The notes under the pieces are model-generated. The model searched no databases. It had not been told where the DNA came from and was given only the letters and a program-made list of their open reading frames with translations. From contig NZ_JAFYYT010000053.1 in NCBI RefSeq assembly GCF_017549005.1, positions 43,149 to 107,148 of the forward strand: a stretch of 64,000 bases of DNA, given 5' to 3'. The stretch is from Ruminococcus sp. (GTDB lineage: Bacteria > Bacillota > Clostridia > Oscillospirales > Ruminococcaceae). The translations under genes and the position numbers were made by a program. Within the stretch, counting starts at the first letter, position 1. Each line of letters opens with the position of its first letter. Shown here one piece after another: positions 1-64,000 of the stretch.

Positions 1-1206
1 TCGCGCATATGTCATTACCTTTTCAAAGTCGCCTTTAAGTGTATATGCGCCGATATACAGGCGGTTTATCTGATCGGTCAGAGTACCGCCGAACTCGGGA
101 GCATCCGCTTCGTCAAGCTTATAGACCGTATCCTCCGCTTCCGCGGGTTCGTCATCAAGAACGGTAAAGTAATCCCTTGCACCGTCTTCATCAGGCTCGA
201 CCTGAGAAGCAAGAGCGTCGATCCCCTCTGCACCGTATTCGTTTTCAAGCTTTACCCTGTCTGCTTCCAGCATTTCCTCAACGTCATATTCGGTGAGCTT
301 ATGTGGCTCAAACTCTTTCTGACCGATATCAAATCCAAGATTGAAGCTCTGTACTGGATTGAGTGCCGCATTAAGGCAGTTTATTGCGCTGTCAGCCTCT
401 TCGAGCTGTAGATATATCTCCGCTGCGTTTATGTATGTTTCCGATACCTCCTGAACTGTAGGTTTCAGTTTCTTCAACGACTCATCAAGATAGCCGAGAG
501 CTTTTCCAAGACATTTGACGTCCTTTGAATCACGGTACATATCAAGCTCACAGGACATACAGTCGAAATAGTAATCCATACCGATCTCAGTATATTTCGC
601 AGCTTTTCTCAGCTCAAATTCCGCTTCCTTGTAGCGTTTCAGCTGACACAGGAATCTGAAAGCCGTTCTGTATCCGATATAGGACGACGGAGAGATCAGC
701 TTCATCTGATTTGCTGTGAAGATACCGTTTTTCACATCTTCTTTAAGTCCGTAGATGACCGCCATTCTTTCAAGGACTTCCATATCGGGTCCCATTATCT
801 GCTCGGCTTTTTTCAGATTTATGAGGGAATCATCAAGCCTTCCTATGTCAAAACATATGATACCGAGAAGATGATAAAGCTGAGCCGTGTTTTCCTGAGA
901 ACAGCCAAGCTCGTCAGCTTTTGTGAATTCCTTCAGTGCCTCCGCCGTTTTCTCACAGGCGCAGAGCGCATAGCCAAGATTAAAGTGCCTGTTTCCGTTA
1001 TTACGGTCGTTTTCTACAGCCTTTAAGTAATAATCTGCCGCCAGCTCATAATTATCAAGGGACATTGCCGAATTTCCCGCAGCCTGATAAGCATCTGCGC
1101 TGTCTGGTCTGACCTCTATTGCTTTTTTTGCAAATTCAAGTGCTTTTCCGAACTGTCCGTTTACAAATGCAAAATTAGAATCCGAAAGTAAAGTTTCAAA
1201 ATCCAT
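1..1206 (-). CDS. TPR-repeat protein (3' end beyond window)
   Basis: Reading leftwards from an ATG at 1206, an open frame runs without a stop to the window edge (at least 402 codons), so the C-terminus is missing. The protein begins MDFETLLSDSNFAF and is built of helix pairs typical of tetratricopeptide repeats: small residues at the A/G positions, Y/F at the packing positions (for example AYQAAGNSAMSLDNYELAADYYLKAVE-like units near residues 40-65, then further units to about residue 270). After that comes an acidic, less repetitive stretch. It starts one base after the stop of the coiled-coil gene and is third in an operon led by a WXG100 protein, which suggests a scaffold or chaperone role around a type VII-like secretion system. 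That role is inferred from context only; the TPR fold itself is clear. Confidence 0.75.
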   Translation of the reverse strand, partial: MDFETLLSDSNFAFVNGQFGKALEFAKKAIEVRPDSADAYQAAGNSAMSLDNYELAADYYLKAVENDRNNGNRHFNLGYALCACEKTAEALKEFTKADELGCSQENTAQLYHLLGIICFDIGRLDDSLINLKKAEQIMGPDMEVLERMAVIYGLKEDVKNGIFTANQMKLISPSSYIGYRTAFRFLCQLKRYKEAEFELRKAAKYTEIGMDYYFDCMSCELDMYRDSKDVKCLGKALGYLDESLKKLKPTVQEVSETYINAAEIYLQLEEADSAINCLNAALNPVQSFNLGFDIGQKEFEPHKLTEYDVEEMLEADRVKLENEYGAEGIDALASQVEPDEDGARDYFTVLDDEPAEAEDTVYKLDEADAPEFGGTLTDQINRLYIGAYTLKGDFEKVMTYAR

Positions 1207-1207
1207 A

Positions 1208-1762
1208 TTATGTGTCTTCCTCCATTTTTTTCTTGTAGTATTCCATATCGATTGAAGAATTGTGTTTTACAGATTCCCAGTAGCCTATGTCAGAATTCGC
1301 ATTCCTTATCTCGGACTCTCTCAGGGAAAGCGCTGTCTCCGAGTCACTTTTCTGCCTTTTAAGCTCAGCTATCTTCGTGTTAAGTGATGATTTTTTTAAG
1401 TTGAGCTGTTCATAAACTCCGTTTATCTTATTACGGGTATCGGTTTTATAAACATCACTGAGATTTTTGGCAGTTACATTGCTGCTCGCGACCATGCCGC
1501 TGAAATTGACATTCGCCTCTTCAATGGACGACTGCGACTTGTCGCATGAACGTACAACATCGTCCCTTGTCTTTACAGCTTTTTCAAGAGCATCAAGAGC
1601 TGCCGTATATTTCGTTATCTCTGCGCTGTATCCGTTTATATCGTTTATCAGTCGTTTTTTTTCATTTCTCAGCTCGCTTATCCTGTTTTCCTTTGAGTTT
1701 ATCTCCGAGCAGGCGTCATAATATCTGTTTTTGGCGTTGTTATAGTAGTATTCGTAATCCAT
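1208..1762 (-). CDS. coiled-coil protein downstream of a WXG100 gene
   Basis: 184 residues starting MDYEYYYNNAK. The ATG at 1762 is preceded by GAGAGGTGAG at the right distance; an upstream in-frame extension to 1867 lies inside the WXG100 gene and lacks a ribosome site. Almost the whole protein is predicted heptad-type helix (residues about 15-75, then 115-165) rich in E/K/R/N/S, with no signal peptide or membrane segment. It resembles the small coiled-coil proteins (YwqH/DUF5082-like) that sit next to WXG100 genes in Firmicutes type VII loci, but I cannot prove family membership by eye. The stop is followed after one base by the TPR gene, so the genes are translationally coupled. Function unknown; a secretion partner or chaperone is the natural guess. 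Confidence 0.65.
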   Translation of the reverse strand: MDYEYYYNNAKNRYYDACSEINSKENRISELRNEKKRLINDINGYSAEITKYTAALDALEKAVKTRDDVVRSCDKSQSSIEEANVNFSGMVASSNVTAKNLSDVYKTDTRNKINGVYEQLNLKKSSLNTKIAELKRQKSDSETALSLRESEIRNANSDIGYWESVKHNSSIDMEYYKKKMEEDT

Positions 1763-1778
1763 TTGCTCACCTCTCAGC

Positions 1779-2090
1779 TCATTTCTCTGAAACAGGATTC
1801 CTGTTGAATTCAGCCAGATCGTTGTCCAGCTGATTGTAGCTGTCGATAACGCTCTTGATGACTTCATCGTTGATAGTGTTAAGTACGTCTTTGAGGCTGC
1901 CTATTTTTTCAAGGATATGGTCAGTTTCAGACTTGTAAGCCTTTGCTCCGTGACCACTCCAGCTTGAAAGGAGCGTGGAATTGATCTCGTTGAATTTTGT
2001 CTTTATTTCCTGAAATTCTTTGATAGCTTCTGCACTCTGACTTACAAATCCTTCAAGTTTTCCGATATCAGCTTCAATAAATGCTCCCAT
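1779..2090 (-). CDS. WXG100 family protein (ESAT-6-like)
   Basis: 103 residues from ATG at 2090, with AGGAG eight bases upstream; a TTG two codons earlier would overlap the ribosome site. Length, helix-turn-helix hairpin organisation and the central W-S-G (residues about 44-46, in LLSSWSGHGAKAY) match the WXG100/EsxA family, small substrates or partners of type VII (ESX/Yuk) secretion. The N-terminal helix starts GAFIEADIGKLEGFV and the C-terminal helix ends in a flexible tail without a clear YxxxD/E signal. It heads a leftward operon with a coiled-coil protein and a TPR protein; the membrane ATPase (EssC) is not in the window. Secretion is inferred from the family, not seen here. Confidence 0.85.
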   Translation of the reverse strand: MGAFIEADIGKLEGFVSQSAEAIKEFQEIKTKFNEINSTLLSSWSGHGAKAYKSETDHILEKIGSLKDVLNTINDEVIKSVIDSYNQLDNDLAEFNRNPVSEK

Positions 2091-2142
2091 AGGCAACTCT
2101 CCTTTTTATGCGATTTCAGTTCAGAAATATATACTTATATTT

Positions 2143-2171
2143 ATTATACTTTCTTTTGGAAAATAATACAA
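2143..2171 (-). promoter_or_regulatory. promoter of the WXG100 operon
   Basis: On the minus strand TTGTAT (2166-2171), a 17-base spacer and a perfect TATAAT (2143-2148), about 50 bases before the WXG100 start codon. Confidence 0.6.
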
Positions 2172-2384
2172 GATTATTGGCTGATTATTGTATAATAACT
2201 CATTTTTTTCAACATACGATAAATTTTTATATCATTTATAGAAGTCAAAAACTGCTTTTATAATCTGGTTTTCAGCTTTTAAAGTTAACGCCTGCCGATA
2301 AGAAGTCCGACTTATAATACAATGCTATATCTTCCGCGTATTACGGCAACTTTTTATAAAACCAGAATAATCATGAAATAGTAC

Positions 2385-2434
2385 TTGACAAATGGAAAAA
2401 AGTATGCTAATATATGAATAGATATTCAAGTGTT
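2385..2434 (+). promoter_or_regulatory. metal-responsive promoter with ArsR/SmtB-like operator
   Basis: TTGACA (2385-2390), a 17-base spacer and an extended -10, TGC TAATAT (2405-2413). Directly over the expected start point lies the perfect inverted repeat TGAATA-GA-TATTCA (2415-2428), which extends imperfectly (9 of 12 positions) to the 12-2-12 form known for ArsR/SmtB/CadC operators. This position, just downstream of -10, fits repression of the HMA/P-type ATPase operon until Zn or Cd binds the regulator. No ArsR-family gene is visible in the window, so the regulator would act from elsewhere. The operator call is an inference from symmetry, position and downstream gene content. Confidence 0.65.
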
Positions 2435-2566
2435 CAAATAACTACTCTCTTATATTCATATGTTTAACGGTAATATAAGCGAGGTTATCGGACATATAAG
2501 GGAATATAGGAGCTTTACGCTCAGAACTGCCGGAAAACGGCAAAAAATAATGAAAGGAACATGATT

Positions 2567-2791
2567 ATGAAAAAGATTTTCAAGCTTATTGATCTTGACT
2601 GCGCTAATTGCGCGGCAAAAATGGAGAACGCAATAAAGGAGCTCCCAGAGGTAGAGGACGCAGTTGTCAGCTTTATGACGCAGAAAATGACTATCAAAGC
2701 TGCTGATGATACCGATTTTGACGCACTTATGTCAAAAGTTGTCAAGCTTTGCAAAAAAGTGGAGCCTGACTGCGAGATCGTACTGAAATAA
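2567..2791 (+). CDS. heavy-metal-associated (HMA) domain protein
   Basis: 74 residues, MKKIFKLIDLDCANCAAKMENA. The start at 2567 is preferred over ATG 2561 because AAAGGA is eight bases before it and only two before the other. One HMA fold (beta-alpha-beta-beta-alpha-beta) with the metal motif D-C-A-N-C at residues about 11-15. This is the detached metal-binding domain of the P1B ATPase encoded 30 bases downstream, which itself has no N-terminal HMA domain. It probably delivers or senses Zn/Cd for that pump in the cytoplasm. The C-terminal part carries two more cysteines (LCKKVEPDCE), which might contribute to metal binding. Confidence 0.85.
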   Translation: MKKIFKLIDLDCANCAAKMENAIKELPEVEDAVVSFMTQKMTIKAADDTDFDALMSKVVKLCKKVEPDCEIVLK

Positions 2792-2821
2792 ACCCGTAAT
2801 AGCAATAAGGAGTGCTGTATC

Positions 2822-4693
2822 ATGAGCAAGAAGCAGAAAAACATACTGATAAGGATAATTGCAGCCGGTATTCTTCTGGTCATCGCTGCATTGCTCCCGC
2901 TTGAAGAGAAAAGCCCTGCAAGGCTTGCGGCATTCCTTGTTCCCTACGGCATCATAAGCTGGGACGTCCTTTGGAAGGCGATAAGGAATATAAAGAACGG
3001 ACAGGTCTTTGACGAGAATTTCCTTATGGCCGTAGCGACTATCGGAGCTCTTGCGGTAAAGGAATACCCCGAAGCGACCGCGGTTATGCTGTTCTATCAG
3101 ATCGGCGAGCTTTTTCAGAGCGTTGCAGTCGGAAAGTCGAGGAAAAATATCGCTTCGCTCATGGATATCCGTCCCGATCACGCCAATATCGAAGTTGACG
3201 GAAAATTAGAGGAAGCCGATCCGGAGGAGATCGAGCAGGGACAGATTATCGTTGTCAAGCCCGGTGAGAGAATACCTCTTGACGGCATAGTAACTGAGGG
3301 AGTTTCGTCGGTGGACACCTCTGCCCTTACAGGCGAGAGCGTTCCGAGGACTGTCAGAGAGGGCGACAGCGTAATAAGCGGATGCATAAATCAGAGCGGT
3401 ATGCTCAAGATCAGGGTCACAAAGGAGTATGAGGATTCCACTGTATCGAAAATACTCGACCTCGTCGAAAACTCAGCTTCAAAAAAGGCGAAAGCCGAGA
3501 ATTTCATTACCAAATTTGCGAAATACTATACTCCTGCCGTAGTTATTTCCGCACTTCTGCTTGCAATTCTCCCACCTCTTGCAACAGGCGGTAACTGGGC
3601 GATGTGGATACACCGTGCTCTTATTTTTCTTGTTATCTCCTGTCCGTGTGCGCTGGTGATATCAGTTCCTCTCAGCTTCTTCGGCGGAATAGGCGGCGCC
3701 AGCAAAAAAGGAATACTCATCAAGGGCGGAAACTTCCTCGAAGTTCTTGCAAATGCAGAAATAGTCGTATTTGACAAGACAGGAACCCTTACAAAGGGTG
3801 TGTTCGAGGTGAACGAGATACACCCACACATCATCGAGGAGGATAAGCTCCTTGAGCTTGCAGCCTATGCGGAAAGCTATTCCGACCACCCTATCGCTCA
3901 CTCAATTTCGTCCAGATACGGAAAGGAAACTGACAGAAGCCGTATAAGCTCCAATGAAGAGATATCGGGACATGGAATAAAGGCGGTTATCGACGAGCAT
4001 GAGATATGCGCAGGAAATTCAAAGCTCATGGATAAAATGGGCGTGGATATCGTGCCCTGCGATAAAGCGGGAACAATGGTGCACATCTCCGATAACGGAC
4101 AGTATGCAGGTCATATCGTTATATCAGACAGGATCAAGGAGACCTCGCAAAGTGCTGTAAAACGCCTGAAATCACGCGGCGTGAAGCAGACGGTAATGCT
4201 TACGGGAGACTCTTCGTCAGCGGCAGAGGCTGCCATGAAAGAGCTCGGTCTCGACAAGGCTTACAGCGAACTTCTGCCTGCGGATAAGGTAGATAAAGTT
4301 GAAGAGCTGCTGAAAGAAAAAACTCCGAAAGGAAGCCTTGTATTCGTAGGCGACGGTATAAACGACGCGCCTGTTCTTTCAAGAGCAGATGTCGGTATCG
4401 CAATGGGCTCGCTTGGCTCTGACGCGGCAATAGAAGCTGCCGATATAGTTCTCATGGACGATGATCCTGAAAAGATCGCTCTTGCTATGGACATCTCAAA
4501 GCGAACGCTGGGGATAGTTTACCAGAATATCATATTTGCTCTCGGAGTCAAGTTCATCGTTCTTCTGCTCGGAGCTCTCGGTATAGCCAATATGTGGCTT
4601 GCGGTCTTTGCAGATGTGGGAGTTTCCGTTATCGCTATACTCAATGCTATGAGAGCTATGAAAATAAAGGATATCAGCTCAGAACAGGACTGA
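2822..4693 (+). CDS. cadA: Zn/Cd/Pb-exporting P1B-2-type ATPase
   Basis: 623 residues. All P-type landmarks are present: TGES actuator motif (170-173), CPC in the ion-path helix (274-276, within VISCPCALVI), DKTGT phosphorylation site (Asp 318), the SDHPIA loop of P1B ATPases, and GDGINDAPVL in the hinge. The last helices carry a lysine (KFIVLLLG) and ADVGVSV with an aspartate, the pattern of the Zn/Cd/Pb (ZntA/CadA) subgroup rather than the Cu subgroup. It starts directly in membrane helices with no HMA domain; that domain is encoded by the preceding gene. It should export divalent soft metals across the cytoplasmic membrane at the cost of ATP. The gene symbol reflects the subgroup; zntA would be equally valid. 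Confidence 0.93.
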   Translation: MSKKQKNILIRIIAAGILLVIAALLPLEEKSPARLAAFLVPYGIISWDVLWKAIRNIKNGQVFDENFLMAVATIGALAVKEYPEATAVMLFYQIGELFQSVAVGKSRKNIASLMDIRPDHANIEVDGKLEEADPEEIEQGQIIVVKPGERIPLDGIVTEGVSSVDTSALTGESVPRTVREGDSVISGCINQSGMLKIRVTKEYEDSTVSKILDLVENSASKKAKAENFITKFAKYYTPAVVISALLLAILPPLATGGNWAMWIHRALIFLVISCPCALVISVPLSFFGGIGGASKKGILIKGGNFLEVLANAEIVVFDKTGTLTKGVFEVNEIHPHIIEEDKLLELAAYAESYSDHPIAHSISSRYGKETDRSRISSNEEISGHGIKAVIDEHEICAGNSKLMDKMGVDIVPCDKAGTMVHISDNGQYAGHIVISDRIKETSQSAVKRLKSRGVKQTVMLTGDSSSAAEAAMKELGLDKAYSELLPADKVDKVEELLKEKTPKGSLVFVGDGINDAPVLSRADVGIAMGSLGSDAAIEAADIVLMDDDPEKIALAMDISKRTLGIVYQNIIFALGVKFIVLLLGALGIANMWLAVFADVGVSVIAILNAMRAMKIKDISSEQD

Positions 4694-4738
4694 TATGACT
4701 GCCATGTCATAAAAATAATGTTTTATAAGGAGAAAATG

Positions 4739-5581
4739 ATGCGTATTTCTCAAAGCTGTGCCGACTGCCTGTACACGCGCCAGAAAAACAAGACCGATAA
4801 CGCCGGATATCTTGCCGAGATAAGATCGCTTCTTGACAACAGAAGTGAAAACGATACCAGTCCGTATATGGTGTATCTTTTCAATAAAGCTCATATCAGA
4901 TACTTCGGCAAAGCCGCGGATTACAGCGGCATAAAGAAACAGTACAACGACCTTGTCCTCTCAATGGAGGAAAAACTGCGGCGTGTGATAAGCTCTGCGG
5001 AGGATCCTCTTGCAAGTGCGCTTATCATAGCTCGTATAGGCAATTATATCGACTTCGGAGCTATGAACAGCGTTGATAATGACAAATTTCTCGGACTCTT
5101 TTCCGATACGGCCATGCGGGAGGACGACAAAAAGACCTATGAAGCTTTTCTGCGCGAATGCGCCGAAGCTGAAACTTTCCTCCTTATATGCGATAACTGC
5201 GGCGAGATAGTTCTTGACAAGCTCATGCTCGAACAGCTGAAAGTACGATTTCCGCAGCTCACTGTAAGAGCTATGGTTCGGGGCGGAAATGTTCTCAACG
5301 ACGCAACTGCCGAGGACGCGGTATATGTGGGGCTTGACGATGTGGCCGAGATCATTGCCAACGGCGAAGCCATTGCAGGTACGGTCTACGAAATGCTCTC
5401 CGAAGATGCGAAAAAAGTGCTTGATACTTCCGATGTGATACTTGCAAAGGGGCAGGGAAATTTCGAGTCTATGTCGGGACAGGGGCGTCACGTATTCTAT
5501 GAATTTCTGTGCAAATGCGAACTGTTTACCACTCGTTTCAATGTTCCGAAACTGACAGGTATTTTTATCGAAGAAAACTGA
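4739..5581 (+). CDS. DUF89 / ARMT1-like protein
   Basis: 280 residues, MRISQSCADCLYTRQKNK. ATG 4739 is six bases after AAGGAG; ATG 4736 and ATG 4718 are too close or upstream of that site. Features of the DUF89 family (metal-dependent phosphatases proposed to remove damaged phospho-metabolites; ARMT1 in human) are the N-terminal S-C-x-x-C and the core CDNCGEIVLDKL near residues 150-162, corresponding to the D-N-x-G-E metal site. A later KGQGNFES segment is also typical. It is 45 bases after the pump stop in the same operon as two metal-efflux genes. Since DUF89 enzymes need Co/Ni/Mn-type metals, co-expression with an efflux pump may reflect protection or metal re-use; that link is inference. 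Confidence 0.85.
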   Translation: MRISQSCADCLYTRQKNKTDNAGYLAEIRSLLDNRSENDTSPYMVYLFNKAHIRYFGKAADYSGIKKQYNDLVLSMEEKLRRVISSAEDPLASALIIARIGNYIDFGAMNSVDNDKFLGLFSDTAMREDDKKTYEAFLRECAEAETFLLICDNCGEIVLDKLMLEQLKVRFPQLTVRAMVRGGNVLNDATAEDAVYVGLDDVAEIIANGEAIAGTVYEMLSEDAKKVLDTSDVILAKGQGNFESMSGQGRHVFYEFLCKCELFTTRFNVPKLTGIFIEEN

Positions 5582-5654
5582 AAAAAACGACGTCAAAACT
5601 GACACCAATAAAGTGATTCCATGAGATCTTTAACAGTTATTGACTGCCGGTAAG

Positions 5655-5681
5655 AATCAGCCTGTTATAGGCTGATTTTTC
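5655..5681 (+). terminator. terminator of the metal operon
   Basis: AATCAGCCT / AGGCTGATT nine-pair stem with GTTAT loop, then a T-run; about 75 bases after the DUF89 stop. Confidence 0.85.
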
Positions 5682-5717
5682 TGTATATACTGCTTTTCCC
5701 CAATAATTCATGATGGA

Positions 5718-5746
5718 TTGACTTATTACTCCATATATGGTACAAT
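5718..5746 (+). promoter_or_regulatory. promoter of moxR-VWA operon
   Basis: TTGACT (5718-5723), 17-base spacer, TACAAT (5741-5746), about 55 bases before the ATPase start; GGAGG precedes the ATG at 5803. Confidence 0.6.
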
Positions 5747-5802
5747 AAATCAATAATAACTGATCATGTTTACAGCTTAAAGCTGATTATATCGGAGGGA
5801 AT

Positions 5803-6867
5803 ATGAATCTGTCATTTACTGTTACACAAAACGAGTTGTCTGATATTCTTCTCAACCTTTCCCCTATCAGACCTGTTTTCATCTGGGGAGCACCTGGCAT
5901 AGGCAAATCAGCGCTTGTGCAGAAATTCGCCGATGATGTGGGACTGCCCTGTGTTTCACTGCTCGGAAGCCAGCTTGCTCCCGAGGATATCATAGGTATA
6001 CCGCAGATAAAGGGCGCAACGTCTGAATTTATACCGCCCAAAATGATTGCACGGCAGGAACCGTATGTACTTTTTCTTGATGAACTCAACGCCTGCTCTC
6101 AGGAAGTGCAGAAGGCTTTTTACAGCCTTATCCACGAAAAGCGCATAGGCGAATATCATCTTCCAAAGGGCAGCGTTGTTATCGGCGCAGGAAACCGCTC
6201 ACAGGACGGTGCTATCGTAAAGACCATGTCCACCGCCCTTGTGAACAGAATGTTCCATGTACAGCTCGTAGCCGATCCGCAGCAGTGGATTAACTGGGCA
6301 TATGAGAATGAGCTCCACTCGTGGGTCATCGACTATATAACCCAGCGCCCCGACCACCTCTTTTCGGAGCCGCCCAAAACTGAAGAGCCTTATTCCACTC
6401 CGCGTTCGTGGCATATGCTCAGCGACGCTCTGAAAGCCTACGGCGCAGGAGAAAAGGAAGTTCCCGAAAGCATATTGCGAGTTCTTGCATACGGCTCTGT
6501 TTCGGCAAGTCATGCAGGTCTGTTCCTTGCCTTTGTCAAAAATCTCAGCAACAAGAACCTGCTCAGCCAGATAATCAAGGGCGACGCGAGGTTCCCGAGC
6601 GACCCCAAGGACAGAGATGTGCTTTACTTTGTTTCCCAGAGCTTCCGTGCAAAGCTTCTCATGGAGCTTCCCGAGGACAAGCAGAAAATGGACAAGAACG
6701 CTCAGTTCCTCACTCACCGCGCAAAGGCTCTTATCAAGGATCTGTCCCACATCAGCCTTGAACTTGCTCAGATGATAGTATCATCAGACGACGGCAAGGT
6801 ACTTCCCGAATGGTTCATGGTCGAGATAGTACGCGACCTGCCGCGGCTTATTCAGAACGACAAATAA
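5803..6867 (+). CDS. MoxR-like AAA+ ATPase
   Basis: 354 residues. Walker A GAPGIGKS (29-36), Walker B LFLDELNA (90-97), and the substitute for sensor 1, GAGNRS, near residue 128 identify an AAA_5/MoxR-type ATPase. The C-terminal helical lid follows from about residue 230. It is expected to be a ring-forming cytoplasmic chaperone-like motor that uses ATP to insert cofactors or remodel a partner. The partner is almost certainly the VWA-domain protein whose ATG lies two bases after this stop; MoxR-VWA pairs are a recurring theme (NorQ/NorD, CbbQ/CbbO, RavA/ViaA). No metabolic enzyme target is encoded alongside, so the client is unknown. Confidence 0.88.
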   Translation: MNLSFTVTQNELSDILLNLSPIRPVFIWGAPGIGKSALVQKFADDVGLPCVSLLGSQLAPEDIIGIPQIKGATSEFIPPKMIARQEPYVLFLDELNACSQEVQKAFYSLIHEKRIGEYHLPKGSVVIGAGNRSQDGAIVKTMSTALVNRMFHVQLVADPQQWINWAYENELHSWVIDYITQRPDHLFSEPPKTEEPYSTPRSWHMLSDALKAYGAGEKEVPESILRVLAYGSVSASHAGLFLAFVKNLSNKNLLSQIIKGDARFPSDPKDRDVLYFVSQSFRAKLLMELPEDKQKMDKNAQFLTHRAKALIKDLSHISLELAQMIVSSDDGKVLPEWFMVEIVRDLPRLIQNDK

Positions 6868-6868
6868 T

Positions 6869-8710
6869 ATGGCTAAGAAAAAAGAAGATAAGATATCAAA
6901 ATGCGAGCAGCAGCTTCTCGACGGTATTGAGCTGATAGATAAGCACCCTCTTTTCGGAAAGCTGCGTATAAGTACCATAAATGTCCCGAAAAGCAAATTA
7001 GGCAGGAATGTCCCTGCAAAAGTCTCCTCATCAGGCTATGTATACCTGAACAAGGACTGCGATAAAACGCCTAAGGAATGGGCATATATCATTGCACACT
7101 GTATGCTCCACCTGTCTTTCGGACATTTTGACGCAGACCGTATGCCAGGATACTGGCAGAAGATCAGCGAAAAAAAGGAGAAGTGGGTAAACGACTATGT
7201 CCCTGCACTATGGAATATGGCCTGCGATATTTTCATAACCCGTTTTCTTGCAGATGTAAAATTCGGCAGCAGCAATATTGATATGACTCTGCTCAATACA
7301 TACGGCTCGGCTTCAAGTGAACTTAAAATATACGATCAGCTCGTTGAAAGGCACATCTCCGCAGACAGCAACGTTTTCGGAACAGCAGGCGAATTCCCCG
7401 ATATGATAGGAACAGACTCGCCGCTCACATACCGCTACGGAAAAAACCATCATATAACGGATTTCGCCTATGCACTTGCCGATTCTGTACGTTCCGTGAT
7501 CAATGAAGCTGCCGACCGCCCTGCTTCTGACGGCAGACACAGATCAGTAATGGCAAAGGCAGCCGAGTGGTTCATCAACCACTATCCCCTGCTTGGCGGA
7601 GTCGCCACAGGCTTTAAACTCGTCGAAACGCATCAAAGAAATGACCTTGACGATATCGAAATAGCCGCTGTTAATGTAGTAAACGGGGAAATATACGTTA
7701 ATCCTGCCGCCGGCCTCACTCTTGAGGAGTGGAAATTCGTACTTGCTCATGAGTACCTGCACGCCGGCTTGCAGCACCATGCCCGCAGAAACGGTCGCGA
7801 GCCTTACCTCTGGAACATTGCCTGCGACTTCGTTATCAACGGCTGGCTGAACGAGATGCAGATAGGCATCATGCCGCAGAACGGTCTTATGTATGACGAA
7901 ACATTAAAAAATCAGTCCGCCGAAGAAATATACGACCGACTGATAGAGGATCTGCGTAAGAACTCAAAGCTCTCGACCTTCCGAGGCTATGGCAAGGGCG
8001 ATATAATCGACAAGGGCTGGTCGCCCGATAAGGGCGGCGCAACTTCACTGGACGACTTCTGTAAAAGTGCGCTGCGAAGCGGTCTTGAATACCATACTTC
8101 AACTTCACGAGGATATATCCCCGCAGGACTTATCGAAGAGATAAAGGCACTTTCAATGCCGCCTGTTCCGTGGGATGTTGAACTTGCAAAATGGTTCGAT
8201 ACATGGTTTGCTCCCCTTGAAAAGCACCGCACCTATGCACGTCCCAGCCGCAGACAGAGCAGCACTCCAGATATTCCCCGACCAAGCTGGGTGCAGGCTG
8301 ATATTCCCGAATACTCACGGACTTACGCAGTAATAATCGACACCTCGGGCTCAATGTCTCCCACTCTGATTGGAAAAGCCCTCGGAGCTGCCGCAAGCTA
8401 TTCGGTAGCAAAGGACGTTCCGCTTGTAAGAGTAGTTTTCTGCGACGCACATGCATACGATATCGGATACGTTGATCCCGAAGACATTGCAGGCCGAGTA
8501 GCAGTCAAGGGCAGAGGCGGAACTGTATTGCAGCCTGCTGTCGATCTGCTCGAAAGGGCTAAGGACTTTCCTAAGGACGGTCCGATACTCATAATTACCG
8601 ATGCAGGCATCGAACACGACCTTAAAGTTCATCATGAACACGCATTTCTCATACCCAACGGGTCAAGACTTCCCTTCCGCGCCAAAGGCAAAGTGTTCTA
8701 TTTCAAATGA
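6869..8710 (+). CDS. VWA-like / DUF2201 metallopeptidase-like protein
   Basis: 613 residues, start set by coupling to the MoxR stop. Two zinc-peptidase-like segments are visible: AHCMLHLSFGH near residues 76-86 and LAHEYLHAGLQHH near residues 292-304, the second giving a full H-E-x-x-H. Each is followed by a W-N-x-A-C-D segment, so the N-terminal half seems to be an internal duplication of a DUF2201_N unit. The C-terminal third is a VWA-like domain with MIDAS-type D-T-S-G-S-M near residues 490-496 and a GGT motif. No signal peptide or membrane helix. This is the usual MoxR partner in many bacteria; whether it cleaves anything is unknown. Confidence 0.85.
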   Translation: MAKKKEDKISKCEQQLLDGIELIDKHPLFGKLRISTINVPKSKLGRNVPAKVSSSGYVYLNKDCDKTPKEWAYIIAHCMLHLSFGHFDADRMPGYWQKISEKKEKWVNDYVPALWNMACDIFITRFLADVKFGSSNIDMTLLNTYGSASSELKIYDQLVERHISADSNVFGTAGEFPDMIGTDSPLTYRYGKNHHITDFAYALADSVRSVINEAADRPASDGRHRSVMAKAAEWFINHYPLLGGVATGFKLVETHQRNDLDDIEIAAVNVVNGEIYVNPAAGLTLEEWKFVLAHEYLHAGLQHHARRNGREPYLWNIACDFVINGWLNEMQIGIMPQNGLMYDETLKNQSAEEIYDRLIEDLRKNSKLSTFRGYGKGDIIDKGWSPDKGGATSLDDFCKSALRSGLEYHTSTSRGYIPAGLIEEIKALSMPPVPWDVELAKWFDTWFAPLEKHRTYARPSRRQSSTPDIPRPSWVQADIPEYSRTYAVIIDTSGSMSPTLIGKALGAAASYSVAKDVPLVRVVFCDAHAYDIGYVDPEDIAGRVAVKGRGGTVLQPAVDLLERAKDFPKDGPILIITDAGIEHDLKVHHEHAFLIPNGSRLPFRAKGKVFYFK

Positions 8711-8755
8711 TTTTTTATAGCATATAAAGGTATGCAGCCTTTTAGTTGTGTAAAT

Positions 8756-8802
8756 CAGGAGCTGGTACAGATGATCACTGTATCGGCTCCTGAGCTTTTT
8801 TA
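8756..8802 (+). terminator. terminator of moxR-VWA operon
   Basis: CAGGAGC / GCTCCTG outer stem (8756-8762 with 8786-8792), inner GGTACAG/CTGTATC pairing, then a T-run. Confidence 0.85.
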
Positions 8803-8843
8803 ATAAGATGTCAAAGGCAGCCAATATTTATGCAAAGTAACAG

Positions 8844-8872
8844 TTGCAATCATGTTTGTAAAGTGGTATACT
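8844..8872 (+). promoter_or_regulatory. promoter of the membrane-protein gene
   Basis: TTGCAA (8844-8849), 17-base spacer and TATACT (8867-8872) with an upstream TG (extended -10). Confidence 0.55.
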
Positions 8873-8907
8873 ATACTTTGTGATTCTAAACAGAAAAGGT
8901 GACCTGA

Positions 8908-9861
8908 TTGCAAACATTCAGAAAAGCGCTCCCTGTTATCCTGTCACTCATACTGGCGACCGGTATGGTGGCTGCATCGGAGCTTTTACACGATAAAGAG
9001 ATAATCTTCCCTGAAATAACGGCTGTTGCCATAGGAGCACTGGCAGCTCCGAAACAGTCATGGAACGCATCAAGGCTAAGGCTGCTGCTTACGATAACCG
9101 CGGCAGCTGTAATAGGCGTAGGACTGGCATTTGTACCGCTCCTGACCGTTATTAAGATACCGCTTGCAATACTGTGTGCAATTGCTTGCGTTACCGCTTC
9201 AAAAACTGAGTTTCTGCCTGCTGTATCAGCCTGCGTACTGCCAGTGCTGCTGGGCACAAAAAGTCCCGTCTACATAGGCTCGGTAATCGTGATGACTTCA
9301 CTGATACTCCTTACACAGCTGACACTTGAGAAGTGCGGTCTACGTGAGAAAAACGTTTTTACGCCCGTAAATCCCGATAAGCAGCTGTTCGCACTGCGGA
9401 TAAGACAAATATCAGCTGCAAGTATCATCTGCATAATCCCGGCGCTGACAATGGAGATATTCTTTATAGCACCTCCGCTCATCGTAGCATTCTTTGAGAT
9501 GTCAAAACCGCACAGCAAGCTGCTGGAGCGTTCACCGCAGGCAGCTTCGCTTATAGTCATCGCCTCGGTCAGCGGAGTCCTCTCACGCTTTCTTCTCACA
9601 GAAAAGCTGAATCTTCCCCTTGCAGTACCGGCTGCAGTTTCGTGTACAGTAATACTCATCGCCGTTTGCAGAATGAAGCTCTATTTTCCACCATGCGGAG
9701 CGATAGCAACTCTGCCGTTCATAATTCCCGAAGAAGCTTTGCTGATATTCCCGTTCGAGATAGCAGCTGGCACATTGTTCTTCATTGCTGCAGCTTTTGC
9801 GCTTTCAAAAGAACGCCGCATAATATTAAGAGTAAAGAAAATATTAAGGCCGCAGAATTAA
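8908..9861 (+). CDS. integral membrane protein, possibly HPP-like
   Basis: 317 residues from a TTG start; AAGGTGA lies five bases upstream and no ATG is available nearby. About eight to ten hydrophobic helices fill the protein. The repeated phrase of a helix ending in acidic residues followed by small helices (FPEITAVAIGALAAPKQSW near residue 40; FFIAPPLIVAFFEMSKPHSKLLERSPQ near 190) looks like two related halves and recalls HPP-family membrane proteins, but this is a weak resemblance. Monocistronic, with its own promoter, and ending in a terminator shared with the convergent symporter. I do not assign a substrate. Confidence 0.7.
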   Translation: MQTFRKALPVILSLILATGMVAASELLHDKEIIFPEITAVAIGALAAPKQSWNASRLRLLLTITAAAVIGVGLAFVPLLTVIKIPLAILCAIACVTASKTEFLPAVSACVLPVLLGTKSPVYIGSVIVMTSLILLTQLTLEKCGLREKNVFTPVNPDKQLFALRIRQISAASIICIIPALTMEIFFIAPPLIVAFFEMSKPHSKLLERSPQAASLIVIASVSGVLSRFLLTEKLNLPLAVPAAVSCTVILIAVCRMKLYFPPCGAIATLPFIIPEEALLIFPFEIAAGTLFFIAAAFALSKERRIILRVKKILRPQN

Positions 9862-9874
9862 CTGCGGTCTTTTT
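9850..9874. terminator. bidirectional terminator
   Basis: CCGCAG / CTGCGG stem with AATTAA loop and T-run (9868-9874) on the plus strand; the stop codon of the membrane gene lies in the loop. The adjoining A-rich left flank gives a T-rich tail for the convergent symporter transcript. Confidence 0.75.
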
Positions 9875-9893
9875 ACATCAGAAATGCATATTA

Positions 9894-11315
9894 TCACTCT
9901 TTGACCAGCCCTGCTTTAAGCCTTGTCAGATAATCCTTTGTCTCAGCTGAAACTACACCAGAGAGAAGTATTATCGCAATAACATTCGGAATAGCCATCA
10001 GGCCGTTGAAAATATCCGCAATGTTCCATACTGCTTCAACTGCGAGGTACGGACCTATGAAAACAGCGGCAATGTATACCCAGCGGTATATATTGGTGAC
10101 CTTTTTATTTGCGCCTGTAAGATAGGACAGGCAGCGCTCAGAATAGTAGTTCCAGCCAAGGATAGTCGTGAATGCGAATACCGCCAGACATGACATCAGA
10201 ATGAAAGAGGACACTCTCTCGCTGAACGGCAGACCGTAATCAAAGGCGTCCATAGTTATCATTACGCCTTTAAGCTCAGAGGTATTATGACTGCCCGACA
10301 TGATTATAGCAAGTCCTGTCATTGTACATACTATGATAGTATCGATAAAAGTACCTGTCATTGTAACAAGTCCCTGGCGGACAGGTTCGCTGGTCTTTGC
10401 TGCGGCAGCTGCGATAGGAGCTGAGCCGAGACCTGCTTCATTTGAGAAAATACCTCTTGCTACGCCGCTCTTCACAGCATACATCATAACAGTGCCTGCT
10501 GCACCGCCGGCAGCGGCTTTAAGGCTGAAAGCCCCCTTGATTATTGAAGCAACCGATGAAGGTATCTCGGTTATATGACAGAAAATAATTGTAAGGCAGC
10601 AGCCTGCGTAAGCTACTATCATAACAGGCACTACGACCTCGGAAACTGTAGCTATACGCTTAATTCCGCCGATAACGATAAGTGCTGTCAGCAGAGTTAT
10701 AAGAGCTCCTGCAATTACCGTTGTCCATGTATATTCCATGCCAAATACAGAGATTGTATGGATTTGCTGAGGATCGAAGAAATTGTTTGCAGCCGAGGTT
10801 ATACCGTTTATCTGTGTTATGGTACCGATGCCCATTATACCTGCAAGCAGTCCGAACAGCGCAAACATTTTGCCCAGCCATTTCCAGTTCTTACCGAGTC
10901 CGTTTTCAATGTAATAGAAAGGGCCGCCGAGGATATTACCGTTTTCGTCCTTGATACGGTACTTTACCGCGAGGAGCCCCTCTGCATATTTTGTAGCCAT
11001 ACCAAGGAATGCGGCAAGCTCCATCCAGAAGAGCGCACCTGCTCCGCCTGCGGCAATAGCAGTAGCAACTCCGACTATATTTCCTGTTCCGACCGTAGCG
11101 GACAAAGCTGTACACAATGCTGCAAAGCTGGAGACCTCACCGCTTCCGTTTTCCTCGTTTTTCACCATGTATTTCAATGCTTTACCAAGCTTGCGGACCT
11201 GCAGAAACCTCAGTCTTACCGTAAGCAGGATACCGCACGCCATAATTAGGATTATCAGCGGGAGTCCCCATACATAGCCGTCTATCTGATTTATCACATC
11301 GTTTATCTTACTCAT
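9894..11315 (-). CDS. sodium:alanine/glycine symporter (AGCS family)
   Basis: 473 residues. ATG 11315 is preferred over an overlapping GTG at 11321 because AGGAG sits eight or nine bases upstream. Eleven or so membrane helices and the AGCS signature region (SALSATVGTGNIVGVATAIAAGG near residues 70-92, FWMELAAFLGMATKYAE, and GIFSNEAGLGSAPIAAAAAKT near 290) identify an AlsT/DagA-type transporter that brings in alanine or glycine with sodium. Full length for the family. Transcribed alone between a hairpin after copA and the convergent terminator. Confidence 0.93.
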   Translation of the reverse strand: MSKINDVINQIDGYVWGLPLIILIMACGILLTVRLRFLQVRKLGKALKYMVKNEENGSGEVSSFAALCTALSATVGTGNIVGVATAIAAGGAGALFWMELAAFLGMATKYAEGLLAVKYRIKDENGNILGGPFYYIENGLGKNWKWLGKMFALFGLLAGIMGIGTITQINGITSAANNFFDPQQIHTISVFGMEYTWTTVIAGALITLLTALIVIGGIKRIATVSEVVVPVMIVAYAGCCLTIIFCHITEIPSSVASIIKGAFSLKAAAGGAAGTVMMYAVKSGVARGIFSNEAGLGSAPIAAAAAKTSEPVRQGLVTMTGTFIDTIIVCTMTGLAIIMSGSHNTSELKGVMITMDAFDYGLPFSERVSSFILMSCLAVFAFTTILGWNYYSERCLSYLTGANKKVTNIYRWVYIAAVFIGPYLAVEAVWNIADIFNGLMAIPNVIAIILLSGVVSAETKDYLTRLKAGLVKE

Positions 11316-11339
11316 TGACACCTCTCCTGTAAAGTAAAT

Positions 11340-11375
11340 AAAGCCCTGTCCTCATATTTCATAGAGCAGGGCTTT
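11340..11375 (-). terminator. hairpin after copA
   Basis: AAAGCCCTG (11340-11348) pairs with CAGGGCTTT (11367-11375). On the minus strand it follows copA by a few bases and is trailed by a T-rich ATTTACTTT stretch. Confidence 0.65.
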
Positions 11376-11382
11376 TTATAGT

Positions 11383-11592
11383 TTACTCTATGCCGACAAA
11401 AGTGTAGTCCTGAGCTTCAACAGCAGCTTTTATGACATCTTCGGGAACGTCCTTGCTGAGTGTTATAACAGCAGTATCTGCATTGTGATCGGGAACAGCA
11501 CTCTCGATACCGTCAATCGCTTCAAGAGTTTTTCTTACCCTTGCCTCGCAGTGCTCACACATCATGCCTTCGATCTTTAAAGTCTTTGTCAT
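11383..11592 (-). CDS. internal in-frame CopZ-like copper chaperone (possible separate product)
   Basis: Within the copA frame, GGAGG (complement of 11601-11605) stands eight bases before an ATG at 11592. Starting there gives a 69-residue protein MTKTLKIEGMMCEHCEARV, the exact size and shape of a free CopZ: one HMA fold with M-x-C-x-x-C. The segment is therefore readable both as the tail of CopA and as an independent copper chaperone. Whether the ribosome uses the site is not known; the sequence of the site is better than chance for a lysine/glutamate-rich linker. E. coli makes a free metallochaperone from copA by frameshifting, so dual output has a precedent. Confidence 0.5.
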   Translation of the reverse strand: MTKTLKIEGMMCEHCEARVRKTLEAIDGIESAVPDHNADTAVITLSKDVPEDVIKAAVEAQDYTFVGIE

Positions 11593-13869
11593 AGCTTTTT
11601 CCTCCGTTTTTATCACTGTAGTTTTTATTTTCTTATCATGATCTGCGTCATGTATCTTCACTAAATTCAGCCTGAGAGCATTCATGCATACACAGAAGCT
11701 GGACATCGCCATAGCCGCCGCACCGTATGCAGGCTTCATCTCGATACCGTACAGACCTATGGCAAGGGGTATGCACACAGCGTTGTAGATGAACGCCCAG
11801 AACAGGTTCTCGTGAATATTCCTTATAGTTGCACGGCTGAGACGTATCGCAGCGGAAACGTCCGTGAGCCTGTTTTTCATGACAACTATATCAGCCGCGT
11901 CAATGGCAACATCTGCACCCGCACCTATTGCAATGCCCGTATCAGCCGTAGTCAGTGCAGGAGCGTCGTTGATACCGTCGCCCACCATGATCACTTTGCC
12001 CTGCTTTTTAAGCTCTGAAACTTTCTTTGACTTGCCGTCAGGAAGAACTCCGGCAATGACCTCGTCAACGCCTGCCTGTCTGCCTATCGCTCCGGCTGTG
12101 CGTTCATTGTCTCCTGTGAGCATATAAACGTTTATACCCATGCCTTTAAGCTCTTTTATTGCAGCTGCCGAGTCGCTTTTTATTGTGTCGGCAACAGCAA
12201 TGATACCGATAAAGCTGCCGCCCTTTGCAAAGAGCAGAGGTGTTTTTCCCCCGTCGGAAAGCTCCGTAACTTTTGCGGTATATTCCGGTGAAATATCATA
12301 ATTCTGAGCGATATACTTATAGCTGCCGCCTTCAAGAATCTCTCCGTCAAGCACAGCCGAAACACCGTTCCCTGCAAGTGCCTTGAAATCCGTGACTTCG
12401 GGAATGGTCATGCCCGAAGTTCTTTCCGTGACAGCTTTTGCAAGAGGGTGTTCGCTTCTGGCTTCAAGGGCCGAAGCATATGTGAGCAGTTCGTTTTCGG
12501 TGATACCGCAAGGAAGTATATCCGTAACATCTGGCTTGCCCTCGGTTATAGTTCCTGTCTTGTCAAGTGCTATCATGTTCGCTCTGCCCACAGCTTCAAG
12601 AGAAGCGGCAGTCTTGTAGAGTATGCCGTTTTTGGCACCAACGCCGCTGCCCACCATTATAGCCACGGGAGTAGCAAGTCCGAGGGCGCATGGACAGCTT
12701 ATAACAAGTACTGATATTGCCCTTGCAATGGCAAAGCTGAACTCCTTGCCTGCTATGAGCCAGCCGATCAGCGTCAGCAATGCTATTGCCATAACAGCAG
12801 GAACGAATATCCCTGATACCTTATCGGCTATTCGCGCGATAGGAGCTTTTGTAGCTGCTGCGTCCGATACAGTCCTGATTATCTGCGAAAGAGCAGTATC
12901 TTCACCGACTCTTGTTGCACGGCAGCGGATATACCCCGATTTGTTTATAGTTGCTGCCGAAACAGCAGAGCCTTCTTCCTTGTCAACCGGTATGCTTTCA
13001 CCTGTAAGAGCCGATTCGTCCACCGATGATGAACCGTACACCACAACTCCGTCAACCGGAATGCTTGCACCGGGCTTTACTGCGAAAATATCTCCCTCTC
13101 TGACTTCTTCGATACCGACTTCGCGCTCCTCGCCTTCCTGATAAAGAACTGCCGTTTTCGGAGCGAGCTTCATAAGACCTTTCAGCGCGTCCGTAGTCCG
13201 ACCCTTAGACATGGATTCCAGCATTTTGCCCACAGTGATAAGCGTGGGTATCATGGCTGCGGACTCGAAATACAGGTTCATTCCGTATTTCATGACTGTC
13301 TCATGGTCGCCGTTGCCCTGTGCAAGTATCATTATGAACAGCTCCGCAAGCGAGTATCCGAATGAAGCACTCGAACCCAGTGCAACGAGAGTGTCCATAT
13401 TAGGGTGCCCGCTGAAAAGCGACTTGAAACCGTTCGTGAAGAATTTAGCATTTATCATCATTATGACGATAGCAAGAAGCATTTCAAATATGCCGAGGAA
13501 TACGTGATTATCAAATGCCGCAGGTGCAGGAAATCCCCACATCATGTGTCCCATTGAAAAATACATCAGCACTAACAGAACTGTCACTGATTTTATCAGG
13601 CGTTTTCTCAGCTTCGGAGTTTCTGTATCCTTCAGCATATCATCATCAGCCGCCGCAGTTCTGACCGCTGCTCCTTTTTTGGAAGCTCCGTAGCCTGCAT
13701 TCTCAACGGCACGGATTATGTCTGTTTCCGAGGCAGTTCCCTCAACTCCCATTGAATTTGTGAGGAGACTGACCGCACAGCTTTTGACTCCCGGAACTGC
13801 TGATACTGCTTTTTCAACTCTTGCACTGCAAGCGGCACAGCTCATTCCTGTCACATTATATTGCTCCAT
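11383..13869 (-). CDS. copA: Cu+-exporting P1B-1 ATPase with C-terminal CopZ-like domain
   Basis: 828 residues. N-terminal HMA domain with GMSCAAC (8-14); membrane helices from about 90; TGES (289-292); CPC (392-394) in SCPCALGLATP; DKTGT (436-440); SEHPLA (472-477); GDGINDAPAL; and the YN / M-S-S helices of copper ATPases at the end of the pump. Unusually the chain continues past the last helix through a charged linker into a second HMA domain (about 760-828) with GMMCEHC. The linker region encoding KTEEKAM is also a good ribosome site (see the separate internal gene). It should export Cu+ from the cytoplasm. It lies 16 bases after the CsoR gene and is controlled by the CsoR promoter. Confidence 0.95.
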   Translation of the reverse strand: MEQYNVTGMSCAACSARVEKAVSAVPGVKSCAVSLLTNSMGVEGTASETDIIRAVENAGYGASKKGAAVRTAAADDDMLKDTETPKLRKRLIKSVTVLLVLMYFSMGHMMWGFPAPAAFDNHVFLGIFEMLLAIVIMMINAKFFTNGFKSLFSGHPNMDTLVALGSSASFGYSLAELFIMILAQGNGDHETVMKYGMNLYFESAAMIPTLITVGKMLESMSKGRTTDALKGLMKLAPKTAVLYQEGEEREVGIEEVREGDIFAVKPGASIPVDGVVVYGSSSVDESALTGESIPVDKEEGSAVSAATINKSGYIRCRATRVGEDTALSQIIRTVSDAAATKAPIARIADKVSGIFVPAVMAIALLTLIGWLIAGKEFSFAIARAISVLVISCPCALGLATPVAIMVGSGVGAKNGILYKTAASLEAVGRANMIALDKTGTITEGKPDVTDILPCGITENELLTYASALEARSEHPLAKAVTERTSGMTIPEVTDFKALAGNGVSAVLDGEILEGGSYKYIAQNYDISPEYTAKVTELSDGGKTPLLFAKGGSFIGIIAVADTIKSDSAAAIKELKGMGINVYMLTGDNERTAGAIGRQAGVDEVIAGVLPDGKSKKVSELKKQGKVIMVGDGINDAPALTTADTGIAIGAGADVAIDAADIVVMKNRLTDVSAAIRLSRATIRNIHENLFWAFIYNAVCIPLAIGLYGIEMKPAYGAAAMAMSSFCVCMNALRLNLVKIHDADHDKKIKTTVIKTEEKAMTKTLKIEGMMCEHCEARVRKTLEAIDGIESAVPDHNADTAVITLSKDVPEDVIKAAVEAQDYTFVGIE

Positions 13870-13885
13870 TTAAGTTCCTTTCCTG

Positions 13886-14188
13886 TTATTTCATTATCTT
13901 CTGCAAAGTAGACACAAGTTCGTCTATAACTTCATCTTTCCCTGCACGGATATCGTTTATGACACAGCTTTTCATATGCGAAGCCAGCAATTCCTTGTTG
14001 AAGCTGTTCAGAGCGCTGTTTATAGCAGATACCTGCGTCAATATGTCAGGACAGTAAGCGTCGTTTTCAAGCATTTTTTCAACTCCGCGTACCTGTCCCT
14101 CTATTCTTTTCAGACGGTTCATCAGCGACTTGAATTCTTCTTCACTGCGTTTTTTCTTACGTTCACAGCAGCAATTCTGTTTGTCCAT
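13886..14188 (-). CDS. csoR: CsoR-family copper-sensing repressor
   Basis: 100 residues from ATG 14188, preceded by GAGGAGGG. All-helical DUF156 protein with the copper ligands in the family spacing: Cys46, His71 and Cys75 (YCPDILTQ ... SHMKSC), plus the R-L-K-R-I-E-G-Q-V-R-G segment used in DNA contact. The N-terminus has an extra CCC cluster (residues 6-8) that is not part of the classical site. First gene of the copper operon, followed by copA 16 bases later; its own promoter carries two matching operators, so it is autoregulated. Confidence 0.95.
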   Translation of the reverse strand: MDKQNCCCERKKKRSEEEFKSLMNRLKRIEGQVRGVEKMLENDAYCPDILTQVSAINSALNSFNKELLASHMKSCVINDIRAGKDEVIDELVSTLQKIMK

Positions 14189-14203
14189 ATTATCCCTCCT
14201 CAA

Positions 14204-14260
14204 ATACCCGTATGGGGTATCTTGTGATTATATTATATACCCCCACAGGGTATTTGTCAA
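14204..14260 (-). promoter_or_regulatory. CsoR-controlled promoter with two operators
   Basis: On the minus strand a consensus promoter: TTGACA (14255-14260), 17-base spacer, TATAAT (14232-14237). Two 17-bp GC-rich pseudo-palindromes of the CsoR type, both starting ATACCC and ending GGGTAT (read on plus): 14237-14253 fills the spacer, 14204-14220 lies between -10 and the csoR start. Binding would block RNA polymerase; Cu+ would release it. Confidence 0.9.
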
Positions 14261-14335
14261 GAGCTTTTCAAAAAAACTTTCTGCTTATATCGCTTTTTCA
14301 CGCAAAAGCTGTTTCGTGTACTATATTGAAGAAAT

Positions 14336-14360
14336 AAAAAGGAGCCGACAATGCGGCTCC
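14336..14360 (-). terminator. terminator of cotH
   Basis: GGAGCCG / CGGCTCC stem (14341-14347, 14354-14360); on the minus strand it is followed by TTTTT, about 70 bases after the cotH stop. Confidence 0.8.
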
Positions 14361-14432
14361 TTCTCTTTCAATAGATTGTCACTGTTATTTGCAATGCTTG
14401 ATCAGCTTTAGCATATCATGCACCGCCCATTT

Positions 14433-15860
14433 TCAGCATATCAATATCATCACAGTTAATGAGTTTATCAGGTTAGGTTCAGACTGCTGACCTTCCCATG
14501 TTGAAGGAATGCTGCCGCTGATCTGACCAATAATAGAATCTGAATGCCTTTGTATTACCTGACCAAGAACCGACACGCCTTCCATGAACTCTTCATTGGT
14601 AAAGAATGCATTTTTCTCTGTGCCTGTAATATTGCCGATCTCCTGCATTACTGCTCTTACTGTATTATCAAATGCTCCGCCTTTGACATATTCCGACGCA
14701 AGTTTTGACAGATAACTGTAGTATCTCACTTTATAATCATTATTTGCAAGCAGCTTCATAAAGAATGATCTTTCGGAAAGCTCGCAGGTAAAAGGAGTAT
14801 CGACAGGAAGGTTTACTACCATTGACGGCATTGCCGCAATAGCTGCTTCTTCAGCTTCCTGCATCTTTTGTTTTTCTTCGTCGCTCAGATTGTTATACCA
14901 TTCTTCCCATTGCGCTTCCCACTGAGATTCGTCAAGTTCTTCTTCACTTTCAAGTCCATCTTCATAGAACATCTCTTCTTCGCCAAAATCTACATAACCG
15001 CCCCATGATAGATTATAATCCCATGGAATAAGACTTATCTTTCCATTGTTTTCATACAGGAAATAATTATGTTCATTTCTGCCTGTCAGGCCATCAAAAT
15101 TCACGGTCATGGTCTGTATCGCAAGGTATTTCAGTACTGAATCAACGTCAACGTGTGCTTCGATATTCTCGCCGCTGTCAAAACTTTTCAATGCAGCAAT
15201 AACCTTTTTCAGTGAATCTTTATCCCCTTCAATAACTGTATCTTCTGTTATGCCCTCATAATCCTCTTCGTTATCTCCTTTATATGAAAGATTGTGAAAA
15301 GGCTTGTACAGCGCCCCCTTGCTATCCCCGTAATTTCTCTCACAGAAATCATTGTCAACAGGTTCTACCGCAAGATAGCAGCCGAAGTATTCATTATTAA
15401 GATATATCTTCACATAATTGCATAACGGAGCGTCAAGGTCGATATATCGGCACATATCATATGCAATAACATCTTTCATCTGTGTTGCATCGCCAAGATT
15501 GTTATTCAAAGAGAGCTTGGTAAGTCCGTTATAGTTCTGCCCGTCTGTATATTTGTCAAATTTAAGCATGAAGCTGTAACGGTCTGAGTTTCCCATTGCC
15601 TTGACATCGTCAAGACTGCTTCCGCCCTTGGCTCTTATACCGACCTTTGATAGTTTTTCGCCATTTATCGTAATATCACAGGAAGAATACTTTTTCTCCG
15701 AAGCATTTTCAAGAAGTTCCTTCCATTCGTTTTCTCCTATTTCTATATTGAGCTCATTGATTTTTCCGGTTTGGAAAAGCTTGTCCTTATATCTCATTTG
15801 TGTAACTTTAGTGTCTTGCGTGGCAGGAGCTTTGTCTGAACATGAAGTCAATGAAAACAT
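14433..15860 (-). CDS. CotH-family protein, lipoprotein signal frameshifted
   Basis: 475 residues readable from ATG 15860 (MFSLTSCSDKAP). CotH-fold landmarks are present: IRAKGGSSL and SFMLKFDKY near residues 75-105, LTKLSLNNN, the YVKIYLNNEYFGCYLAVEPVD stretch, and NHNYFLYE-like / LIPWDYNLSWGG near 275-290. CotH proteins are atypical protein kinases or surface structural proteins. The apparent start is not the natural one: upstream, ATG 15898 with AAAGGA begins MKK and hits a stop, but one extra A in its five-A run would join it to this frame as a perfect lipoprotein signal (MKKAIALITSIISMFSLTSC). So the gene is either phase-variable, recently inactivated or mis-sequenced by one base. Confidence 0.8.
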   Translation of the reverse strand: MFSLTSCSDKAPATQDTKVTQMRYKDKLFQTGKINELNIEIGENEWKELLENASEKKYSSCDITINGEKLSKVGIRAKGGSSLDDVKAMGNSDRYSFMLKFDKYTDGQNYNGLTKLSLNNNLGDATQMKDVIAYDMCRYIDLDAPLCNYVKIYLNNEYFGCYLAVEPVDNDFCERNYGDSKGALYKPFHNLSYKGDNEEDYEGITEDTVIEGDKDSLKKVIAALKSFDSGENIEAHVDVDSVLKYLAIQTMTVNFDGLTGRNEHNYFLYENNGKISLIPWDYNLSWGGYVDFGEEEMFYEDGLESEEELDESQWEAQWEEWYNNLSDEEKQKMQEAEEAAIAAMPSMVVNLPVDTPFTCELSERSFFMKLLANNDYKVRYYSYLSKLASEYVKGGAFDNTVRAVMQEIGNITGTEKNAFFTNEEFMEGVSVLGQVIQRHSDSIIGQISGSIPSTWEGQQSEPNLINSLTVMILIC

Positions 15861-15898
15861 TGATATTATTGATGTGATAAGTGCTATAGCTTTTTCAT
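15861..15898 (-). other. out-of-frame signal-peptide start of cotH
   Basis: ATG at 15898 preceded by AAAGGAAC; five A residues (15891-15895 as T on plus) place it in the frame of a premature TAG four codons later. With six A residues it would continue into cotH and complete the lipobox L-T-S-C. Confidence 0.7.
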
Positions 15899-15988
15899 GT
15901 TTCGTGTTCCTTTCATTATTTTTTTTGCAGAGTTTCTTTTATTATAGCTCATAAGTATTGAATTAGTATTGAAATCATAATAAAGGTA

Positions 15989-16017
15989 TTGCATTTTTCA
16001 AAATAGTATGTTATAAT
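15989..16017 (+). promoter_or_regulatory. promoter of MATE leader transcript
   Basis: TTGCAT (15989-15994), 17-base spacer, TGT-TATAAT extended -10 (16009-16017). Expected transcript start near 16024, leaving a leader of about 150 bases. Confidence 0.7.
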
Positions 16018-16040
16018 ACTGCCATAGAAGTAAATATTAT

Positions 16041-16130
16041 TGGTCACCGGAGGACAGTGTGCCGTAGCACGAGGGGCGATAAATATCGTCCGCCTGTCAG
16101 ATAAGGTGTCGAGTGCGCTCGGTTTTTTCA
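16041..16130 (+). promoter_or_regulatory. structured leader RNA with terminator before MATE gene
   Basis: A compact three-way junction can be drawn: GACAG (16053-16057) with CTGTC (16094-16098); inside, GTGC-CGTA-GCAC (16059-16070) and GGGCGAT-AAAT-ATCGTCC (16074-16091). An outer CACC (16045-16048) can pair with GGTG (16105-16108), which borders a terminator hairpin CGAG-TGCG-CTCG (16110-16121) followed by six T (16123-16128). Aptamer plus terminator before an exporter gene is the architecture of a riboswitch. I could not match it to a known class by eye; ligand unknown. Confidence 0.55.
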
Positions 16131-16175
16131 CAGTATATGCTGTGATAAGCCGGGCTTTTTTTATTGGAGGATAAT

Positions 16176-17510
16176 ATGAATTCAGAATTATTTGCTAAAC
16201 TTCCGCCAACAAAGCTGTTTTTCCGCTGTGCAGTCCCTGCTGTTATAACATCTGTCTTTTGTGCGCTGTATTCAGTTGTTGACGGTGTATTTGTCGGCAA
16301 GTACCTCGGCGAAGATGCTCTTGCGGCTATCAATCTCATAATGCCAATAATCATGATCGTTGAAGCGATATCCAATATGACAGCAACAGGTGCTTCGGTC
16401 AATATGTCCATGCTTCTCGGTCAGCATAAGCGTGAAGAAGCATCAAGAGTATTCTCATTTTCAGTCAAGTTCATTTTGATATTCTCGTTTGGAATAGGTC
16501 TGCTCGGTTTCTTTTTTGCAAGACCTTTTGTGACCTTGATATCTCCAGGGGCAAGTGAGAACGCCATTATGCTCAGCACGGAATATCTCAGGGTTTATTC
16601 CTTGTTTGCTCCGCTGATACCGATATATTTCGCAACTGACAACTATCTTCGTGTATGCGGACGTGAAAAGCTCAGTATGATACTGAATGTCACATCGCAG
16701 TTTGCAAATGTGATACTGGACTTTATACTTATTGCTGTACTTCATCAGGGTGTAAAGGCTGCCGCAATAGCAAGCTGTGTATCTATCAGTTCAGGCTCGT
16801 TGGTATCGCTGTTTCTTTTCATGGGTAAGCGCATGGACGTTTACTACACAAAAGAGAATATCCCTATTCCGCAGTTCTTTAGTATCATAGCAAACGGTTC
16901 AAGTGAGTTTTTCAGCAGTATCGCCACATCGGTAATGAGCGTGGTCATGAACCTGTTTTTGCTGAAATACGGCGGCACCACCGCCGTTGCAGCATTTTCT
17001 ATCGTGATGTATGTTGACAGTATCATCGGTATGATGAATTTCGGTATCTGCGATTCGCTCCAGCCTGCGATCAGTTATTGCTACGGTGCAGGTATGCCTG
17101 AAAGAATGAGGGCGATTTTCAGGCGCGTCATTACAGCAACTATTACTGTATCGGCAGTATCATTCCTGTTTATGCTATTTATCGGACCTCATGCGGCTGT
17201 TCTTTTCATCAAGGAAAGCGATACAGAGCTACTGAAAGTAAGCATAACAGCAATTAAGCTGTTTTCATTCTCATACCTTGTCGGCTGGATTGATATGTGC
17301 TTTTCATCACTTTTCACGGCACTTGACCGTCCCGGGCGTTCTTTGCTTGTTTCACTTTTCGGAACATTGTTGTTTCCCATCATATTTCTTTTCCTGCTGA
17401 CTGCTGTATGGGGACTTGACGGTGTATGGCTCATGGCAAGTATTGCAGCCCTTGCAAGCGGCATATTGACATTATTTCTCTTTAAAACGATGAGAATTAA
17501 AAATACTTGA
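16176..17510 (+). CDS. MATE-family multidrug exporter
   Basis: 444 residues; ATG 16176 is five bases after GGAGG. Twelve membrane helices in two homologous halves, with the MATE start KLPPTKLFFRCAVPAVITSVFCALYSVVDGVFVGKYLG-type segment and its echo in the second half (LKYGGTTAVAAFSIVMYVDSIIGM). Sodium- or proton-driven drug/metabolite efflux in the cytoplasmic membrane. Expression is probably gated by the leader structure upstream (16041-16130). Next gene is convergent 43 bases away. Confidence 0.9.
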   Translation: MNSELFAKLPPTKLFFRCAVPAVITSVFCALYSVVDGVFVGKYLGEDALAAINLIMPIIMIVEAISNMTATGASVNMSMLLGQHKREEASRVFSFSVKFILIFSFGIGLLGFFFARPFVTLISPGASENAIMLSTEYLRVYSLFAPLIPIYFATDNYLRVCGREKLSMILNVTSQFANVILDFILIAVLHQGVKAAAIASCVSISSGSLVSLFLFMGKRMDVYYTKENIPIPQFFSIIANGSSEFFSSIATSVMSVVMNLFLLKYGGTTAVAAFSIVMYVDSIIGMMNFGICDSLQPAISYCYGAGMPERMRAIFRRVITATITVSAVSFLFMLFIGPHAAVLFIKESDTELLKVSITAIKLFSFSYLVGWIDMCFSSLFTALDRPGRSLLVSLFGTLLFPIIFLFLLTAVWGLDGVWLMASIAALASGILTLFLFKTMRIKNT

Positions 17511-17553
17511 TTAACACACAGCACGATTTGATATGCTTTCAGCGCTGTATTTA

Positions 17554-18099
17554 CTATTCTACCGGTAAATCTATAAATGCAGGCTCATGTTTAGCTTCAC
17601 GGACATATCTCAGCATATCGTCACGGAGAAGTCGGACAGTAGATGTGTTTATGCCCGGGTGGCCGCAGATGTATTCATCCTTCATAAGGTCATTATCAAT
17701 TACAAGCTGAATATCGTTATCGTCATCAAATATAAGCTCCAGTGCAGATACAGAGCCTGGAATGGTGTGAAGATACTCCTGCATCTTATCAGCTTCAGCA
17801 AACGAAAGACGGGTGCAGTTAAGCTGCGAGGTCAGGAACTTTGTCTTGAAAGGTTTATCTCCCGGCATGAGCAGCATATAAAAACTGGTCTTCTGACGGT
17901 TGCAGAGGAACAGGTTCTTGCATATCTTAGCACCGAGCACCTTTTCAATAGCAAGGCAGTCTTCCATAGTATCAGCGTGGTCATGATCGGCTCGCTTGTA
18001 TTCTATACCAAGAGCATCAAGTTTATCGTATATGGCCATTTCAACGTCTGAACGCTGATCTGTAGGTCTTCCAGTGTAAAGTGTGTTATCAATATTCAT
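17554..18099 (-). CDS. YbaK/ProX-type aminoacyl-tRNA deacylase
   Basis: 181 residues. Resembles the free-standing PrdX/ProX editing domain related to prolyl-tRNA synthetase INS: YDKLDALGIEYKRADHDHADTMEDC near residues 25-50, KNLFLCNRQKTSFYMLLMPGDKPFKTK with the catalytic-type lysine region, and the C-terminal GHPGINTSTVRL (residues about 147-158). It should hydrolyse mischarged Ala-tRNA(Pro) or a related ester in trans. Monocistronic; the ribosome site is weak. Convergent with the MATE gene. Confidence 0.85.
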   Translation of the reverse strand: MNIDNTLYTGRPTDQRSDVEMAIYDKLDALGIEYKRADHDHADTMEDCLAIEKVLGAKICKNLFLCNRQKTSFYMLLMPGDKPFKTKFLTSQLNCTRLSFAEADKMQEYLHTIPGSVSALELIFDDDNDIQLVIDNDLMKDEYICGHPGINTSTVRLLRDDMLRYVREAKHEPAFIDLPVE

Positions 18100-18200
18100 C
18101 GTATCAACTTCTATACTTATATTATACTTGAAAAACTGAATAGATTCAATAAGTTTTTACTCTTTGTAACGAAAAAACTGCTAATATCAAGAGGGTTCGT

Positions 18201-18231
18201 AAAAAACGGCTCAGAGAGCATTCTCCGAGCC
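18201..18231 (-). terminator. hairpin with T-run on minus strand
   Basis: GGCTC (18208-18212) pairs with GAGCC (18227-18231), inner AGAGA/TCTC pairing, followed on the minus strand by GTTTTTT. It lies downstream of the decayed permease fragment and was probably its terminator. Confidence 0.6.
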
Positions 18232-18241
18232 TGTTCCCTTT

Positions 18242-18420
18242 ATATATTTCCGCCGACACCATAAATCCGGATCCGTGAATCATACAGCGTCCCACGGTTG
18301 ACAAGTTCATGGTCATGGAATATATGCAGTCCGCATTCCCACAGCCAGCCGATCAGACATAAGACAAAAAACATAAAAATATAGTCAGTTATGCCATAGC
18401 CGCTGTTTTTGCCTCTTAGC
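18242..18420 (-). pseudogene. remnant of a CmpB-type putative ABC transporter permease
   Basis: The minus strand reads, without a start codon, a segment of a DUF1113/ABC_trans_CmpB family protein: FFVLCLIGWLWEC, then HELVNRGTLYD, then IYGVGG before a stop. In intact members the middle is VNRGFLYGPxxPIYG; here the GPWxP part has drifted to D-S-R-I-R, and both ends are lost. The rest of the 18100-18690 gap has no gene; it also holds a CCTGTGAA / TTCACAGG hairpin (18487-18510). Confidence 0.6.
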
Positions 18421-18658
18421 CGCGAAGGCTGATTATGAGGCCTTTCAGGACATATTCATGATCAGCAGATTTTTTGATATAAGGTTCCTGTGAAAATTCA
18501 GGTTCACAGGATAATTAGCATTGTGTCCCCATATCGTTTCGCATTGTAAAATAGAATTCAGCGACATTTAAAGCAATACGGCAACAAGCAGAGCTACAAG
18601 CGGTATCACAGCTTTATTTATAGTTTCATTTCATGATCTTACCTCTGGAAACAGCGCA

Positions 18659-18680
18659 GCCGCACGGCATTTCGTGCGGC
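18659..18680 (-). terminator. hairpin after the esterase operon
   Basis: GCCGCACG / CGTGCGGC perfect eight-pair stem 11 bases after the stop at 18691; no clear T-run, so terminator or mRNA 3'-end stabiliser. Confidence 0.55.
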
Positions 18681-18690
18681 AATACGCTGT

Positions 18691-19842
18691 TTATTTGTTT
18701 TCTGTTTTCTCATACACCTTGTCAACAAGGTCAAGTCCGTAGTCATTCAGCTTTCCGTTGATTGCGTCGGTCAGCCACTCGGCAACGGATTTGTTCTGCT
18801 CCTCGAAGGTCAACCATACCACGGGCATTGCGATGATCGTGTGGGAGGTCATATTCCTTGGATCGTCATAGTAGCCGAGCCCGTCCCAGATAAACAGGCT
18901 GACATTCAGCTCCTTGAACTGCGGTATTGCCTCTTTCAGCGTCTGCTGATATTTGTCTGCAACCGACTCATCTACATCCATAATGCCGTTCTGAAAATAA
19001 TTCTGGACCTTTGCAAGATCACCGTCCCTTGTCGATGTGCCGTAGAGAAGATGAATGTCGTTGCCGTATTTCTCACGAAGATGGCGTAGCATATCCATTG
19101 TCAGATTATCAGTCCTGATATTGTCCGTGATAGATTCTGGCGACTGCCAAACATTGACGGCGGTATCATGCCAATCATCAAACAATGCCATAGAAGAATC
19201 CACAAACAGATTTTTGTTTGCGGCATTCGGGAAATAGTTTGTATAAATATCGTCTGCAAGTATCGCCGCACCCCAGCCGCCTGCGCTGTAGCCTGTCACA
19301 AGCACCGTATCGGCGTTTTCGATGCCAGCCTTTTCCATGATCTGCTTCATGGCGGCGGTATAATTCGTATAGCCGTTGTGATACAGAATCTTCTCCTTGC
19401 CGTCCTTGTCGGTGTAGTGGAACTCGCCCGTACCCGAATGGAAATCTCCCGTGGCATAAGGGAACAGAATCATGCTCCAGTTTTCAAACGGACTGCCCTC
19501 AACATCGGAAGCAAGACCGCCCATATTCATGGTGGTATTCGCAAGCAGGTCGGGCTTGACGAGCTTTGTGTTGTAGGTATCGTCACGGGCAGTTTCCTCG
19601 TTGACGCTGACACCGCCGCCTGCAAAATAGATCATGACCTTATTTTCGCTGCCCTTTTTGAACAAGGCATGATAGCTGCCGCCCTCGGAGTCCTTCATCA
19701 CGCTGTCGGATACTCGATACCATTTGCCGATCTTCGGGCCTTTCTTCAATTTCGGGTAATTCAGAATAAAGATATAAACGAGCAGCAGTATCACCAATAT
19801 GGCCGCCAATATGATGCCGATGATCCTTAATGCCTTTTTCAT
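18691..19842 (-). CDS. pectinacetylesterase-family hydrolase, membrane-anchored
   Basis: 383 residues. One N-terminal membrane helix (residues 5-28) with a short positively charged start, then an extracellular alpha/beta-hydrolase of the pectin acetylesterase/Notum family: MIYFAGGGVSVNEETA near residue 70 forms the oxyanion region and GYSAGGWGAAI near 185 holds the nucleophile serine (G-x-S-x-G). The catalytic His is probably in DDPRNMTSHTIIAMP near 330. Deacetylation of plant polysaccharide fits a fibre degrader, though no signal cleavage site is visible. Its ribosome site GGAGGGATAAT overlaps the stop of the preceding hydrolase, so the two are coupled. Confidence 0.8.
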   Translation of the reverse strand: MKKALRIIGIILAAILVILLLVYIFILNYPKLKKGPKIGKWYRVSDSVMKDSEGGSYHALFKKGSENKVMIYFAGGGVSVNEETARDDTYNTKLVKPDLLANTTMNMGGLASDVEGSPFENWSMILFPYATGDFHSGTGEFHYTDKDGKEKILYHNGYTNYTAAMKQIMEKAGIENADTVLVTGYSAGGWGAAILADDIYTNYFPNAANKNLFVDSSMALFDDWHDTAVNVWQSPESITDNIRTDNLTMDMLRHLREKYGNDIHLLYGTSTRDGDLAKVQNYFQNGIMDVDESVADKYQQTLKEAIPQFKELNVSLFIWDGLGYYDDPRNMTSHTIIAMPVVWLTFEEQNKSVAEWLTDAINGKLNDYGLDLVDKVYEKTENK

Positions 19843-19843
19843 A

Positions 19844-20767
19844 TTATCCCTCCAAATCTGCTTTCTGATCCTGATATAAGCTGTTGCTCAGGATTTCGAG
19901 GTTATCTCCGATAAACGCCTTTGCCGCTTCGGTATCACCTTGTAATTGCCACATGAACCACGCTGTCACATAGCCGTCAGCGGAATAGAGCATATCGCCG
20001 TGTGCTGCGCCCTTGCGGACTGCCATAGCCTTTGGCGAGGTGACTTTTGCATAGGATTTCTGCATATTATCGGGAGTTATTACATCATTTTCAGTACCCG
20101 ACAGCATCAATACGGGTATCGCTGTTTTTGCGGGATCATACGGAATATGAAGCACCTGCTCTGCAACCTCCTCCTGCGTAGGCGAGAGCGATACAGCGCA
20201 CTTGTAAATATCCTTGTGTTCGGTTTCATTGATCGTATTGTAAACGCCGACACCGCCCTGCGAATGTCCCTCAACACCAATATTATCCATATCGAGCCTG
20301 TGATAGAAAATACTGTTTTCGTCTTCATTTGCATTCAGAAGATAGGAAAGCGTCAGGTCAGCCTTTTTGCCCTCCCATGTAGACGGATCTTCGTTGCCGA
20401 TTGCGATAAATCCCCATGAAGCAAGATGCTCAAATACAGGCTTGTATCTCGATGCGCCGACACCCGTGCCGTTCACAAACAGGACAGCAGGATATTTCCT
20501 GTCGCTTGTTTCAAGCTCGGCAGGATACCATATGCTGATTGTTTTGATTTCAGCATCATCAGGATAATCTACGGTAAAGCACTTTACTTCATAACTGCCC
20601 ATAGCCAAATACATTGCTTCAATATCACCGCCTGTTTTTACTTCGGAAGTGTAGTTGTCCGGTGCCATTTGCGCTGTCATGATATTGTTCCATATCTTTT
20701 TCAGACCAAACCAGAGCAATACTGCCAGCACAGCGATGATAAGTATTATTATAAAAATCACTTTCAT
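19844..20767 (-). CDS. membrane-anchored alpha/beta hydrolase
   Basis: 307 residues from ATG 20767 (MKVIFIIILIIAVLAVLLW), chosen because AAAGGTG lies about nine bases upstream; upstream in-frame ATGs (20785, 20803) have no usable ribosome site and the frame up to 20923 crosses the promoter. One N-terminal membrane anchor, then a chlorophyllase/dienelactone-hydrolase-like fold: YPAVLFVNGTGVGASRYKP, GFIAIGNED, and the nucleophile elbow GVEGHSQGGVGVYN near residue 190. Probable Asp in GTENDVITP and His in KGAAHGDML. Substrate unknown. First gene of the two-esterase operon, divergent from the TetR gene. Confidence 0.8.
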   Translation of the reverse strand: MKVIFIIILIIAVLAVLLWFGLKKIWNNIMTAQMAPDNYTSEVKTGGDIEAMYLAMGSYEVKCFTVDYPDDAEIKTISIWYPAELETSDRKYPAVLFVNGTGVGASRYKPVFEHLASWGFIAIGNEDPSTWEGKKADLTLSYLLNANEDENSIFYHRLDMDNIGVEGHSQGGVGVYNTINETEHKDIYKCAVSLSPTQEEVAEQVLHIPYDPAKTAIPVLMLSGTENDVITPDNMQKSYAKVTSPKAMAVRKGAAHGDMLYSADGYVTAWFMWQLQGDTEAAKAFIGDNLEILSNSLYQDQKADLEG

Positions 20768-20842
20768 AACTTTTTTCACCTTTCTCATTCCTTTCGTACT
20801 TGACATTATGGGATTTTTGTGGTATGCTGAATATGGTTCATC

Positions 20843-20923
20843 TGTATCATAAGTATAACATGAAAGTGCCCGAAAGTCAATAATATCGTGCAATTTGGTA
20901 CACTTAGGGAGGTTTTGTATCAT
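20843..20923. promoter_or_regulatory. divergent promoter region, esterases vs TetR
   Basis: Minus-strand promoter TTGACT (20875-20880), 17 bases, TATACT (20852-20857). The octamer TGTATCAT occurs twice (20843-20850 and 20916-20923), flanking the promoter and the tetR start; this could be TetR contact DNA but the repeats are direct and short. Confidence 0.5.
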
Positions 20924-20925
20924 TT

Positions 20926-21432
20926 ATGAAACGTGCAAAAAACAAACGCCCGCTGACGGTCAAAGACCGTATAGCAGGGGCGTTCATCAGACTGCTGAAA
21001 AAGCGTGAATATCACGAGATAACCGTTGTGGACATCATCACCGAAGCGCAGGCAGGACGAGTGTCCTTCTACCGCAATTTCAATGAAAAGGACGATGTTC
21101 TGCGCTATTATATCACAAGCGTCACAGACGACTGGCTCTCGCAGACCGAGGAAAACTACCTCACGCTGACGAAAGAAAGCCTGAGTCCCTACATCGTGTG
21201 GCTGTTTGAGCATATGTACGAGCATCGTGATGTGGTGAGTATCCTGATGAAAACGGACAAGCTGTATCTGCTCGAAGAAGAATTTGACAAGCGGCTGTTC
21301 GCACGGCTCTCCGATACCGCTTCGCCGTGGGAGATCGTCTACAAGATCGGCGGCGTGTATAAGCTGTTCGTGTATTGGGCGAAGAACGGCTATCAGCAAA
21401 CACCACAGAAAGTGGCAGAGCTTGTAAAATAA
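20926..21432 (+). CDS. TetR/AcrR-family regulator
   Basis: 168 residues. N-terminal helix-turn-helix: DRIAGAFIRLLKKREYHEITVVDIITEAQAGRVSFYRNFNEKDDVL (residues 14-58), the standard TetR pattern with FYRNF in place of FYxHF. The ligand domain is short and ends PWEIVYKIGGVYKLFVYWAKNGY, like the TetR_C_8 group in Firmicutes. GGGAGG is twelve bases before the ATG, a long spacing. It is followed 14 bases later by an MFS transporter and divergent from two esterases, so these are its likely targets. Confidence 0.88.
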   Translation: MKRAKNKRPLTVKDRIAGAFIRLLKKREYHEITVVDIITEAQAGRVSFYRNFNEKDDVLRYYITSVTDDWLSQTEENYLTLTKESLSPYIVWLFEHMYEHRDVVSILMKTDKLYLLEEEFDKRLFARLSDTASPWEIVYKIGGVYKLFVYWAKNGYQQTPQKVAELVK

Positions 21433-21446
21433 GGAGAGAAACGAAT

Positions 21447-22610
21447 ATGGGTTCAATGCTGCTTGCAGTGATTTATTTAGCGTTCATAAGTCTCGGACTT
21501 CCCGATTCGCTCCTCGGTTCCGGCTGGCCGACTATTCAGAAGGACTTCAGCGTACCGTCAGCTTACGCAGGGTATGTGTCCATGTCCATATCATTCATGA
21601 CCATAATTTCCGCACTTCTCGCCCCGACATTGATACGGAAGCTGCGCACACACCACATAGTAACAGGTTCGATACTGCTGACTGTCATAGGTCTTATCGG
21701 CTTTTCGCTGTCGAAGTCCTATGCTATGCTGTTTTTGTTTGTTGTACCATACGGTCTGGGTGCAGGCTCGGTGGATTCGGCACTCAACAACTATGTCGCA
21801 AAGCATTATTCATCGTCGGTTATGAATTTCCTGCACTGCTTCTACGGCGTGGGTGCAATGATAAGTCCTTACATCATGTCAATTGCCCTTGCCAAATCGC
21901 ACTGGAACGAGGGCTACCGCTGGACGGCATACATACAGTCGGGAATAATGCTTGTATGTCTGCTTTCAGCCCCTTTGTGGAAGAAAAACGCCGAAGCCGA
22001 TAATGACAGCGAGGAACATTCCGCAGGCATAACAGAAGCTCTCAGAATCAAGGGAGTTATCCCTACGCTGATAGCTTTTTACGCCTACTGCGCTGGAGAA
22101 GCGACCTGCTTTCTGTGGACTTCGAGTTACTTTATCGGCACAAAGACGATATCCGCACAAACAGCGGCGGCTTTCGGCTCGCTTATATTCGGCGGTCTTA
22201 TGTTTGGCAGACTTATCTCGGCATTCGTTTCAAACAAACTGAACGACAGGCTTCTCATACGAATCGGAGTTGCCGTTGAAGCCGTCGGTCTACTACTGAT
22301 ATTCCTGCCCTTTGAGAGTTATGTCCCTGCTGCGGTGGGCTTTGTGATAACAGGCGTCGGCATGGGACCTGTCTATCCTGCGATACAGCACATGGCTCCC
22401 GAGAATTTCGGCAGGCAAAACAGTGCCGCAGTTATCGGTCTGCAAATGGCTTCTGCTTATATCGGCAGTACATTTATGCCTATGGTATTCGGCCATTTAC
22501 AGCAGGCTGCAGGAATCGGGATAATGCCTGTATATCTGACGGTATTCGCCGCACTGAACATCGGCTTTCTGGAATATGCGTACAGGCATATTGAAAAACA
22601 AAATGATTAA
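21447..22610 (+). CDS. MFS transporter (FucP-like)
   Basis: 387 residues from ATG 21447, eight bases after AAGGAGAG; longer in-frame starts lie inside tetR. Twelve membrane helices. GLPDSLLGSGWPTIQKDF near residue 20, the loop TLIRKLRTHHIVTGS (MFS motif A-like), and VGMGPVYPAIQHMAPE near residue 310 resemble the fucose permease branch of the major facilitator superfamily. Substrate not predictable. Likely under TetR control. Confidence 0.87.
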   Translation: MGSMLLAVIYLAFISLGLPDSLLGSGWPTIQKDFSVPSAYAGYVSMSISFMTIISALLAPTLIRKLRTHHIVTGSILLTVIGLIGFSLSKSYAMLFLFVVPYGLGAGSVDSALNNYVAKHYSSSVMNFLHCFYGVGAMISPYIMSIALAKSHWNEGYRWTAYIQSGIMLVCLLSAPLWKKNAEADNDSEEHSAGITEALRIKGVIPTLIAFYAYCAGEATCFLWTSSYFIGTKTISAQTAAAFGSLIFGGLMFGRLISAFVSNKLNDRLLIRIGVAVEAVGLLLIFLPFESYVPAAVGFVITGVGMGPVYPAIQHMAPENFGRQNSAAVIGLQMASAYIGSTFMPMVFGHLQQAAGIGIMPVYLTVFAALNIGFLEYAYRHIEKQND

Positions 22611-22643
22611 CGGCATTGCACTGCTTCTGCATATAAATTATTT

Positions 22644-22680
22644 GAGGCTTGCTCTCTGATTTGAGTGCAAGCCTCATTTC
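22644..22680 (+). terminator. terminator of tetR-MFS operon
   Basis: GAGGCTTGC (22644-22652) with GCAAGCCTC (22667-22675), then ATTTCGT. Confidence 0.7.
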
Positions 22681-22751
22681 GTCAGAAAACTATCTCATCA
22701 CGGCGTGAAGAACGTCAATAATAATTCCGATAATATGAAATCCACAGGTAT

Positions 22752-22871
22752 ATGAAGACTCTGTATCCGGCAACACATGAAACAGCTAAGAAATGGACTA
22801 TGCCGCTGAGGAACCGGGGAGATAAAGTCCTGGGCGGGCTGGAGATCATGTATCCCGACAGGCTCGGCTGA
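22752..22871 (+). pseudogene. C-terminal remnant of an IS256/mutator-family transposase
   Basis: Forty codons ending in TGA: MKTLYPATHETAKKW, then TMPLRNRGDKVLGG and LEIMYPDRLG. This is the conserved end of IS256-type transposases (LYLAxxxxxKKW ... W..vl.qL.i.f.dRL). Everything upstream is gone and no inverted repeat is evident, so it is a fossil. The rest of the 22611-23114 gap has only terminator hairpins. Confidence 0.75.
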
Positions 22872-23030
22872 TATCCTTAGTATCCTGACAAATTACAGTA
22901 TCCATTGTATACTGTAAAAAAATCTGAGCGGCTGAATAAAGTCGCTCAGATAATAACGTTTTTACCACAGTTTTTGAATTTACTGATTTTTCGCAGAGCC
23001 TTTCAAGCTGATTTTACGATATAATGTACA

Positions 23031-23057
23031 ACAGCTCCCGAATTCGGGAGCTGTCTC
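23031..23057 (+). terminator. strong hairpin, 10-bp stem
   Basis: ACAGCTCCCG (23031-23040) with CGGGAGCTGT (23045-23054), loop AATT, then CTCTTT. Confidence 0.65.
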
Positions 23058-23071
23058 TTTGGGGGCACAGA

Positions 23072-23110
23072 AAACGTCCGTTGCAGCTGTTATGCTTTCA
23101 ACGGACGTTT
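23072..23110 (-). terminator. terminator of the 810-residue dockerin gene
   Basis: AAACGTCCGTTG (23072-23083) with CAACGGACGTTT (23099-23110); TTTT follows on the minus strand. Five bases after the stop. Confidence 0.85.
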
Positions 23111-23114
23111 AAAT

Positions 23115-25547
23115 TTACTCTTTATTAATGAATTCTTCCATAGTTTTTATTGCGTCATCTGATATCGAAGTGTAAGCATAATATGCAAGTATATTGGAAG
23201 AATCCACAGCATTTACCTCGCCGTCCTTATTAACGTCAGCGACCGCCTTCTGATCGTCTGTGAATTCACTGTCCTGATATGTGGATATAATCGCATAGTG
23301 CCTAAGGACTTTTGATGCGTCAACAGCATCTATAATACCGTCACAGTTTACATCTCCGAGTGAAAGTTTCTTTTTCAGTTTTATTACAAGATCTTCATGC
23401 TGTCCGTATTCCTTAAACGAGACCTGATAGCTCTGTGACGAATATTCATACCCCTTGGGAGCGTCTTTTACAAAGACCTTGTAATTGCTTCCCGTATACA
23501 ACAGATTATCGTATTTCATCACGGGTATATCTGATGTATTCCACGAATAGGAGTAGCTGTTGTTCTTTGAGCATACAAATTTGAGCTGTACATCGTTTAT
23601 CGGTTCACCAGTAGCTTCGTCAACTACTGATATATCGGCAGAGCAGGCGGTTTCAGCTGTAGGAGCTTCCTCGATAAGGATGATTACCTTATCGCGCTGC
23701 AGGCCGTTCTCGACCTTGAATCGGATACCGCTGCTGCCTTTTTCGCTGTTCTGCTCCAGCTCATCGAGTGAAAATCTTTCACGCAATGATGAAACGCACA
23801 TATATTCACTGCCTGTTTGCAGTACTCTGTAGCCTTCCTTGGGCACTATCCTGAAAGTGTACTCCCCGTCCGGCAAAGCGCCATTTCCTAACTGAAATGA
23901 TGACAGACCTGATGCATAACAGTATCTGTAGCCGTTATCATCATAAATACCATATGATTCAAGCGGAAATTCCTTTTTGCCGTAGTTGTATACGCTTCCG
24001 TAGCTTGTAGCGTTATCCTTCTGGGTACAGATACAGCAGTCAACATCTACATTTCCGTACATATATGAATCATGAAGAGGTACTGCTATTTTATCAGTAT
24101 CTCCGCCTTTCACGAAGTTTAGTTTTATACGTCCCGCATTATTGTACGATGCCATTGTTATCGGGAACTTTAAGTAATATTCAGCGTCGGGATCGTATTC
24201 TATGTCTGTGAAGGTTTTTACAGGCTCTTCGCTGATATCCCAGCTTGCAAGCTCAGTCTCGTTTTTACTTTCATCATTTAATTGTTTTACAAGCGATGCA
24301 GTAAGTGATTTCGGCGGCAGGAAGGTATTAAGATCATAAGTCGCTATCGTAACGGCACAGTGCTCGTTATCAACAGGGATCGGGTCTTCCTTGGGAAGTT
24401 CTACCTTTTTCAGCTTTGCCGCTTCTTCCTCGGAAACAGTACGCTTTGCTTTTATAACAATATCCTTGTGCTCTCCGAATTCGGTGAAAGTGAAAGAATA
24501 ATCGGTCTCGGCTTTATAAAACGGAGGAAGATATTTCAATGATATTTCATACTTGTTGTTCAAAGCACGCAGGTCGTCAAATTTTATCGGTTTATCTTTG
24601 GCTGTTGACATCATTAAAGGCGCGGACGAACTGAATCTGTTTGCGAATTTAAGAACACAGCCTTCAAGAAGCTCTCCTGTGTCCTCATCAATGACGGATA
24701 TCTCTGCCGAGCAGCTGTTTTCAGATGTCGAAGTTTCTTCAATATAGAATTCGATCTTTTTGTCTGCCACACCGTTTTTTACGTTGAAATCTATGCCTTT
24801 TGAAAAATCATAGTCGAAATAATCGTCCTCGTAATACTTGTGCGGGGCGACGTATAATGCAGCTTCTGAATTCTTTTGTACAAAGCTGTACCCCTCGGCA
24901 GGCTTTACATAAGCGGTATAATGACCGTCAGGAACTATGAAGGCTTCTCCCGAGTCAGAAAAGGCATTTATGTATCTGAATCCCTGATCGTCTTTTATAT
25001 ATGCTTCTTCGATCTCGTCTTTGTCATGTGCGCTTGTAATTGATGAATAGCTGCTTCCGAAGGATACGAGTCTTCTTGCAAAATGAAGTTCTGTTCCGTT
25101 TGAGATACCAAAGAAAAAGCCGGGGTACATTTGCTTATTAAAGCCACAAATCACAATTTTGTCCGTGCTGTTTCCATTTCCAATATTAATATCAGTTTCT
25201 TCAGGCAGATAAAAGTATTCAGGAATGTTTTCAATAATTATTTTGTAGCTGATACCATCACTCAGGCTGAGCTTGGAAAAGGTCTGCATATGGGTTTTTG
25301 CAGGCTCCCAGTCAGCCAATACCTTTCTTTCTTCCCCGCTGACTTCCACAAGCTTCGCTGTTATCCCCTCAGGAAGCTTATAATTTGGCGCGATAATTGA
25401 TATCATCGCACAGCCCTCTGAAATTTGTTCTTCTGCTGACTCTGCGGCATAAGAGCGGAAAAAGCTGTACTGAGCTCCGTTATAAACTGCTGAGTTCCCC
25501 ATAATTGCGATAGCTGACATTGCTGCTATCATTTTTCTGATCATCAT
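23115..25547 (-). CDS. secreted dockerin protein with duplicated Cna-B/SpaA-like modules
   Basis: 810 residues, TAAGGAGGG before the ATG. Signal peptide (1-34, cut near SYAAES). Two copies of a composite unit follow: a jelly-roll-like region starting CAMISIIAPNY (about 45) and CAVTIATYDLN (about 395), each with a DGxY/EGY motif (PDGHYTAYVKPAEGY; PDGEYTFRIVPKEGY), and each followed by a prealbumin/SpaA-like domain opened by CSAEISVIDEDTGE (about 277) and CSADISVVDEATGE (about 630). The C-terminus is a type I dockerin: GDVNCDGIIDAVDASKVL and ADVNKDGEVNAVDSSNIL, two calcium loops. No catalytic domain is apparent; probably a cellulosome-type adhesin or structural part exported to the cell surface. 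Confidence 0.85.
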   Translation of the reverse strand: MMIRKMIAAMSAIAIMGNSAVYNGAQYSFFRSYAAESAEEQISEGCAMISIIAPNYKLPEGITAKLVEVSGEERKVLADWEPAKTHMQTFSKLSLSDGISYKIIIENIPEYFYLPEETDINIGNGNSTDKIVICGFNKQMYPGFFFGISNGTELHFARRLVSFGSSYSSITSAHDKDEIEEAYIKDDQGFRYINAFSDSGEAFIVPDGHYTAYVKPAEGYSFVQKNSEAALYVAPHKYYEDDYFDYDFSKGIDFNVKNGVADKKIEFYIEETSTSENSCSAEISVIDEDTGELLEGCVLKFANRFSSSAPLMMSTAKDKPIKFDDLRALNNKYEISLKYLPPFYKAETDYSFTFTEFGEHKDIVIKAKRTVSEEEAAKLKKVELPKEDPIPVDNEHCAVTIATYDLNTFLPPKSLTASLVKQLNDESKNETELASWDISEEPVKTFTDIEYDPDAEYYLKFPITMASYNNAGRIKLNFVKGGDTDKIAVPLHDSYMYGNVDVDCCICTQKDNATSYGSVYNYGKKEFPLESYGIYDDNGYRYCYASGLSSFQLGNGALPDGEYTFRIVPKEGYRVLQTGSEYMCVSSLRERFSLDELEQNSEKGSSGIRFKVENGLQRDKVIILIEEAPTAETACSADISVVDEATGEPINDVQLKFVCSKNNSYSYSWNTSDIPVMKYDNLLYTGSNYKVFVKDAPKGYEYSSQSYQVSFKEYGQHEDLVIKLKKKLSLGDVNCDGIIDAVDASKVLRHYAIISTYQDSEFTDDQKAVADVNKDGEVNAVDSSNILAYYAYTSISDDAIKTMEEFINKE

Positions 25548-26005
25548 AGTGATCCCTCCTTATATCATGATAAGTATATTATATAATACTTCTGATAAAA
25601 ATACAAGCAGAATCTGTGATTTTACAATCTGTTAATAAACTTATAAAAAATAGAAAACAAGTAATTTAAATGCGCTGTAAAAACGAATTAAAGATAAATA
25701 TTGCCCCTTAATATTGCACTTTACTATATCTTGTCATAACCGCCAAAAATTCAGGTAATTTGAACGAATCAAGCAGTATAAACAGAAATAAAATATGGAC
25801 TGCAGTTATCCGCCGACATCTCACACCACTGTATGCACTGTTTGATACGCAGCAGCTCAATAAACTTAACAAGTAATGCACTTTTCAGTGTAGTAATCTA
25901 ACATTAAGACTAATCCAAATCAGGTTAATCTCTTGTTGCTTATATTCTGAAAAGACTCTCTCTGCAGTAGTTCAATTAAAGAAAGAGCTATCAAAGATAC
26001 AAAAA
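25548..26005. other. AT-rich intergenic region, no gene seen
   Basis: About 460 bases with stops in all frames and no RNA gene recognised. It contains the promoter area of the dockerin gene at its left end; nothing else is supported. Confidence 0.6.
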
Positions 26006-26044
26006 AGTTCTCCTGTGAAATTTCACACAGGAGAACTTTTTATA
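26006..26044. terminator. 12-bp-stem bidirectional terminator
   Basis: AGTTCTCCTGTG (26006-26017) with CACAGGAGAACT (26026-26037); T-runs on both strands. It lies about 170 bases after the stop of the leftward MBL operon. Confidence 0.85.
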
Positions 26045-26206
26045 TTATGTTATATTAAGATTATTACTTCATTGATGAGTTTAAACCAAGGTTGACTTTG
26101 GGTAACTGAATAGTTACCAAACAAGTAATTATTTATATATATGCTCATACGCTATAAAATAATGATAGGCATATTGGCAGTTTGAATATTATATCATGTC
26201 TATTTA

Positions 26207-26944
26207 TCAGTCGAAGTTCCTGAGATACTCTGCTATTACAGGGAACGCCTTTTCAAAGCGTATCGGCAATCCGTGTCCGCAGGCTAACCACTCGGGAGAC
26301 AGTTTTACTATCCGCTCCAGTGACTTCCGCATAAGCCGCGGACTGACTGCATGAGGCGTGATATCAGGACGTTTCCACAATGCTGTAAAGGCATCACCGC
26401 AGTACAGTACGTTCTTGCTGTATACCCCGACAGAACCGTATGTGTGTCCCGGAAGCTGTATAATATCTGCTTCAAAACCGAGCTTTCGTAGAAGTGAGCG
26501 CTCTTTTCCGTCAAAGTAGATATCTGCATTGTAGCGAGGGCTTTTGAACAGACTGCCGTTTATCCATTGTGTGTAATTCCTGAATCTGTATTTGGGCAGA
26601 GTGGGCTTTACCCTTTGTGACATATAATTTTGTCGGAGAGTTCTGTCACGCATATCAAGCAGAATTTTCGCTCCCATTTGCTGGAGCTTTGCCGCATTCC
26701 AGTCATGGTCAGCGTGGGCATGAGTAAGCAGAACGTACCTGATATCATACTCTTTCAGCCATTCGTGCAGTCCGTGCCAAACCTGAGGCATTCCTGTATC
26801 TATCAATATGTCTCCATGCTCTCCTCGGATCACATAACAGGTCACATCGGACTGAGCGTAGTAGCATATATGGCCATATTTCCGCGATCTGTCAGTGACA
26901 GGAGGAAAGACCTTGTTTACTATTAAATTAATATCAATATTCAT
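26207..26944 (-). CDS. MBL-fold metallo-hydrolase
   Basis: 245 residues. Metallo-beta-lactamase fold with the metal motif THAHADHDWN (residues about 84-93), GDILIDTGMP before it, LPGHTYGSVGVYSKNVLYCGDAF (about 160-182) and ACGHGLP (about 220). That set supports a two-metal hydrolase of the glyoxalase-II-like subgroup. No signal peptide. Start overlaps the stop of the preceding gene (ATGA), so the two MBL genes are coupled. Substrate unknown. Confidence 0.87.
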   Translation of the reverse strand: MNIDINLIVNKVFPPVTDRSRKYGHICYYAQSDVTCYVIRGEHGDILIDTGMPQVWHGLHEWLKEYDIRYVLLTHAHADHDWNAAKLQQMGAKILLDMRDRTLRQNYMSQRVKPTLPKYRFRNYTQWINGSLFKSPRYNADIYFDGKERSLLRKLGFEADIIQLPGHTYGSVGVYSKNVLYCGDAFTALWKRPDITPHAVSPRLMRKSLERIVKLSPEWLACGHGLPIRFEKAFPVIAEYLRNFD

Positions 26945-27561
26945 AGCTTTATTATAACTTTGATTTCGCCGTCAACGGCCTTGCGGAACGTCTCTCCGTC
27001 AGCAGGACTTCCTGCCACTGTTCCGTAGTGTATCGGGATTGCATATTTAGGACGGATAGCGTTTACAAGTTCCGCAGCCTGTGAAGCGTCAGTAGTAAAT
27101 GTACCTCCCGCAGGAATGAGAGCAATGTCGCAATTCACCTGCTTGTTATCAGGAGTTATGTCCGTGTCTCCTGCGATGTAGACGCGTCCGTGGTCGGGAC
27201 TGTCGATGATGTATCCAAGCCAGCCGTTGGAATGCGGGTGGAAGGGTTTGCCTATATTGTATGCAGGGACAGCCTCAAATCTGACTCCGAGGACTTCGGA
27301 CTTCTCGCCTGCGGACACCTGCTTTACGGTCAGACCAAGCTCCTTCGGCTCGTTCATTGAAGCCGGACAGACGATAACGGTACCAGGCTTCATGATCTTG
27401 CGGATATCATCGGGGGAATAGTGGTCGAAGTGACTGTGAGTGATGAAAACGATGTCGGCGTCGTGAGGAGTGCCGCTGATGTTGTACGGGTCTGAGTAAA
27501 TTATCTTTTCCTCGTCGATTCGAATGCTGCTGTGTTCGTTAATGGAAATAAAGTCAAGCAT
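26941..27561 (-). CDS. MBL-fold metallo-hydrolase (UlaG/YtkL-like)
   Basis: 206 residues, GGGAGG seven bases or so before the ATG. THSHFDHYSPDD (residues about 36-47) is the metal motif; IAGDTDITPD (about 127) and IPIHYGT (about 176) complete it. Short, lacking the long C-terminal helix of classical beta-lactamases, as in the YtkL/UlaG-like group of lipid- or lactone-type hydrolases. First gene of a two-gene operon. Confidence 0.87.
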   Translation of the reverse strand: MLDFISINEHSSIRIDEEKIIYSDPYNISGTPHDADIVFITHSHFDHYSPDDIRKIMKPGTVIVCPASMNEPKELGLTVKQVSAGEKSEVLGVRFEAVPAYNIGKPFHPHSNGWLGYIIDSPDHGRVYIAGDTDITPDNKQVNCDIALIPAGGTFTTDASQAAELVNAIRPKYAIPIHYGTVAGSPADGETFRKAVDGEIKVIIKL

Positions 27562-27664
27562 GATGTGACCTCCCTGTCGGAATTATTTTTCAAATTATAG
27601 CATAAATTCTCAGAAATAGCAAGCGGTCTCTGTTATAATTCTTGCAAAAGGTCATTTAGTTGCC

Positions 27665-28012
27665 GTGCTGACTTCTGCCGAGTGGCTGGAGAACAGGAAC
27701 AAGTTCGATATGGGCATTGAAATGGACATCGACCTCTCCGCTATCCATTCCACCAAAGCCGAGATCAACTACGATTCGCTGACGGTCACTTTTTCTATCC
27801 CCGACAGGGAAAACACCTCTCTGCTTAATACATATTTTGCATTTGCACTTGACGAAAAGGGCATAGTTTTTATTGATGACAGCGGCTTCGTGGACAAAAC
27901 TATAAGCAATATTATCAGCTCAAAGCGCTGGACTATGCCGAGCCTTGAACGCTTCATTTATACTAATGAAAGGTCATCTATTTTCCATGGCTTGTCTTCA
28001 TATCCTTCATAA
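27665..28012 (+). pseudogene. fragment resembling a CorA-family Mg transporter N-terminus
   Basis: 115 codons from GTG with no ribosome site, beginning mid-domain (AEWLENRNKFDMGIEM). The phrases INYDSLTVTFSIPDREN, FAFALDEKGIVFIDDSGFV and KRWTMPSLERFIY recall the cytoplasmic N-terminal part of CorA-like transporters in Ruminococcaceae, from memory and with moderate confidence. After ERFIYT the reading changes to unrelated sequence; the membrane helices (GMN motif) are absent. Truncated at both ends. Confidence 0.45.
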
Positions 28013-28041
28013 TATGCTTCATTTATTTCCAACATATGGAA

Positions 28042-28668
28042 TCACCATTCCTTCTTAAAATCCAGTCTTACAAGTGCCTTGCCGTTGGGAAGAGGATGGG
28101 ACTTCTGAAATATCAGTGTGTAACCTATCTCGACCATAGCGGCCGTCAGCACCTTTTCCTCCATTTGATGATGGACCTCGTCCAGCCTGTCGAATGCGTG
28201 AAGGTACGGCGACTCAGACACCCACTGTTTTTCGTCAGTATTTATCTGTATCACGCAGGAAACGTAATCGGGAGCGGTCTGCAAAATGGATTTCTGAAAC
28301 GCTCCATAGCCGATGTATTCGATGAGCAGATTCGCTATCAGTAGCTGAGTCCGCGGCAGTTTTTCGGCTTCGTTCACAAGGTCGATGTGCAGGCATTCCA
28401 GTACGCCCGAAAGCTCCGTATATCGCCCGAACACCGCACGGAGATAGTCCGCATTTATGTCCACGCCGTAGACCCTGCGGAACTTCTCGGGGCGGACGTG
28501 CTCAAGACCGTTTCCCCCTGCGATGCCCAGTACCATTGCGGTCTCGGCAGGGTAGGCGCTGAACTGCTCTTGCATTATGGAATTCATTGCCTGAAGCTGC
28601 CGCACAGAATCAAGGCTCATGTGTTTTTCGTAGTCGTCAAGACTTATTTCTTCCCATGGATTGCTCAT
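28042..28668 (-). CDS. SAM-dependent methyltransferase-like protein
   Basis: 208 residues from ATG 28668, eight bases after GGAGAGG. Rossmann-type SAM pocket VLGIAGGNGLEHV (residues about 45-57) followed by YGVDINADYL (acidic residue after beta-2). Class I methyltransferase fold without a substrate-specific signature. Its start overlaps the stop of the preceding P-loop kinase by four bases. The pair is transcribed leftwards. Confidence 0.75.
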   Translation of the reverse strand: MSNPWEEISLDDYEKHMSLDSVRQLQAMNSIMQEQFSAYPAETAMVLGIAGGNGLEHVRPEKFRRVYGVDINADYLRAVFGRYTELSGVLECLHIDLVNEAEKLPRTQLLIANLLIEYIGYGAFQKSILQTAPDYVSCVIQINTDEKQWVSESPYLHAFDRLDEVHHQMEEKVLTAAMVEIGYTLIFQKSHPLPNGKALVRLDFKKEW

Positions 28669-29177
28669 ATGCAGCACCTCTCCAGGTCATACTCATTCTC
28701 TATCAGGAAGTATTCGAGCCCGTACCTGATACAGCCGCGAAAATACTCCAGATTGTCCTGCTTTATCTCCTCAATGTCGAGGTCGTTGGAAAGCCGCTTT
28801 TCGATAACATTTCCGAAGCTGACAATGTCATTGAAATGACTGTTTATATAGTTTTCGCTCATAACAAGGCAGATGTATTTTATCTGCGAAAGGTAGTCGG
28901 CGTCGAAGCTGTTCTGCCAGTCGAAGGGAATATAACAGCCCTCGATTATGAGGTTCTGTCCGTTCTCAATAGCGGTTTTTATAATTTCTTTCAGAATGTC
29001 CCAGAGGTATGCCGTCAGCTTGTCGTCATCATAGGGCGTGAGCTCGGTCTGACCGCTTCTTATAAGTCCCATTTTCAGGTGATCAATCGACAGGTAGGAA
29101 TACTTGTATTTTTCAAGCAGCTTCTGTGCAAGTAGCGTTTTCCCCGTATGAGAAGCACCTGTTATCAGTATTATCAT
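28665..29177 (-). CDS. P-loop kinase-like ATP-binding protein
   Basis: 170 residues. Walker A GASHTGKT (7-14), then SIDHLKMGLIR and LIIEGCYIPFDW (Walker-B-like region with E and C), as in small zeta-toxin/adenylate-kinase-like phosphotransferases of the AAA_33 type. No antitoxin-like partner; the coupled neighbour is a methyltransferase. Substrate unknown. Confidence 0.75.
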   Translation of the reverse strand: MIILITGASHTGKTLLAQKLLEKYKYSYLSIDHLKMGLIRSGQTELTPYDDDKLTAYLWDILKEIIKTAIENGQNLIIEGCYIPFDWQNSFDADYLSQIKYICLVMSENYINSHFNDIVSFGNVIEKRLSNDLDIEEIKQDNLEYFRGCIRYGLEYFLIENEYDLERCCI

Positions 29178-29250
29178 AAGTTAAACCGACCGCCTTTCTG
29201 TATTTTCCATAATTATACCATATTCGAAGGCGTTTTTCAAATCCATTGTA

Positions 29251-29493
29251 TCAAGTCATATCAGAAATATTTTCAAAGAAGGTGAGTGTGATCAAAATTC
29301 AGTTGTTGCAAAATTTGCGGCAACTGCCGCTGACGGTAAAACATATCAAGTTGACTATTATAACCTTGACGTTATTATTTCCGTCGGCTGCCGTATAAAG
29401 TCGCAGCGCGTTGTCAAGTTCCGTAGATGGACGAACAAGGCACTGAAAGATTGCATAATCAAGGGTTATGCCGTTAATAATAAGCGTATCTAA
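29251..29493 (+). pseudogene. RhuM-family remnant
   Basis: Eighty codons ending at TAA, no start codon: SSHIRNIFKEGEC, then VAKFAATAADGKTYQVDYYN, then LDVIISVGCRIKSQR and FRRWTNKALKDC, IIKGYAVNNKRI. This is the conserved core of RhuM (virulence/defence-associated) proteins, which start with a helix-turn-helix ahead of this segment. Both ends are lost. RhuM genes usually travel with type I restriction loci or islands, and an hsdR remnant lies 2 kb to the right. The remainder of the 29178-29597 gap has no other supported gene. Confidence 0.75.
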
Positions 29494-29597
29494 CAGATAG
29501 GTGTGGTCATACGTATTATGAAACTTGCAGAAAAACAGCTTGAAGCAGGACAGGTCCTGTCGGTTATAGAGAAGTTTAATGAGTTTTTTACAAACCG

Positions 29598-29628
29598 AAA
29601 TCCCCTTTCCTTAACGGAAAGGGGATTT
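29598..29628 (-). terminator. terminator of the 393-residue dockerin gene
   Basis: AAATCCCCTTTCC / GGAAAGGGGATTT 13-pair stem with TTAAC loop, 12 bases after the stop. Confidence 0.85.
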
Positions 29629-29639
29629 GATAGTTAATG

Positions 29640-30821
29640 CTAATTATTTCTTGTAAGGATGCTTTCCCAGTCCAATACCCATTCATTAATCTTTTCGTTG
29701 AATACATATGTTTTGATTTGAATGTCGAAGTCGTTTCCTTTCCATATGATTTTACAGGCATCATCGAAAACATATGCGGTATATTGCCCCTCGTTTGTCT
29801 TGATATATTCACGGTTGAAGACGTCTCCATAATATGCATATCCGTCATAGTATTCCCCGAGATAAGTATAAGAACCGTCATTTTCTATCTCATAGAATGT
29901 ATACTGACAGGTATCGTCCATAAAATGATCTTCTGCCACGGTGATGTAGAGCTTGTGTTTGCCATCGGGAGAATCATATTGATGAGCATAGTAATCAGGA
30001 GTGAATAATTCAAAATCGAATAATACGCATATACCGTTTGATGTTTCTCTGACTGTTTTGGGCACAGTTACCTGGAACAGAATGATATTCTTTTTCTTTT
30101 TATATACCATAGGGTGAGATTTATACTCCTGCCGAGTATAAAGACAGTATATAGCGGATTTCCTTACGCTCTCGGGATCAAATCCATAGTATTCGAAGAA
30201 CATCTCACTTTCGGCTATATCCAGAAATTTCCCTTGCAGATAATCACATACAGGAGCCATGAAATGAATACCCTCACCGTATTCTTGTTCAAGTGTACCG
30301 AGTATAACGTCGCTTTTTTTGAAAAAGTCACCGTCATAGATACCGAGGTATTTCTGTATTTCTTCATCATCAGTGCCGATATTCTCAAGATATGCTGTGA
30401 GTTCCCCAGGCGAACTTATGAAAGCTGATTTTATTTCAGCCCTGTCTGCTGTAGCAAGGATATCAACGCTGCTAACCTGTTTAAATGCTGTTTCCGGAGC
30501 TATAACTGCTTTTCTCAGTTCTACAAGATCAAAAATGTCGGCGTTTCCGTCCAAATTTATGTCGAGATAATTCAATTCATCGGCATAAACCATCGTATCT
30601 TTGTATTCCCTTGAACCATGGAGATAAAGCACCATAGTGACAAGGTCGCTTACATTCAGCTCGTCATCGCTATTTACATCGCCTATGATACGTGTGCTTG
30701 AATTATGAAGCATCAAATCATCGGAAGTATCAGGATAGATTTTTTCCTGTGCTTTGGCACTTATAGGATAGATGGATATTAATGTGAGTAAAGAAATAAA
30801 AATAGAAACTATCTTTTTCAT
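29640..30821 (-). CDS. secreted protein with N-terminal dockerin-like module
   Basis: 393 residues. Signal peptide (1-24, ending SAKAQ). A dockerin-like module comes first, not last: IGDVNSDDELNVSDLVTMVL (about 46-65) and LDINLDGNADIFDLVELRKA (about 89-108). The remaining 280 residues form a beta-rich domain without a recognised motif (MAPVCDYLQGKF; LYITVAEDHFMDD; YTAYVFDDACKIIWKGND). N-terminal dockerins are less common than C-terminal ones. It may attach an unknown binding or inhibitory domain to a scaffoldin. Confidence 0.8.
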   Translation of the reverse strand: MKKIVSIFISLLTLISIYPISAKAQEKIYPDTSDDLMLHNSSTRIIGDVNSDDELNVSDLVTMVLYLHGSREYKDTMVYADELNYLDINLDGNADIFDLVELRKAVIAPETAFKQVSSVDILATADRAEIKSAFISSPGELTAYLENIGTDDEEIQKYLGIYDGDFFKKSDVILGTLEQEYGEGIHFMAPVCDYLQGKFLDIAESEMFFEYYGFDPESVRKSAIYCLYTRQEYKSHPMVYKKKKNIILFQVTVPKTVRETSNGICVLFDFELFTPDYYAHQYDSPDGKHKLYITVAEDHFMDDTCQYTFYEIENDGSYTYLGEYYDGYAYYGDVFNREYIKTNEGQYTAYVFDDACKIIWKGNDFDIQIKTYVFNEKINEWVLDWESILTRNN

Positions 30822-31054
30822 ATAGATCCCACCTTTTTAAAAAGAAGACGGTTGACACTTTTCCTTATACTATTATAATATTAAATATGGTAAGAAATCT
30901 ATAATATTGTATTTCTTTTTTGTAAAGCTTTTTCTAATTATTAAAAAATACTATTCCGAAAAATCGTAATGGCATTAAGCTAAATAAAGAGATGTATGAG
31001 TCAAAACTTCTTGCATCAGTATTTGGCATTGCCTCAATGTCGGTTAAACTAAAA

Positions 31055-31088
31055 AGATGTAAGAGTATTTGCCTCTTACATCTTTTTT
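31055..31088. terminator. 11-bp-stem terminator
   Basis: AGATGTAAGAG (31055-31065) with CTCTTACATCT (31073-31083); T-run follows on plus, and TTTTT on minus. No intact gene lies between 30822 and 31054; only a short open stretch (from ATG near 30991) of unknown meaning. Confidence 0.75.
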
Positions 31089-31111
31089 CTTAGGTTAATG
31101 ACATTACCCGA

Positions 31112-31327
31112 TTAAGGTGTTTCCTCGGTCAATTTGTTCTTTGCGAGTTCGGCATCATACTCCGCTTCAAGCATGGAATCGGCTGTGACCTCACGGCACA
31201 AAAAGCAGGCACGATAAAACGAGTCATCATAATCCAGCTTGATGCACTTTTTACAGGTGAATAAGAAATAACATTCATCGACATGATCCAGTGCATCGTG
31301 TTGTTGAGGATATGGTGCATGATGCAA
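31112..31327 (-). CDS. small cysteine-rich hypothetical protein, possibly truncated
   Basis: 71 codons with a weak AGGTGA site. Two Cys pairs, C-K-K-C and C-F-L-C about 18 residues apart, look like a small zinc ribbon; the tail is acidic (TADSMLEAEYDAELAKNKL). The first dozen codons overlap the hsdR remnant on the other strand, so the true N-terminus was probably lost at a junction near 31290. I do not recognise the family. Confidence 0.4.
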   Translation of the reverse strand: MHHAPYPQQHDALDHVDECYFLFTCKKCIKLDYDDSFYRACFLCREVTADSMLEAEYDAELAKNKLTEETP

Positions 31328-31955
31328 TCACCTACACTGATGTAGAGAATATCGTTGATGAGAACAAGCAGGTAGACTTATTCAGCGAAAACTTCCTTGA
31401 TGAACTGAAAAAGGTCAAAATGCCTATAACACGTTTTAATGCCTTATTGAAGCTTTTATGAAAAGCTATTACTGCGTATGGACGCACAACAAAGTTAAGG
31501 CTATCGCGTTCGATGAACGATTAAAACAGGTCGTTGACGCCTATAACAGCAGAGATAAACTCGTATTTACGAGCGTAGTTGTAGCTGACTTTGTTAACGA
31601 CCTTTCTGATCAGCTTATACAAATACTAAAAGATTTGCAGGAAGATAAATCATCTTTCGAAAAAATGAGTATCACTTATGAAGAAAAGGCTTTCTATGAT
31701 ATTCTTGTTAAAGTATGTGATGTTCATGGCTTCAAATATGAGGATGAAAAGTGTATTATTCTCGCAAAGAAAATCAAAGAACTAGCTGATGATAAATCAC
31801 AATTTGCTGATTGGTCTACTCGTGATGATATAAAAAATCAGTTGAATATGGACTTAATAGTGCTTCTATATCAAAATGGCTATCCGCCTGAGTGGGATGA
31901 AGAGGTTTTTGAAAAGGTTATGGAACAAGCTGAGAATTTCAAGAAATATAATTAA
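31291..31955 (+). pseudogene. hsdR: C-terminal remnant of type I restriction subunit HsdR
   Basis: Two frames together give the DUF3387-like C-terminal region of HsdR. Frame 1: HRVVEDMVHDAITYTDVEN, VDENKQVDLFSENFLDEL, KMPITRFNALLKLL, ending at TGA 31459. Frame 2, from just after: NKVKAIAFDERLKQVVDAYN, FTSVVVADFVNDLSDQ, ADWSTRDDIKNQLNMDL, GYPPEWDEEVFEKVMEQ. So there is a stop plus a frameshift in addition to loss of the nuclease and helicase domains. The second part (31458-31955) could be translated on its own but would have no catalytic function. No hsdM or hsdS is in the window. Confidence 0.85.
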
Positions 31956-31963
31956 AAATTAAT

Positions 31964-31992
31964 TGCCCTGCATTAGCAGGGCATTTATATTA
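31964..31992 (+). terminator. terminator after hsdR remnant
   Basis: TGCCCTGC (31964-31971) / GCAGGGCA (31976-31983) with ATTA loop, then TTTATATT. Confidence 0.75.
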
Positions 31993-32173
31993 TACTTTAT
32001 CTGAATATAAATAATGTGTTATCATTTCTGCTGTAACGATGTAAAAAGTTTGAGAAATGTATTAAAGGCTTTATGTAAAAATGATATAAGTATTTTTATA
32101 ATAACATTATTAATTATAGCGAGTGTGGACTTAACAGCAATAATAGTTAAAAAATAAATTTTTCTTAAATCCC

Positions 32174-32202
32174 TTGACAGTTAGCATCTATTCTGATATA
32201 AT
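32174..32202 (+). promoter_or_regulatory. tRNA-Trp promoter
   Basis: TTGACA (32174-32179), 17-base spacer, TATAAT (32197-32202) with TGA extension; 34 bases before the tRNA. Confidence 0.85.
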
Positions 32203-32236
32203 TAATGTGTTGCGATTGACCAGCGCCATTTTTTAT

Positions 32237-32312
32237 AGGGGTATAGCTCAGTTGGTAGAGCAGCGGTCTCCAAAACCGCGTGCCGAGGGTTCAAGTCCTT
32301 CTGCCCCTGCCA
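32237..32312 (+). tRNA. tRNA-Trp (CCA anticodon)
   Basis: Full cloverleaf: acceptor AGGGGTA (32237-32243) with TGCCCCT (32302-32308), D arm with AGCTCAGTTGGTAGAGC, anticodon loop CTCCAAA with CCA at 32270-32272, T arm containing GTTCAAG, and an encoded CCA end (32310-32312). Decodes UGG. The 3' side is flanked by integrase debris, making this tRNA the probable attachment site of a past integrative element. Confidence 0.95.
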
Positions 32313-32421
32313 GTTTTAAAGTAGAGGAAACGTCGATATATCGGCGTTTCCTCTTTTTGCTTATGGAGTAAAAATGGGGTTTGTCCTTTATCTGTCCTTT
32401 ATTTATTCATTTAACAGTAAA

Positions 32422-32628
32422 TTACGCACCCTTTGTTTTTTCTCGGTTTAGTATACATTTTGCTACATCGTCCATTGCTCGTGCCTGCGCTTCCTGGAAA
32501 GTATGAGCGTAAATGTTCAAAGTCGTTGTAGCGCAGCTGTGACCTAAACAGCCCTGCACAGTTCTGATATCTACACCGTTGTTGATGAGAATTGTGGCAT
32601 TGAAATGTCTGAACCCTCCGTTTGCACA
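32422..32628 (-). pseudogene. C-terminal remnant of a tyrosine integrase
   Basis: The minus strand reads GFRHFNATILINNGVDIR, VQGCLGHSCATTTLNIYAHT, FQEAQARAMDDVAKCILN and stops at 32422. Catalytic R-H-x-x-x-A-T, L-G-H-S and the nucleophile Tyr in N-I-Y-A-H-T are all recognisable, so this is the last third of a phage/ICE-type tyrosine recombinase. The frame is cut exactly where the serine recombinase stop codon begins (32629). It lies 110 bases from the tRNA-Trp 3' end, the usual place for a tRNA-targeting integrase. Confidence 0.85.
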
Positions 32629-34254
32629 CTACTCAGAGATTATCTCACATTTTTCCACAGTTACGCCCCAAATATTGTGCGTATGAGGAATTCTTTCGTT
32701 CCGATAGGTCAAGTGAAAACCGAATGGAATACAAGATAGATAAAAGTCTATCGTACTGTTATCATATACTACTATCTTTTTGAGCATGGAATTATAGACC
32801 TCAAAGCTGTCTGTATCCATATTCTCTGTTTGATTGATCTGAGCAATATATCCGCGTATTGCTTCAAGCTGCTTCTGATGATAACGACTAATATCACTGT
32901 TATTTGCAATCTGCTCGGATAACTCTGCGATTTCAGCATCATACTGATTCACCTGAACTTTCAGATCGTCTTTTGAAATGATGCCCTCAAGCATAAGATC
33001 AACAGAATTGCGCTTCTTTTCAGAGATTTTTTCAATTCTCTCCTGCAACGGCTTTGTATCTGTCACGGTAGCGGTTTCCTGTATGAACTTAATGTCAGCA
33101 AGAAGCTGCTCAGAAATACTATCTCGTTTATTCTGAATATGCTCCAGTACATATTTCATGCAGGTGTTGATGACTTTTTCAGTGATAAATCTATTGTCGC
33201 ATCCGACCATAACACCGTTAACATTCATTTTCTGTACTGTACCATACTTAGAGCGATTGATACAGCGCAGACAACGATTTTTTATAGTTTTCCTACCCGT
33301 AATTCCAAAAGGACTTCCACACTTACCGCAATAAACCCGGCTGCTATGCCAATAGTGCTGAGAATACTTACGCCCCTCACGAGATTTTTTACCGCGCTTG
33401 CTTAGTAACTCCTGTGCTGCCTCAAATACTTCTCTGGAAATAATCGGTTCATGGTGATCTTGTATCGAAACAATGGGAACATTTGGGTTTGTTCCATCAT
33501 TCCATGCTTTTTTCTTCGTGAGATAGTCAGTGCATACTTTTTTCCATTGCACCAGATCACCGCAATACTTCTCATTTTTCAGAATTCTTATCACAGAATC
33601 CTGACGAAAAATCGCACCCTTTATGCTTGTATAGCCTTCAGCGTTCAGTTCATTTGCAATTATAGAGCTGCCCTTGCCTTCATAAACATACTTATGAAAG
33701 ATGTGTCTGACAATTTCTGCTTCTTCGGGTATTACTTCTATTTTACCTTCTTTAATACGATAGCCAAGCAGATGAGAATATCCGTAAACGTAACCATTTT
33801 CCATTTTACGACGCATTCCCCATTTAACACGCTCAGATATCTTACGACTTTCTTCCTGTGCAATGGATGACATAATTGTCAGGCGAAGTTCACCATCCTT
33901 TTCACGGGTGTCAATACCGTCATTCATAAAGATTACGCCGATATTTAACGCAGACAGCTTTCGGGTGTAATTAAGAGTATCCACGGTATTTCTTGCGAAT
34001 CTACTTACTTCTTTTGTAAGAATGAGATCAATTCTGCCGTCCTCACTATCGGCAATCATACGATTGAAGCCGTCGCGTTTTTTGACGGAAGTTCCTGTGA
34101 TACCTTCATCATAATATACCTCGACAAGTTCCCAGTCTTCATGCTCACTGATATACTCGGTGAAATACTTTATCTGTGCTGACAGAGAATTGAGCTGATC
34201 TTCCATGTTGGTGCTTACGCGGCAGTACGCCGCAACTTTAGTTTTGTTATTCAT
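32629..34254 (-). CDS. large serine recombinase
   Basis: 541 residues. Resolvase domain at the N-terminus with the nucleophile serine in AAYCRVST (residues 8-15) and the YYDEGITGTSVKKRDGFNRM / TKEVSRFARN segments; recombinase domain around 165-270; zinc ribbon CGKCGSPF ... CLRCINR (about 312-340); then a long coiled coil (about 400-470). Full length for the TnpX/TndX-like Firmicutes group, which excises and integrates conjugative or mobilisable elements. No frameshift is visible, so it may be active. It abuts the truncated tyrosine integrase; it may have landed in it or marks a deletion. Confidence 0.92.
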   Translation of the reverse strand: MNNKTKVAAYCRVSTNMEDQLNSLSAQIKYFTEYISEHEDWELVEVYYDEGITGTSVKKRDGFNRMIADSEDGRIDLILTKEVSRFARNTVDTLNYTRKLSALNIGVIFMNDGIDTREKDGELRLTIMSSIAQEESRKISERVKWGMRRKMENGYVYGYSHLLGYRIKEGKIEVIPEEAEIVRHIFHKYVYEGKGSSIIANELNAEGYTSIKGAIFRQDSVIRILKNEKYCGDLVQWKKVCTDYLTKKKAWNDGTNPNVPIVSIQDHHEPIISREVFEAAQELLSKRGKKSREGRKYSQHYWHSSRVYCGKCGSPFGITGRKTIKNRCLRCINRSKYGTVQKMNVNGVMVGCDNRFITEKVINTCMKYVLEHIQNKRDSISEQLLADIKFIQETATVTDTKPLQERIEKISEKKRNSVDLMLEGIISKDDLKVQVNQYDAEIAELSEQIANNSDISRYHQKQLEAIRGYIAQINQTENMDTDSFEVYNSMLKKIVVYDNSTIDFYLSCIPFGFHLTYRNERIPHTHNIWGVTVEKCEIISE

Positions 34255-34352
34255 TTTCCTCCTTTTCCCGTAATGGGGAATGAATCCCCCTGCATTTTTA
34301 TTATATAACTTTTACACTTTAAAGTCAATACACAAATGCAGAGGGAATGTGT

Positions 34353-34550
34353 TCATGCTGCCTGTTCGGACTGCTCCTGCAATGCGATAAGCTTTTCAAG
34401 CTGTTCCGCAGTTATGAGTCCCTGTTTGTAAAAAGCATTGTAGTAACCGATCTTCATTGCCTTTACAAACTCTTTCTCCTGTTCGTCTGTCAGAGCAATA
34501 GATGAAGTGGTTTCTGTTGTTACGATGGTTTCATTTTCATTCCTTTTCAT
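34353..34550 (-). CDS. small SHOCT-like protein
   Basis: 65 residues from ATG 34550 with AGGAG four bases upstream; a GTG at 34610 with AAGGAGG seven bases upstream would give an 86-residue form. The C-terminal part ALTDEQEKEFVKAMKIGYYN / AFYKQGLITAEQLEKLIALQ ends with the short-helix G-x-I/L-T-x-E-Q-x-x-K pattern of SHOCT domains. About 100 bases before the serine recombinase start on the same strand; possibly a small regulator of the element. Function unknown. Confidence 0.55.
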   Translation of the reverse strand: MKRNENETIVTTETTSSIALTDEQEKEFVKAMKIGYYNAFYKQGLITAEQLEKLIALQEQSEQAA

Positions 34551-35165
34551 AATACTCCTATCCGCTGCATTTTTTGCAGACTTTTCATATAAAAATTTCG
34601 GTATTTTCACTTTCATCCCTCCTTGAAAATTTTTTGTTTCTGAGATGAAACACGTTATGTAATTTGTCTGCGAATCTGCAAATCGTATACCCATTATAGC
34701 TCACTGGAACTTCATATTCAATTGACATTATGGCAGAAAAAAGCCCCCGAAAAAAAGCGCTTTTCCGGGGGTATACTGCTATCTCTGATAGGGAGTATTC
34801 TGTTGTATTAAAAGTCATAAAAGCACAGCAACTACTCATTCCTGTTGTCAAAATCAAACAAGCGTTTGCTAATCATATTTTTATCCATTCAGATGTTCGT
34901 GTAAGGTTTGTACAAATATGCTTCTTCAAAAAATCTGATTTCCGTCAGGGGGCTACTGCAAGTCTGTATTCTGTTGCAACGAAGAATAGATACTTGTAAG
35001 ATGTGGCTCTGCTCTTGATGCAGTAGATACTGCTGCAAGGGATGATTTTATTTTTTATAGCAAGATAACAAGTTTGAAGTCCTTATACATATTTTATAAA
35101 GGCAAAGGGGCTGGGAATTTCCCAAAAAAGCGAGCTGCAAGTGTTACGGATTTTTCAAAAAATCG

Positions 35166-35269
35166 AAAGTGTACGTACACTTGATATGCTTGCTCCCCTC
35201 TGAAAAAGCAAATACAGCTTTTGAAGGAAATGCCAAAGTGTACTGACACTGGCGTTGCTTGCTCTCCTC
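35166..35269. repeat. 35-base direct repeat, two copies, with palindrome
   Basis: Copies at 35166-35200 and 35235-35269 share AAAGTGTAC at the start, ACACT in the middle and TGCTTGCTC(C/T)CCTC at the end. The first copy contains the perfect 16-base palindrome AAGTGTACGTACACTT (35167-35182). Confidence 0.75.
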
Positions 35270-35466
35270 CCAGGCGCGCTAAAGGAGCCGAAAACTTTTT
35301 AAGTTTTTCTCTGTATCGCAGGAGAAACTTTCATTGAAAATCATAATATTCCGAACTCCGTTGGAAATGAAAAATGTACTCAGTTATCACTTCTACAGAA
35401 ATCATTTTCAGGAAAAATCTCTTTCTGCGCTTGCCATTTTGAAATAGATTTCAAAATCGGTGTATT

Positions 35467-35600
35467 TGATGTATTTGGTGTCTAATTGCCTGTATTCCGA
35501 AACTTCAAAAATACATCTGATACAGCGGCGATGTATTCAGTGTGTATCCGAAAACGGCTTAACACCGTATGTGAATACACTGAATACACCAAATACATCA
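35467..35600. repeat. nested inverted repeats
   Basis: Outer arms TGATGTATTTGGTGT (35467-35481) and ACACCAAATACATCA (35586-35600), 15 of 15 bases; inner arms GTATTCAGTGT (35533-35543) and ACACTGAATAC (35577-35587). Arm spacing is about 104 bases for the outer pair. Confidence 0.8.
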
Positions 35601-35845
35601 TTTTTCAAATTCAGATGAAAATTACTTTTCCCAAAGGAGACTGTTTTTATAAAGCTGAGTCATGTACCGTGTACCAAAAGTAACAAACGTAACAGCTCAT
35701 AAATGTGGTACATCTGGTACGTGGTACGGCGCTGCTATTCTTAAGAGTTTGAAAACTGTAATGGATTTCAAAAACGGTGTGTTTGCTGCACATGGTGCGT
35801 AAACGGCTATATATCGCGGAGCTTTTTACACAGCTGCTGTTCCAT

Positions 35846-35885
35846 TGCTGTACATGAGGTGTGTAGTGCTGTACATAGGTGTGTA
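35846..35885 (+). repeat. tandem 19-20-base repeat
   Basis: TGCTGTACATGAGGTGTGTA (35846-35865) and TGCTGTACATAGGTGTGTA (35867-35885), one base apart and differing by one base indel. Confidence 0.75.
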
Positions 35886-35890
35886 AAAGG

Positions 35891-35946
35891 AATGCCGTAA
35901 AATAGAGGCAAACTGAAATTTTACACATCTACACGGCATTTTTTTA
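35891..35946 (+). terminator. terminator-like hairpin
   Basis: AATGCCGT (35891-35898) with ACGGCATT (35933-35940), inner AAAAT/ATTTT pairing, then a run of T. Confidence 0.6.
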
Positions 35947-36303
35947 ATTCCATCTGAGATTTTTTCTGTAGAGCATATCAATAAAAATCATTTTTTTCAG
36001 TTCTGCTTCGACAATTAAAATGAGCATTTCTTTTCTTCATTGACCCTGTGCATTGTAAAAATCCTCACAGTGATATTCGCTGCAAAACTCTTTTTCCTTT
36101 GCTACTTTTTTCCCTGATTTAAGGGCGCACTTATATACCACTTTCATGGTATGTGCGCTCTGCGAGGCTTTAATATAAGTCTTGAAATAATTTTTACATT
36201 ATAATTTTTGTCTGAAAATATCAGCGAGTATAGCTATAATCTTCACAATTGCTTAACAAAGGAAATCTTATAATAACTAAATTGTAAAATTTTTATTATC
36301 ATA

Positions 36304-36332
36304 TTGAAAAAATATGTAAAATGTGATATAAT
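36304..36332 (+). promoter_or_regulatory. promoter of the LRR gene
   Basis: TTGAAA (36304-36309), 17-base spacer, TATAAT (36327-36332), extended by TG. Confidence 0.7.
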
Positions 36333-36391
36333 GCTATTGTTGATAAGCTACACATTTTTATTTAAAATTTATAAAAGGAGAGATATTATTT

Positions 36392-37078
36392 ATGCAGCAG
36401 AATAACATGGAAATTGTCAATGGAGTTTTAATAAAATATAATGGATTAGATGATGAAATCATTATTCCAGATACAGTTACTCGTATTGGCACAAAAGCCT
36501 TTTTTGAATATTTTAACATTGAAAGTATTATAATGCCAGATTCGGTATTATATATAGACGAATTAGCTTTTCGTGACTGTATAAGTTTAACAAGTATTAA
36601 ACTTTCTGCCAATTTGATTAGTATTGGAAAATCAGCCTTTATGGGGTGTAGTGATTTAAAGAAAATAATAATTCCAGATTCAGTAACAGATATAGGTTAC
36701 GAAGCTTTTGAATACTGTAGTTCATTAAAGGAAATCTCCTTATCAAATTCTCTTAAAAGCATTGAATCCGGCATGTTTGAAGGCTGTGCAATTGAAAAAA
36801 TAATAATTCCCGATTCGGTAAATATAATTGATGATGCTGCATTTTTTGAATGCAGTAAGCTTAAAGAAATAGTAATTCCCAATTCAGTTACTTGCATTGG
36901 TAGTCAAGCTTTTACTGGATGTAGTAGTTTAATATCTATAACTATTCCAGATTCTGTAACAAGTATCGGTGACCTTGCTTTTGAGAATTGTACCAGTTTA
37001 ACATCTGTAACAATTCCTGATTCAGTAACAAAGATGGGAAATAACGTTTTTGAGGGTTGCATCAATTTAAAAAATTAG
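36392..37078 (+). CDS. BspA-type leucine-rich-repeat protein (LRR_5)
   Basis: 228 residues made almost entirely of about nine 23-residue LRR_5 units with the phrase IxIPDSVTxIGxxAFxxCxSLxx, e.g. around residues 90, 160 and 185. Such repeats form a curved binding surface. Unlike surface BspA proteins it has no signal peptide, anchor or dockerin and starts MQQNNMEIVNGVLIKYNG, so it is probably cytoplasmic or lacks its export part. AAGGAG is 10-11 bases before the ATG. It is followed 11 bases later by a WYL-domain gene. Markedly AT-rich compared with the chromosome around it, consistent with transfer. Confidence 0.85.
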   Translation: MQQNNMEIVNGVLIKYNGLDDEIIIPDTVTRIGTKAFFEYFNIESIIMPDSVLYIDELAFRDCISLTSIKLSANLISIGKSAFMGCSDLKKIIIPDSVTDIGYEAFEYCSSLKEISLSNSLKSIESGMFEGCAIEKIIIPDSVNIIDDAAFFECSKLKEIVIPNSVTCIGSQAFTGCSSLISITIPDSVTSIGDLAFENCTSLTSVTIPDSVTKMGNNVFEGCINLKN

Positions 37079-37089
37079 GAGTACATATT

Positions 37090-37785
37090 ATGCCTCCAAA
37101 ACAGAAAAAGCCAAAAGAAGAGTGGAAAGACTACATCACTGATTCTAAGTTGATGGTTTTATACGTACTGCTGAAGTATACTGATGAAAAACATATGCTT
37201 GAAAAAAAGAAACTTGCTTCCATAATTGAAAGAGAATTCGGAGAGCATCATGCTATAAACATCAAAACCATTGACACAAGTCTAGATGCAATCGAAAGCT
37301 TCCTTGAGAACAAAAGCGATATATTCGGAAAATATAAGAGCGGCGCCAAAAATGGTAAAAAGATAAAGACTAACATTAGGATTGAGCATATATTCAGCGA
37401 TCATGAGTTGAGATTTCTAATCGATATGGTAAGTTCATGCGAATATATAAGAATCGAAGAACGCAAAGATCTTATTCAAAAACTACTGACACTTTCTTCA
37501 AAGAATCTTGCTTCTGAGCTAAGACCTTATATTTTAAACTGTCCTAAAAAGAATAAGCCTATGAGGACTGAATTTGACAGAAACCTGAAAGTGATTCATG
37601 AAGCAATCGTTCATAAAAAACAGATACGTTTTTACCGTGCAACTCGTCAGACTAGTGGATTTCTGCTGCTTTCTCAGTTTCAGCTTGCGTTTCCTTTTCT
37701 GTTACAGCAGCAGTTGTTACCGCCTCTGTCGCCTGAGTTGTTTCAGCAGTTGTGTCAATACTTTCCTGACTTCCACAGCCTGTGA
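37090..37785 (+). pseudogene. WYL-domain regulator truncated by a deletion
   Basis: ATG 37090 follows AGGAG at eight bases. The first ~185 codons read as the N-terminal part of a WYL transcription factor: helix-turn-helix-like MVLYVLLKYTDEKHMLEKKK / LASIIEREFG, then IKTNIRIEHIFSDHELRFLID and the entry to the WYL domain, HEAIVHKKQIRFYR (about 37640). There the family sequence ends abruptly and the frame continues for about 50 codons that are simply the antisense of a lipoprotein gene. The ligand-sensing WYL domain is therefore missing. Confidence 0.7.
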
Positions 37786-37837
37786 GCAGTCCTGCGATCA
37801 TCAGGAATGGGATCATGATTTTCATTGTATGTTTCAT
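37652..37837 (-). pseudogene. lipoprotein N-terminal fragment
   Basis: 61 codons from ATG 37837 with GGAGG eight bases upstream: lipoprotein signal MKHTMKIMIPFLMIAGLLTGCGS (lipobox L-T-G-C) and a Thr/Glu-rich linker, stopping at 37652 just after the junction with the WYL gene. The functional domain is gone. The flavodoxin genes nearby suggest it once carried a flavodoxin or similar domain, but that is a guess. Its promoter still carries the LysR site at 37922. Confidence 0.65.
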
Positions 37838-37871
37838 AAGCAATACCTCCGTTTCGGTTTTCTTTACCTAC

Positions 37872-37936
37872 ATTATAGCAAAACGGAGACCTCATGAGAA
37901 GTCTCCGTTTGTTATGACCTATTAACCTTTGGGTTA
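37872..37936 (-). promoter_or_regulatory. LysR-site promoter of the truncated lipoprotein gene
   Basis: Minus-strand TTCTCA (37895-37900), 17 bases, TATAAT (37872-37877). The palindrome TTAACC-TTT-GGGTTA lies at about 37922-37936, centred near -63 from the expected start. Same layout as 41048-41113. Confidence 0.6.
37881..37910 (-). terminator. terminator of lysR (37941-38828)
   Basis: AAACGGAGAC / GTCTCCGTTT ten-pair stem, 31 bases after the lysR stop; overlaps the next promoter. Confidence 0.75.
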
Positions 37937-37940
37937 TTAC

Positions 37941-38828
37941 TTATTCAGCTTTTTTCACCGCATTCAGGAACCGCTTCACGGTCTTGCTCGGTTTCGGTGC
38001 ATGAAGCAGACCGAAGGGCATAGAATAGTCCCAGTCCACAGGCAGCGTTTTCAGCAGCGGATGGACATTAGACCACATATCAATGCACATCAGGACATGA
38101 TCGCTGTTCTCGCAATCGTTGAACACCGAAAGATTGATGAAATCAAAGGTCACAATGTTGATCTCAGGGTGTTCTTCCGTGAGCCATTTGCGAAGCCTGT
38201 CCGTTTCCTCGTTCCAGCCCTCACGGATCAGCATGATCGACCTGCCGTGCAGGTCTTCCACGGTCAGCCTGTCTTTTTTCGCAAGAGGATCATAAACCGA
38301 TACTGCACAGCGCATCGGTACATCTGCTACAAATTGTGCAGCACACTGCCAGTGTTTCAGCGCCCGTTCATCATAAACTCCGCACACGATGTCAATGTTC
38401 TTTCCCATGTTTTTGAGTATCTCTCTTGCGTTTTCGGGAGTGTTTTCAAAGGGGACGAGCTGGAATTTGATGTCGGGGATCTCCTCTCTGATCTGCGTCC
38501 ACATATCCACAATGGTCTGTCCGGGTGTCATGGTCGATGTACCGATACGAAGTACAGACGGTTGTGTGTCATCGGCTTTCTTCGCCCTCTCTACCGATTC
38601 ACGGCAATAGGCAATGATATACCGTGCATCCTCATAGACCGATTGTCCTGCCTTTGTAAGCTGCAAGCCCCTGTGCGTGCGTGTAAACAGACGAACGCCG
38701 AGACTGTCCTCCAAAAGATTGATCTGCTTGATTACCGCAGGTGGCGAGATAAACAGTGCTTCCGCCGCTTTATTGAAGCTGCCGCTGTCTGCGACAACGA
38801 TAAATGTGTCGAGCTGGTGGTTATACAT
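37941..38828 (-). CDS. LysR-type regulator of the flavodoxin/AKR operon
   Basis: 295 residues. N-terminal winged helix-turn-helix MYNHQLDTFIVVADSGSFNKAAEALFISPPAVIKQINLLE (1-40) and a substrate-binding domain from about 90. The family motif is intact throughout. It is flanked on both sides by copies of the palindrome AACC-TTT-(A/G)GGTT: in its own promoter (38898-38909), in that of the truncated lipoprotein, and in that of the flavodoxin operon (41100-41113). It is therefore probably both self-regulating and an activator of these genes. Ligand unknown; a quinone or aldehyde-type electrophile would fit the targets. Confidence 0.9.
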   Translation of the reverse strand: MYNHQLDTFIVVADSGSFNKAAEALFISPPAVIKQINLLEDSLGVRLFTRTHRGLQLTKAGQSVYEDARYIIAYCRESVERAKKADDTQPSVLRIGTSTMTPGQTIVDMWTQIREEIPDIKFQLVPFENTPENAREILKNMGKNIDIVCGVYDERALKHWQCAAQFVADVPMRCAVSVYDPLAKKDRLTVEDLHGRSIMLIREGWNEETDRLRKWLTEEHPEINIVTFDFINLSVFNDCENSDHVLMCIDMWSNVHPLLKTLPVDWDYSMPFGLLHAPKPSKTVKRFLNAVKKAE

Positions 38829-38863
38829 AATAATGCTCCCTTCGTAGAGATCTGCTATATTCC

Positions 38864-38909
38864 ATTATATCACAGCACCGACGAAAAAGCAAGCATAAAC
38901 CTTTAGGTT
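38864..38909 (-). promoter_or_regulatory. lysR promoter with LysR site
   Basis: Minus-strand TTGCTT (38887-38892), 17 bases, TATAAT (38864-38869); palindrome AACCTTTAGGTT at 38898-38909, centred near -47, just upstream of -35. Confidence 0.6.
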
Positions 38910-38916
38910 AATGCCA

Positions 38917-38949
38917 AAAGACCTGTCCAAACATATCAGACAGGTCTTT
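38917..38949 (-). terminator. terminator of flavodoxin/AKR operon
   Basis: AAAGACCTGTC (38917-38927) / GACAGGTCTTT (38939-38949), eleven pairs, with TTTT on the minus strand. Confidence 0.85.
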
Positions 38950-38957
38950 CATACATC

Positions 38958-39404
38958 TTATACCTTTGCAGACAGCTTTTTTGCATCGGAGGAGTTCACG
39001 ATCATACCCTCATAGGAAAGTCCGTAAAGCCCGGCAAAGCGTGACATTGTATATTCTCCGGCTTCAAGCATCCACTTTTCGGGTGCTGCTCCCTGAAAGA
39101 TAAAGAACAGCTTGCCGCTCAGTTCTCCTTGCCCGACCGGACCATAGCATCTGTCAAGCAAAGTACGCACACTGCCACAGATGTTGTGCCAGTAAAGCGG
39201 CGAGCCGATCACAAGCACATCTGCCGCCTTGATCTTTGCGATCACTTCATCAAACTGATCGTTAGGGAGCTTCTGTCCGTACACGCCGATCACATAGTTT
39301 GTCAGATTCAGCGTTTCGTAATTCTTACCGTTCAGCAATATCTTCGCAAGTCCGGCAGTATTTCCATCAGGATTCGGGCTGCCGTTGATAAATAAAATGC
39401 TCAT
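38958..39404 (-). CDS. flavodoxin-fold NAD(P)H-dependent oxidoreductase
   Basis: 148 residues, MSILFINGSPNPDGNTAGLAK: the phosphate loop of FMN-binding proteins (S-P-N-P-D-G-N-T). Further DVLVIGSPLYWHNICGSVRTLLDRCYG (about 68-95) is the flavin isoalloxazine-contact region of the NADPH-dependent FMN reductase family. Cytoplasmic; reduces quinones, nitro compounds or free flavin. Last gene of a three-gene leftward operon with an aldo/keto reductase and an anchored flavodoxin. Confidence 0.85.
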   Translation of the reverse strand: MSILFINGSPNPDGNTAGLAKILLNGKNYETLNLTNYVIGVYGQKLPNDQFDEVIAKIKAADVLVIGSPLYWHNICGSVRTLLDRCYGPVGQGELSGKLFFIFQGAAPEKWMLEAGEYTMSRFAGLYGLSYEGMIVNSSDAKKLSAKV

Positions 39405-39415
39405 ATCATTTCTCC

Positions 39416-40303
39416 TTACCAGTTCTTTGTTTCCTTCTCACTTCGATTGTTCTTCTTGCGTTCCTCGACCATCTTCACGAACCACTCCACCATTGCAGGA
39501 TCGTAGTGGGAGAAGAACGAGCTTGTCGCCGTGTCGAGGGCGGCGATCGCTGTCATATCCTCATCGGACAGTACGAAATCGAAAACGTCGATATTCTGGA
39601 TCATACGATCTCTGTGTGTGGACTTTGGCAGCACCACAACACCACGCTGGATATTCCAGCGGAGCATGACCTGTGCGGAGGTCTTGCCATATTTTTTGCC
39701 GATATTTATGAGCGTTTCATTCTCAAACAGACCTCCTCTGCCTTCACCGAAGGGCGCCCACGCCTCACACTGTACGCCGTACTTGTCCATATACTCCTTA
39801 GCAACCTTCTGCTGATTGAGGACGTGCGTTTCCACCTGATTTACCATTGGCACGATGTTCGCAAAGCTGGCGATGTCTACCAGTCTGTCAGGATAGAAGT
39901 TGGATACGCCGATCGCACGGAGAACGCCCTCGTTGTAAAGCTCCTCCAATGCACGGTATGCACCGTAATAATCACTAAATGGCTGGTGCAGGAGCATCAG
40001 GTCGAGATAGTCCGTTTTCAGCTTTTCAAGGGAGGTGTAGACCGACTTCTTGCATTCCTCGTAGCCGTAATGCTCCACCCAGACCTTAGTTGTCAGGAAA
40101 ATATCCTCCCTCGGAATACCTGACTTTGCGATCGCTGCCCCGACTTCCTCCTCGTTGAAATAACTCTGCGCTGTGTCGATCAGACGATAGCCCACTGAAA
40201 GTGCATCGGTCACGCATCTCTCGCACTCATCCTTTGTCACCTGATACACGCCGTAGCCGAGCATAGGCATTTTGATCCCATTGTTGAGCTGTACATATTC
40301 CAT
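39416..40303 (-). CDS. aldo/keto reductase
   Basis: 295 residues from ATG 40303, six bases after GGGAGG. TIM-barrel reductase with the tetrad visible: Asp and Tyr in RLIDTAQSYFNEEEVG (about 45-60), Lys in DIFLTTKVW (about 76-84), His in LDLMLLHQPF (about 108). The cofactor segment PKSTHRDRMIQNIDVFDF near residue 235 fits NADPH. It should reduce aldehydes or ketones such as methylglyoxal. Twelve bases upstream of the FMN-reductase gene in one operon. Confidence 0.93.
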   Translation of the reverse strand: MEYVQLNNGIKMPMLGYGVYQVTKDECERCVTDALSVGYRLIDTAQSYFNEEEVGAAIAKSGIPREDIFLTTKVWVEHYGYEECKKSVYTSLEKLKTDYLDLMLLHQPFSDYYGAYRALEELYNEGVLRAIGVSNFYPDRLVDIASFANIVPMVNQVETHVLNQQKVAKEYMDKYGVQCEAWAPFGEGRGGLFENETLINIGKKYGKTSAQVMLRWNIQRGVVVLPKSTHRDRMIQNIDVFDFVLSDEDMTAIAALDTATSSFFSHYDPAMVEWFVKMVEERKKNNRSEKETKNW

Positions 40304-40316
40304 AGTAGACCTCCCA

Positions 40317-41015
40317 TTAGTCATTGATATATCCCTGACTTTTCAGCCAATTCGTAACTTCATTCAGATCGGTATTATTTCCGTTAAAACCCTCTGCGAC
40401 CGTTGCCCCGTCACATTCGTCCTTCAGAAGCTCATAGCCCGAATCCACGCCGCTGCCCTGATTGGTGCAGAACGGAACGATGGTCTTTCCGCTGACATCG
40501 TATTCCTCAAAGAAAGAACCGATCGGCATCGGGGCATTGAACCACCATACGGGAAATCCCACATAGATCGTGTCGTACTGATCGAGATCATCGGGAAGTC
40601 CGATCAGCTTCGGACGGGTGTTAAACAGTTCCTCCCAGAACGCACGATAAGCCGTCAGCGGATAACTCTCATAATAGAGCCTGCTTGTCTGAATGCTGTA
40701 CAAGTCAGCACCCGTTGCTTGCTGGAAAAGTCTTGCAACGTACTCCGTGTTACCGTAAACATTGCCGCTGTTATCCGTTCTCATACTTGCCGATGAAACA
40801 GCATCGGTCTTGTCGAGATCGACTACATCTGCCTGCGAGAAATAGACCACAAGCGACTTCGTTTCACTTTCACCTCTGATAATCGCATTGTCCTTCTTGT
40901 TGCTCTTACCACCTAAAATGATGACAAGCGATATGATAACAAGTATCAGCAGGACAACAAGAAGCGCTTTCAGAAGTCCCTTGACTGTCAGTTTCTTTTT
41001 TGCCTTTTCTTCCAT
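40317..41015 (-). CDS. membrane-anchored flavodoxin
   Basis: 232 residues. N-terminal anchor KGLLKALLVVLLILVIISLVIIL (about 13-36), then a flavodoxin-like domain: SLVVYFSQADVVDLDKT (about 54), DTIYVGFPVWWFNAPMPIGSFFEEYD (about 142), IVPFCTNQGSGVDSGYELL (about 172). The extracytoplasmic placement is inferred from the single helix with positive residues before it. First gene of the operon, 62 bases or so after the LysR-controlled start point. Flavodoxins of this type occur as lipoproteins or anchored proteins in many Clostridia; redox partner unknown. Confidence 0.85.
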   Translation of the reverse strand: MEEKAKKKLTVKGLLKALLVVLLILVIISLVIILGGKSNKKDNAIIRGESETKSLVVYFSQADVVDLDKTDAVSSASMRTDNSGNVYGNTEYVARLFQQATGADLYSIQTSRLYYESYPLTAYRAFWEELFNTRPKLIGLPDDLDQYDTIYVGFPVWWFNAPMPIGSFFEEYDVSGKTIVPFCTNQGSGVDSGYELLKDECDGATVAEGFNGNNTDLNEVTNWLKSQGYIND

Positions 41016-41047
41016 GATAACACCCCCGATCGAAGTTCTTTGAGTGT

Positions 41048-41113
41048 ATTATACCATGAAAAGAAGGCTTTGAGAAGTTTCGATTGGTTATATGGTTTGA
41101 ACCTTTGGGTTAT
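41048..41113 (-). promoter_or_regulatory. LysR-controlled promoter of the flavodoxin/AKR operon
   Basis: Minus-strand TTCTCA (41071-41076), 17 bases, TATAAT (41048-41053). Palindrome AACC-TTT-GGGTT (41100-41112) centred near -65 of the expected start, the classical LysR activation position. Confidence 0.7.
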
Positions 41114-41211
41114 AACTTGCTGTAATTATGGATCATCAAAGAGCTACGCCTTCCGTACACGGTCACTGAGGACATAGCCCTTTCCTTATGCTGTGATCAT
41201 ATCAGTCCTGA

Positions 41212-41379
41212 ATCTCCTGCATCATAGTTGCACCGTCCTTGAAGCCGACCTTGTAGGCAGCTCTCATCTCAGCGGCGGCAGTCTCGCTCACGCAGTCAAG
41301 TATCTTGTGGAATACGTCAATCTGCTCCTCGTTCAGTGAATTTTCAAACGGTATGCAGAGCTTGTTGAACTCGTCTCGG
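41212..41379 (-). pseudogene. remnant of a DUF6809-like small protein
   Basis: Minus strand reads RDEFNKLCIPFENSLNEEQ, IDVFHKILDCVSETAAAEMR, AAYKVGFKDGATMMQEIQD and stops at 41212, with no start codon: the C-terminal two thirds of a helical protein like the DUF6809 family, common near mobile elements in Clostridia. Its 5' end is replaced at about 41380 by unrelated plus-strand coding sequence. Confidence 0.55.
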
Positions 41380-41742
41380 TTTTATTACTGTAAAACCAAC
41401 CGTCCAAACTTTACTACCCTTGAGGTATATAACTATATCCCGAGAGGCTATGATAATGATTATGGAGCTCCAAACGGAGAATCTTTCATAATAACTGATA
41501 TACATTACGACCACGCTACAGCTCTTGTCGCATATGGCGGCTGCTACTGGGCCGGTCCTTCAGAGGTCATGGTTGGAGATCTTTCGTCTCCTCTTTCCTT
41601 TAAGCCACATCTCATAAGGCTGTACGATTTATTTGATCCAGATAGTGAAGCAGAGATTGACGTTATTGATTTTGAAAGCTGGGACAACGGATTATCACTA
41701 AAAATTGACTGCAAAAGAACTGTTATCATGAGTATTGAATAA
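41380..41742 (+). pseudogene. C-terminal fragment of an unknown protein
   Basis: About 120 codons (YYCKTNRPNFTTLEVYNYI ... IYGG-like centre VAYGGCYWAGPSEVMVGDL ... CKRTVIMSIE stop) that begin at the junction with the DUF6809-like remnant. An apparent longer frame from 41305 is the antisense of that remnant. Not recognised; probably the tail of a displaced gene. Confidence 0.4.
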
Positions 41743-41952
41743 TTGAAACAAATGCTGTATTGAAGGCTTGTACTGCATTCTTCTAGGCTCAGAGATAATG
41801 TTGTTGAAACCGTATTCAATTAGAAGAATAGTATTTCATCAGGTAAAATCTCATTCCATACAAGTATTCCATACGAAAAAAATAAAAGGCTAATTATAGG
41901 CGAAAACGAGGCTTTATAAATATTCGAATCCCTCTCTGTCCGCTCTTTTAAG

Positions 41953-41995
41953 AAGCCTGTATTTCGAGAAAAACACCGAAATACAGGCTTTTCTC
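41953..41995 (+). terminator. 14-bp-stem terminator
   Basis: AAGCCTGTATTTCG (41953-41966) with CGAAATACAGGCTT (41977-41990), then TTCTC. Confidence 0.8.
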
Positions 41996-42119
41996 ATGCC
42001 TGTAGAAAACAGTTTTAAATGCATTTTTGCAGTCGCGTGTGAAGAAAAAACAGGCGTTATGCACACGGAATGCACATGAAATGCACACGACGAAAGGCAG
42101 TATAACGATACAAAATAAG

Positions 42120-42146
42120 CCAGCTCCTTTACGGAGCTGGTCTTTT
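42120..42146. terminator. terminator before the AKR fusion gene (convergent side)
   Basis: CCAGCTCC / GGAGCTGG with TTTAC loop, then TCTTTTT on plus. It is also the first hairpin after the leftward operon ending at 42186. Confidence 0.75.
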
Positions 42147-42185
42147 TATAATTTCATATTTGTTGTTGCTAATGGTATGTATAGT

Positions 42186-43697
42186 TTACCAGTTTTCATA
42201 TCGTTTTCCTGTATGCAGTGCTCTCATTCTATGCATTTCCTCATCGGACAGATCAAAATCAAATACACTGATATTTTCAAGGATATGATCTGGGTTCTGC
42301 GAACCAGGTATCGTAATATATCCTGCCTGCAAATGCCAGCGAAGGATTATCTGAGCGGAAGTCTTGCCGTGTGCTTCTGCTATATCCATGATCGTTTCAT
42401 TGCCGAACAAGTCCTGCGTATGACCTCTACCGCCGAATGGATACCATGATTCGATTACTGTTCCATACTTTGATACATATTCTTTGAATTCCGTATTCTG
42501 ATAGAATGGGTGGTTCTCATTCTGTACCACCGCCGGCTTGATGTTCTCACCTGCAGTAACACGCTCATATTCTTCCGGAGTATAATAATTTGAAATACCA
42601 ATACTGCGGAGCTTTCCGTCTCTTACGCCTTGACACAGAGCCTTATAGACCTCCGTATCCTTGCTGCCGGATTGATGTATCAGCATAAGGTCGATGTAAT
42701 CCACGTTTAGTCTTTTAAGCGAATCGTCTATAGACTGATATGCCCTCTCATAATTGGAGGGCATTACTTTTGTTGTGATGAAAACATCTTCACGTTTTAC
42801 TATACCTTCGGATACAGCTCTTTTCAGACCGTTGCCTACGCCTGTTTCGTTGCCGTAATACTGAGCCGTGTCGATAAGACGATAACCGTCTTTCAATGCT
42901 GTATAGACTGATCCTTCAACTGTTTCCTCGTCCTGCGTCCAGGTACCGAGTCCGAGTATTGGCATTGCATAGCCGCTGTTCAGCAATACGGTCTTGCTGT
43001 CAAAATCAAATTCTGTTTTCATATTTTTCTGTTCAAGTATCTTTTTTCTCATCAGAACAATATCAAAGGTACTCCATATACCATCATTATCAAGATCATA
43101 ATGTTTATCTGTCAGGTCATTTTCTGTTGGTTTCCCAAGGATAAAATCGCTGAGATTGCGTATATCCTGCACTGTATATGTGACCTTGGTGGGGGCGAGC
43201 TGAAAAGAAACAGTTACTCCGCCGCTTCCAAGTGCATCGGTCAATCCGGTTGTATCCTTGATATGACCAATCTTAGTGTAGGTGTATGATGTGTCAAAGC
43301 TCTTGTAGAAAACAACAAGGCAGTTATCACCATACAGCATAATATCACCTGCGGTTATCCTGCCGACTTTTTCTGGAGCTGACGGTAATTTCAAATCAAG
43401 ATAATAATACTTCTCATTGCTGTTAAGTTCTGACATATCAAGTGTCATGGGCAGAAACTCCTTCAATGCTGTAACGGTATCATTATTTTCAAGCGTGATC
43501 TGAAACTCTTTATCTCCGACAGAAATGTTCATAATAGGCTCGGATTCTTTCACTGTCTGTTCTTTAAATTCCGTAGCAGTGGCTGTTATGGAACTTCCTT
43601 TGTTTGTTGGTAAGGCGTCTTCATATGCTCCGCAGCCGCTGAACATAAGCATGACAACAGAAAAAAGAAATGATGTAAACAATCTATTTTTCATCAT
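42186..43697 (-). CDS. lipoprotein: cyclophilin-like - dockerin-like - aldo/keto reductase fusion
   Basis: 503 residues, AGGAG before ATG. Order: lipoprotein signal with S-G-C (Cys 22); a cyclophilin-like domain (about 50-160; NISVGDKEFQITLENNDTV, DIMLYGDNCLVVFYKSF, IGHIKDTTGLTDALG); a dockerin-like module (about 175-218; NLSDFILGKPTEND and YDLDNDGIWSTFDIVLMRK); then a complete aldo/keto reductase (about 225-503) with DTAQYYGNE, TTKVM and LMLIHQ supplying the D/Y/K/H tetrad. There is no ribosome site before the internal Met (NMKTEF), so one chain is expected. A secreted or surface AKR is odd because NADPH is cytoplasmic. Overlaps the acetyltransferase gene by 14 bases; last gene of the LysR-divergent operon. 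Confidence 0.85.
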   Translation of the reverse strand: MMKNRLFTSFLFSVVMLMFSGCGAYEDALPTNKGSSITATATEFKEQTVKESEPIMNISVGDKEFQITLENNDTVTALKEFLPMTLDMSELNSNEKYYYLDLKLPSAPEKVGRITAGDIMLYGDNCLVVFYKSFDTSYTYTKIGHIKDTTGLTDALGSGGVTVSFQLAPTKVTYTVQDIRNLSDFILGKPTENDLTDKHYDLDNDGIWSTFDIVLMRKKILEQKNMKTEFDFDSKTVLLNSGYAMPILGLGTWTQDEETVEGSVYTALKDGYRLIDTAQYYGNETGVGNGLKRAVSEGIVKREDVFITTKVMPSNYERAYQSIDDSLKRLNVDYIDLMLIHQSGSKDTEVYKALCQGVRDGKLRSIGISNYYTPEEYERVTAGENIKPAVVQNENHPFYQNTEFKEYVSKYGTVIESWYPFGGRGHTQDLFGNETIMDIAEAHGKTSAQIILRWHLQAGYITIPGSQNPDHILENISVFDFDLSDEEMHRMRALHTGKRYENW

Positions 43698-44253
43698 ATA
43701 TACTCCTTATCACTTTCGCTGGACTTCCGACTGCTATCATATTTTTGAGAATATCTTTTGTCACCACCGAACCTGCACCGATGACAGCATTATCTCCGAT
43801 CGTAACTCCCGGAAGAACTGTTGAGTTAGATCCTATCCAGACATTTTTGCCGATATGTATAGGCTTTGGTATCAGGTCATGGCGTTCTTCGGGAAGCAGT
43901 CCGTGATTCAGCGTTGCAAGCACTGTGTTATGACCAATCAGCGCACCATCTCCGATATAGATACCGCCCTGATCCTGAAATTTACAGCCGGCGTTGATGA
44001 ATACGCCTTTACCAAGATGGATATTCTTGCCGCAGTCTGTATAGAACGGCGGGAACAGCCCGACTTCAACAGGGTCTCCAATCAGCTCGGACATAAGGAC
44101 ATTTATTTCATCGGGTGTATGATAACGGCTGTTGATCTCCATTGTGATGCGGATAGCCTCCTGACTGAGACGGTGCATCGTCTGATGTATCCCGCACTCC
44201 GCCGTGACCTGTTTGCCGCTGTCCATATATGCAATAAACTCTGATGTTGTCAT
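43684..44253 (-). CDS. maltose/galactoside O-acetyltransferase-like (left-handed beta helix)
   Basis: 189 residues from ATG 44253, ten bases after GAGGAG. N-terminal Mac domain (MTTSEFIAYMDSGKQVTAE) and hexapeptide repeats, e.g. VFINAGCKFQDQGGIYIGDGALIGHNTV (about 85-115), catalytic His in TLNHGL, and IGKNVWIGSNSTVLPGVTIGDNAVIGAGSVV at the end. Transfers acetyl from acetyl-CoA to a sugar hydroxyl in the cytoplasm. Fourth or so in an operon of redox genes; role there unclear. Confidence 0.92.
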   Translation of the reverse strand: MTTSEFIAYMDSGKQVTAECGIHQTMHRLSQEAIRITMEINSRYHTPDEINVLMSELIGDPVEVGLFPPFYTDCGKNIHLGKGVFINAGCKFQDQGGIYIGDGALIGHNTVLATLNHGLLPEERHDLIPKPIHIGKNVWIGSNSTVLPGVTIGDNAVIGAGSVVTKDILKNMIAVGSPAKVIRSIYDEK

Positions 44254-44267
44254 AGCTGCCACGCTCC

Positions 44268-44810
44268 TCAGACATTATTTCCTAATTCATAAGCAGCTTG
44301 CAGATATGCTTCATTTGCTTCTGCATCGGCAGGCTCGGATAGTCCTCCGCCAGAAAGTACCTTGACGAGACTTGCTTTTTCAAAGCAGTTCACCCAGCCC
44401 TGCATACCGCCTTTAGCTGTCTGACAGACCTCATCGCCGTCCTCAGCAGAGGCAGTGATAAGATACACATCTCTGAACTTGTAGTCGGACGGATAAAGCG
44501 GATTACAGCGGTCAAGCAAGGTTTTGAGCTGACCGCAAAGCTCATAGTAATAAATCGGATTTGCGAAAATCAGCACCTCGGCATTTCCGACTTTCTCACA
44601 GATTTCCGAAGCATCGTCATTTATCACACACTTCATTGTTTTCTGACAGGCAAGACAGCCCTTGCAGAAATTCAGTGTTTTGTCTTTCAGCGTGATGAAT
44701 TCTACATCGTGACCTGCGTCCTCTGCGCCCTTTGCCGCCTGTCGGGCAAGTATTTCGGAATTGCTTTTGTTACGCAGGCTCGATGATATGACAAGTACCT
44801 TTTTAGACAT
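44268..44810 (-). CDS. flavodoxin-fold iron-sulfur flavoprotein-like reductase
   Basis: 180 residues. MSKKVLVISSSLRNKSNSEILARQ is the FMN phosphate loop; FCKGCLACQKTMKCVIND (about 48-65) carries the C-x-x-C...C cluster seen in iron-sulfur flavoproteins and their relatives; EVLIFANPIYYYELCGQLKTLLDRC (about 78-102) contacts flavin. Probably reduces quinones or electrophiles with NAD(P)H. Twelve bases after the hydrolase gene stop. Confidence 0.88.
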   Translation of the reverse strand: MSKKVLVISSSLRNKSNSEILARQAAKGAEDAGHDVEFITLKDKTLNFCKGCLACQKTMKCVINDDASEICEKVGNAEVLIFANPIYYYELCGQLKTLLDRCNPLYPSDYKFRDVYLITASAEDGDEVCQTAKGGMQGWVNCFEKASLVKVLSGGGLSEPADAEANEAYLQAAYELGNNV

Positions 44811-44821
44811 GTTTTTCTCCT

Positions 44822-46009
44822 TTATTTAAGATATTCACGGTAGAACTCTTCAATCTTATCAAACGGAATTGCGTCCTTTCCACCGCCGTCATAGAGGTCG
44901 GTATGAACCGCATCAGGAATGATCATGAGTTCCTTATTGTCAGCATATTTGCTGTCCTTAGTCATAGCTTCATAAGTGTCTCTGCTGAAATAACATGAAT
45001 GAGCCTTTTCACCGTGGATAAGAAGAACCGCGCTTCTTATCTCGTTGCTGTAGGTATTGATAGGCTGATTGATGAATGACATGCAACCTATTGAATTCCA
45101 GCCATCGTTTGAATTAAGTGAACGACTGTGGTATGCTCTGCCCTTGTAATACTCGCTGTAGTCCTTTACATAAAACGGAACATCATCAGGCACCGGAAGA
45201 GGCAGACAACCGCCGCCGCGTACATATTCTCCTGAAGCGTAGTCTTTTGTACGCTGTGCGTTGAGAGCTTCTTTCGTCGCAAAACGTGATTCTTCATTAT
45301 CATTCTCATCAAAGTATCCGTTTGCATTGACTCTGGACATATCATACATTGTAGCTGTAACAGTTGCCTTGATGCGTGTGTCCAGTGCTGCAGTATTTAT
45401 CGCCATGCCGCCCCAGCCACAGATTCCGCAGATTCCTATCTTATCAGGATCAACATTATCCTGTACTGAAAGGAAATCAACTGCTGCCTGAAAGTCCTCT
45501 GTATTTATATCAGGAGAAGCCATATATCTCGGCTGACCTCCGCTTTCTCCCGTAAAGGAAGGATCAAAAGCGATAGTCAGGAAACCGCGCTCCGCAAGTG
45601 TCTGTGCGTAAAGACCGCTGCATTGTTCCTTGACTGCGCCAAAAGGTCCGCATACTGCGATAGCAGCTAATTTTCCGTCGGAGTTCTTCGGAGTATACAT
45701 ATCAGCCGCAAGTGTAATTCCATATCTATTGTGGAAAGTAACCTTCTGATGGTCAACCTTGTCAGACTTCGGGAAAGTCTTGTCCCATTCCTGCGTAAGT
45801 GTAAGATTTTCCATGAAATTCATTGTATTTCCTCCTTTTTCTGTCATATCAGTGATGAGCTGTTCGGTTGGATCAGCTTCTGTCTGTGAGCTTTTAGGCG
45901 TATCAACGTTATTCTGTGTAGAATTGTTCTGAGAATTGCCGCATCCAGTAAGTAATGCAGTACATAGGCAGATCATTATAGTTGCCAATCTAATCTTTTT
46001 TTGTTTCAT
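44822..46009 (-). CDS. alpha/beta-hydrolase lipoprotein with Cys in the nucleophile elbow
   Basis: 395 residues. Lipoprotein signal with L-T-G-C (Cys 23), a Ser/Thr/Asn-rich linker to about residue 60, then an alpha/beta hydrolase: AIAVCGPFGAVKEQCSGLYAQTLAERGF (about 115-142), GICGICGWGGMAINTAA (about 192-208), and LIHGEKAHSCYFSRDTYE / VHTDLYD near the end. The nucleophile position in GICGWGG is Cys, as in dienelactone hydrolase, rather than Ser. Surface-attached; substrate unknown. Confidence 0.85.
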   Translation of the reverse strand: MKQKKIRLATIMICLCTALLTGCGNSQNNSTQNNVDTPKSSQTEADPTEQLITDMTEKGGNTMNFMENLTLTQEWDKTFPKSDKVDHQKVTFHNRYGITLAADMYTPKNSDGKLAAIAVCGPFGAVKEQCSGLYAQTLAERGFLTIAFDPSFTGESGGQPRYMASPDINTEDFQAAVDFLSVQDNVDPDKIGICGICGWGGMAINTAALDTRIKATVTATMYDMSRVNANGYFDENDNEESRFATKEALNAQRTKDYASGEYVRGGGCLPLPVPDDVPFYVKDYSEYYKGRAYHSRSLNSNDGWNSIGCMSFINQPINTYSNEIRSAVLLIHGEKAHSCYFSRDTYEAMTKDSKYADNKELMIIPDAVHTDLYDGGGKDAIPFDKIEEFYREYLK

Positions 46010-46058
46010 AATAATACTCCTTCTAAGTAATGTGATACGTAAAGCTTTACTGATGTGA

Positions 46059-46283
46059 TCATGATCGTTTTATCGTGTGGGTGAAGTAGTCAAGGCAGTC
46101 TATACAATAATTATACTTATGGACTCTGTCGAGCAGTGAAAGTCTGTGCTTTGTAATCAGCTTATCAAGTGCTGTGTACTGCTTCTGTTCGATCAGCTTT
46201 ATACACTCAGATATTTCTGCTTCTGACATACCTGCATCGGTCAGGTTGCGCTTTATTCTGAACAGGTCTATTTTGTCTGCCAT
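46059..46283 (-). CDS. small conserved helical protein
   Basis: 74 residues from ATG 46283, with GGGAGGTG six bases upstream. All-helical, ADKIDLFRIKRNLTDAGMSE / AEISECIKLIEQKQYTALDK / LLITKH-like / CIDCLDYFTHTIKRS with one C-x-x-C. Similar small proteins accompany flavoprotein operons in Firmicutes; no function known. First gene of the operon that is divergent from lysR at 46420. Confidence 0.6.
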   Translation of the reverse strand: MADKIDLFRIKRNLTDAGMSEAEISECIKLIEQKQYTALDKLITKHRLSLLDRVHKYNYCIDCLDYFTHTIKRS

Positions 46284-46306
46284 GCTGTTCACCTCCCTGT
46301 GCTTTC

Positions 46307-46391
46307 ATTCTAACATAGTTCATACGAAATAGCAAATACTTTATAAGCAAATCAAGATATGCTTGACAGGCATATCACGAAATGATATAAT
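46307..46391. promoter_or_regulatory. divergent LysR promoter region
   Basis: Rightward lysR promoter TTGACA (46363-46368), 17 bases, TATAAT (46386-46391). Leftward operon promoter TTGCTA (46330-46335), 17 bases, TAGAAT (46307-46312) with TG. The 7-7-7 palindrome GATATGC-N7-GCATATC (46356-46376) covers the lysR -35 (autorepression) and is centred near -66 of the leftward promoter (activation). Confidence 0.8.
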
Positions 46392-46419
46392 ATAGCCATA
46401 CCCGAAAGGAGGTACGGCT

Positions 46420-47310
46420 ATGGAAATTCGTGTATTACGCTATTTTCTTACTATCGCAAGAGAAGGAAGCATTACGGCAGCTGCTGAACAGCTTCATATT
46501 ACTCAGCCTACGCTGTCAAGACAGATCAAGGACTTGGAGGATGAACTTGGACAGAAATTGTTTCACCGAAGCAGTCACAGCATGAAACTGACACAGGAAG
46601 GTTTCATATTTCGTAAAAGAGCCGAAGAAATAGTTGCAATGGTGGATAAGACATCCGCTGAATTTCTTTCTATGGATAAACCGATTGCAGGTGATATCTA
46701 TATCGGTGGCGGAGAAACTCTTGCAGTAAGTCTTATTGCTGACCTCATTTCAAAGCTAAGGACGGAATATCCAGATATACGATATCATCTTTACAGCGGC
46801 AATGAAGCTGATGTAACTGAACGGCTTGACCGTGGTTTGCTTGATTTCGGTATTCTTGTTCAGCCTGCAAATGTTACGAAATATGACTATATACATTTGC
46901 CTGCCGAAGATATATGGGGAGTTGTTATGCGTAAGGATTCTCCGCTTGCAAAAAAGAAAGCTATCGCCAAAGCAGACATTATAGATTTACCGTTGATTTT
47001 TTCTCGTCAAGTATTGAATACAAAAAGCGAAAACAACGCTTTCATTCAATGGTTCGGTGATGACTTTGATAAACTGAATATAGTCACTACTTTCAATCTG
47101 ATGTATAATGCTGCACTTATGGTAAAATCCGGGGTTGGCTACGCTGTAGGTATAGACGGTATAACTAACACGAGTGACGAAAGCGAACTATGTTTCCGTC
47201 CGCTTGCTCCGAAAATGATCTCGGGACTTGATCTTATATGGAAAAAGTATCAGGCTTTTTCTCCTGCAGCTGAGCTGTTTCTTGAAAAATTACGGGATAC
47301 TTTCGGTTGA
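46420..47310 (+). CDS. LysR-type regulator divergent from the lipoprotein/AKR operon
   Basis: 296 residues, AAAGGAGG upstream. Winged helix at the start (MEIRVLRYFLTIAREGSITAAAEQLHITQPTLSRQIKDLE) and a LysR substrate domain from about 92 (GDIYIGGGETLAVSLIADLI). Belongs by look to the group that controls flavodoxin/AKR genes in Clostridia. It shares its control region with the leftward operon 46283-42186, and a matching palindrome sits at the classical position for both. Confidence 0.92.
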   Translation: MEIRVLRYFLTIAREGSITAAAEQLHITQPTLSRQIKDLEDELGQKLFHRSSHSMKLTQEGFIFRKRAEEIVAMVDKTSAEFLSMDKPIAGDIYIGGGETLAVSLIADLISKLRTEYPDIRYHLYSGNEADVTERLDRGLLDFGILVQPANVTKYDYIHLPAEDIWGVVMRKDSPLAKKKAIAKADIIDLPLIFSRQVLNTKSENNAFIQWFGDDFDKLNIVTTFNLMYNAALMVKSGVGYAVGIDGITNTSDESELCFRPLAPKMISGLDLIWKKYQAFSPAAELFLEKLRDTFG

Positions 47311-47323
47311 AAGAGATTTGGAA

Positions 47324-47350
47324 CCGGCAAAAATGCCGGCTCTTTCTTAA
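47324..47350 (+). terminator. terminator of lysR (46420)
   Basis: CCGGCA / TGCCGG stem with AAAA loop, then CTCTTTCTT. A second hairpin, AGCCCTGCCCC...GGGGCAAGGCT (47395-47421), follows and may serve the opposite strand. Confidence 0.75.
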
Positions 47351-47483
47351 TTCACATATACTTTACTTCATATCCCATAACAGCATATGAATAAGCCCTG
47401 CCCCAAACGGGGCAAGGCTCTTATCATTCCATCACATATTCTGCTATCTCCTGCGGAGTTTTTTCATCAACCGTCCCTTTTTG

Positions 47484-48299
47484 TCAAAATTTTCTCTCCA
47501 ATATCATATCCGCCATTTTCTCAGCCGCAGGAGAAAGCTCGTTAAAATCATGAGCGATAAGGCTTATCTCCACTTCAATATCCGGCTTGACTTTGCCTAT
47601 CACAAGGCTGTTGGGAATGCTCGACAGCATAAGCTCCGACAGCACACCTGTACCATTTCCCTGTGACACCATGTTGAGCTGTGTGCTTGCGGCATCAACG
47701 ATCATTGCGTGGGACAGGTCAATGTTTTCTTGCTCGGCGATTGAATCTCTCGCAATACGGCATAGCACAAGGTCGGTTTGCACCTTCCTGAGATCAACGC
47801 TTACCGCCTTATCACGGTTGACCGAGACCATGTGATCTTTCGTCAGAACTCTGTGCTGTAAGCCGAGATAGGGCGATGTGCTTATGCCTATATCAGCCTT
47901 GTAATCAAGCACCATATTTTTCACTTCAAGGGGATTGCTTTCCAGCAGCTCTACCTTTACATCGGGGAACTGTTTGCGGAATATTGGCGATATCCTCGGC
48001 AATATAATTGATGTTCCTATGGGTACGGCAGCGATACGAACAACACCGCCGGACAGTTCGTTTTCCTCCATAGCCGTCTGATAGAGCCTGTTTTCAAGAG
48101 CCTGCATCTGATTTGCAAGCAGCAGTATCCTTTCACCCACATCGGTGAGGATAAGGCTGCTTCTTTTGTTTCTGATGAACAGCTTCACACAAAGCTCGTC
48201 CTCTAATTTCTTCACAGCCTGACTGACAGCAGGCTGTGAGATATACAGCTTTTTTGCGGCTTCGGTCAGACTGCCTTTTCTGCTCTCGGAAGCAAGTGC
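47484..48299 (-). pseudogene. LysR-type regulator lacking its N-terminus
   Basis: The substrate-binding domain is complete to the stop at 47484, and upstream of the first Met (48215) the frame continues through ESRKGSLTEAAKKLYISQPAVSQAVKKLEDE, the helix-turn-helix of a LysR protein, to about 48299. There the sequence switches to a fragment of another gene (Lon) in a different frame, so the first ~12 residues and any start codon or promoter are missing. ATG 48215 would give a protein without a DNA-binding domain. Confidence 0.75.
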
Positions 48300-48397
48300 T
48301 TGACGGCTATCTGATACTTTTCACTCTCCGTGTAGCCACTGAACTGAATGACCTCCATGCGATTGAGAAGTGGTGCGGGGATTTTTTCTTCAAACAT
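48300..48397 (-). pseudogene. Lon protease ATPase-domain fragment
   Basis: Minus strand from ATG 48397: MFEEKIPAPLLNRMEVIQF, SGYTESEKYQIAVKHLLP. This is the IPxPLLDRMEVIxxxGYTxxEKxxIAxxHLxPKQ segment after the AAA+ core of Lon. Only about 33 codons are kept, joined at 48300 to the decapitated lysR and starting five bases after the sirtuin stop. A small displaced DNA segment, not a gene. Confidence 0.75.
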
Positions 48398-48401
48398 CTA
48401 T

Positions 48402-49256
48402 TCACTTTTCAGCTATACCGTCCAGCACTTCCTGAATATCCCCATTGATACAGATGCTTTGCTCCTGTATCTCATCGGGAACATAGGCTTCACCGAAATT
48501 CACGCAGGCATAGACAGCTTTCGGATTTGCATAGGTCATCTTCCAGAAGGGATATTTAATGATGACGGGCGTGTTCATGCCGACGCCGAGTTCAAGGAAC
48601 AGGATATGCTGTCCGTTGTGGCTGTCGAGGAAATCATGATAACGCTCAGCAGCTTTGTGCCAGCCCTCATCCTCGACAAAGGTATCATCTGCACGAAGGT
48701 TCATGCTCATAGGCTTTCCGCAGACGGGACAGTGCGGTATCAGCTCGGTGGGGATACGCATATCTTTCTGCTGTTCAAACATTGCCCTGACTGTTTCCTT
48801 GTTGTCGTAGGTCTTTTGGTGACACGGTTCACTGCACTGCCACAAGCCGTAATCGCCCTGCGTGTAAAACAATCGGCTCTTGTCAAATCCTGCCTTTTGA
48901 AACTGATGATCGACATTCGTGGTCAGCACGAAATAGTCTTTGTCCTTCACAAGCTCAAACAGCCGCTTGTATGTGCCGTTGTCTGCGTCCATGTAGCGGT
49001 TGATGTAAATGTAGCGTGACCAGTATGCCCACTGTTCTTCAAGTGTCGGGAACGGATAAAAACCGCCGGAATACATATCCCTGAAGCCGTATTTTTCAAC
49101 GAAATCGGCAAAGTATTTCTGCAAACGCTCTCCCGAATAGGTAAAGCCTGCTGCTGTGGAAAGTCCTGCACCAGCACCAATTATAATAGCATCAGCAGTC
49201 TGTATTTCTTTTCTCAGGCGTTCAATTTCTGCCGAGTAATCCTTTGTATATCTCAT
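48402..49256 (-). CDS. class M sirtuin (SirTM), protein ADP-ribosyltransferase
   Basis: 284 residues from ATG 49256, six bases after AGGAGG. Sirtuin Rossmann motifs GAGAGLS (27-33) and TTNVD (112-116); zinc cysteines C-x3-C (about 141-145) and C-P-V-C (about 187-190). The histidine of deacetylase sirtuins (H-G) is replaced by Gln in YTQGDYG (Q133), the hallmark of class M sirtuins, which ADP-ribosylate lipoylated GcvH-L in Staphylococcus and Streptococcus (Rack and co-workers). The gene overlaps the macrodomain gene by 35 bases, as in those operons, but no gcvH-L or lplA2 is present here. Target protein therefore unknown. Confidence 0.9.
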   Translation of the reverse strand: MRYTKDYSAEIERLRKEIQTADAIIIGAGAGLSTAAGFTYSGERLQKYFADFVEKYGFRDMYSGGFYPFPTLEEQWAYWSRYIYINRYMDADNGTYKRLFELVKDKDYFVLTTNVDHQFQKAGFDKSRLFYTQGDYGLWQCSEPCHQKTYDNKETVRAMFEQQKDMRIPTELIPHCPVCGKPMSMNLRADDTFVEDEGWHKAAERYHDFLDSHNGQHILFLELGVGMNTPVIIKYPFWKMTYANPKAVYACVNFGEAYVPDEIQEQSICINGDIQEVLDGIAEK

Positions 49257-49989
49257 AATCGTCCTCCTTGAACACGTTGAAAACAACCTGTATATCGTGT
49301 TTCTGACGATATTCTCTTACTGTTCGGGCAGCGATCTCCGCCGCTTCTTTCTGCGGAAAACCGAATACTCCTGTTGAGATACAGCAGAATGCAATACTGC
49401 CGATTCCGTTCTGTACAGCAACATCAAGACAGCTTTTGTAGGAGCTTTCAAGCAGCCTGCAATGCTCCTCGGTGAGCTGTCCCTGAACGATCGGTCCGAC
49501 GGTATGTATTACATAGTCGCAGGGCAAGTTATATGCTTTCGTGATCTTTGCCTGTCCGGTCGGTTCTTCGTGTCCCTGCTTTTCCATAAGCTGACCGCAT
49601 TCGTACCGGAGCCGAACGCCAGCAAAGGTGTGTATGCAGTTGTCGATACAGCTATGGCACGGCTGCCAGCAACCTGTCATTCCGGAGTTGGCGGCATTAA
49701 CGATCGCTCCGCATTTCAGCGTGGTAATATCGCCCTGCCAGAGATAAACACCGTCCTCTATGAGCGTTAAGTCCGCAATATCGGTGATGCCTTTGCTTTC
49801 GGTCAGCTCTCGCAGATACTCGTCCTCCGTCTGCAGAAAGCTGTCATCTGCTTTCACCGCAGGACGGATATTCACAAGGCTTCTGTAAAGTCGGAACTTG
49901 TCGTTGTTATTATCGGGAATACGGATATCGCCCACATCTTTTCTTTCCGAAAGAAGATAGTCTATCAGAAAATCGAGTTTGTTTGTCAT
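49222..49989 (-). CDS. zinc-containing macrodomain, protein-ADP-ribose hydrolase
   Basis: 255 residues. Helical N-terminal extension (1-75), then a macrodomain: VYLWQGDITTLKCGAIVNAANSGMTGCWQPCHSCIDNCIH (about 81-120), with the Cys/His cluster that binds zinc in the SirTM-associated macrodomains; YVIHTVGPI (about 160) and CCISTGVFGFPQKEAAEIA (about 197-215) complete the ADP-ribose pocket. It should reverse the modification made by the sirtuin encoded next. Four bases or so after the PNPOx/ferredoxin gene stop, so tightly coupled. Confidence 0.92.
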   Translation of the reverse strand: MTNKLDFLIDYLLSERKDVGDIRIPDNNNDKFRLYRSLVNIRPAVKADDSFLQTEDEYLRELTESKGITDIADLTLIEDGVYLWQGDITTLKCGAIVNAANSGMTGCWQPCHSCIDNCIHTFAGVRLRYECGQLMEKQGHEEPTGQAKITKAYNLPCDYVIHTVGPIVQGQLTEEHCRLLESSYKSCLDVAVQNGIGSIAFCCISTGVFGFPQKEAAEIAARTVREYRQKHDIQVVFNVFKEDDYEIYKGLLGRN

Positions 49990-49993
49990 ACGA

Positions 49994-50611
49994 TCACCTC
50001 TTTACAACAGCACCTACGGGACATATCGCCTCACAGTTTCCGCAGTGCAGACAGTTTTCCTGCCTGATAACAGCCTTTTCCATCAGGGCAATACAGTTTT
50101 GCGGACAATCTGCAAGGCATGAACCGCAGGCGATACAATCATCGGTCACGAAATATCCGCTTGCTTTATTCTCAGCACCGCCGAATATGAAGCTGTCACG
50201 CTCTATGGGTTTCTTGGAAAGATCGAACCATTCTCCGCTGCCTTCATATATCTGGAAGACAGTCAGAGCCTTCCGGCTTTCTTCGGTCGGATATATTTCA
50301 AGCATATACGGATTTTTTTCAAACAGCAGTGGGAGCATATCCTGTCCAATCTCTCTGACTTTGCCACGAACAGAAACGGCGGTACAGCTCATGGTATCCT
50401 CGCCCTTTTTGCCCGATAATGCAAGATAGCTCTTATCCTTTAACCGCTGATAGAAGTTCTTACCCTTTGCAGTGAGGAAGTACAGACCGTTTTCATCGGC
50501 GTACATCATATCTATCACGCAGGTCACGGGCAAGCAGTCCTCGTCCACGGTCGCAATTACGGTGGAGTGTATCTGCTCCACGATGAATGCGAGATAATCT
50601 TTCACTGTCAT
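49994..50611 (-). CDS. PNPOx-fold flavoprotein fused to a 2x[4Fe-4S] ferredoxin
   Basis: 205 residues. N-terminal pyridoxamine-5'-phosphate-oxidase-like split barrel (1-145; STVIATVDEDCLPVTCVIDMMYA, GLYFLTAKGKNFYQRLKD), which binds FMN in most relatives. C-terminal bacterial ferredoxin with two complete C-x2-C-x2-C-x3-C motifs: CIACGSCLADCP (about 155) and CLHCGNCEAICP (about 185). Such fusions are thought to move electrons between ferredoxin and flavin. It is sandwiched between the Rrf2 regulator and the macrodomain in one operon, making it a candidate partner or target of ADP-ribosylation; that is speculation. Confidence 0.9.
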   Translation of the reverse strand: MTVKDYLAFIVEQIHSTVIATVDEDCLPVTCVIDMMYADENGLYFLTAKGKNFYQRLKDKSYLALSGKKGEDTMSCTAVSVRGKVREIGQDMLPLLFEKNPYMLEIYPTEESRKALTVFQIYEGSGEWFDLSKKPIERDSFIFGGAENKASGYFVTDDCIACGSCLADCPQNCIALMEKAVIRQENCLHCGNCEAICPVGAVVKR

Positions 50612-50630
50612 AACATCACCCTCTATGGAA

Positions 50631-50657
50631 AGAGTGTGCTGGGTTTCAGCACACTCT
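50631..50657 (-). terminator. hairpin between rrf2 and the PNPOx/ferredoxin gene
   Basis: AGAGTGTGCTG (50631-50641) / CAGCACACTCT (50647-50657) with loop GGTTT; only a short T-run on the minus strand. Partial terminator or processing site inside the operon. Confidence 0.55.
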
Positions 50658-50662
50658 TATGT

Positions 50663-51100
50663 TTATTCTTCTTCGATGATCTTCTTGGTATCGGCAACGA
50701 TCTCTGCAAGCGTAGTCTTTTTCAACTCATTTTCAAGAGCCGACTGAGCCGCTTCAAGTCTGCCGTCCATGACCTTATGTATATTCCGTCCCACGGGGCA
50801 TTTCGCATTGGGGTTCTCATGAAAGCGGAAGAGTCCGTCATCGTCCGTGCATTCTACAGCTCTGTAAACATCATACAGCGTGATCTCGCTTGTGGGCTTG
50901 GCAAGGTGTGCGCCGCCGCTGCCCTGACGAGTTTCTACGATTCCTGCCTCACGGAGCTGTCCGAGGACATTGCGGACGATCACCGCATTCACGCCCGTAC
51001 TGCCCGAAAGGAAATCGCTCGTTACACGCATCTCACCGTCGAAAACCTCGATACAGGTGAGGATATGAACTGCCGCTGTAAATTTACTTGTAATCTGCAC
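50663..51100 (-). CDS. Rrf2-family regulator (YwnA-like)
   Basis: 145 residues. Winged helix with KFTAAVHILTCIEVF, VTSDFLSGSTGVNAVIVRNVLGQLREAGIVETRQGSGGAHLAK (about 25-68), the Rrf2 wing. Only one cysteine follows (NAKCPVG, about 100), so it lacks the three-Cys iron-sulfur cluster of IscR/NsrR; it fits the YwnA/SaiR-type group that may sense thiol oxidation or electrophiles. Second gene of the operon starting with a YwnB-like protein, the same pairing as ywnA-ywnB in Bacillus subtilis. Confidence 0.9.
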   Translation of the reverse strand: MQITSKFTAAVHILTCIEVFDGEMRVTSDFLSGSTGVNAVIVRNVLGQLREAGIVETRQGSGGAHLAKPTSEITLYDVYRAVECTDDDGLFRFHENPNAKCPVGRNIHKVMDGRLEAAQSALENELKKTTLAEIVADTKKIIEEE

Positions 51101-51117
51101 GAATGATCATCTCTTTC

Positions 51118-51747
51118 TTATTCTCTAACTACGCTGATGCGCTGACCAATGTGACCGCCTTTTTCAATCTCGTCAACCATAGCAACTGCATAGTCTGCAT
51201 AGCTGATAATGCTCTCGCCCTTGCTGTTGAGAGTAAGTTCTTCGCCTGCAAGGATGTATTTGCCTGTGCGTTCGCCGTCAGCCTGAAAATCTCCTGCGGG
51301 GCTGATGTAAGTCCACTTGACATCATTACGCTCACGGAGTTCGCCCAGAGCTTTAGCCATAGCAGCCGCAAGGGGCTTGAAGATCTCAGGGAAATCAGCA
51401 CCGTCAGAAACGCAGGCGGTATGCTCGGCATTCACATAAAGACTTCCTGCACCGCCGACAACGAGCAGTCTTGTATCCGTTCCCGAAAGAACATCACAGA
51501 TGTGTTTCAGAGAAGTGGAGTGCTGACCGAGCGTTTCGGGAGTCCATGCACCGAATGCGTCCACAACTGCGTCGAAGCCTGCGAGGTCAGCCGCTGTCAG
51601 ATCGAACAGGTCTTTTACGATAGCATTCTGCGCTGCGGACTTGTTCTCGCCTTTGACAACTGCGGTAACGTCGAATCCTCTGTTTACAGCCTCTTTAACG
51701 ATGAGCTGTCCTGCCTTGCCGTTTGCACAAATAACTGCGATTTTCAT
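51118..51747 (-). CDS. NAD(P)-binding atypical SDR (YwnB-like)
   Basis: 209 residues. Rossmann start MKIAVICANGKAGQLIVKEAVNRGFDV with the G-x-x-G-x-x-G variant N-G-K-A-G-Q, then VVDAFGAWTPET (about 84) and VVGGAGSLYVN (about 115). Belongs to the NmrA/flavin-reductase-like atypical SDR group lacking the YxxxK pair in usual form. First gene of the five-gene operon ywnB - rrf2 - PNPOx/Fd - macro - sirTM. Confidence 0.87.
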   Translation of the reverse strand: MKIAVICANGKAGQLIVKEAVNRGFDVTAVVKGENKSAAQNAIVKDLFDLTAADLAGFDAVVDAFGAWTPETLGQHSTSLKHICDVLSGTDTRLLVVGGAGSLYVNAEHTACVSDGADFPEIFKPLAAAMAKALGELRERNDVKWTYISPAGDFQADGERTGKYILAGEELTLNSKGESIISYADYAVAMVDEIEKGGHIGQRISVVRE

Positions 51748-51789
51748 AGTGAATACCTCCTAAAGTATAACATAAATGTGGGTTTCTGT

Positions 51790-51873
51790 AAAGTTGTAAC
51801 ATCGTTTGTTTCAACTTTCTGACATTAGTATATCACAAGAACTGAAAGTTGTCAATATTATTATTACAACTTT
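51790..51873 (-). promoter_or_regulatory. operon promoter with Rrf2-type half-sites
   Basis: Minus-strand TTGACA (51850-51855), 17 bases, TATACT (51837-51842) with TG extension. Four copies of a half-site surround it: AAAGTTGT (51790-51797), CAACTTT (51822-51828), AAAGTTGT (51845-51852) and ACAACTTT (51866-51873). The inner pair overlaps -35. Probable sites for the Rrf2 protein. Confidence 0.7.
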
Positions 51874-51920
51874 GACGAAGTGCATATAATTTCATGAGAT
51901 TTATGCGCTTATTAAACAAA

Positions 51921-51943
51921 AAAGGAGCGCATTGCTCCTTTTC
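51921..51943 (-). terminator. terminator of tetR (51945-52526)
   Basis: AAAAGGAGC / GCTCCTTTT stem with GCATT loop, then T6 on the minus strand. Confidence 0.8.
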
Positions 51944-51944
51944 A

Positions 51945-52526
51945 TCATTTATCGCTGTCCAGTATCTCCTCGCTCTTGTAGCGGTATCCAGCAAATGCTT
52001 CTTTCATAAAATCAGGTGTCTTTTCGTAGAGAAAAGCTGACATCTTCTCGACGTTCATTTCAAGTGTTTCATAAATCAGCTCATAAAAAACGCCCATAAC
52101 ACCATGCATATGATATTTTAGCTGAACCATCTGCTCTGCTGACAGTTCCTCTCCCGTGACCTCCTTCACGATCTTCTTCGCATTCTGCAAATTGAAGTTG
52201 AACATATATGTGTTGACGGCATTTTGTGAATGATCGTTGTATGCTCGCTGATAGAAAATGCGTCTTGCTACCAGATGATTCGTCATCTCTGTAAGTCGTT
52301 GCGGAGAGTAATCTGGCTCGGCATCACCAACGATATAGGCAAAATCATGCAGGAACACCCACGCAGCCAGCTCATACTTATCGTGGAAATGATAGTAAAA
52401 GGTCTGCGGAGTCGTTTCACATCGCTTGCAGAGGTCAAGCACTCTGACCTTATCAAATGGTTTCTCCTGCAATATTTCTTCCAATGCGTCTGCGAACATC
52501 AGCTTTGTACGGTCTTTCATAGTCAT
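51945..52526 (-). CDS. TetR/AcrR-family regulator
   Basis: 193 residues from ATG 52526, with GGAGGT about seven bases upstream. HTH: DRTKLMFADALEEILQEKPFDKVRVLDLCKRCETTPQTFYYHFHDKYELAAWVF (about 5-55). The C-terminal helices (TGEELSAEQMVQLKYHMHGVMG) form a ligand domain of the TetR_C_8-like group. Divergent from four redox genes starting at 52698, its probable targets; the intervening inverted repeat TTGATA-N12-TATCAA is a candidate operator. Confidence 0.9.
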   Translation of the reverse strand: MTMKDRTKLMFADALEEILQEKPFDKVRVLDLCKRCETTPQTFYYHFHDKYELAAWVFLHDFAYIVGDAEPDYSPQRLTEMTNHLVARRIFYQRAYNDHSQNAVNTYMFNFNLQNAKKIVKEVTGEELSAEQMVQLKYHMHGVMGVFYELIYETLEMNVEKMSAFLYEKTPDFMKEAFAGYRYKSEEILDSDK

Positions 52527-52584
52527 GGCTGTGACCTCCTTTTTCATCTGATTATATCATAGATTTTAGAAAATGTAAAGTATC

Positions 52585-52637
52585 TTGATAGAACTGCATT
52601 TTTATCAATTGAAATTGGAACAATCTTATCGTATAAT
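52585..52637 (+). promoter_or_regulatory. promoter and TetR operator of the flavodoxin/nitroreductase operon
   Basis: TTGAAA (52609-52614), 17 bases, TATAAT (52632-52637). The inverted repeat TTGATA (52585-52590) - N12 - TATCAA (52603-52608) lies directly upstream of and abutting -35. Confidence 0.65.
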
Positions 52638-52697
52638 AGAATTACAGAAAAACCGATCAAGATCAAAAAGATCTTAAACTAACTACGAGGTGAGATT

Positions 52698-53336
52698 ATG
52701 AAAACAATCATTATCAACGCAAGTCCGAGAAAAAACTGGAATACGGCACAGCTCCTGAAAGAAGCACAGAGGGGAGCTGAATCCGTCGGCGCAGAAACAG
52801 AGTATATCGACATCTTTGACCTGACCTTTACGGGATGCCGTTCATGTCTCGCCTGTAAACGGAAGGGGGCGGAGCGCAATAAGTGCTATTGGAAAGATGA
52901 CCTTTCTCCGTTGATTGAAAAGATTCTCGCAGCCGATGCAGTCATTATCGGTTCTCCGATCTACTTTGGTCAGCCTACCGCTTCTTTCCGTGCATTGTGG
53001 GAACGCCTTGCATTCCCCGTGCTTTCCTATGACGGTCAACCGATAAGCTACTATGACAGCAAGCTGAATGTCGGCTTTATCTGGACGATGAATGCAACTC
53101 CCGAATATTATGAAAACGGCTTGAAGCCCACGCTTGCAGTTACCGAAAATACCGCTCCGATGTTCTTCCACGGCGAGGTAAGGTCTTATGCGGCACTCGA
53201 CACTTTGCAGGTCAGCGATTACAGCAAATACAGTATGGGTGCATTCGATGAGCAGGCGAAGAAACAGCGCCATGATACACAATTCCCGATAGATATGCAG
53301 GAATGTTTCAGGATGGGAGCTGATTTCAGCAGATGA
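52698..53336 (+). CDS. flavodoxin-fold NAD(P)H reductase with Cys motif
   Basis: 212 residues. MKTIIINASPRKNWNTAQLLKEAQ (phosphate loop), GCRSCLACKRKGAERNKCYWKDD (about 47-68) with a C-x-x-C-x-x-C / C cluster, AVIIGSPIYFGQPTASFRALWERL (about 82-105) flavin contact. Quinone/nitro reductase or iron-sulfur flavoprotein family. First gene of a four-gene rightward operon; overlaps the next start by four bases. Confidence 0.88.
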   Translation: MKTIIINASPRKNWNTAQLLKEAQRGAESVGAETEYIDIFDLTFTGCRSCLACKRKGAERNKCYWKDDLSPLIEKILAADAVIIGSPIYFGQPTASFRALWERLAFPVLSYDGQPISYYDSKLNVGFIWTMNATPEYYENGLKPTLAVTENTAPMFFHGEVRSYAALDTLQVSDYSKYSMGAFDEQAKKQRHDTQFPIDMQECFRMGADFSR

Positions 53337-53848
53337 AAAAGATTCTGATACTCAACGGCTCTCCCCACAAAAACGGCAGTACGGCTTCACTCGTAAAAGC
53401 GTTTACCGAAGGCGCAGAAAGCACAGGCAACGAGGTCAGTGAGCTTTATTTGCAGAGCATGAATATCGGTGGTTGTCTTGCCTGTGAAGCTTGCAGCAGG
53501 AACGGCGGACAGTGTGTTCAGAAAGACGATATGGAAAAGGTAAATGAAGCCTATCTGTGGGCTGATGTGATCGTGTTTGCTTCTCCTATGTACTGGGGTA
53601 CGGTCAGTGGACAGCTCAAAGTCTGTATCGACAGGCTCTATGCGCTCCAGAACCGCATTGGCTATGCAGATATGTCTAAGCAGTATAAAGAAACGGCTTT
53701 TATCATGACTGCTCGGGGCGGATACTATAAGCAAGCACTTGATTTTTATCACATTTTCACCGATGTTATGGGCTGGAAGAACTGGGGTACTGTCCTTGGA
53801 AAGGGCAAGGAAGATGAAGCCCGAAAACTAGGTGCATCTATCCACTGA
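53333..53848 (+). CDS. flavodoxin-fold NAD(P)H reductase with Cys motif
   Basis: 171 residues. MKKILILNGSPHKNGSTASLVKAF (phosphate loop) and GGCLACEACSRNGGQCVQKDDM (about 46-67) with the same cysteine pattern; VIVFASPMYWGTVSGQLKVCIDRL (about 79-102). A paralogue of the preceding gene, though not a recent tandem copy. Coupled by a four-base overlap. Confidence 0.9.
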   Translation: MKKILILNGSPHKNGSTASLVKAFTEGAESTGNEVSELYLQSMNIGGCLACEACSRNGGQCVQKDDMEKVNEAYLWADVIVFASPMYWGTVSGQLKVCIDRLYALQNRIGYADMSKQYKETAFIMTARGGYYKQALDFYHIFTDVMGWKNWGTVLGKGKEDEARKLGASIH

Positions 53849-53862
53849 AAGGAGAAATGACT

Positions 53863-54381
53863 ATGTTTAACAATTTTTTGGAGCTTGCCGAAGCAAGGTA
53901 TTCAGTCAGACAGTATTCGGACAAACCGATAGAACAGGAAAAGCTCGACCGTATCCTCCGTGCAGGACAGGTCGCTCCGACTGCCATGAACGCTCAGCCA
54001 CAGCGGATATTGGTTCTGAAAAGCAATGAAGCGGTAGCAAAGATCAGAACGCTGACACGATTTCACTTCAATGCACCGATGTATCTTTTGATCTGTGCGA
54101 ATACAGCAGAATCCTATAAAGCGGTAGACGGTAATGATTCGGCAGAAGTCGATACCGCAATCGTCACAACACATATGATGATGCAGGCGTTTGATGAGGG
54201 TATCGGCACTTGCTGGGTGCGAGGATTTGATGCAAATATGGTATCGGCTGCATTCGGACTTCCGGAGCATATAGAGCCTGTTGCATTACTGCCGATCGGC
54301 TATCCCGCAGAAGATGCAAAGCCCTATCCGGGCGCACATGAAAAACGCAAGCCCATAACAGAAACCGTCAAATATCTTTAA
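53863..54381 (+). CDS. nitroreductase-family protein
   Basis: 172 residues from ATG 53863, eight bases after AGGAG; ATG 53857 would be only two bases away. ELAEARYSVRQYSDKPIEQEKLDRILRAGQVAPTAMNAQPQRILVL (about 5-50) is the FMN-binding start of nitroreductases with R-x-S-V-R and A-P-T-A-x-N-x-Q-P. A shorter class B type protein; FMN-dependent NAD(P)H reductase of nitro compounds, quinones or enones. Confidence 0.93.
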   Translation: MFNNFLELAEARYSVRQYSDKPIEQEKLDRILRAGQVAPTAMNAQPQRILVLKSNEAVAKIRTLTRFHFNAPMYLLICANTAESYKAVDGNDSAEVDTAIVTTHMMMQAFDEGIGTCWVRGFDANMVSAAFGLPEHIEPVALLPIGYPAEDAKPYPGAHEKRKPITETVKYL

Positions 54382-54398
54382 TACAGGAGGTAACCACT

Positions 54399-55217
54399 AT
54401 GAACATTATGATAACAGGAGCCGCAGGAGGATACGGCAGCTATGCGATCAATTTCTTAAAGGAGTTCGCTCCGAATGACAACATTATCGCCCTTGTGCGT
54501 GATAACGGCAAAAAAGCCGACCTCGAAGCAAAGGGCTTTGAAGTCCGTGTGGCTGATTATTCCGATCTGTCGGGAATGACAAAGGCTATGGAAGGTGTTG
54601 ACCGTCTGCTGTTTGTTTCCGTTCCCGTATTCGATCTGCAAAAGAATGTGGTCGAAGCAGCAAAGGCAAGCGGTGTGAAATATATCGCCTACACAAGTAT
54701 CTGCGAACCGCAGTATCATAAATTCGGTTTGGAGATCAATCACAAGCAGACCGAGGAGCTTATCCGTCAGACAGGCATTCCCCATACATTCCTGCGTAAT
54801 GGCTGGTATCTGGAAATGATGATGCCCTATCTTGAAGCAAGTGCTAAAATGGGCGCTTTTCCGTACTATGCAGGAGATGCTAAGGTGGCTTGAGCAGCAA
54901 AGCGTGACCTTGCCGAAGCAGGTGCAAGAGTGATCGCTTACGGCTGTGATGAGGAGATACTGGAGCTTTCGGGCAATGCCGTGACCTATGCAGAGCTTGC
55001 AAGATCTTCGGGAAAGGATATGGAGATCAAGCCTGTCAGCCGCAATGAATTTATGGCTGTTATGGCAAGATCGGGTATCCCGCAGATGGGAATGATGCTC
55101 GCCCAGAGTTATCAGGACTATGCGGTCCAGGGCAGCAATGGCGAGGAAAAGCTGACCTCTGCCGTGCTTGAAAAGGTCATCGGACATAAACTGTTGACGG
55201 CAGCGGAGATGATATAA
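54399..55217 (+). pseudogene. NmrA-like NAD(P)-binding protein with a nonsense codon
   Basis: 272 codons from ATG 54399 (AGGAGG upstream). Rossmann start MNIMITGAAGGYGSYAIN; then VDRLLFVSVPVFDLQ, KYIAYTSICEPQ and TGIPHTFLRNGWYLEMMMPYL, as in NmrA/quinone-oxidoreductase (QOR2)-type proteins. The frame is stopped by TGA at 54891-54893 between AKVA and AAKRDLAEAGARV; where relatives have Trp, one base change (TGG to TGA) explains it. The rest continues intact to 55217 (LSGNAVTYAELARSSGKD, LTAAEMI). Either a recent null allele or a sequencing error; a GTG at 54930 could restart only the C-terminal part. Confidence 0.85.
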
Positions 55218-55257
55218 CTCCACTTTGAACCCATTGGATTCAAAGTATATGATAGAG

Positions 55258-55287
55258 AAGCTCTCAGTAATGGGAGCTTTTTCTTTT
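55258..55287 (+). terminator. terminator of the TetR-controlled operon
   Basis: AAGCTCTC (55258-55265) / GGGAGCTT (55272-55279), then TTTCTTTT. Confidence 0.85.
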
Positions 55288-55349
55288 ACTGCCGATTGAC
55301 CTTTCGCTGGTTGTATGGTAGATTATATACTGTCTTCGATAATCATATA

Positions 55350-55427
55350 TTGACATATTCTGCAATTAGCGATATAATGTAAACAAAGCAATGGTGCTGT
55401 CAATAATAACAGCACCATTATTTTTTC
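55350..55427 (+). promoter_or_regulatory. promoter followed at once by a terminator hairpin
   Basis: TTGACA (55350-55355), 17 bases, TATAAT (55373-55378); expected start near 55385. From about +6 the RNA forms ATGGTGCTGT (55391-55400) / ACAGCACCAT (55409-55418), ten pairs, followed by TATTTTTTC. The GGAGG of the next gene lies seven bases after this hairpin. Transcripts should terminate in the leader unless something intervenes. Confidence 0.7.
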
Positions 55428-55439
55428 GGAGGTATCGTT

Positions 55440-56144
55440 ATGAAAAAAGCCCCAATCATAGGTATTGTACCGCTTATTGACTGCTCAAAAAACAGCTATT
55501 GGATGCTTCCTGGATATTTCGGTGGTATCATTGAGGCTGGCGGACTTCCTGTAATGCTTCCGTTGACAAGTGAAAATACACATATTGAACAAATCACAGA
55601 AATGTGCAGCGGATTTTTGTTTACAGGAGGACAGGACGTAAGCCCTGAAATTTATTCGGCAAGAAAAATAGGTGCCTGCGGAGAATGCAGTCCCGAACGT
55701 GACGCTATGGAAACGCTTCTGCTGAAATATGCAATGCAGATTAATAAACCTATTCTAGGAATATGCCGCGGTATTCAGTTCATCAACGCTGCTCTCGGCG
55801 GAACTCTCTGGCAGGATATCCCTTCACAATTTTCGGACACAGTTACACATTGTCAGAAACCACCGTATGATGTTCCTAGTCATGAAGTATATATAGATAA
55901 AGGAACTCCTCTGCATGAGCTGCTTAAAAAACTTGAGCTTCCTGTCAACAGCTATCATCATCAGGGCATACGTTTGCTGTCAGAGGAGCTCAAAACTATG
56001 GCAAAAGCCCCTGACGGCCTTATTGAAGCCGTTTATTCGCCCAAGCATAAGTTCTTATGGGCTGTGCAGTGGCATCCTGAATTTTCTTATGCGCGAGACG
56101 ATAATAGTCTGAACATTTTCAAAGAATTTATCAGGCACTGCTAA
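55440..56144 (+). CDS. class I glutamine-amidotransferase-like hydrolase (PuuD/peptidase C26)
   Basis: 234 residues, GGAGG before ATG. IIGIVPLIDCSKNSYWMLPGYFGGIIEAGGLPVMLP, GFLFTGGQDVSPEIY (about 58-72), nucleophile Cys in LGICRGIQFINAALGGTLWQDI (about 103-124), and VQWHPEF (about 210) supplying His and Glu. This is the gamma-glutamyl-gamma-aminobutyrate hydrolase family, which cleaves gamma-glutamyl bonds. Monocistronic behind a leader terminator. Confidence 0.92.
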   Translation: MKKAPIIGIVPLIDCSKNSYWMLPGYFGGIIEAGGLPVMLPLTSENTHIEQITEMCSGFLFTGGQDVSPEIYSARKIGACGECSPERDAMETLLLKYAMQINKPILGICRGIQFINAALGGTLWQDIPSQFSDTVTHCQKPPYDVPSHEVYIDKGTPLHELLKKLELPVNSYHHQGIRLLSEELKTMAKAPDGLIEAVYSPKHKFLWAVQWHPEFSYARDDNSLNIFKEFIRHC

Positions 56145-56637
56145 TCAATAAGGTTATTATGAAAACGCTATAAATGGCCAAAAGGCAAAATTTTCTGCCG
56201 CGGAAAAGTCCGCAGCCTCTTTTATAAGATGATTATTTATGGTAATGAAAGATATCATTTTTCATTCCTTGTTCTTGGTTGTAGTTATAGTTGTCGTGGA
56301 AGTTGTTGTGGTGGATGCAGTGAATGAAGCCGGCTGTTTTTTATACATCTATCTTATTGAAATCCTGAACATTTACCCTGCAAATCTTTTTAGTCTTTTC
56401 ACAGTATTGTTTCCTCTGTCTACATTGATACACTTCATATTGTCCCTTGATACTGCCTAAGAGTTCGTTCGTAGAGCTAAACAGGAGCCTATACCAATAG
56501 ACCACGGTCTATTGACACAGCGAAAAACTGTTTCACAGAAATGGTATTTTCTTTTTTGAAACATTGCAATGAAAACGGACACCCTATTGAAATATGATTG
56601 GAGCCGGTCACCCGGCTCCTTCTTACATTATATATAC
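56145..56637. other. gap with hairpins and possible gene scraps
   Basis: A weak hairpin GCGGA-AAAG-TCCGC (56200-56213) with CTCTTTT follows the amidotransferase, and GGAGCCGG / CCGGCTCC (56600-56607, 56612-56619) forms a strong one next to the resolvase fragment. A 73-codon open stretch at 56239-56460 has very hydrophobic, Val-rich low complexity and no ribosome site; I do not call it a gene. Confidence 0.5.
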
Positions 56638-56933
56638 TTTCTTTCGTATTCTTTGAGCCTGCGGTAAAAGGTGTTGGCACGCAGGCCCATCTCTTTCTGA
56701 AACCATACAGCCGTAATAGTACCAGACTTCCACTGCTCATACAGCTGCCCAAACTTTATCCAGTCGATATCTATAGGTTGTCTGCCTTTATACTTACCCA
56801 GAGCCTTGGCTATAGCAATGCCCTCGCGCTGGCGCTGTAATGTCTGTTCGCGTTCAAGCTCGGATAGTGCTGCAAATATAGATAGGACGAACCGTCCCTG
56901 CGGAGTGTTGGTATCAATGTTGCACTGTTACCG
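56638..56933 (-). pseudogene. C-terminal part of a serine resolvase/invertase
   Basis: Minus strand, no start codon: TPQGRFVLSIFAALSELERE, QTLQRQREGIAIAKALGKYKG, RQPIDIDWIKFGQLYEQW, TFYRRLKEYERKYI stop. This is helix E and the DNA-binding helix-turn-helix of Tn3/IS607-type serine resolvases; the catalytic Ser part is lost. It is cut at about 56933 where a different gene fragment starts. Confidence 0.8.
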
Positions 56934-57260
56934 GAATAGCCTGAACTTACGCGGACTTTGGGCATAGCGTCCCTCATTCCGCTAAGTAAAGAACACTGTT
57001 TGTTGAGCTGCGGAAGAAATACGAGAATCTCGTCGATTGTCATATCAAAATCCGGAACAATAGTTGTTGTGTTGAACACATTTAATGCGTGCTTGAGTTT
57101 GCGTATCTTTCTCTCGACCTCAGCCTGAGCGTCACGCATTTCCTTGAAGTTATACTTTGGACGAACAGATTCGATGTCCTCCTGAAGCGCTGCCAAAAAA
57201 TCTCCGCTGACCATTCTGCGGAGACGATAGGATAAACTCTTTCAATTCACTTCCTGTCAT
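56934..57260 (-). pseudogene. N-terminal part of an unknown helical protein, frameshifted
   Basis: ATG 57260 (MTGSELKEFI, GGGAGG upstream) runs into another frame near 57220, where RRMVSGDFLAALQEDIE, VRPKYNFKEMRDAQAEVERK, IRKLKHALNVFNTTTIVPD and FDMTIDEILVFLPQLNK follow. This helical family is common on mobile elements of Clostridia but has no assigned function that I know. It is joined at about 56933 to the resolvase tail, so it has both a frameshift and a lost C-terminus. Confidence 0.6.
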
Positions 57261-57346
57261 CAGCAAACCTCCCTGCATTTTCATATATAACTATTACAGA
57301 ATAAAGCCTATGTGGGACTACCTGAAACTAATATTTATATTTTAAC

Positions 57347-57376
57347 AAAAAAATCTCTGCCAAACTCGGCAGAGAT
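57347..57376 (-). terminator. terminator of the 58097-57380 operon
   Basis: ATCTCTGCC (57353-57361) / GGCAGAGAT (57368-57376), loop AAACTC, with T7 on the minus strand. Confidence 0.85.
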
Positions 57377-57379
57377 CTA

Positions 57380-57823
57380 TCATTTTGCAGCGCTTTTCAG
57401 CGCATTTAGTATCTTTTTCTGCACAGGGAATCTCTCTCTGCGCGGACATTTTTTCTCATAAAACTCATACAATGCGGAAGCGTCCTCACGGGACAGCATT
57501 CCCACAAGCTCCGCGGTGAATCCGTGGACCGCGTTCAGGAGCCAGTAAACGCTGACGGGGTCTTTATGCTCGGTCTGAATGCTGTAGATGAACTCCAGCA
57601 CTTCCCTTATATCAGAAGTATCAGGTTTTTCAGCGGCATAATCCTCAAGCATTTTCCCAAGCCGCTCCGAAAAGCGGTCATGGCAGGGATCGTCGGCAAT
57701 TTTCTTCCCGAACCCTAAAAGGCCGTCCGCAGGCTTTTTGCTGCGCTCGAGCTGCTCCACCTCGGATATATACTCATCATAGAGAGCTTTTATGGCAGAA
57801 AGCCCGTTTCTGTATTCACTCAT
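57380..57823 (-). CDS. hypothetical helical protein
   Basis: 147 residues from ATG 57823, six bases after GGAGG. Helical, charged, e.g. AIKALYDEYISEVEQLERSKK, LLGFGKKIADDPCHDRFSERLGKMLEDY, VYWLLNAVHGFTAELVGML and a Cys/Arg-rich KCPRRERFPVQKK near the end. Cytoplasmic; not recognised. It overlaps the preceding membrane-protein gene by eight bases, so they are translated together. Confidence 0.65.
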   Translation of the reverse strand: MSEYRNGLSAIKALYDEYISEVEQLERSKKPADGLLGFGKKIADDPCHDRFSERLGKMLEDYAAEKPDTSDIREVLEFIYSIQTEHKDPVSVYWLLNAVHGFTAELVGMLSREDASALYEFYEKKCPRRERFPVQKKILNALKSAAK

Positions 57824-58097
57824 CGTTTTCCTCCGCGTCTGTTTCGGGAGCTTCATCGGCTAAAGCGGCAGCTTTCATCTCCTTATGGAACTGATTATAG
57901 GTGTAAATGATAAAAGCGATATCTGCCGCCATGAAAATGGCTCCGATGATGCGGCTGACCGTGACGCTCATGGAAGTATTCTCGGCAAAAAATATCTTAA
58001 AGGCAAGATATGCGATATATATTGCAACGACTGCTCTTAATGCCGCACCCTTTCCCGCTTTTGACAGCTTTTCCGTATCATATTTTATCCCGTTCAT
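57816..58097 (-). CDS. small membrane protein with two helices
   Basis: 93 residues. Two membrane segments (about 21-38, VVAIYIAYLAFKIFF, and 48-65, IIGAIFMAADIAFIIYTY), then an acidic tail (DEAPETDAEENDE). Function unknown; operon partner of the helical protein at 57380-57823. Confidence 0.65.
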   Translation of the reverse strand: MNGIKYDTEKLSKAGKGAALRAVVAIYIAYLAFKIFFAENTSMSVTVSRIIGAIFMAADIAFIIYTYNQFHKEMKAAALADEAPETDAEENDE

Positions 58098-58126
58098 ATT
58101 TTCACCTCACAATGCTGTAAACCGAG

Positions 58127-58159
58127 TTGCGGCTCAGGATATTGTTTCCTGAGCCGCAA
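58127..58159 (-). terminator. hairpin after the sugar ABC operon
   Basis: TTGCGGCTCAGG (58127-58138) / CCTGAGCCGCAA (58148-58159), twelve pairs, nine bases after the permease stop; weak T-run on the minus strand. Confidence 0.7.
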
Positions 58160-58168
58160 AAAGTATTA

Positions 58169-59350
58169 TCAGCCAGCTTTACCTGTCTTTTTGTTTGATA
58201 CAACGTCAAAGATAACAGCTATAAGAAGAACTGCACCCTTGACTACGTACTGCCAGTTGTTATCAAGTCCCTTGATGGACATACCCTGGTTGATAACGCC
58301 GAGAAGGATAGCTCCGACTACGACGCCGCCTACAGTACCGCTTCCGCCGTATGCCGAAGCACCGCCGATGAAGCATGAACCGATAGCGTCCATCTCAAAC
58401 GAGTTACCTGTATCGCCGTTAACAGAGCCAACACGCGCTGCAACGAGAAGTCCCGAAAGACCTGCGAGGAGCGACATTGATGTATAAGCGAGGAAGTATA
58501 CTTTCTTTGTGTCGATACCAGAAAGCTTTGTAGCCTTTTCGTTTCCGCCGACTGCATAGAAGTAACGTCCGAAAGCAGTCTTTGATGTGATGAATGCATA
58601 GATGAATACTATTGCAAGCACCCAGATAGCCATTACAGGGATTCCCTTATAGTGTGCTATCTTCCATGTGTAAGCCAGCACGAGAACGTCGATAACGATT
58701 ATCTTTGCAAACTGTGATACGGCAGAAACCTGCTTGTAGCCCTTCTTAGCCTTCTTTATACGGTTGAGGAATGTGATAACCACAAGAGCTGCTGCAATAA
58801 TGATACCCAGAATGAAAGCAGACCACTTTACGTCCTTGGTGTCAATTCCCGGAACTTCGATATAGGAAGCGAAGATGTCAAGGAACTTCTTTCCTACAGT
58901 ACCGTCAGACTGAGGGATAGCGATAGTCTTTGAATCGAGTATCGCACGGCCGAAGCCTCTGAACAGGAACATTCCCGCAAGAGTACAGATAAACGGCGGA
59001 ATATGTATGTAACCTATCCAGAATCCCTGCCACATACCGATGAGACAAGCAAATATCAGGCAGAGGCAGATGACGATTATCGGGTTCATATTATGCTTTG
59101 TAAGCATCTGAGCCGCTATAGCTCCTATGAGGCAGACTGTAGAGCCTACCGAAAGGTCGATGTTACCGCCTGTGAGGATACACATGAGCATACCGCAAGC
59201 AAGCACCAGAACGTATGCGTTCTGTATCAGAAGGTTTGAAAGATTCTGTGGATAAAGGAGACGTCCTTCAGTCCAAAGAGAAAAGAATATAAATACAACG
59301 ACGAGCGCGATGACCATCGTGTACTTTTTTATGAAAGTTTTAGCGTTCAT
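58169..59350 (-). CDS. monosaccharide ABC transporter permease (XylH/GguB-type)
   Basis: 393 residues, AAGGAG upstream. About ten membrane helices of the BPD_transp_2 family; MLMCILTGGNIDLSVGSTVCLIGAIAAQ (about 54-82) is the signature of ribose/xylose permeases, and GLSGLLVAARVGSVNGDTGNSFEMDAIGSCFIGGASAYGGSGTVGG (about 295-340) the conserved coupling region. Longer than RbsC by an inserted segment (KKAKKGYKQVSAVSQ), as in the ChvE-GguAB group. Imports the sugar delivered by the binding protein at 61052. Nineteen bases after the ATPase gene. Confidence 0.93.
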   Translation of the reverse strand: MNAKTFIKKYTMVIALVVVFIFFSLWTEGRLLYPQNLSNLLIQNAYVLVLACGMLMCILTGGNIDLSVGSTVCLIGAIAAQMLTKHNMNPIIVICLCLIFACLIGMWQGFWIGYIHIPPFICTLAGMFLFRGFGRAILDSKTIAIPQSDGTVGKKFLDIFASYIEVPGIDTKDVKWSAFILGIIIAAALVVITFLNRIKKAKKGYKQVSAVSQFAKIIVIDVLVLAYTWKIAHYKGIPVMAIWVLAIVFIYAFITSKTAFGRYFYAVGGNEKATKLSGIDTKKVYFLAYTSMSLLAGLSGLLVAARVGSVNGDTGNSFEMDAIGSCFIGGASAYGGSGTVGGVVVGAILLGVINQGMSIKGLDNNWQYVVKGAVLLIAVIFDVVSNKKTGKAG

Positions 59351-59369
59351 GTTACACTCCTTCGATCAT

Positions 59370-60905
59370 TTATTTTTTGTCAGACTGAAGGATAGCGGAC
59401 ATGATCTTTTCCTGCGTTGCTTCTGACGCAGGCATTTCCGCAACCATTCTGCCTTCGTTCATAACGTATATACGATCGCACATACCGAGCAGCTCGGGCA
59501 TTTCAGAGGATATCATTATCACGGATTTGCCCTGTGCCACAAGGTCGTTCATTATGCAGTATATCTCGTACTTAGCGCCGACGTCGATACCTCTTGTAGG
59601 CTCGTCGAGTATGAGCACCTCAGGATCGGCGAACATCCACTTGGCAAGCAGCACCTTCTGCTGATTACCGCCCGAAAGATTGCCGACAGCCTGCTGTACG
59701 GAAGGCGTCTTTGTACGAAGCTTTTCCTTGTACTCATCCGCAACTGCATTTTCCTTGTTGACGTCAACTATGCCCTTATTGCACACCTTTTCAAGACGCG
59801 CCATAGTTGTGTTCTGAGCAATGCTCTGCTCGAGGATAAGACCGTTTCCCTTTCTGTCCTCGGTAACGTATGCAAGACCTGCCTCGATAGCGTCACGGAC
59901 GTTCCTGAGGCTCTTGTCCTGACCGTCGATCTTCAACTCGCCGCTGATATTCGTACCGTATGATCTTCCGAAGATAGACATTGCAAGCTCAGTACGTCCT
60001 GCGCCCTGCAATCCCGAGAAGCCGACTATCTCGCCGCGATGAACATTGAACGAAACGTTGTCAACGACCTTTTTCTCGTTGTATATGGGGTGATGAACGC
60101 TCCAGTTCTTCACTTCCATACCTATCTTGTCGCTCACGTTATGTTCACGTGCAGGATAACGGTCACTGAGCTCACGGCCGACCATTCCGCGTATGATACG
60201 TGCTTCGTCGATATTATGGGCTTCATTGTCGATAGTCTCGATAGTCGAGCCGTCGCGGAGGACCGTGATCTTATCGGCAACGTAGGAAATTTCGTTGAGC
60301 TTATGGGAAATAATGATCGAAGTCATGCCGTCCTTCTTGAATCCGAGAAGAAGGTCAAGAAGCATTTTTGAATCCTCTTCATTAAGAGATGAGGTAGGCT
60401 CGTCGAGTATGAGCAGCTTAACGTTCTTGCTGAGAGCCTTTGCGATCTCAACGAGCTGCTGCTTACCTGTACCGATGTCCTTTATGAGAGTGGTCGCCTC
60501 TTCTTTAAGGCCTACCTGTTTCATATGCTCCCTTGCTTCGTGATAGGTTTTGTCCCAGTCTATTCCGAAGCGTCCCTTGCGCTCGTTTCCGAGGAACATA
60601 TTCTCACCGATGGAAAGCTCGGGGATAAGCGCAAGCTCCTGGTGTATGATAACTATTCCCTTTTCTTCACTGTCGTGAAGCGTTTTGAACTGGCAGATCT
60701 CGCCGTTATACACGATATCGCCTGTATAGCTTCCGAAAGGATAGGTTCCGCTGAGAACGTTCATAAGCGTGGATTTTCCTGCGCCGTTTTCACCTACAAG
60801 GGCGTGTATCTCGCCGGAGCGGACCTGTAAATTAACATTATCGAGAGCCTTTACACCGGGGAACTCTTTAGTGATATTTTTCATTTCAAGAATAAACTCT
60901 GCCAA
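59370..60905 (-). CDS. sugar ABC transporter ATP-binding protein, two cassettes (XylG/GguA-type)
   Basis: 511 residues from a TTG start at 60905 that is six bases after GGAGGG. Two nucleotide-binding domains in one chain: Walker [10 protein letters not shown] (about 36-44) and the degenerate second GLQGAGRTE (about 293), signatures of the form GTGKQQL (about 145) and LSGGNQQKV (about 403), Walker [10 protein letters not shown] (about 165) and VLILDEPTR (about 423). This arrangement is specific for ribose/xylose-type importers (CUT2 family). Confidence 0.94.
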
Positions 60906-60987
60906 TTATATCCCTCCTTTACCATGTCTGAAACAGCGATTTTACGGGGTATTTTTTCCGAATGCGCCTAATTTCATTCAGAAAAAA

Positions 60988-61019
60988 GGGACGGACTCAG
61001 TCCGTCCCCCATTTTTTCA
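60988..61019 (-). terminator. intra-operon hairpin after the binding-protein gene
   Basis: GGGACGGA (60988-60995) / TCCGTCCC (61001-61008); T6 follows on the minus strand. Between the SBP stop and the ATPase start, so it should reduce read-through or protect the 5' message and raise binding protein over pump subunits. Confidence 0.75.
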
Positions 61020-61051
61020 GACATTATGATTTATAATATGTTATTTCTTCA

Positions 61052-62263
61052 TCAGGTCGTAGAAGCTGTTGATTCAAGATACTTATTGTTGCTGTCCCAC
61101 TTATAAAGTCCTGTATCTACAAGCTTATCAAGTGAATCCTTTGTGATAACATAAGGAACGAGCAGATATGAAGGAACTACCTTAACGCCGTTGTTGTATG
61201 ACTCTGTATCATACTTTGCCTCAGCTGAGAGTGAAAGGCTTGCGTCAGGTGTCTGACCTGAAAGAATAGCCTTTGCAACGTCGAGAGTAACGCCTGCCTC
61301 ATCGCTTACGTTCTTGTATACTGTCATTGACTGCTTGCCGTCAACGATGTTCTGGAGGTTAGCGATATCGCCGTCCTGACCTGTTACGAGAGGAGCATTG
61401 CCTCCGCTGTAGTCAGAGTCGATAGCCTTTGCAACACCGAGAGCTGTTGAGTCGTTTGAGCAGAGTGCAACATCGAGCTTTGTACCGTCTGAGTAGTAAG
61501 AAGCAAGAGTGTTCTGCATATTCTCGAATGCCTTATCAGTAGACCATGTAGGTGTAGCTACCTGCTCGAAAGTAGTCTTGCCCGAAGGAACCTTGAGCAC
61601 GCCCTTTGAGATATAGTCCTTGAGAACATCGTAAGCGCCGTTGAAGAAGAAGCCTGCATTGTTATCTGCAGGGTCGCCTGCTGTGAACTCGATATTGAAA
61701 GGACCTGCCTCGCTGTCAAGCTTGAGGGTATCGCGTACAAACTCGCCCTGGAGCTTACCAACGGTGTAGTTATCGAATGATACATAGTAAGAAACAGCGT
61801 CTGTGTTCATGATAAGACGGTCATAAGCGATAACAGGGATATCTACAGCCTTAGCGTCGGCAAGTGTCTGAGAGAGGGTCTCGCCGTCGATAGCAGCGAT
61901 AAGGAGAAGATCTACCTTATCTGCGATCATTGACTGGATATCGTTGTTCTGCTGCTCTGTCTTATTGTCTGAGTACTTGAGCTCAACATCATAGCCTGCT
62001 GCCTCAAACTGCTCCTTGAGGTATTCGCCGTCACGGTTCCAACGCTCGAGAGATTTTGTAGGCATAGCAATTCCGACAGTCTTCTTGCCGCCGCTGTTTG
62101 AATCGCCGTCGTTGTTTGCTTCGGCGTCGTCCTTCTTAGCTGCGGTAGTAGTCTTAGTGTCGTTATTGCTGCTGTTGTTGTCTGATGAGCTTGAATTATC
62201 GCCGCATGAAGCGAGTGAACCTAACATCACCAGAGTTGAGAGTACTGCAAGAAACTTTTTCAT
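61052..62263 (-). CDS. monosaccharide-binding lipoprotein (ChvE/XylF-type)
   Basis: 403 residues, AAGGAGG upstream. Lipoprotein signal LVMLGSLASCGDN (Cys 20) and a Ser/Asn/Asp-rich linker (about 21-60), then a type I periplasmic binding fold: KKTVGIAMPTKSLERWNRDGEYLKEQFEAAGYDVELKYSDN, DLLLIAAIDGETLSQTLADAK, IPVIAYDRLIMNTDAVSYYVSFDN (sugar pocket), and LVTGQDGDIANLQNI. It closely follows the ChvE pattern, which binds xylose, glucose, galactose or arabinose. First gene of the operon, with a strong promoter. Confidence 0.93.
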   Translation of the reverse strand: MKKFLAVLSTLVMLGSLASCGDNSSSSDNNSSNNDTKTTTAAKKDDAEANNDGDSNSGGKKTVGIAMPTKSLERWNRDGEYLKEQFEAAGYDVELKYSDNKTEQQNNDIQSMIADKVDLLLIAAIDGETLSQTLADAKAVDIPVIAYDRLIMNTDAVSYYVSFDNYTVGKLQGEFVRDTLKLDSEAGPFNIEFTAGDPADNNAGFFFNGAYDVLKDYISKGVLKVPSGKTTFEQVATPTWSTDKAFENMQNTLASYYSDGTKLDVALCSNDSTALGVAKAIDSDYSGGNAPLVTGQDGDIANLQNIVDGKQSMTVYKNVSDEAGVTLDVAKAILSGQTPDASLSLSAEAKYDTESYNNGVKVVPSYLLVPYVITKDSLDKLVDTGLYKWDSNNKYLESTASTT

Positions 62264-62349
62264 TAGATTTTCCTCCTTAAATGTTAAAATTAATATGTGA
62301 AAAAATTATTGCCTTACATTAATTTATAACTTTCTTCCTGATACTTAGT

Positions 62350-62378
62350 ATTCTACACAATATTCCCCCCATTGTCAA
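62350..62378 (-). promoter_or_regulatory. promoter of the monosaccharide ABC operon
   Basis: Minus-strand TTGACA (62373-62378), 17 bases, TAGAAT (62350-62355), about 80 bases before the SBP start. Confidence 0.7.
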
Positions 62379-62619
62379 TACGTTATATATTAACTTTGGT
62401 GGATTGTATAATTTGATAGCAGCAAATATGTGAAATATGCTAAAGGATTATATACGTTTTGTGATTTTTTTAAAGATTATTACAAGAAACGACACCAAAA
62501 AACCTCGAATGTCCACACAGTTCCACACATAATTTTTACCTAAAAAGAACGGGAGCAATATGCAGATATTGCTCCCGTAAAAATCATATTAACTTTATAA
62601 AAGGATCTTTAGTCAGCGC
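62379..62619 (-). terminator. gap with 13-bp-stem terminator of the GH16 gene (62549-62578)
   Basis: ACGGGAGCAATAT (62549-62561) / ATATTGCTCCCGT (62566-62578), loop GCAG; TTCTTTTT follows on the minus strand. The rest of this short gap is AT-rich without a gene. Confidence 0.85.
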
Positions 62620-64000
62620 TTACTGCTTGTTGTATGTTGCCCACTGATAACGAGCTGTAAGCGGAGTTCTTCCGTCATAGTGGTTCAGCCAGTCGTCAAC
62701 ACCTGTACCCGGCCATACGTTCATCATAAGCTTACCGGGTGTCTGAGGAATGTTGTCATAAGCTGTGTATACTGCCTTTCCGTCAACGTACCATGTGATA
62801 TGGTCGCGCTGCCAGTCGAAGCCGTATGTATGGAAGCCCTGTGAAGCGTCGAAGCCGAGGTCATAGAGCTTTTCGTGGTCAGCCTTACCATTTGTATAGT
62901 AATTGAACTGAACCTTTGTAGTGTCCTTGCCAAGGATCTCGATATCTATCTCGTCCCATGGATTATTGTCAGACTCACCTGTATAAGTGAAGAACGAAGA
63001 TACAACACCGTTGTTCTTTATAGCCTGCATAGATGTCTCATAGTAACCGAAACCATAGAAATCGTTGGTTCTGTACTCAGCACCTGCATAGTTGTACTTG
63101 CCTGTGTTATCCTTGTCGATAGTGAGCTCGAGCGCACCGTTTCTGAAAGCAGTCTGAGACTTGTACCAGCCGCAGTCGAAAGGATTGCCGTTTGTCCAGC
63201 CGTCAGAAGCTATGAAGTAACGTGAAGAACCGGTCCTGAAGTCATCAGCCATTGTAGCAGAGCTGTTGAAGCTGCCTGTTGAAGCGCCTCCGTTGCCCTG
63301 ATTCTGGTTCTGATTGTTGTTCTGCTGGTTGTTCCAGTCATTTACTTCCCAGTTGTACCATGAGTTGTTGTTATTCTGCTGGTTCCAGTCATTATTCTGC
63401 TGACCCTGATTCCAGTTGCTCCAGTCGTTCTGCTGCTGTCCCTGATCCCAGTTGTTCTGCTGATTCTGATTGTTCCAGTTGTTTACGTCCCAGTTATTCC
63501 AGTCCTGACCGCCCTGATTCCACTGATTCTGGTTGTTCCAGTCATTATTCTGGTTCCACTGGTTCTGATTATTCCAGTCATTGTTCTGGTTCCACTGGTT
63601 CTGATTGTTCCAGTCATTATTCTGCTGTCCCTGATTCCAGTTGTTCCAGTCATTCTGCTGCTGTCCCTGGTTCCAGTTGTTCTGCTGATTCTGATTGTTC
63701 CAGTCATTTACATTCCAGTTGTTCCAGTCAAAACCGCCCTGATTCCACTGATTCCAGTCATTATTCTGCTGCTGACCGTTGTTCCAGTTATTCCAGTCGT
63801 TGTTCTGCTGGCCCTGGTTCCAGTTATTCCAGTCGTTGTTCTGCTGGCCCTGGTTCCAGTTATTCCAGTCGTTATTCTGCTGACCCTGGTTCCAGTTGTT
63901 CCAGTCGTTGTTCTGCTGTCCCTGATTCCAGTTGTTCCAGTCGTTATTCTGCTGTCCCTGATTCCAGTTGTTCCAGTCGTTGTTCTGCTGTCCCTGGTTC
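62620..64000 (-). CDS. GH16 beta-glucanase (licheninase-like) with N/Q/W-rich repeat linker; 5' end beyond window
   Basis: At least 460 codons, open to the window edge on the 5' side; an internal Met at 63252 is just the start of the catalytic domain. That domain (about 210 residues to the stop) is a bacterial 1,3-1,4-beta-glucanase: catalytic signature DEIDIEILG, plus [20 protein letters not shown] at its start, FFTYTG, and the C-terminal [14 protein letters not shown]. It should cleave lichenan or cereal beta-glucan outside the cell. Before it lies a long low-complexity linker of Asn, Gln, Trp and Gly in tandem repeats. No dockerin follows the enzyme; any signal peptide, second catalytic domain or binding module would be further right. 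Confidence 0.92.
63300..64000 (-). repeat. 36-base tandem repeat coding for N/Q/W-rich dodecapeptides
   Basis: From about 63780 to the edge the DNA is a nearly perfect 36-base tandem repeat (period units at roughly 63785, 63821, 63857, 63893, 63929, 63965) coding [12 protein letters not shown]; synonymous third-base differences distinguish copies. From 63300 to 63780 the same words occur in irregular order. It is likely to vary in copy number. Confidence 0.85.

Follow-up and report, generated by a model that had tools for sequence, protein, structure and literature searches.

A Ruminococcus operon that joins a SirTM/zinc-macrodomain pair to a split-barrel/ferredoxin protein and an Rrf2 regulator

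A known setting of the class M sirtuins (SirTM) is the extended SirTM operon of Staphylococcaceae and Lactobacillales, made of GcvH-L, a zinc macrodomain (Zn-Macro), SirTM, LplA2, OYE, and LLM (PMC4518038). According to the 2024 account in PMC11490716, no SirTM target other than GcvH-L is known, and what the remaining SirTM/Zn-Macro systems modify is elusive; that source also describes minimal Zn-Macro/SirTM pairs, reports that MorMacro, the one Zn-Macro of such a pair that it tested on GcvH-L, did not act on it, and mentions, by citation, that Zn-Macros can cleave S-linked ADP-ribose. A further system, the Bacillus subtilis ywnAB/Streptococcus pneumoniae SifR regulon, combines a one-cysteine Rrf2 repressor, a TGTAA-N9-TTACA operator and the quinone reductase YwnB (PMC9218516).

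The locus studied here lies in a stretch of 64,000 nucleotides from a Ruminococcus genome (hereafter the window). Like the extended SirTM operon, it has a Zn-Macro adjoining a QG-type SirTM, flavin oxidoreductases nearby and an oxidative-stress theme, but compared with the composition given in PMC4518038 it contains no GcvH-L, LplA2, OYE, or LLM and has instead YwnB, a predicted YwnA/SifR-type Rrf2, and a fusion protein that we call Fus. It shares with the minimal pairs, as PMC11490716 presents them, the same writer and eraser without GcvH-L, whereas here the pair comes last in an operon of five genes that brings its own sensor and redox enzymes. The one-cysteine Rrf2, the operator and YwnB recall the regulon described in PMC9218516; in contrast to it, they belong here to one operon with Fus and the ADP-ribosylation pair, and this promoter contains the genome's only two perfect 29-bp dyads.

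The operon and its genes

Five minus-strand open reading frames (ORFs) form the leftward operon that the initial annotation had proposed (table 1): SirTM and Zn-Macro overlap by 35 bp, and the remaining neighbours are separated by 4, 17, and 51 bp. Profile and PDB matches bore out the identities that the annotation gave to all five. The hairpin listed in the table would separate the upstream TetR-family gene from the operon.

Table 1. Genes and predicted regulatory features of the operon (window coordinates)
Feature	Position	Strand	Basis or remarks
SirTM, class M sirtuin, 284 aa	48402..49256	-	QG motif, four-Cys (zinc-like) site; PDB 5a3a
Zn-Macro, protein ADP-ribose hydrolase family, 255 aa	49222..49989	-	NF003163; PDB 8rsi/5kiv
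Fus, PNPOx-like split barrel + 2x[4Fe-4S] ferredoxin, 205 aa	49994..50611	-	Fer4, sub-threshold PNPOx_N
Rrf2 repressor, YwnA/SifR one-cysteine class (predicted), 145 aa	50663..51100	-	HENPNAKCPVG; PF02082; PDB 1ylf, 1xd7
NAD(P)-binding protein, YwnB-like NAD(P)H reductase (NADb)	51118..51747	-	PF13460; PDB 4r01
Promoter-like site 2, TTTACA-17-TATACT	51764..51792	-	10/12 consensus matches; -35 touches downstream dyad
Downstream operator dyad, AAAGT-TGAAA-N9-TTACA-ACTTT	51790..51818	-	Predicted
Promoter-like site 1, TTGACA-17-TATACT	51827..51855	-	11/12 consensus matches; 8 sites in region, 4.4 expected by chance
Upstream operator dyad, AAAGT-TGTAA-N9-TGACA-ACTTT	51845..51873	-	Predicted; overlaps -35 of promoter-like site 1
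Terminator-like hairpin 3' of upstream TetR-family gene	51919..51943	-	6 sites in region, 3.9 expected by chance

SirTM matches the structure 5a3a (E-value 1.1e-74), an entry of PMC4518038. A QG replaces the HG of the catalytic site (FYTQGDYG), and Q133-G134 and N114-x-D116 are invariant in all 17 aligned SirTM sequences; to judge from its family, the protein would be a protein ADP-ribosyltransferase that adds ADP-ribose from NAD+ and lacks deacylase activity. Zn-Macro scores 348.7 bits against NCBIfam NF003163 (cut-off 272) and is closest to 8rsi (E-value 1e-75), which is MorMacro, one of the Zn-Macros of PMC11490716, and then to 5kiv (2e-72). Its residues 4-253 align to residues 8-260 of 8rsi, N-terminal part included, with conservation of the zinc loop GC-x4-H-x-CIDN (C-x4-H-x-C). 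Fus has a Pfam Fer4 match and a PNPOx_N match of 25.2 bits, under the cut-off of 28.1; its family profile matches the PNPOx-related structure 2hhz (1.5e-28) as well as 2[4Fe-4S] ferredoxins, and all eight cluster cysteines are conserved without exception in the 28 aligned sequences. The split-barrel part suggests that Fus may bind FMN. The YwnB-like protein, besides its PF13460 match, is most similar to 4r01 (8.3e-76), named pneumococcal YwnB and reported in PMC9218516 to be an NAD(P)H quinone reductase.

Regulator and promoter region

The Rrf2 protein (PF02082, 110.7 bits; 1ylf, 4e-30; ywnA 1xd7, 2e-25) carries the sequence HENPNAKC, one residue different from the published HxxPNPxC and with the cysteine of the class. 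With tandem-sirtuin loci set aside, every one of the 59 Rrf2 proteins from the fetched loci has this CPV cysteine; the window protein also has the less conserved Cys16 (49/59) and Cys84 (27/59). Where HxlR-type regulators occur as the alternative, they too have one invariant cysteine (50/50).

Of 53 regions from these loci that precede an Rrf2 gene or an NADb-Rrf2 pair, 50 contain TGTAA-N9-TTACA with at most one mismatch (3.3% of random 400-bp stretches), the match being perfect in 24 of the 53 (1.0% of random stretches), a contrast that is somewhat overstated because random stretches are mostly coding and promoters are AT-richer. The 53 regions exclude tandem-sirtuin loci and upstream regions shorter than 380 bp and include a few Rrf2 genes outside a Fus operon (L127 and L131). 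Both window dyads have one mismatch each in this core. The four half-sites noted at first inspection are indeed there: among the eight copies of AAAGTTG/CAACTTT in the 64 kb, four fall inside 84 bp of the operon promoter and form two perfect AAAGTTG-N15-CAACTTT dyads (51790-51818 and 51845-51873), the only ones in the 3.33-Mb assembly. Among the promoter regions of relatives in which NADb comes first, 20 of 26 have the 29-bp dyad. A wider Rrf2 regulon reached through this dyad was sought and rejected, as no further perfect site exists genome-wide and, at two mismatches, the reversed control gave 53 sites per strand against 19 for the pattern itself, so that imperfect dyads elsewhere look like chance.

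Taken by sequence, the window regulator belongs to the YwnA/SifR one-cysteine class of quinone sensors, with a SifR/HypR operator, which sharpens the earlier suggestion of Rrf2 control. Given this regulator type and operator, the signal of the operon is more likely a quinone or another electrophile than iron-sulfur status.

Fus and SirTM in related genomes

Canonical SirTM occurs in 80 of 297 genomes of the same family, some copies being fragments or broken; the 80 are what is left of 86 after removal of five genomes with divergent SirTM-like sirtuins only (G127, G137, G207, G258, and G261) and one with a weak hit (G187). Fus is found in 42 of these 80 genomes (the 42 belong to 34 genera as counted by eye), versus 8 of the 217 genomes without SirTM (Fisher p 6e-21, overstated because the genomes are related). 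The other 38 SirTM genomes lack a Fus match that reaches 100 bits, so Fus is not universal, although with at most ten candidates scored per genome a few may have been missed.

Loci with less than 1.5 kb upstream were set aside (6 of 76 in the family and 1 of 18 outside it). In the 70 family loci retained, a macro gene lies upstream of SirTM in 66, as it does in the window, and Fus ends at most 900 bp upstream of SirTM in 35, Fus being the commonest recognised neighbour immediately upstream of the Macro-SirTM pair. The neighbourhood, whose conservation had been set beforehand as the test of the proposal, is clearly conserved; a conserved operon type without GcvH, Rrf2 control, and a redox theme are all supported. 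The related idea that Fus takes the position of GcvH-L is only partly true because Fus, although upstream of Macro-SirTM in these 35 loci, also follows SirTM or directly adjoins it. The observed orders are Fus-Macro-SirTM, Fus-SirTM, SirTM-Fus (with a 4-bp overlap in seven loci), Macro-SirTM-Fus, and Fus-SirTM-Macro; Fus and SirTM stay paired in some operons that have no Zn-Macro. No fusion of Fus to SirTM or Zn-Macro was seen among the ORFs of the scanned loci. A search at the phylum level matched 25 genomes out of 398, including two of the same family, and 20 stretches, a subset of these matches, were fetched.

The reverse comparison started from Fus. Among the best 80 Fus loci of at least 587 relatives (genome_contigs set, partly overlapping the 297 genomes), 61 have SirTM on the same strand no more than 3.5 kb away, 14 come from cut contigs and 5 are visible for 3 kb both ways without SirTM. 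Fus without SirTM was seen at L141, at L149-L152, and on five well-visible contigs, and L285 has Fus-Macro with no SirTM in 3.9 kb. In 96 Fus rows, every second of the set from which these best 80 loci come, two far-apart Fus clades are each linked to SirTM.

The slot next to Macro-SirTM is filled elsewhere by rSAM/ACGX, a nitroreductase, a 263-aa family, DUF1848, or a stand-alone PNPOx. The 263-aa family had no Pfam, NCBIfam, or PDB match; by eye it gave the impression for which it was labelled 'MBLx'. The first of these neighbours belongs to a second branch that had not been foreseen, in which Fus, Zn-Macro, and SirTM are tied to the orphan radical SAM/SPASM 'ACGX' repeat-peptide system (TIGR04340/TIGR04341). 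In relatives this system often stands beside Fus (of its own clade), Zn-Macro, and SirTM, and 22 of 23 ACGX genomes have SirTM, whereas it was not found in the window genome (best TIGR04340 score 91.8 bits, cut-off 400).

What the pair may modify

We tentatively read the locus, with a probability of about 0.45, as a quinone/electrophile-stress operon with a reversible ADP-ribosylation switch whose most likely target is Fus. In unstressed cells, a YwnA/SifR-type Rrf2 dimer would sit on the two dyads and cover the promoters, as the operator match and layout suggest; by analogy with SifR biochemistry, a quinone or similar electrophile would alkylate the CPV cysteine and release the repressor. YwnB would then reduce quinones using NAD(P)H, like its counterpart 4r01, and Fus, to judge from its domains, may carry ferredoxin-level electrons in the same response. 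SirTM would put ADP-ribose from NAD+ on a target from which Zn-Macro, true to its family, would take it off. If the target is Fus itself, the leading though unproven candidate, the NAD+ supply would set the amount of active Fus. Sharing an operon does not make two proteins enzyme and substrate, which counts against Fus in this role.

The same electrophile-stress operon might also act on a housekeeping or redox protein encoded elsewhere, Fus being a co-expressed parallel detoxifying enzyme. This is a serious competitor that we would still bet against: 38 of 80 SirTM genomes show no Fus, and the gene beside the Macro-SirTM pair varies across loci while thiol-type regulators recur, but the adjacency of Fus and SirTM persists through rearrangements and, with the seven 4-bp overlaps, is tighter than shared regulation requires. 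A mere clustering of electrophile-stress genes, with SirTM/Zn-Macro and Fus functionally unconnected, would fit the two FMN reductases, the nitroreductase-like ORF and the NmrA-like ORF that the window holds between 52698 and 55217; the gap sizes, overlaps, common promoter region and re-pairing across many genera make it improbable. It is equally improbable that the substrate of SirTM is a small molecule or a nucleic acid, or that the enzyme serves mainly to consume NAD+. NAD+ is processed by some sirtuin-like enzymes, and the protein target in this operon type is a candidate only, but the Zn-Macro family, in the account of PMC11490716, removes ADP-ribose from proteins, and neither SirTM nor Zn-Macro is matched by any PADLOC defence family. 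A phage-defence reading was rejected on the same PADLOC result, Fus giving just a weak ferredoxin match there; close relatives of Fus were absent from the viral contigs searched.

As for lipoylated GcvH(-L), no GcvH was detected in the window genome (93.8% complete) by a model that recognised 13 of 14 controls, nor was LplA detected with TIGR00545, a less sensitive model (9/14), which upholds and extends to the whole genome the initial observation that gcvH-L and lplA2 are missing from the operon. GcvH is also absent from the five sampled genomes of the genus. As carrying GcvH we counted the 31 genomes with PF01597 above 70 bits and excluded hits of about 19-28 bits, which cover part of the profile only and which we take to be biotinyl-type domains. 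Full-length GcvH occurs in 6 of the 80 canonical-SirTM genomes, always elsewhere than at the SirTM locus, and a profile of eight GcvH proteins of the family, used without a separate positive control, found no GcvH ORF in the scanned loci. In favour of lipoylated GcvH(-L) as the target, as it is in Staphylococcus/Streptococcus but here encoded away from the operon, the authors of PMC11490716 know of no other SirTM target; with these absences, and with the closest solved Zn-Macro being MorMacro, inactive on GcvH-L in that source (SauMacro 5kiv is nearly as close), we reject it as exceedingly improbable.

The same partnership of SirTM/Zn-Macro with Fus recurs in many relatives that lack the one known target. 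It is conceivable, if unlikely, that SirTM/Zn-Macro is a general quinone/electrophile-response writer/eraser module guarding redox carriers rich in thiols. The carrier would be lipoyl-GcvH-L in Bacilli and the ferredoxin Fus in operons like this one; in the ACGX branch it would be either a cysteine-repeat peptide modified by the radical SAM enzyme or Fus, the partner of that peptide. Were this true, the cleavage of S-linked ADP-ribose by Zn-Macros would gain a native use. The operons supply, in anaerobic gut and rumen bacteria, a candidate target (Fus), an inducer class (quinones/electrophiles) and an unexpected partner (the ACGX radical-SAM peptide system), all testable with purified proteins, and the question of what SirTMs without GcvH modify thereby becomes directly testable.

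Composition and surroundings of the operon

The initial annotation described a leftward operon of five genes, which was borne out by domain and structure searches confirming the identity of each protein. The regulator Rrf2 has 1ylf and YwnA (1xd7) as its nearest structures. In Fus, a PNPOx-like split barrel joined to a 2x[4Fe-4S] ferredoxin, the eight cluster cysteines are invariant (28/28 aligned sequences); its closest relatives among the matches listed, at 85–90% identity, are labelled mostly Ruminococcus, several of them R. flavefaciens. The zinc macrodomain protein (Zn-Macro) contains the C-x4-H-x-C stretch of solved Zn-Macros and is closest to MorMacro (8rsi, E 1e-75), with SauMacro (5kiv, 2e-72) narrowly behind, and alignment of the class M sirtuin (SirTM) reveals a catalytic QG motif replacing HG.

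Genes of the operon in the window
Gene	Coordinates	Strand	Remark
NADb (YwnB-like NAD(P)-binding protein)	51118-51747	-	first gene of the operon
Rrf2	50663-51100	-	
Fus	49994-50611	-	
Zn-Macro	49222-49989	-	
SirTM	48402-49256	-	

A terminator-like hairpin would split the operon from an upstream TetR-family gene. The gap between Rrf2 and Fus holds another hairpin, of 13 pairs (50630-50658), which has no T-run after it when read along the operon and so may serve in mRNA processing or stability. Just downstream of SirTM, a LysR-family ORF (47484-48215) lacks most of its helix-turn-helix and looks like a remnant or a frameshifted gene. Two consecutive NmrA/NAD(P)-binding ORFs (54399-54893 and 54930-55217), within a series of redox genes that starts at 52698, probably represent a broken gene, since the first encodes a truncated protein.

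Linkage of Fus, SirTM and GcvH

The lipoyl carrier GcvH-L and ligase LplA2 of characterised SirTM operons had been noted as missing here, and a genome-wide search agrees: neither GcvH (genome search) nor LplA (TIGR00545) was found in the window genome, which is 93.8% complete. Among 297 family genomes, full-length GcvH is present in 31; it occurs in 6 of the 80 genomes with canonical SirTM (E up to 1e-15, genomes with divergent SirTM-like sirtuins alone being omitted), every time at a separate place. SirTM and GcvH are not associated in the 297 genomes (Fisher p 0.40), and the scanned SirTM and Fus loci contain no GcvH ORF.

Fus scored 100 bits or more in 50 of the 297 genomes, and 42 of these 50 have SirTM, versus 80/297 overall (p 6e-21, a significance inflated by shared ancestry); by eye, the 42 spread over 34 genera. 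The survey of SirTM neighbours that had been proposed covered 70 family loci in which 1.5 kb or more of upstream sequence can be seen. In 35 of them the Fus gene ends upstream of SirTM at a distance of less than 900 bp, and Zn-Macro lies between the two in all except L098, on a short contig. Among the best 80 of at least 587 Fus relatives in a public genome collection, 61 have SirTM on the same strand within 3.5 kb, 14 lie on cut contigs, and 5 are without SirTM though 3 kb is visible both ways. Under a stricter rule of order and spacing, Fus-Macro-SirTM is found in 41 of the 69 of these loci having 1.5 kb downstream.

Of the 61, 47 have Fus followed by SirTM and a macro match in the vicinity; in a few of these a gene is inserted or the macro match is weak or displaced. 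Seven more read Fus-SirTM and four SirTM-Fus, both groups lacking a macro match, and the other three are Macro-SirTM-Fus. SirTM runs off the contig in L281 and L283, so that an upstream macrodomain is possible; it is broken or partial in L231 and L257, the contig of L273 stops soon past it, L255 has macro matches at other places on the same stretch, and a 322-aa ORF separates Macro from SirTM in L263 and L267. The unambiguous macro-free cases are L238, L274 and L301 (Fus-SirTM) and L251 and L260 (SirTM-Fus), while L209, outside the family, reads Fus-SirTM-Macro. A 4-bp overlap between SirTM and Fus is seen in seven loci (L251, L260, L263, L267, L271, L281, L283). Gene partners kept adjacent despite such reordering are usually functionally tied.

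At the same threshold of 100 bits, Fus was not seen in 38 of the 80 SirTM genomes, which speaks against Fus as a universal target. In Fus-less loci the pair is adjoined by a 263-aa family, DUF1848, a stand-alone PNPOx, a nitroreductase or nothing recognisable. In a phylum sample, Fus lies close upstream in 4/17 loci with enough flank, two of the four being operons of the radical-SAM repeat-peptide system ACGX. SirTM-free stretches with Fus also occur (L141-L154 and L156), and some of these contigs are short. The family of about 263 aa lies upstream of Zn-Macro/SirTM in L070, L071, L086-L089, L091, L093, L106, L122, L126 and L132; one member gave no match in Pfam, NCBIfam and PDB searches, and by eye the family resembles a degenerate metallo-beta-lactamase fold.

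Regulators and operators

HxlR/DUF24 proteins, YodB and CatR among them, sense quinones through thiol groups. A divergent HxlR protein is the alternative regulator in 35/70 family loci, and one cysteine, in LPxCPV, is invariant (50/50). PMC9218516 describes SifR as a one-thiol quinone sensor that recognises TGTAA-N9-TTACA and regulates ywnB, the gene of an NAD(P)H quinone reductase (4r01). In the window operon, 4r01 is the best structural match of NADb, the product of the first gene. The operon's Rrf2 reads HENPNAKCPVG where the YwnA/SifR class has HxxPNPxC (motif from that paper). The cysteine of this site is kept in 59/59 Rrf2 proteins of the loci, and the window protein's two others in 49/59 and 27/59. 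Regulators of both types suggest a response to electrophile or disulfide stress.

Two 29-bp dyads at a distance of 55 bp account for the four promoter half-sites of the initial annotation, which form their outer arms; the core of each is the TGTAA-N9-TTACA operator with one mismatch. The dyads overlap promoter-like TTGACA-17-TATACT and TTTACA-17-TATACT (consensus matches alone). With up to two arm mismatches, the dyad is present in 21/66 Rrf2-associated upstream regions versus 0.7% of random 500-bp stretches, and 20 of the 21 fall among the 26 regions that start with NADb. The operator core occurs with at most one mismatch in 50/53 upstream regions versus a 3.3% background and perfectly in 24/53 versus 1.0%, contrasts somewhat overstated because the background is mostly coding DNA; many of the upstream regions counted are mutually related. 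The operator scan also met, at G000:C51:158024-158286 of the window genome, a tandem repeat with near-identical sites at multiples of 39 bp (at least 6 copies).

The ACGX branch, tandem sirtuins and possible targets

Most surprising is the link between the ADP-ribosylation genes and ACGX, an orphan peptide-modification system. In L066, L074, L079, L085, L103, L117, L119 and others, Fus/Zn-Macro/SirTM have ACGX-repeat peptides (TIGR04341) and rSAM_ACGX as neighbours; in part of the relatives the order is HxlR, ACGX-repeat peptide, rSAM_ACGX, nitroreductase or zinc-type alcohol dehydrogenase, Fus, Zn-Macro, SirTM. HxlR is usually divergent, and L090 has Rrf2. The rSAM_ACGX of L117 scores 602 bits against TIGR04340 (cut-off 400). 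Such proteins (E up to 1e-100) occur in 23/297 genomes, 22 of which have SirTM (p 5e-13), and comparison of the search results places SirTM within 5 kb in 16/24 rSAM loci. In a tree of Fus proteins, those of the ACGX branch group together as a separate clade (21 rows, SH-aLRT 100), and the window Fus falls in another (69 rows, 98); SirTM-free relatives adjoin each clade, and support at the deepest forks is weak (74). Within published papers open without subscription, we found none naming the ACGX system (papers using ACGX in another sense were judged by titles), none combining macrodomain, sirtuin and radical SAM, and, by listings of the macrodomain-Rrf2 and SirTM-ferredoxin literature, no description of this operon.

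In L136-L140, L158 and L159 (genomes G236, G127, G137, G258, G274, G261 and G207), SirTM-like sirtuins about 32–40% identical to the window SirTM stand in tandem arrays of two or three. A divergent Rrf2 gene precedes the array in at least 5/7 loci, and no macrodomain is among the listed near neighbours. Complete three-sirtuin arrays have two QG copies and one EG copy in which N-x-D is altered (TSNGEGHF) and which may be a pseudo-enzyme.

With the gene content, its conservation, the operator and the lack of detectable GcvH established, a mechanism may be proposed in which quinone would trigger derepression of the operon, YwnB and Fus would act as reductive detoxifiers, SirTM would be the writer and Zn-Macro the eraser, and Fus would be the ADP-ribosylation target. 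According to a 2024 study (PMC11490716), GcvH-L was not demodified by fusion-protein Zn-Macros or by MorMacro, which belongs to a pair lacking GcvH-L, and the authors term other SirTM/Zn-Macro targets elusive. The operons described here offer testable candidate targets for SirTM/Zn-Macro systems beyond GcvH-L.
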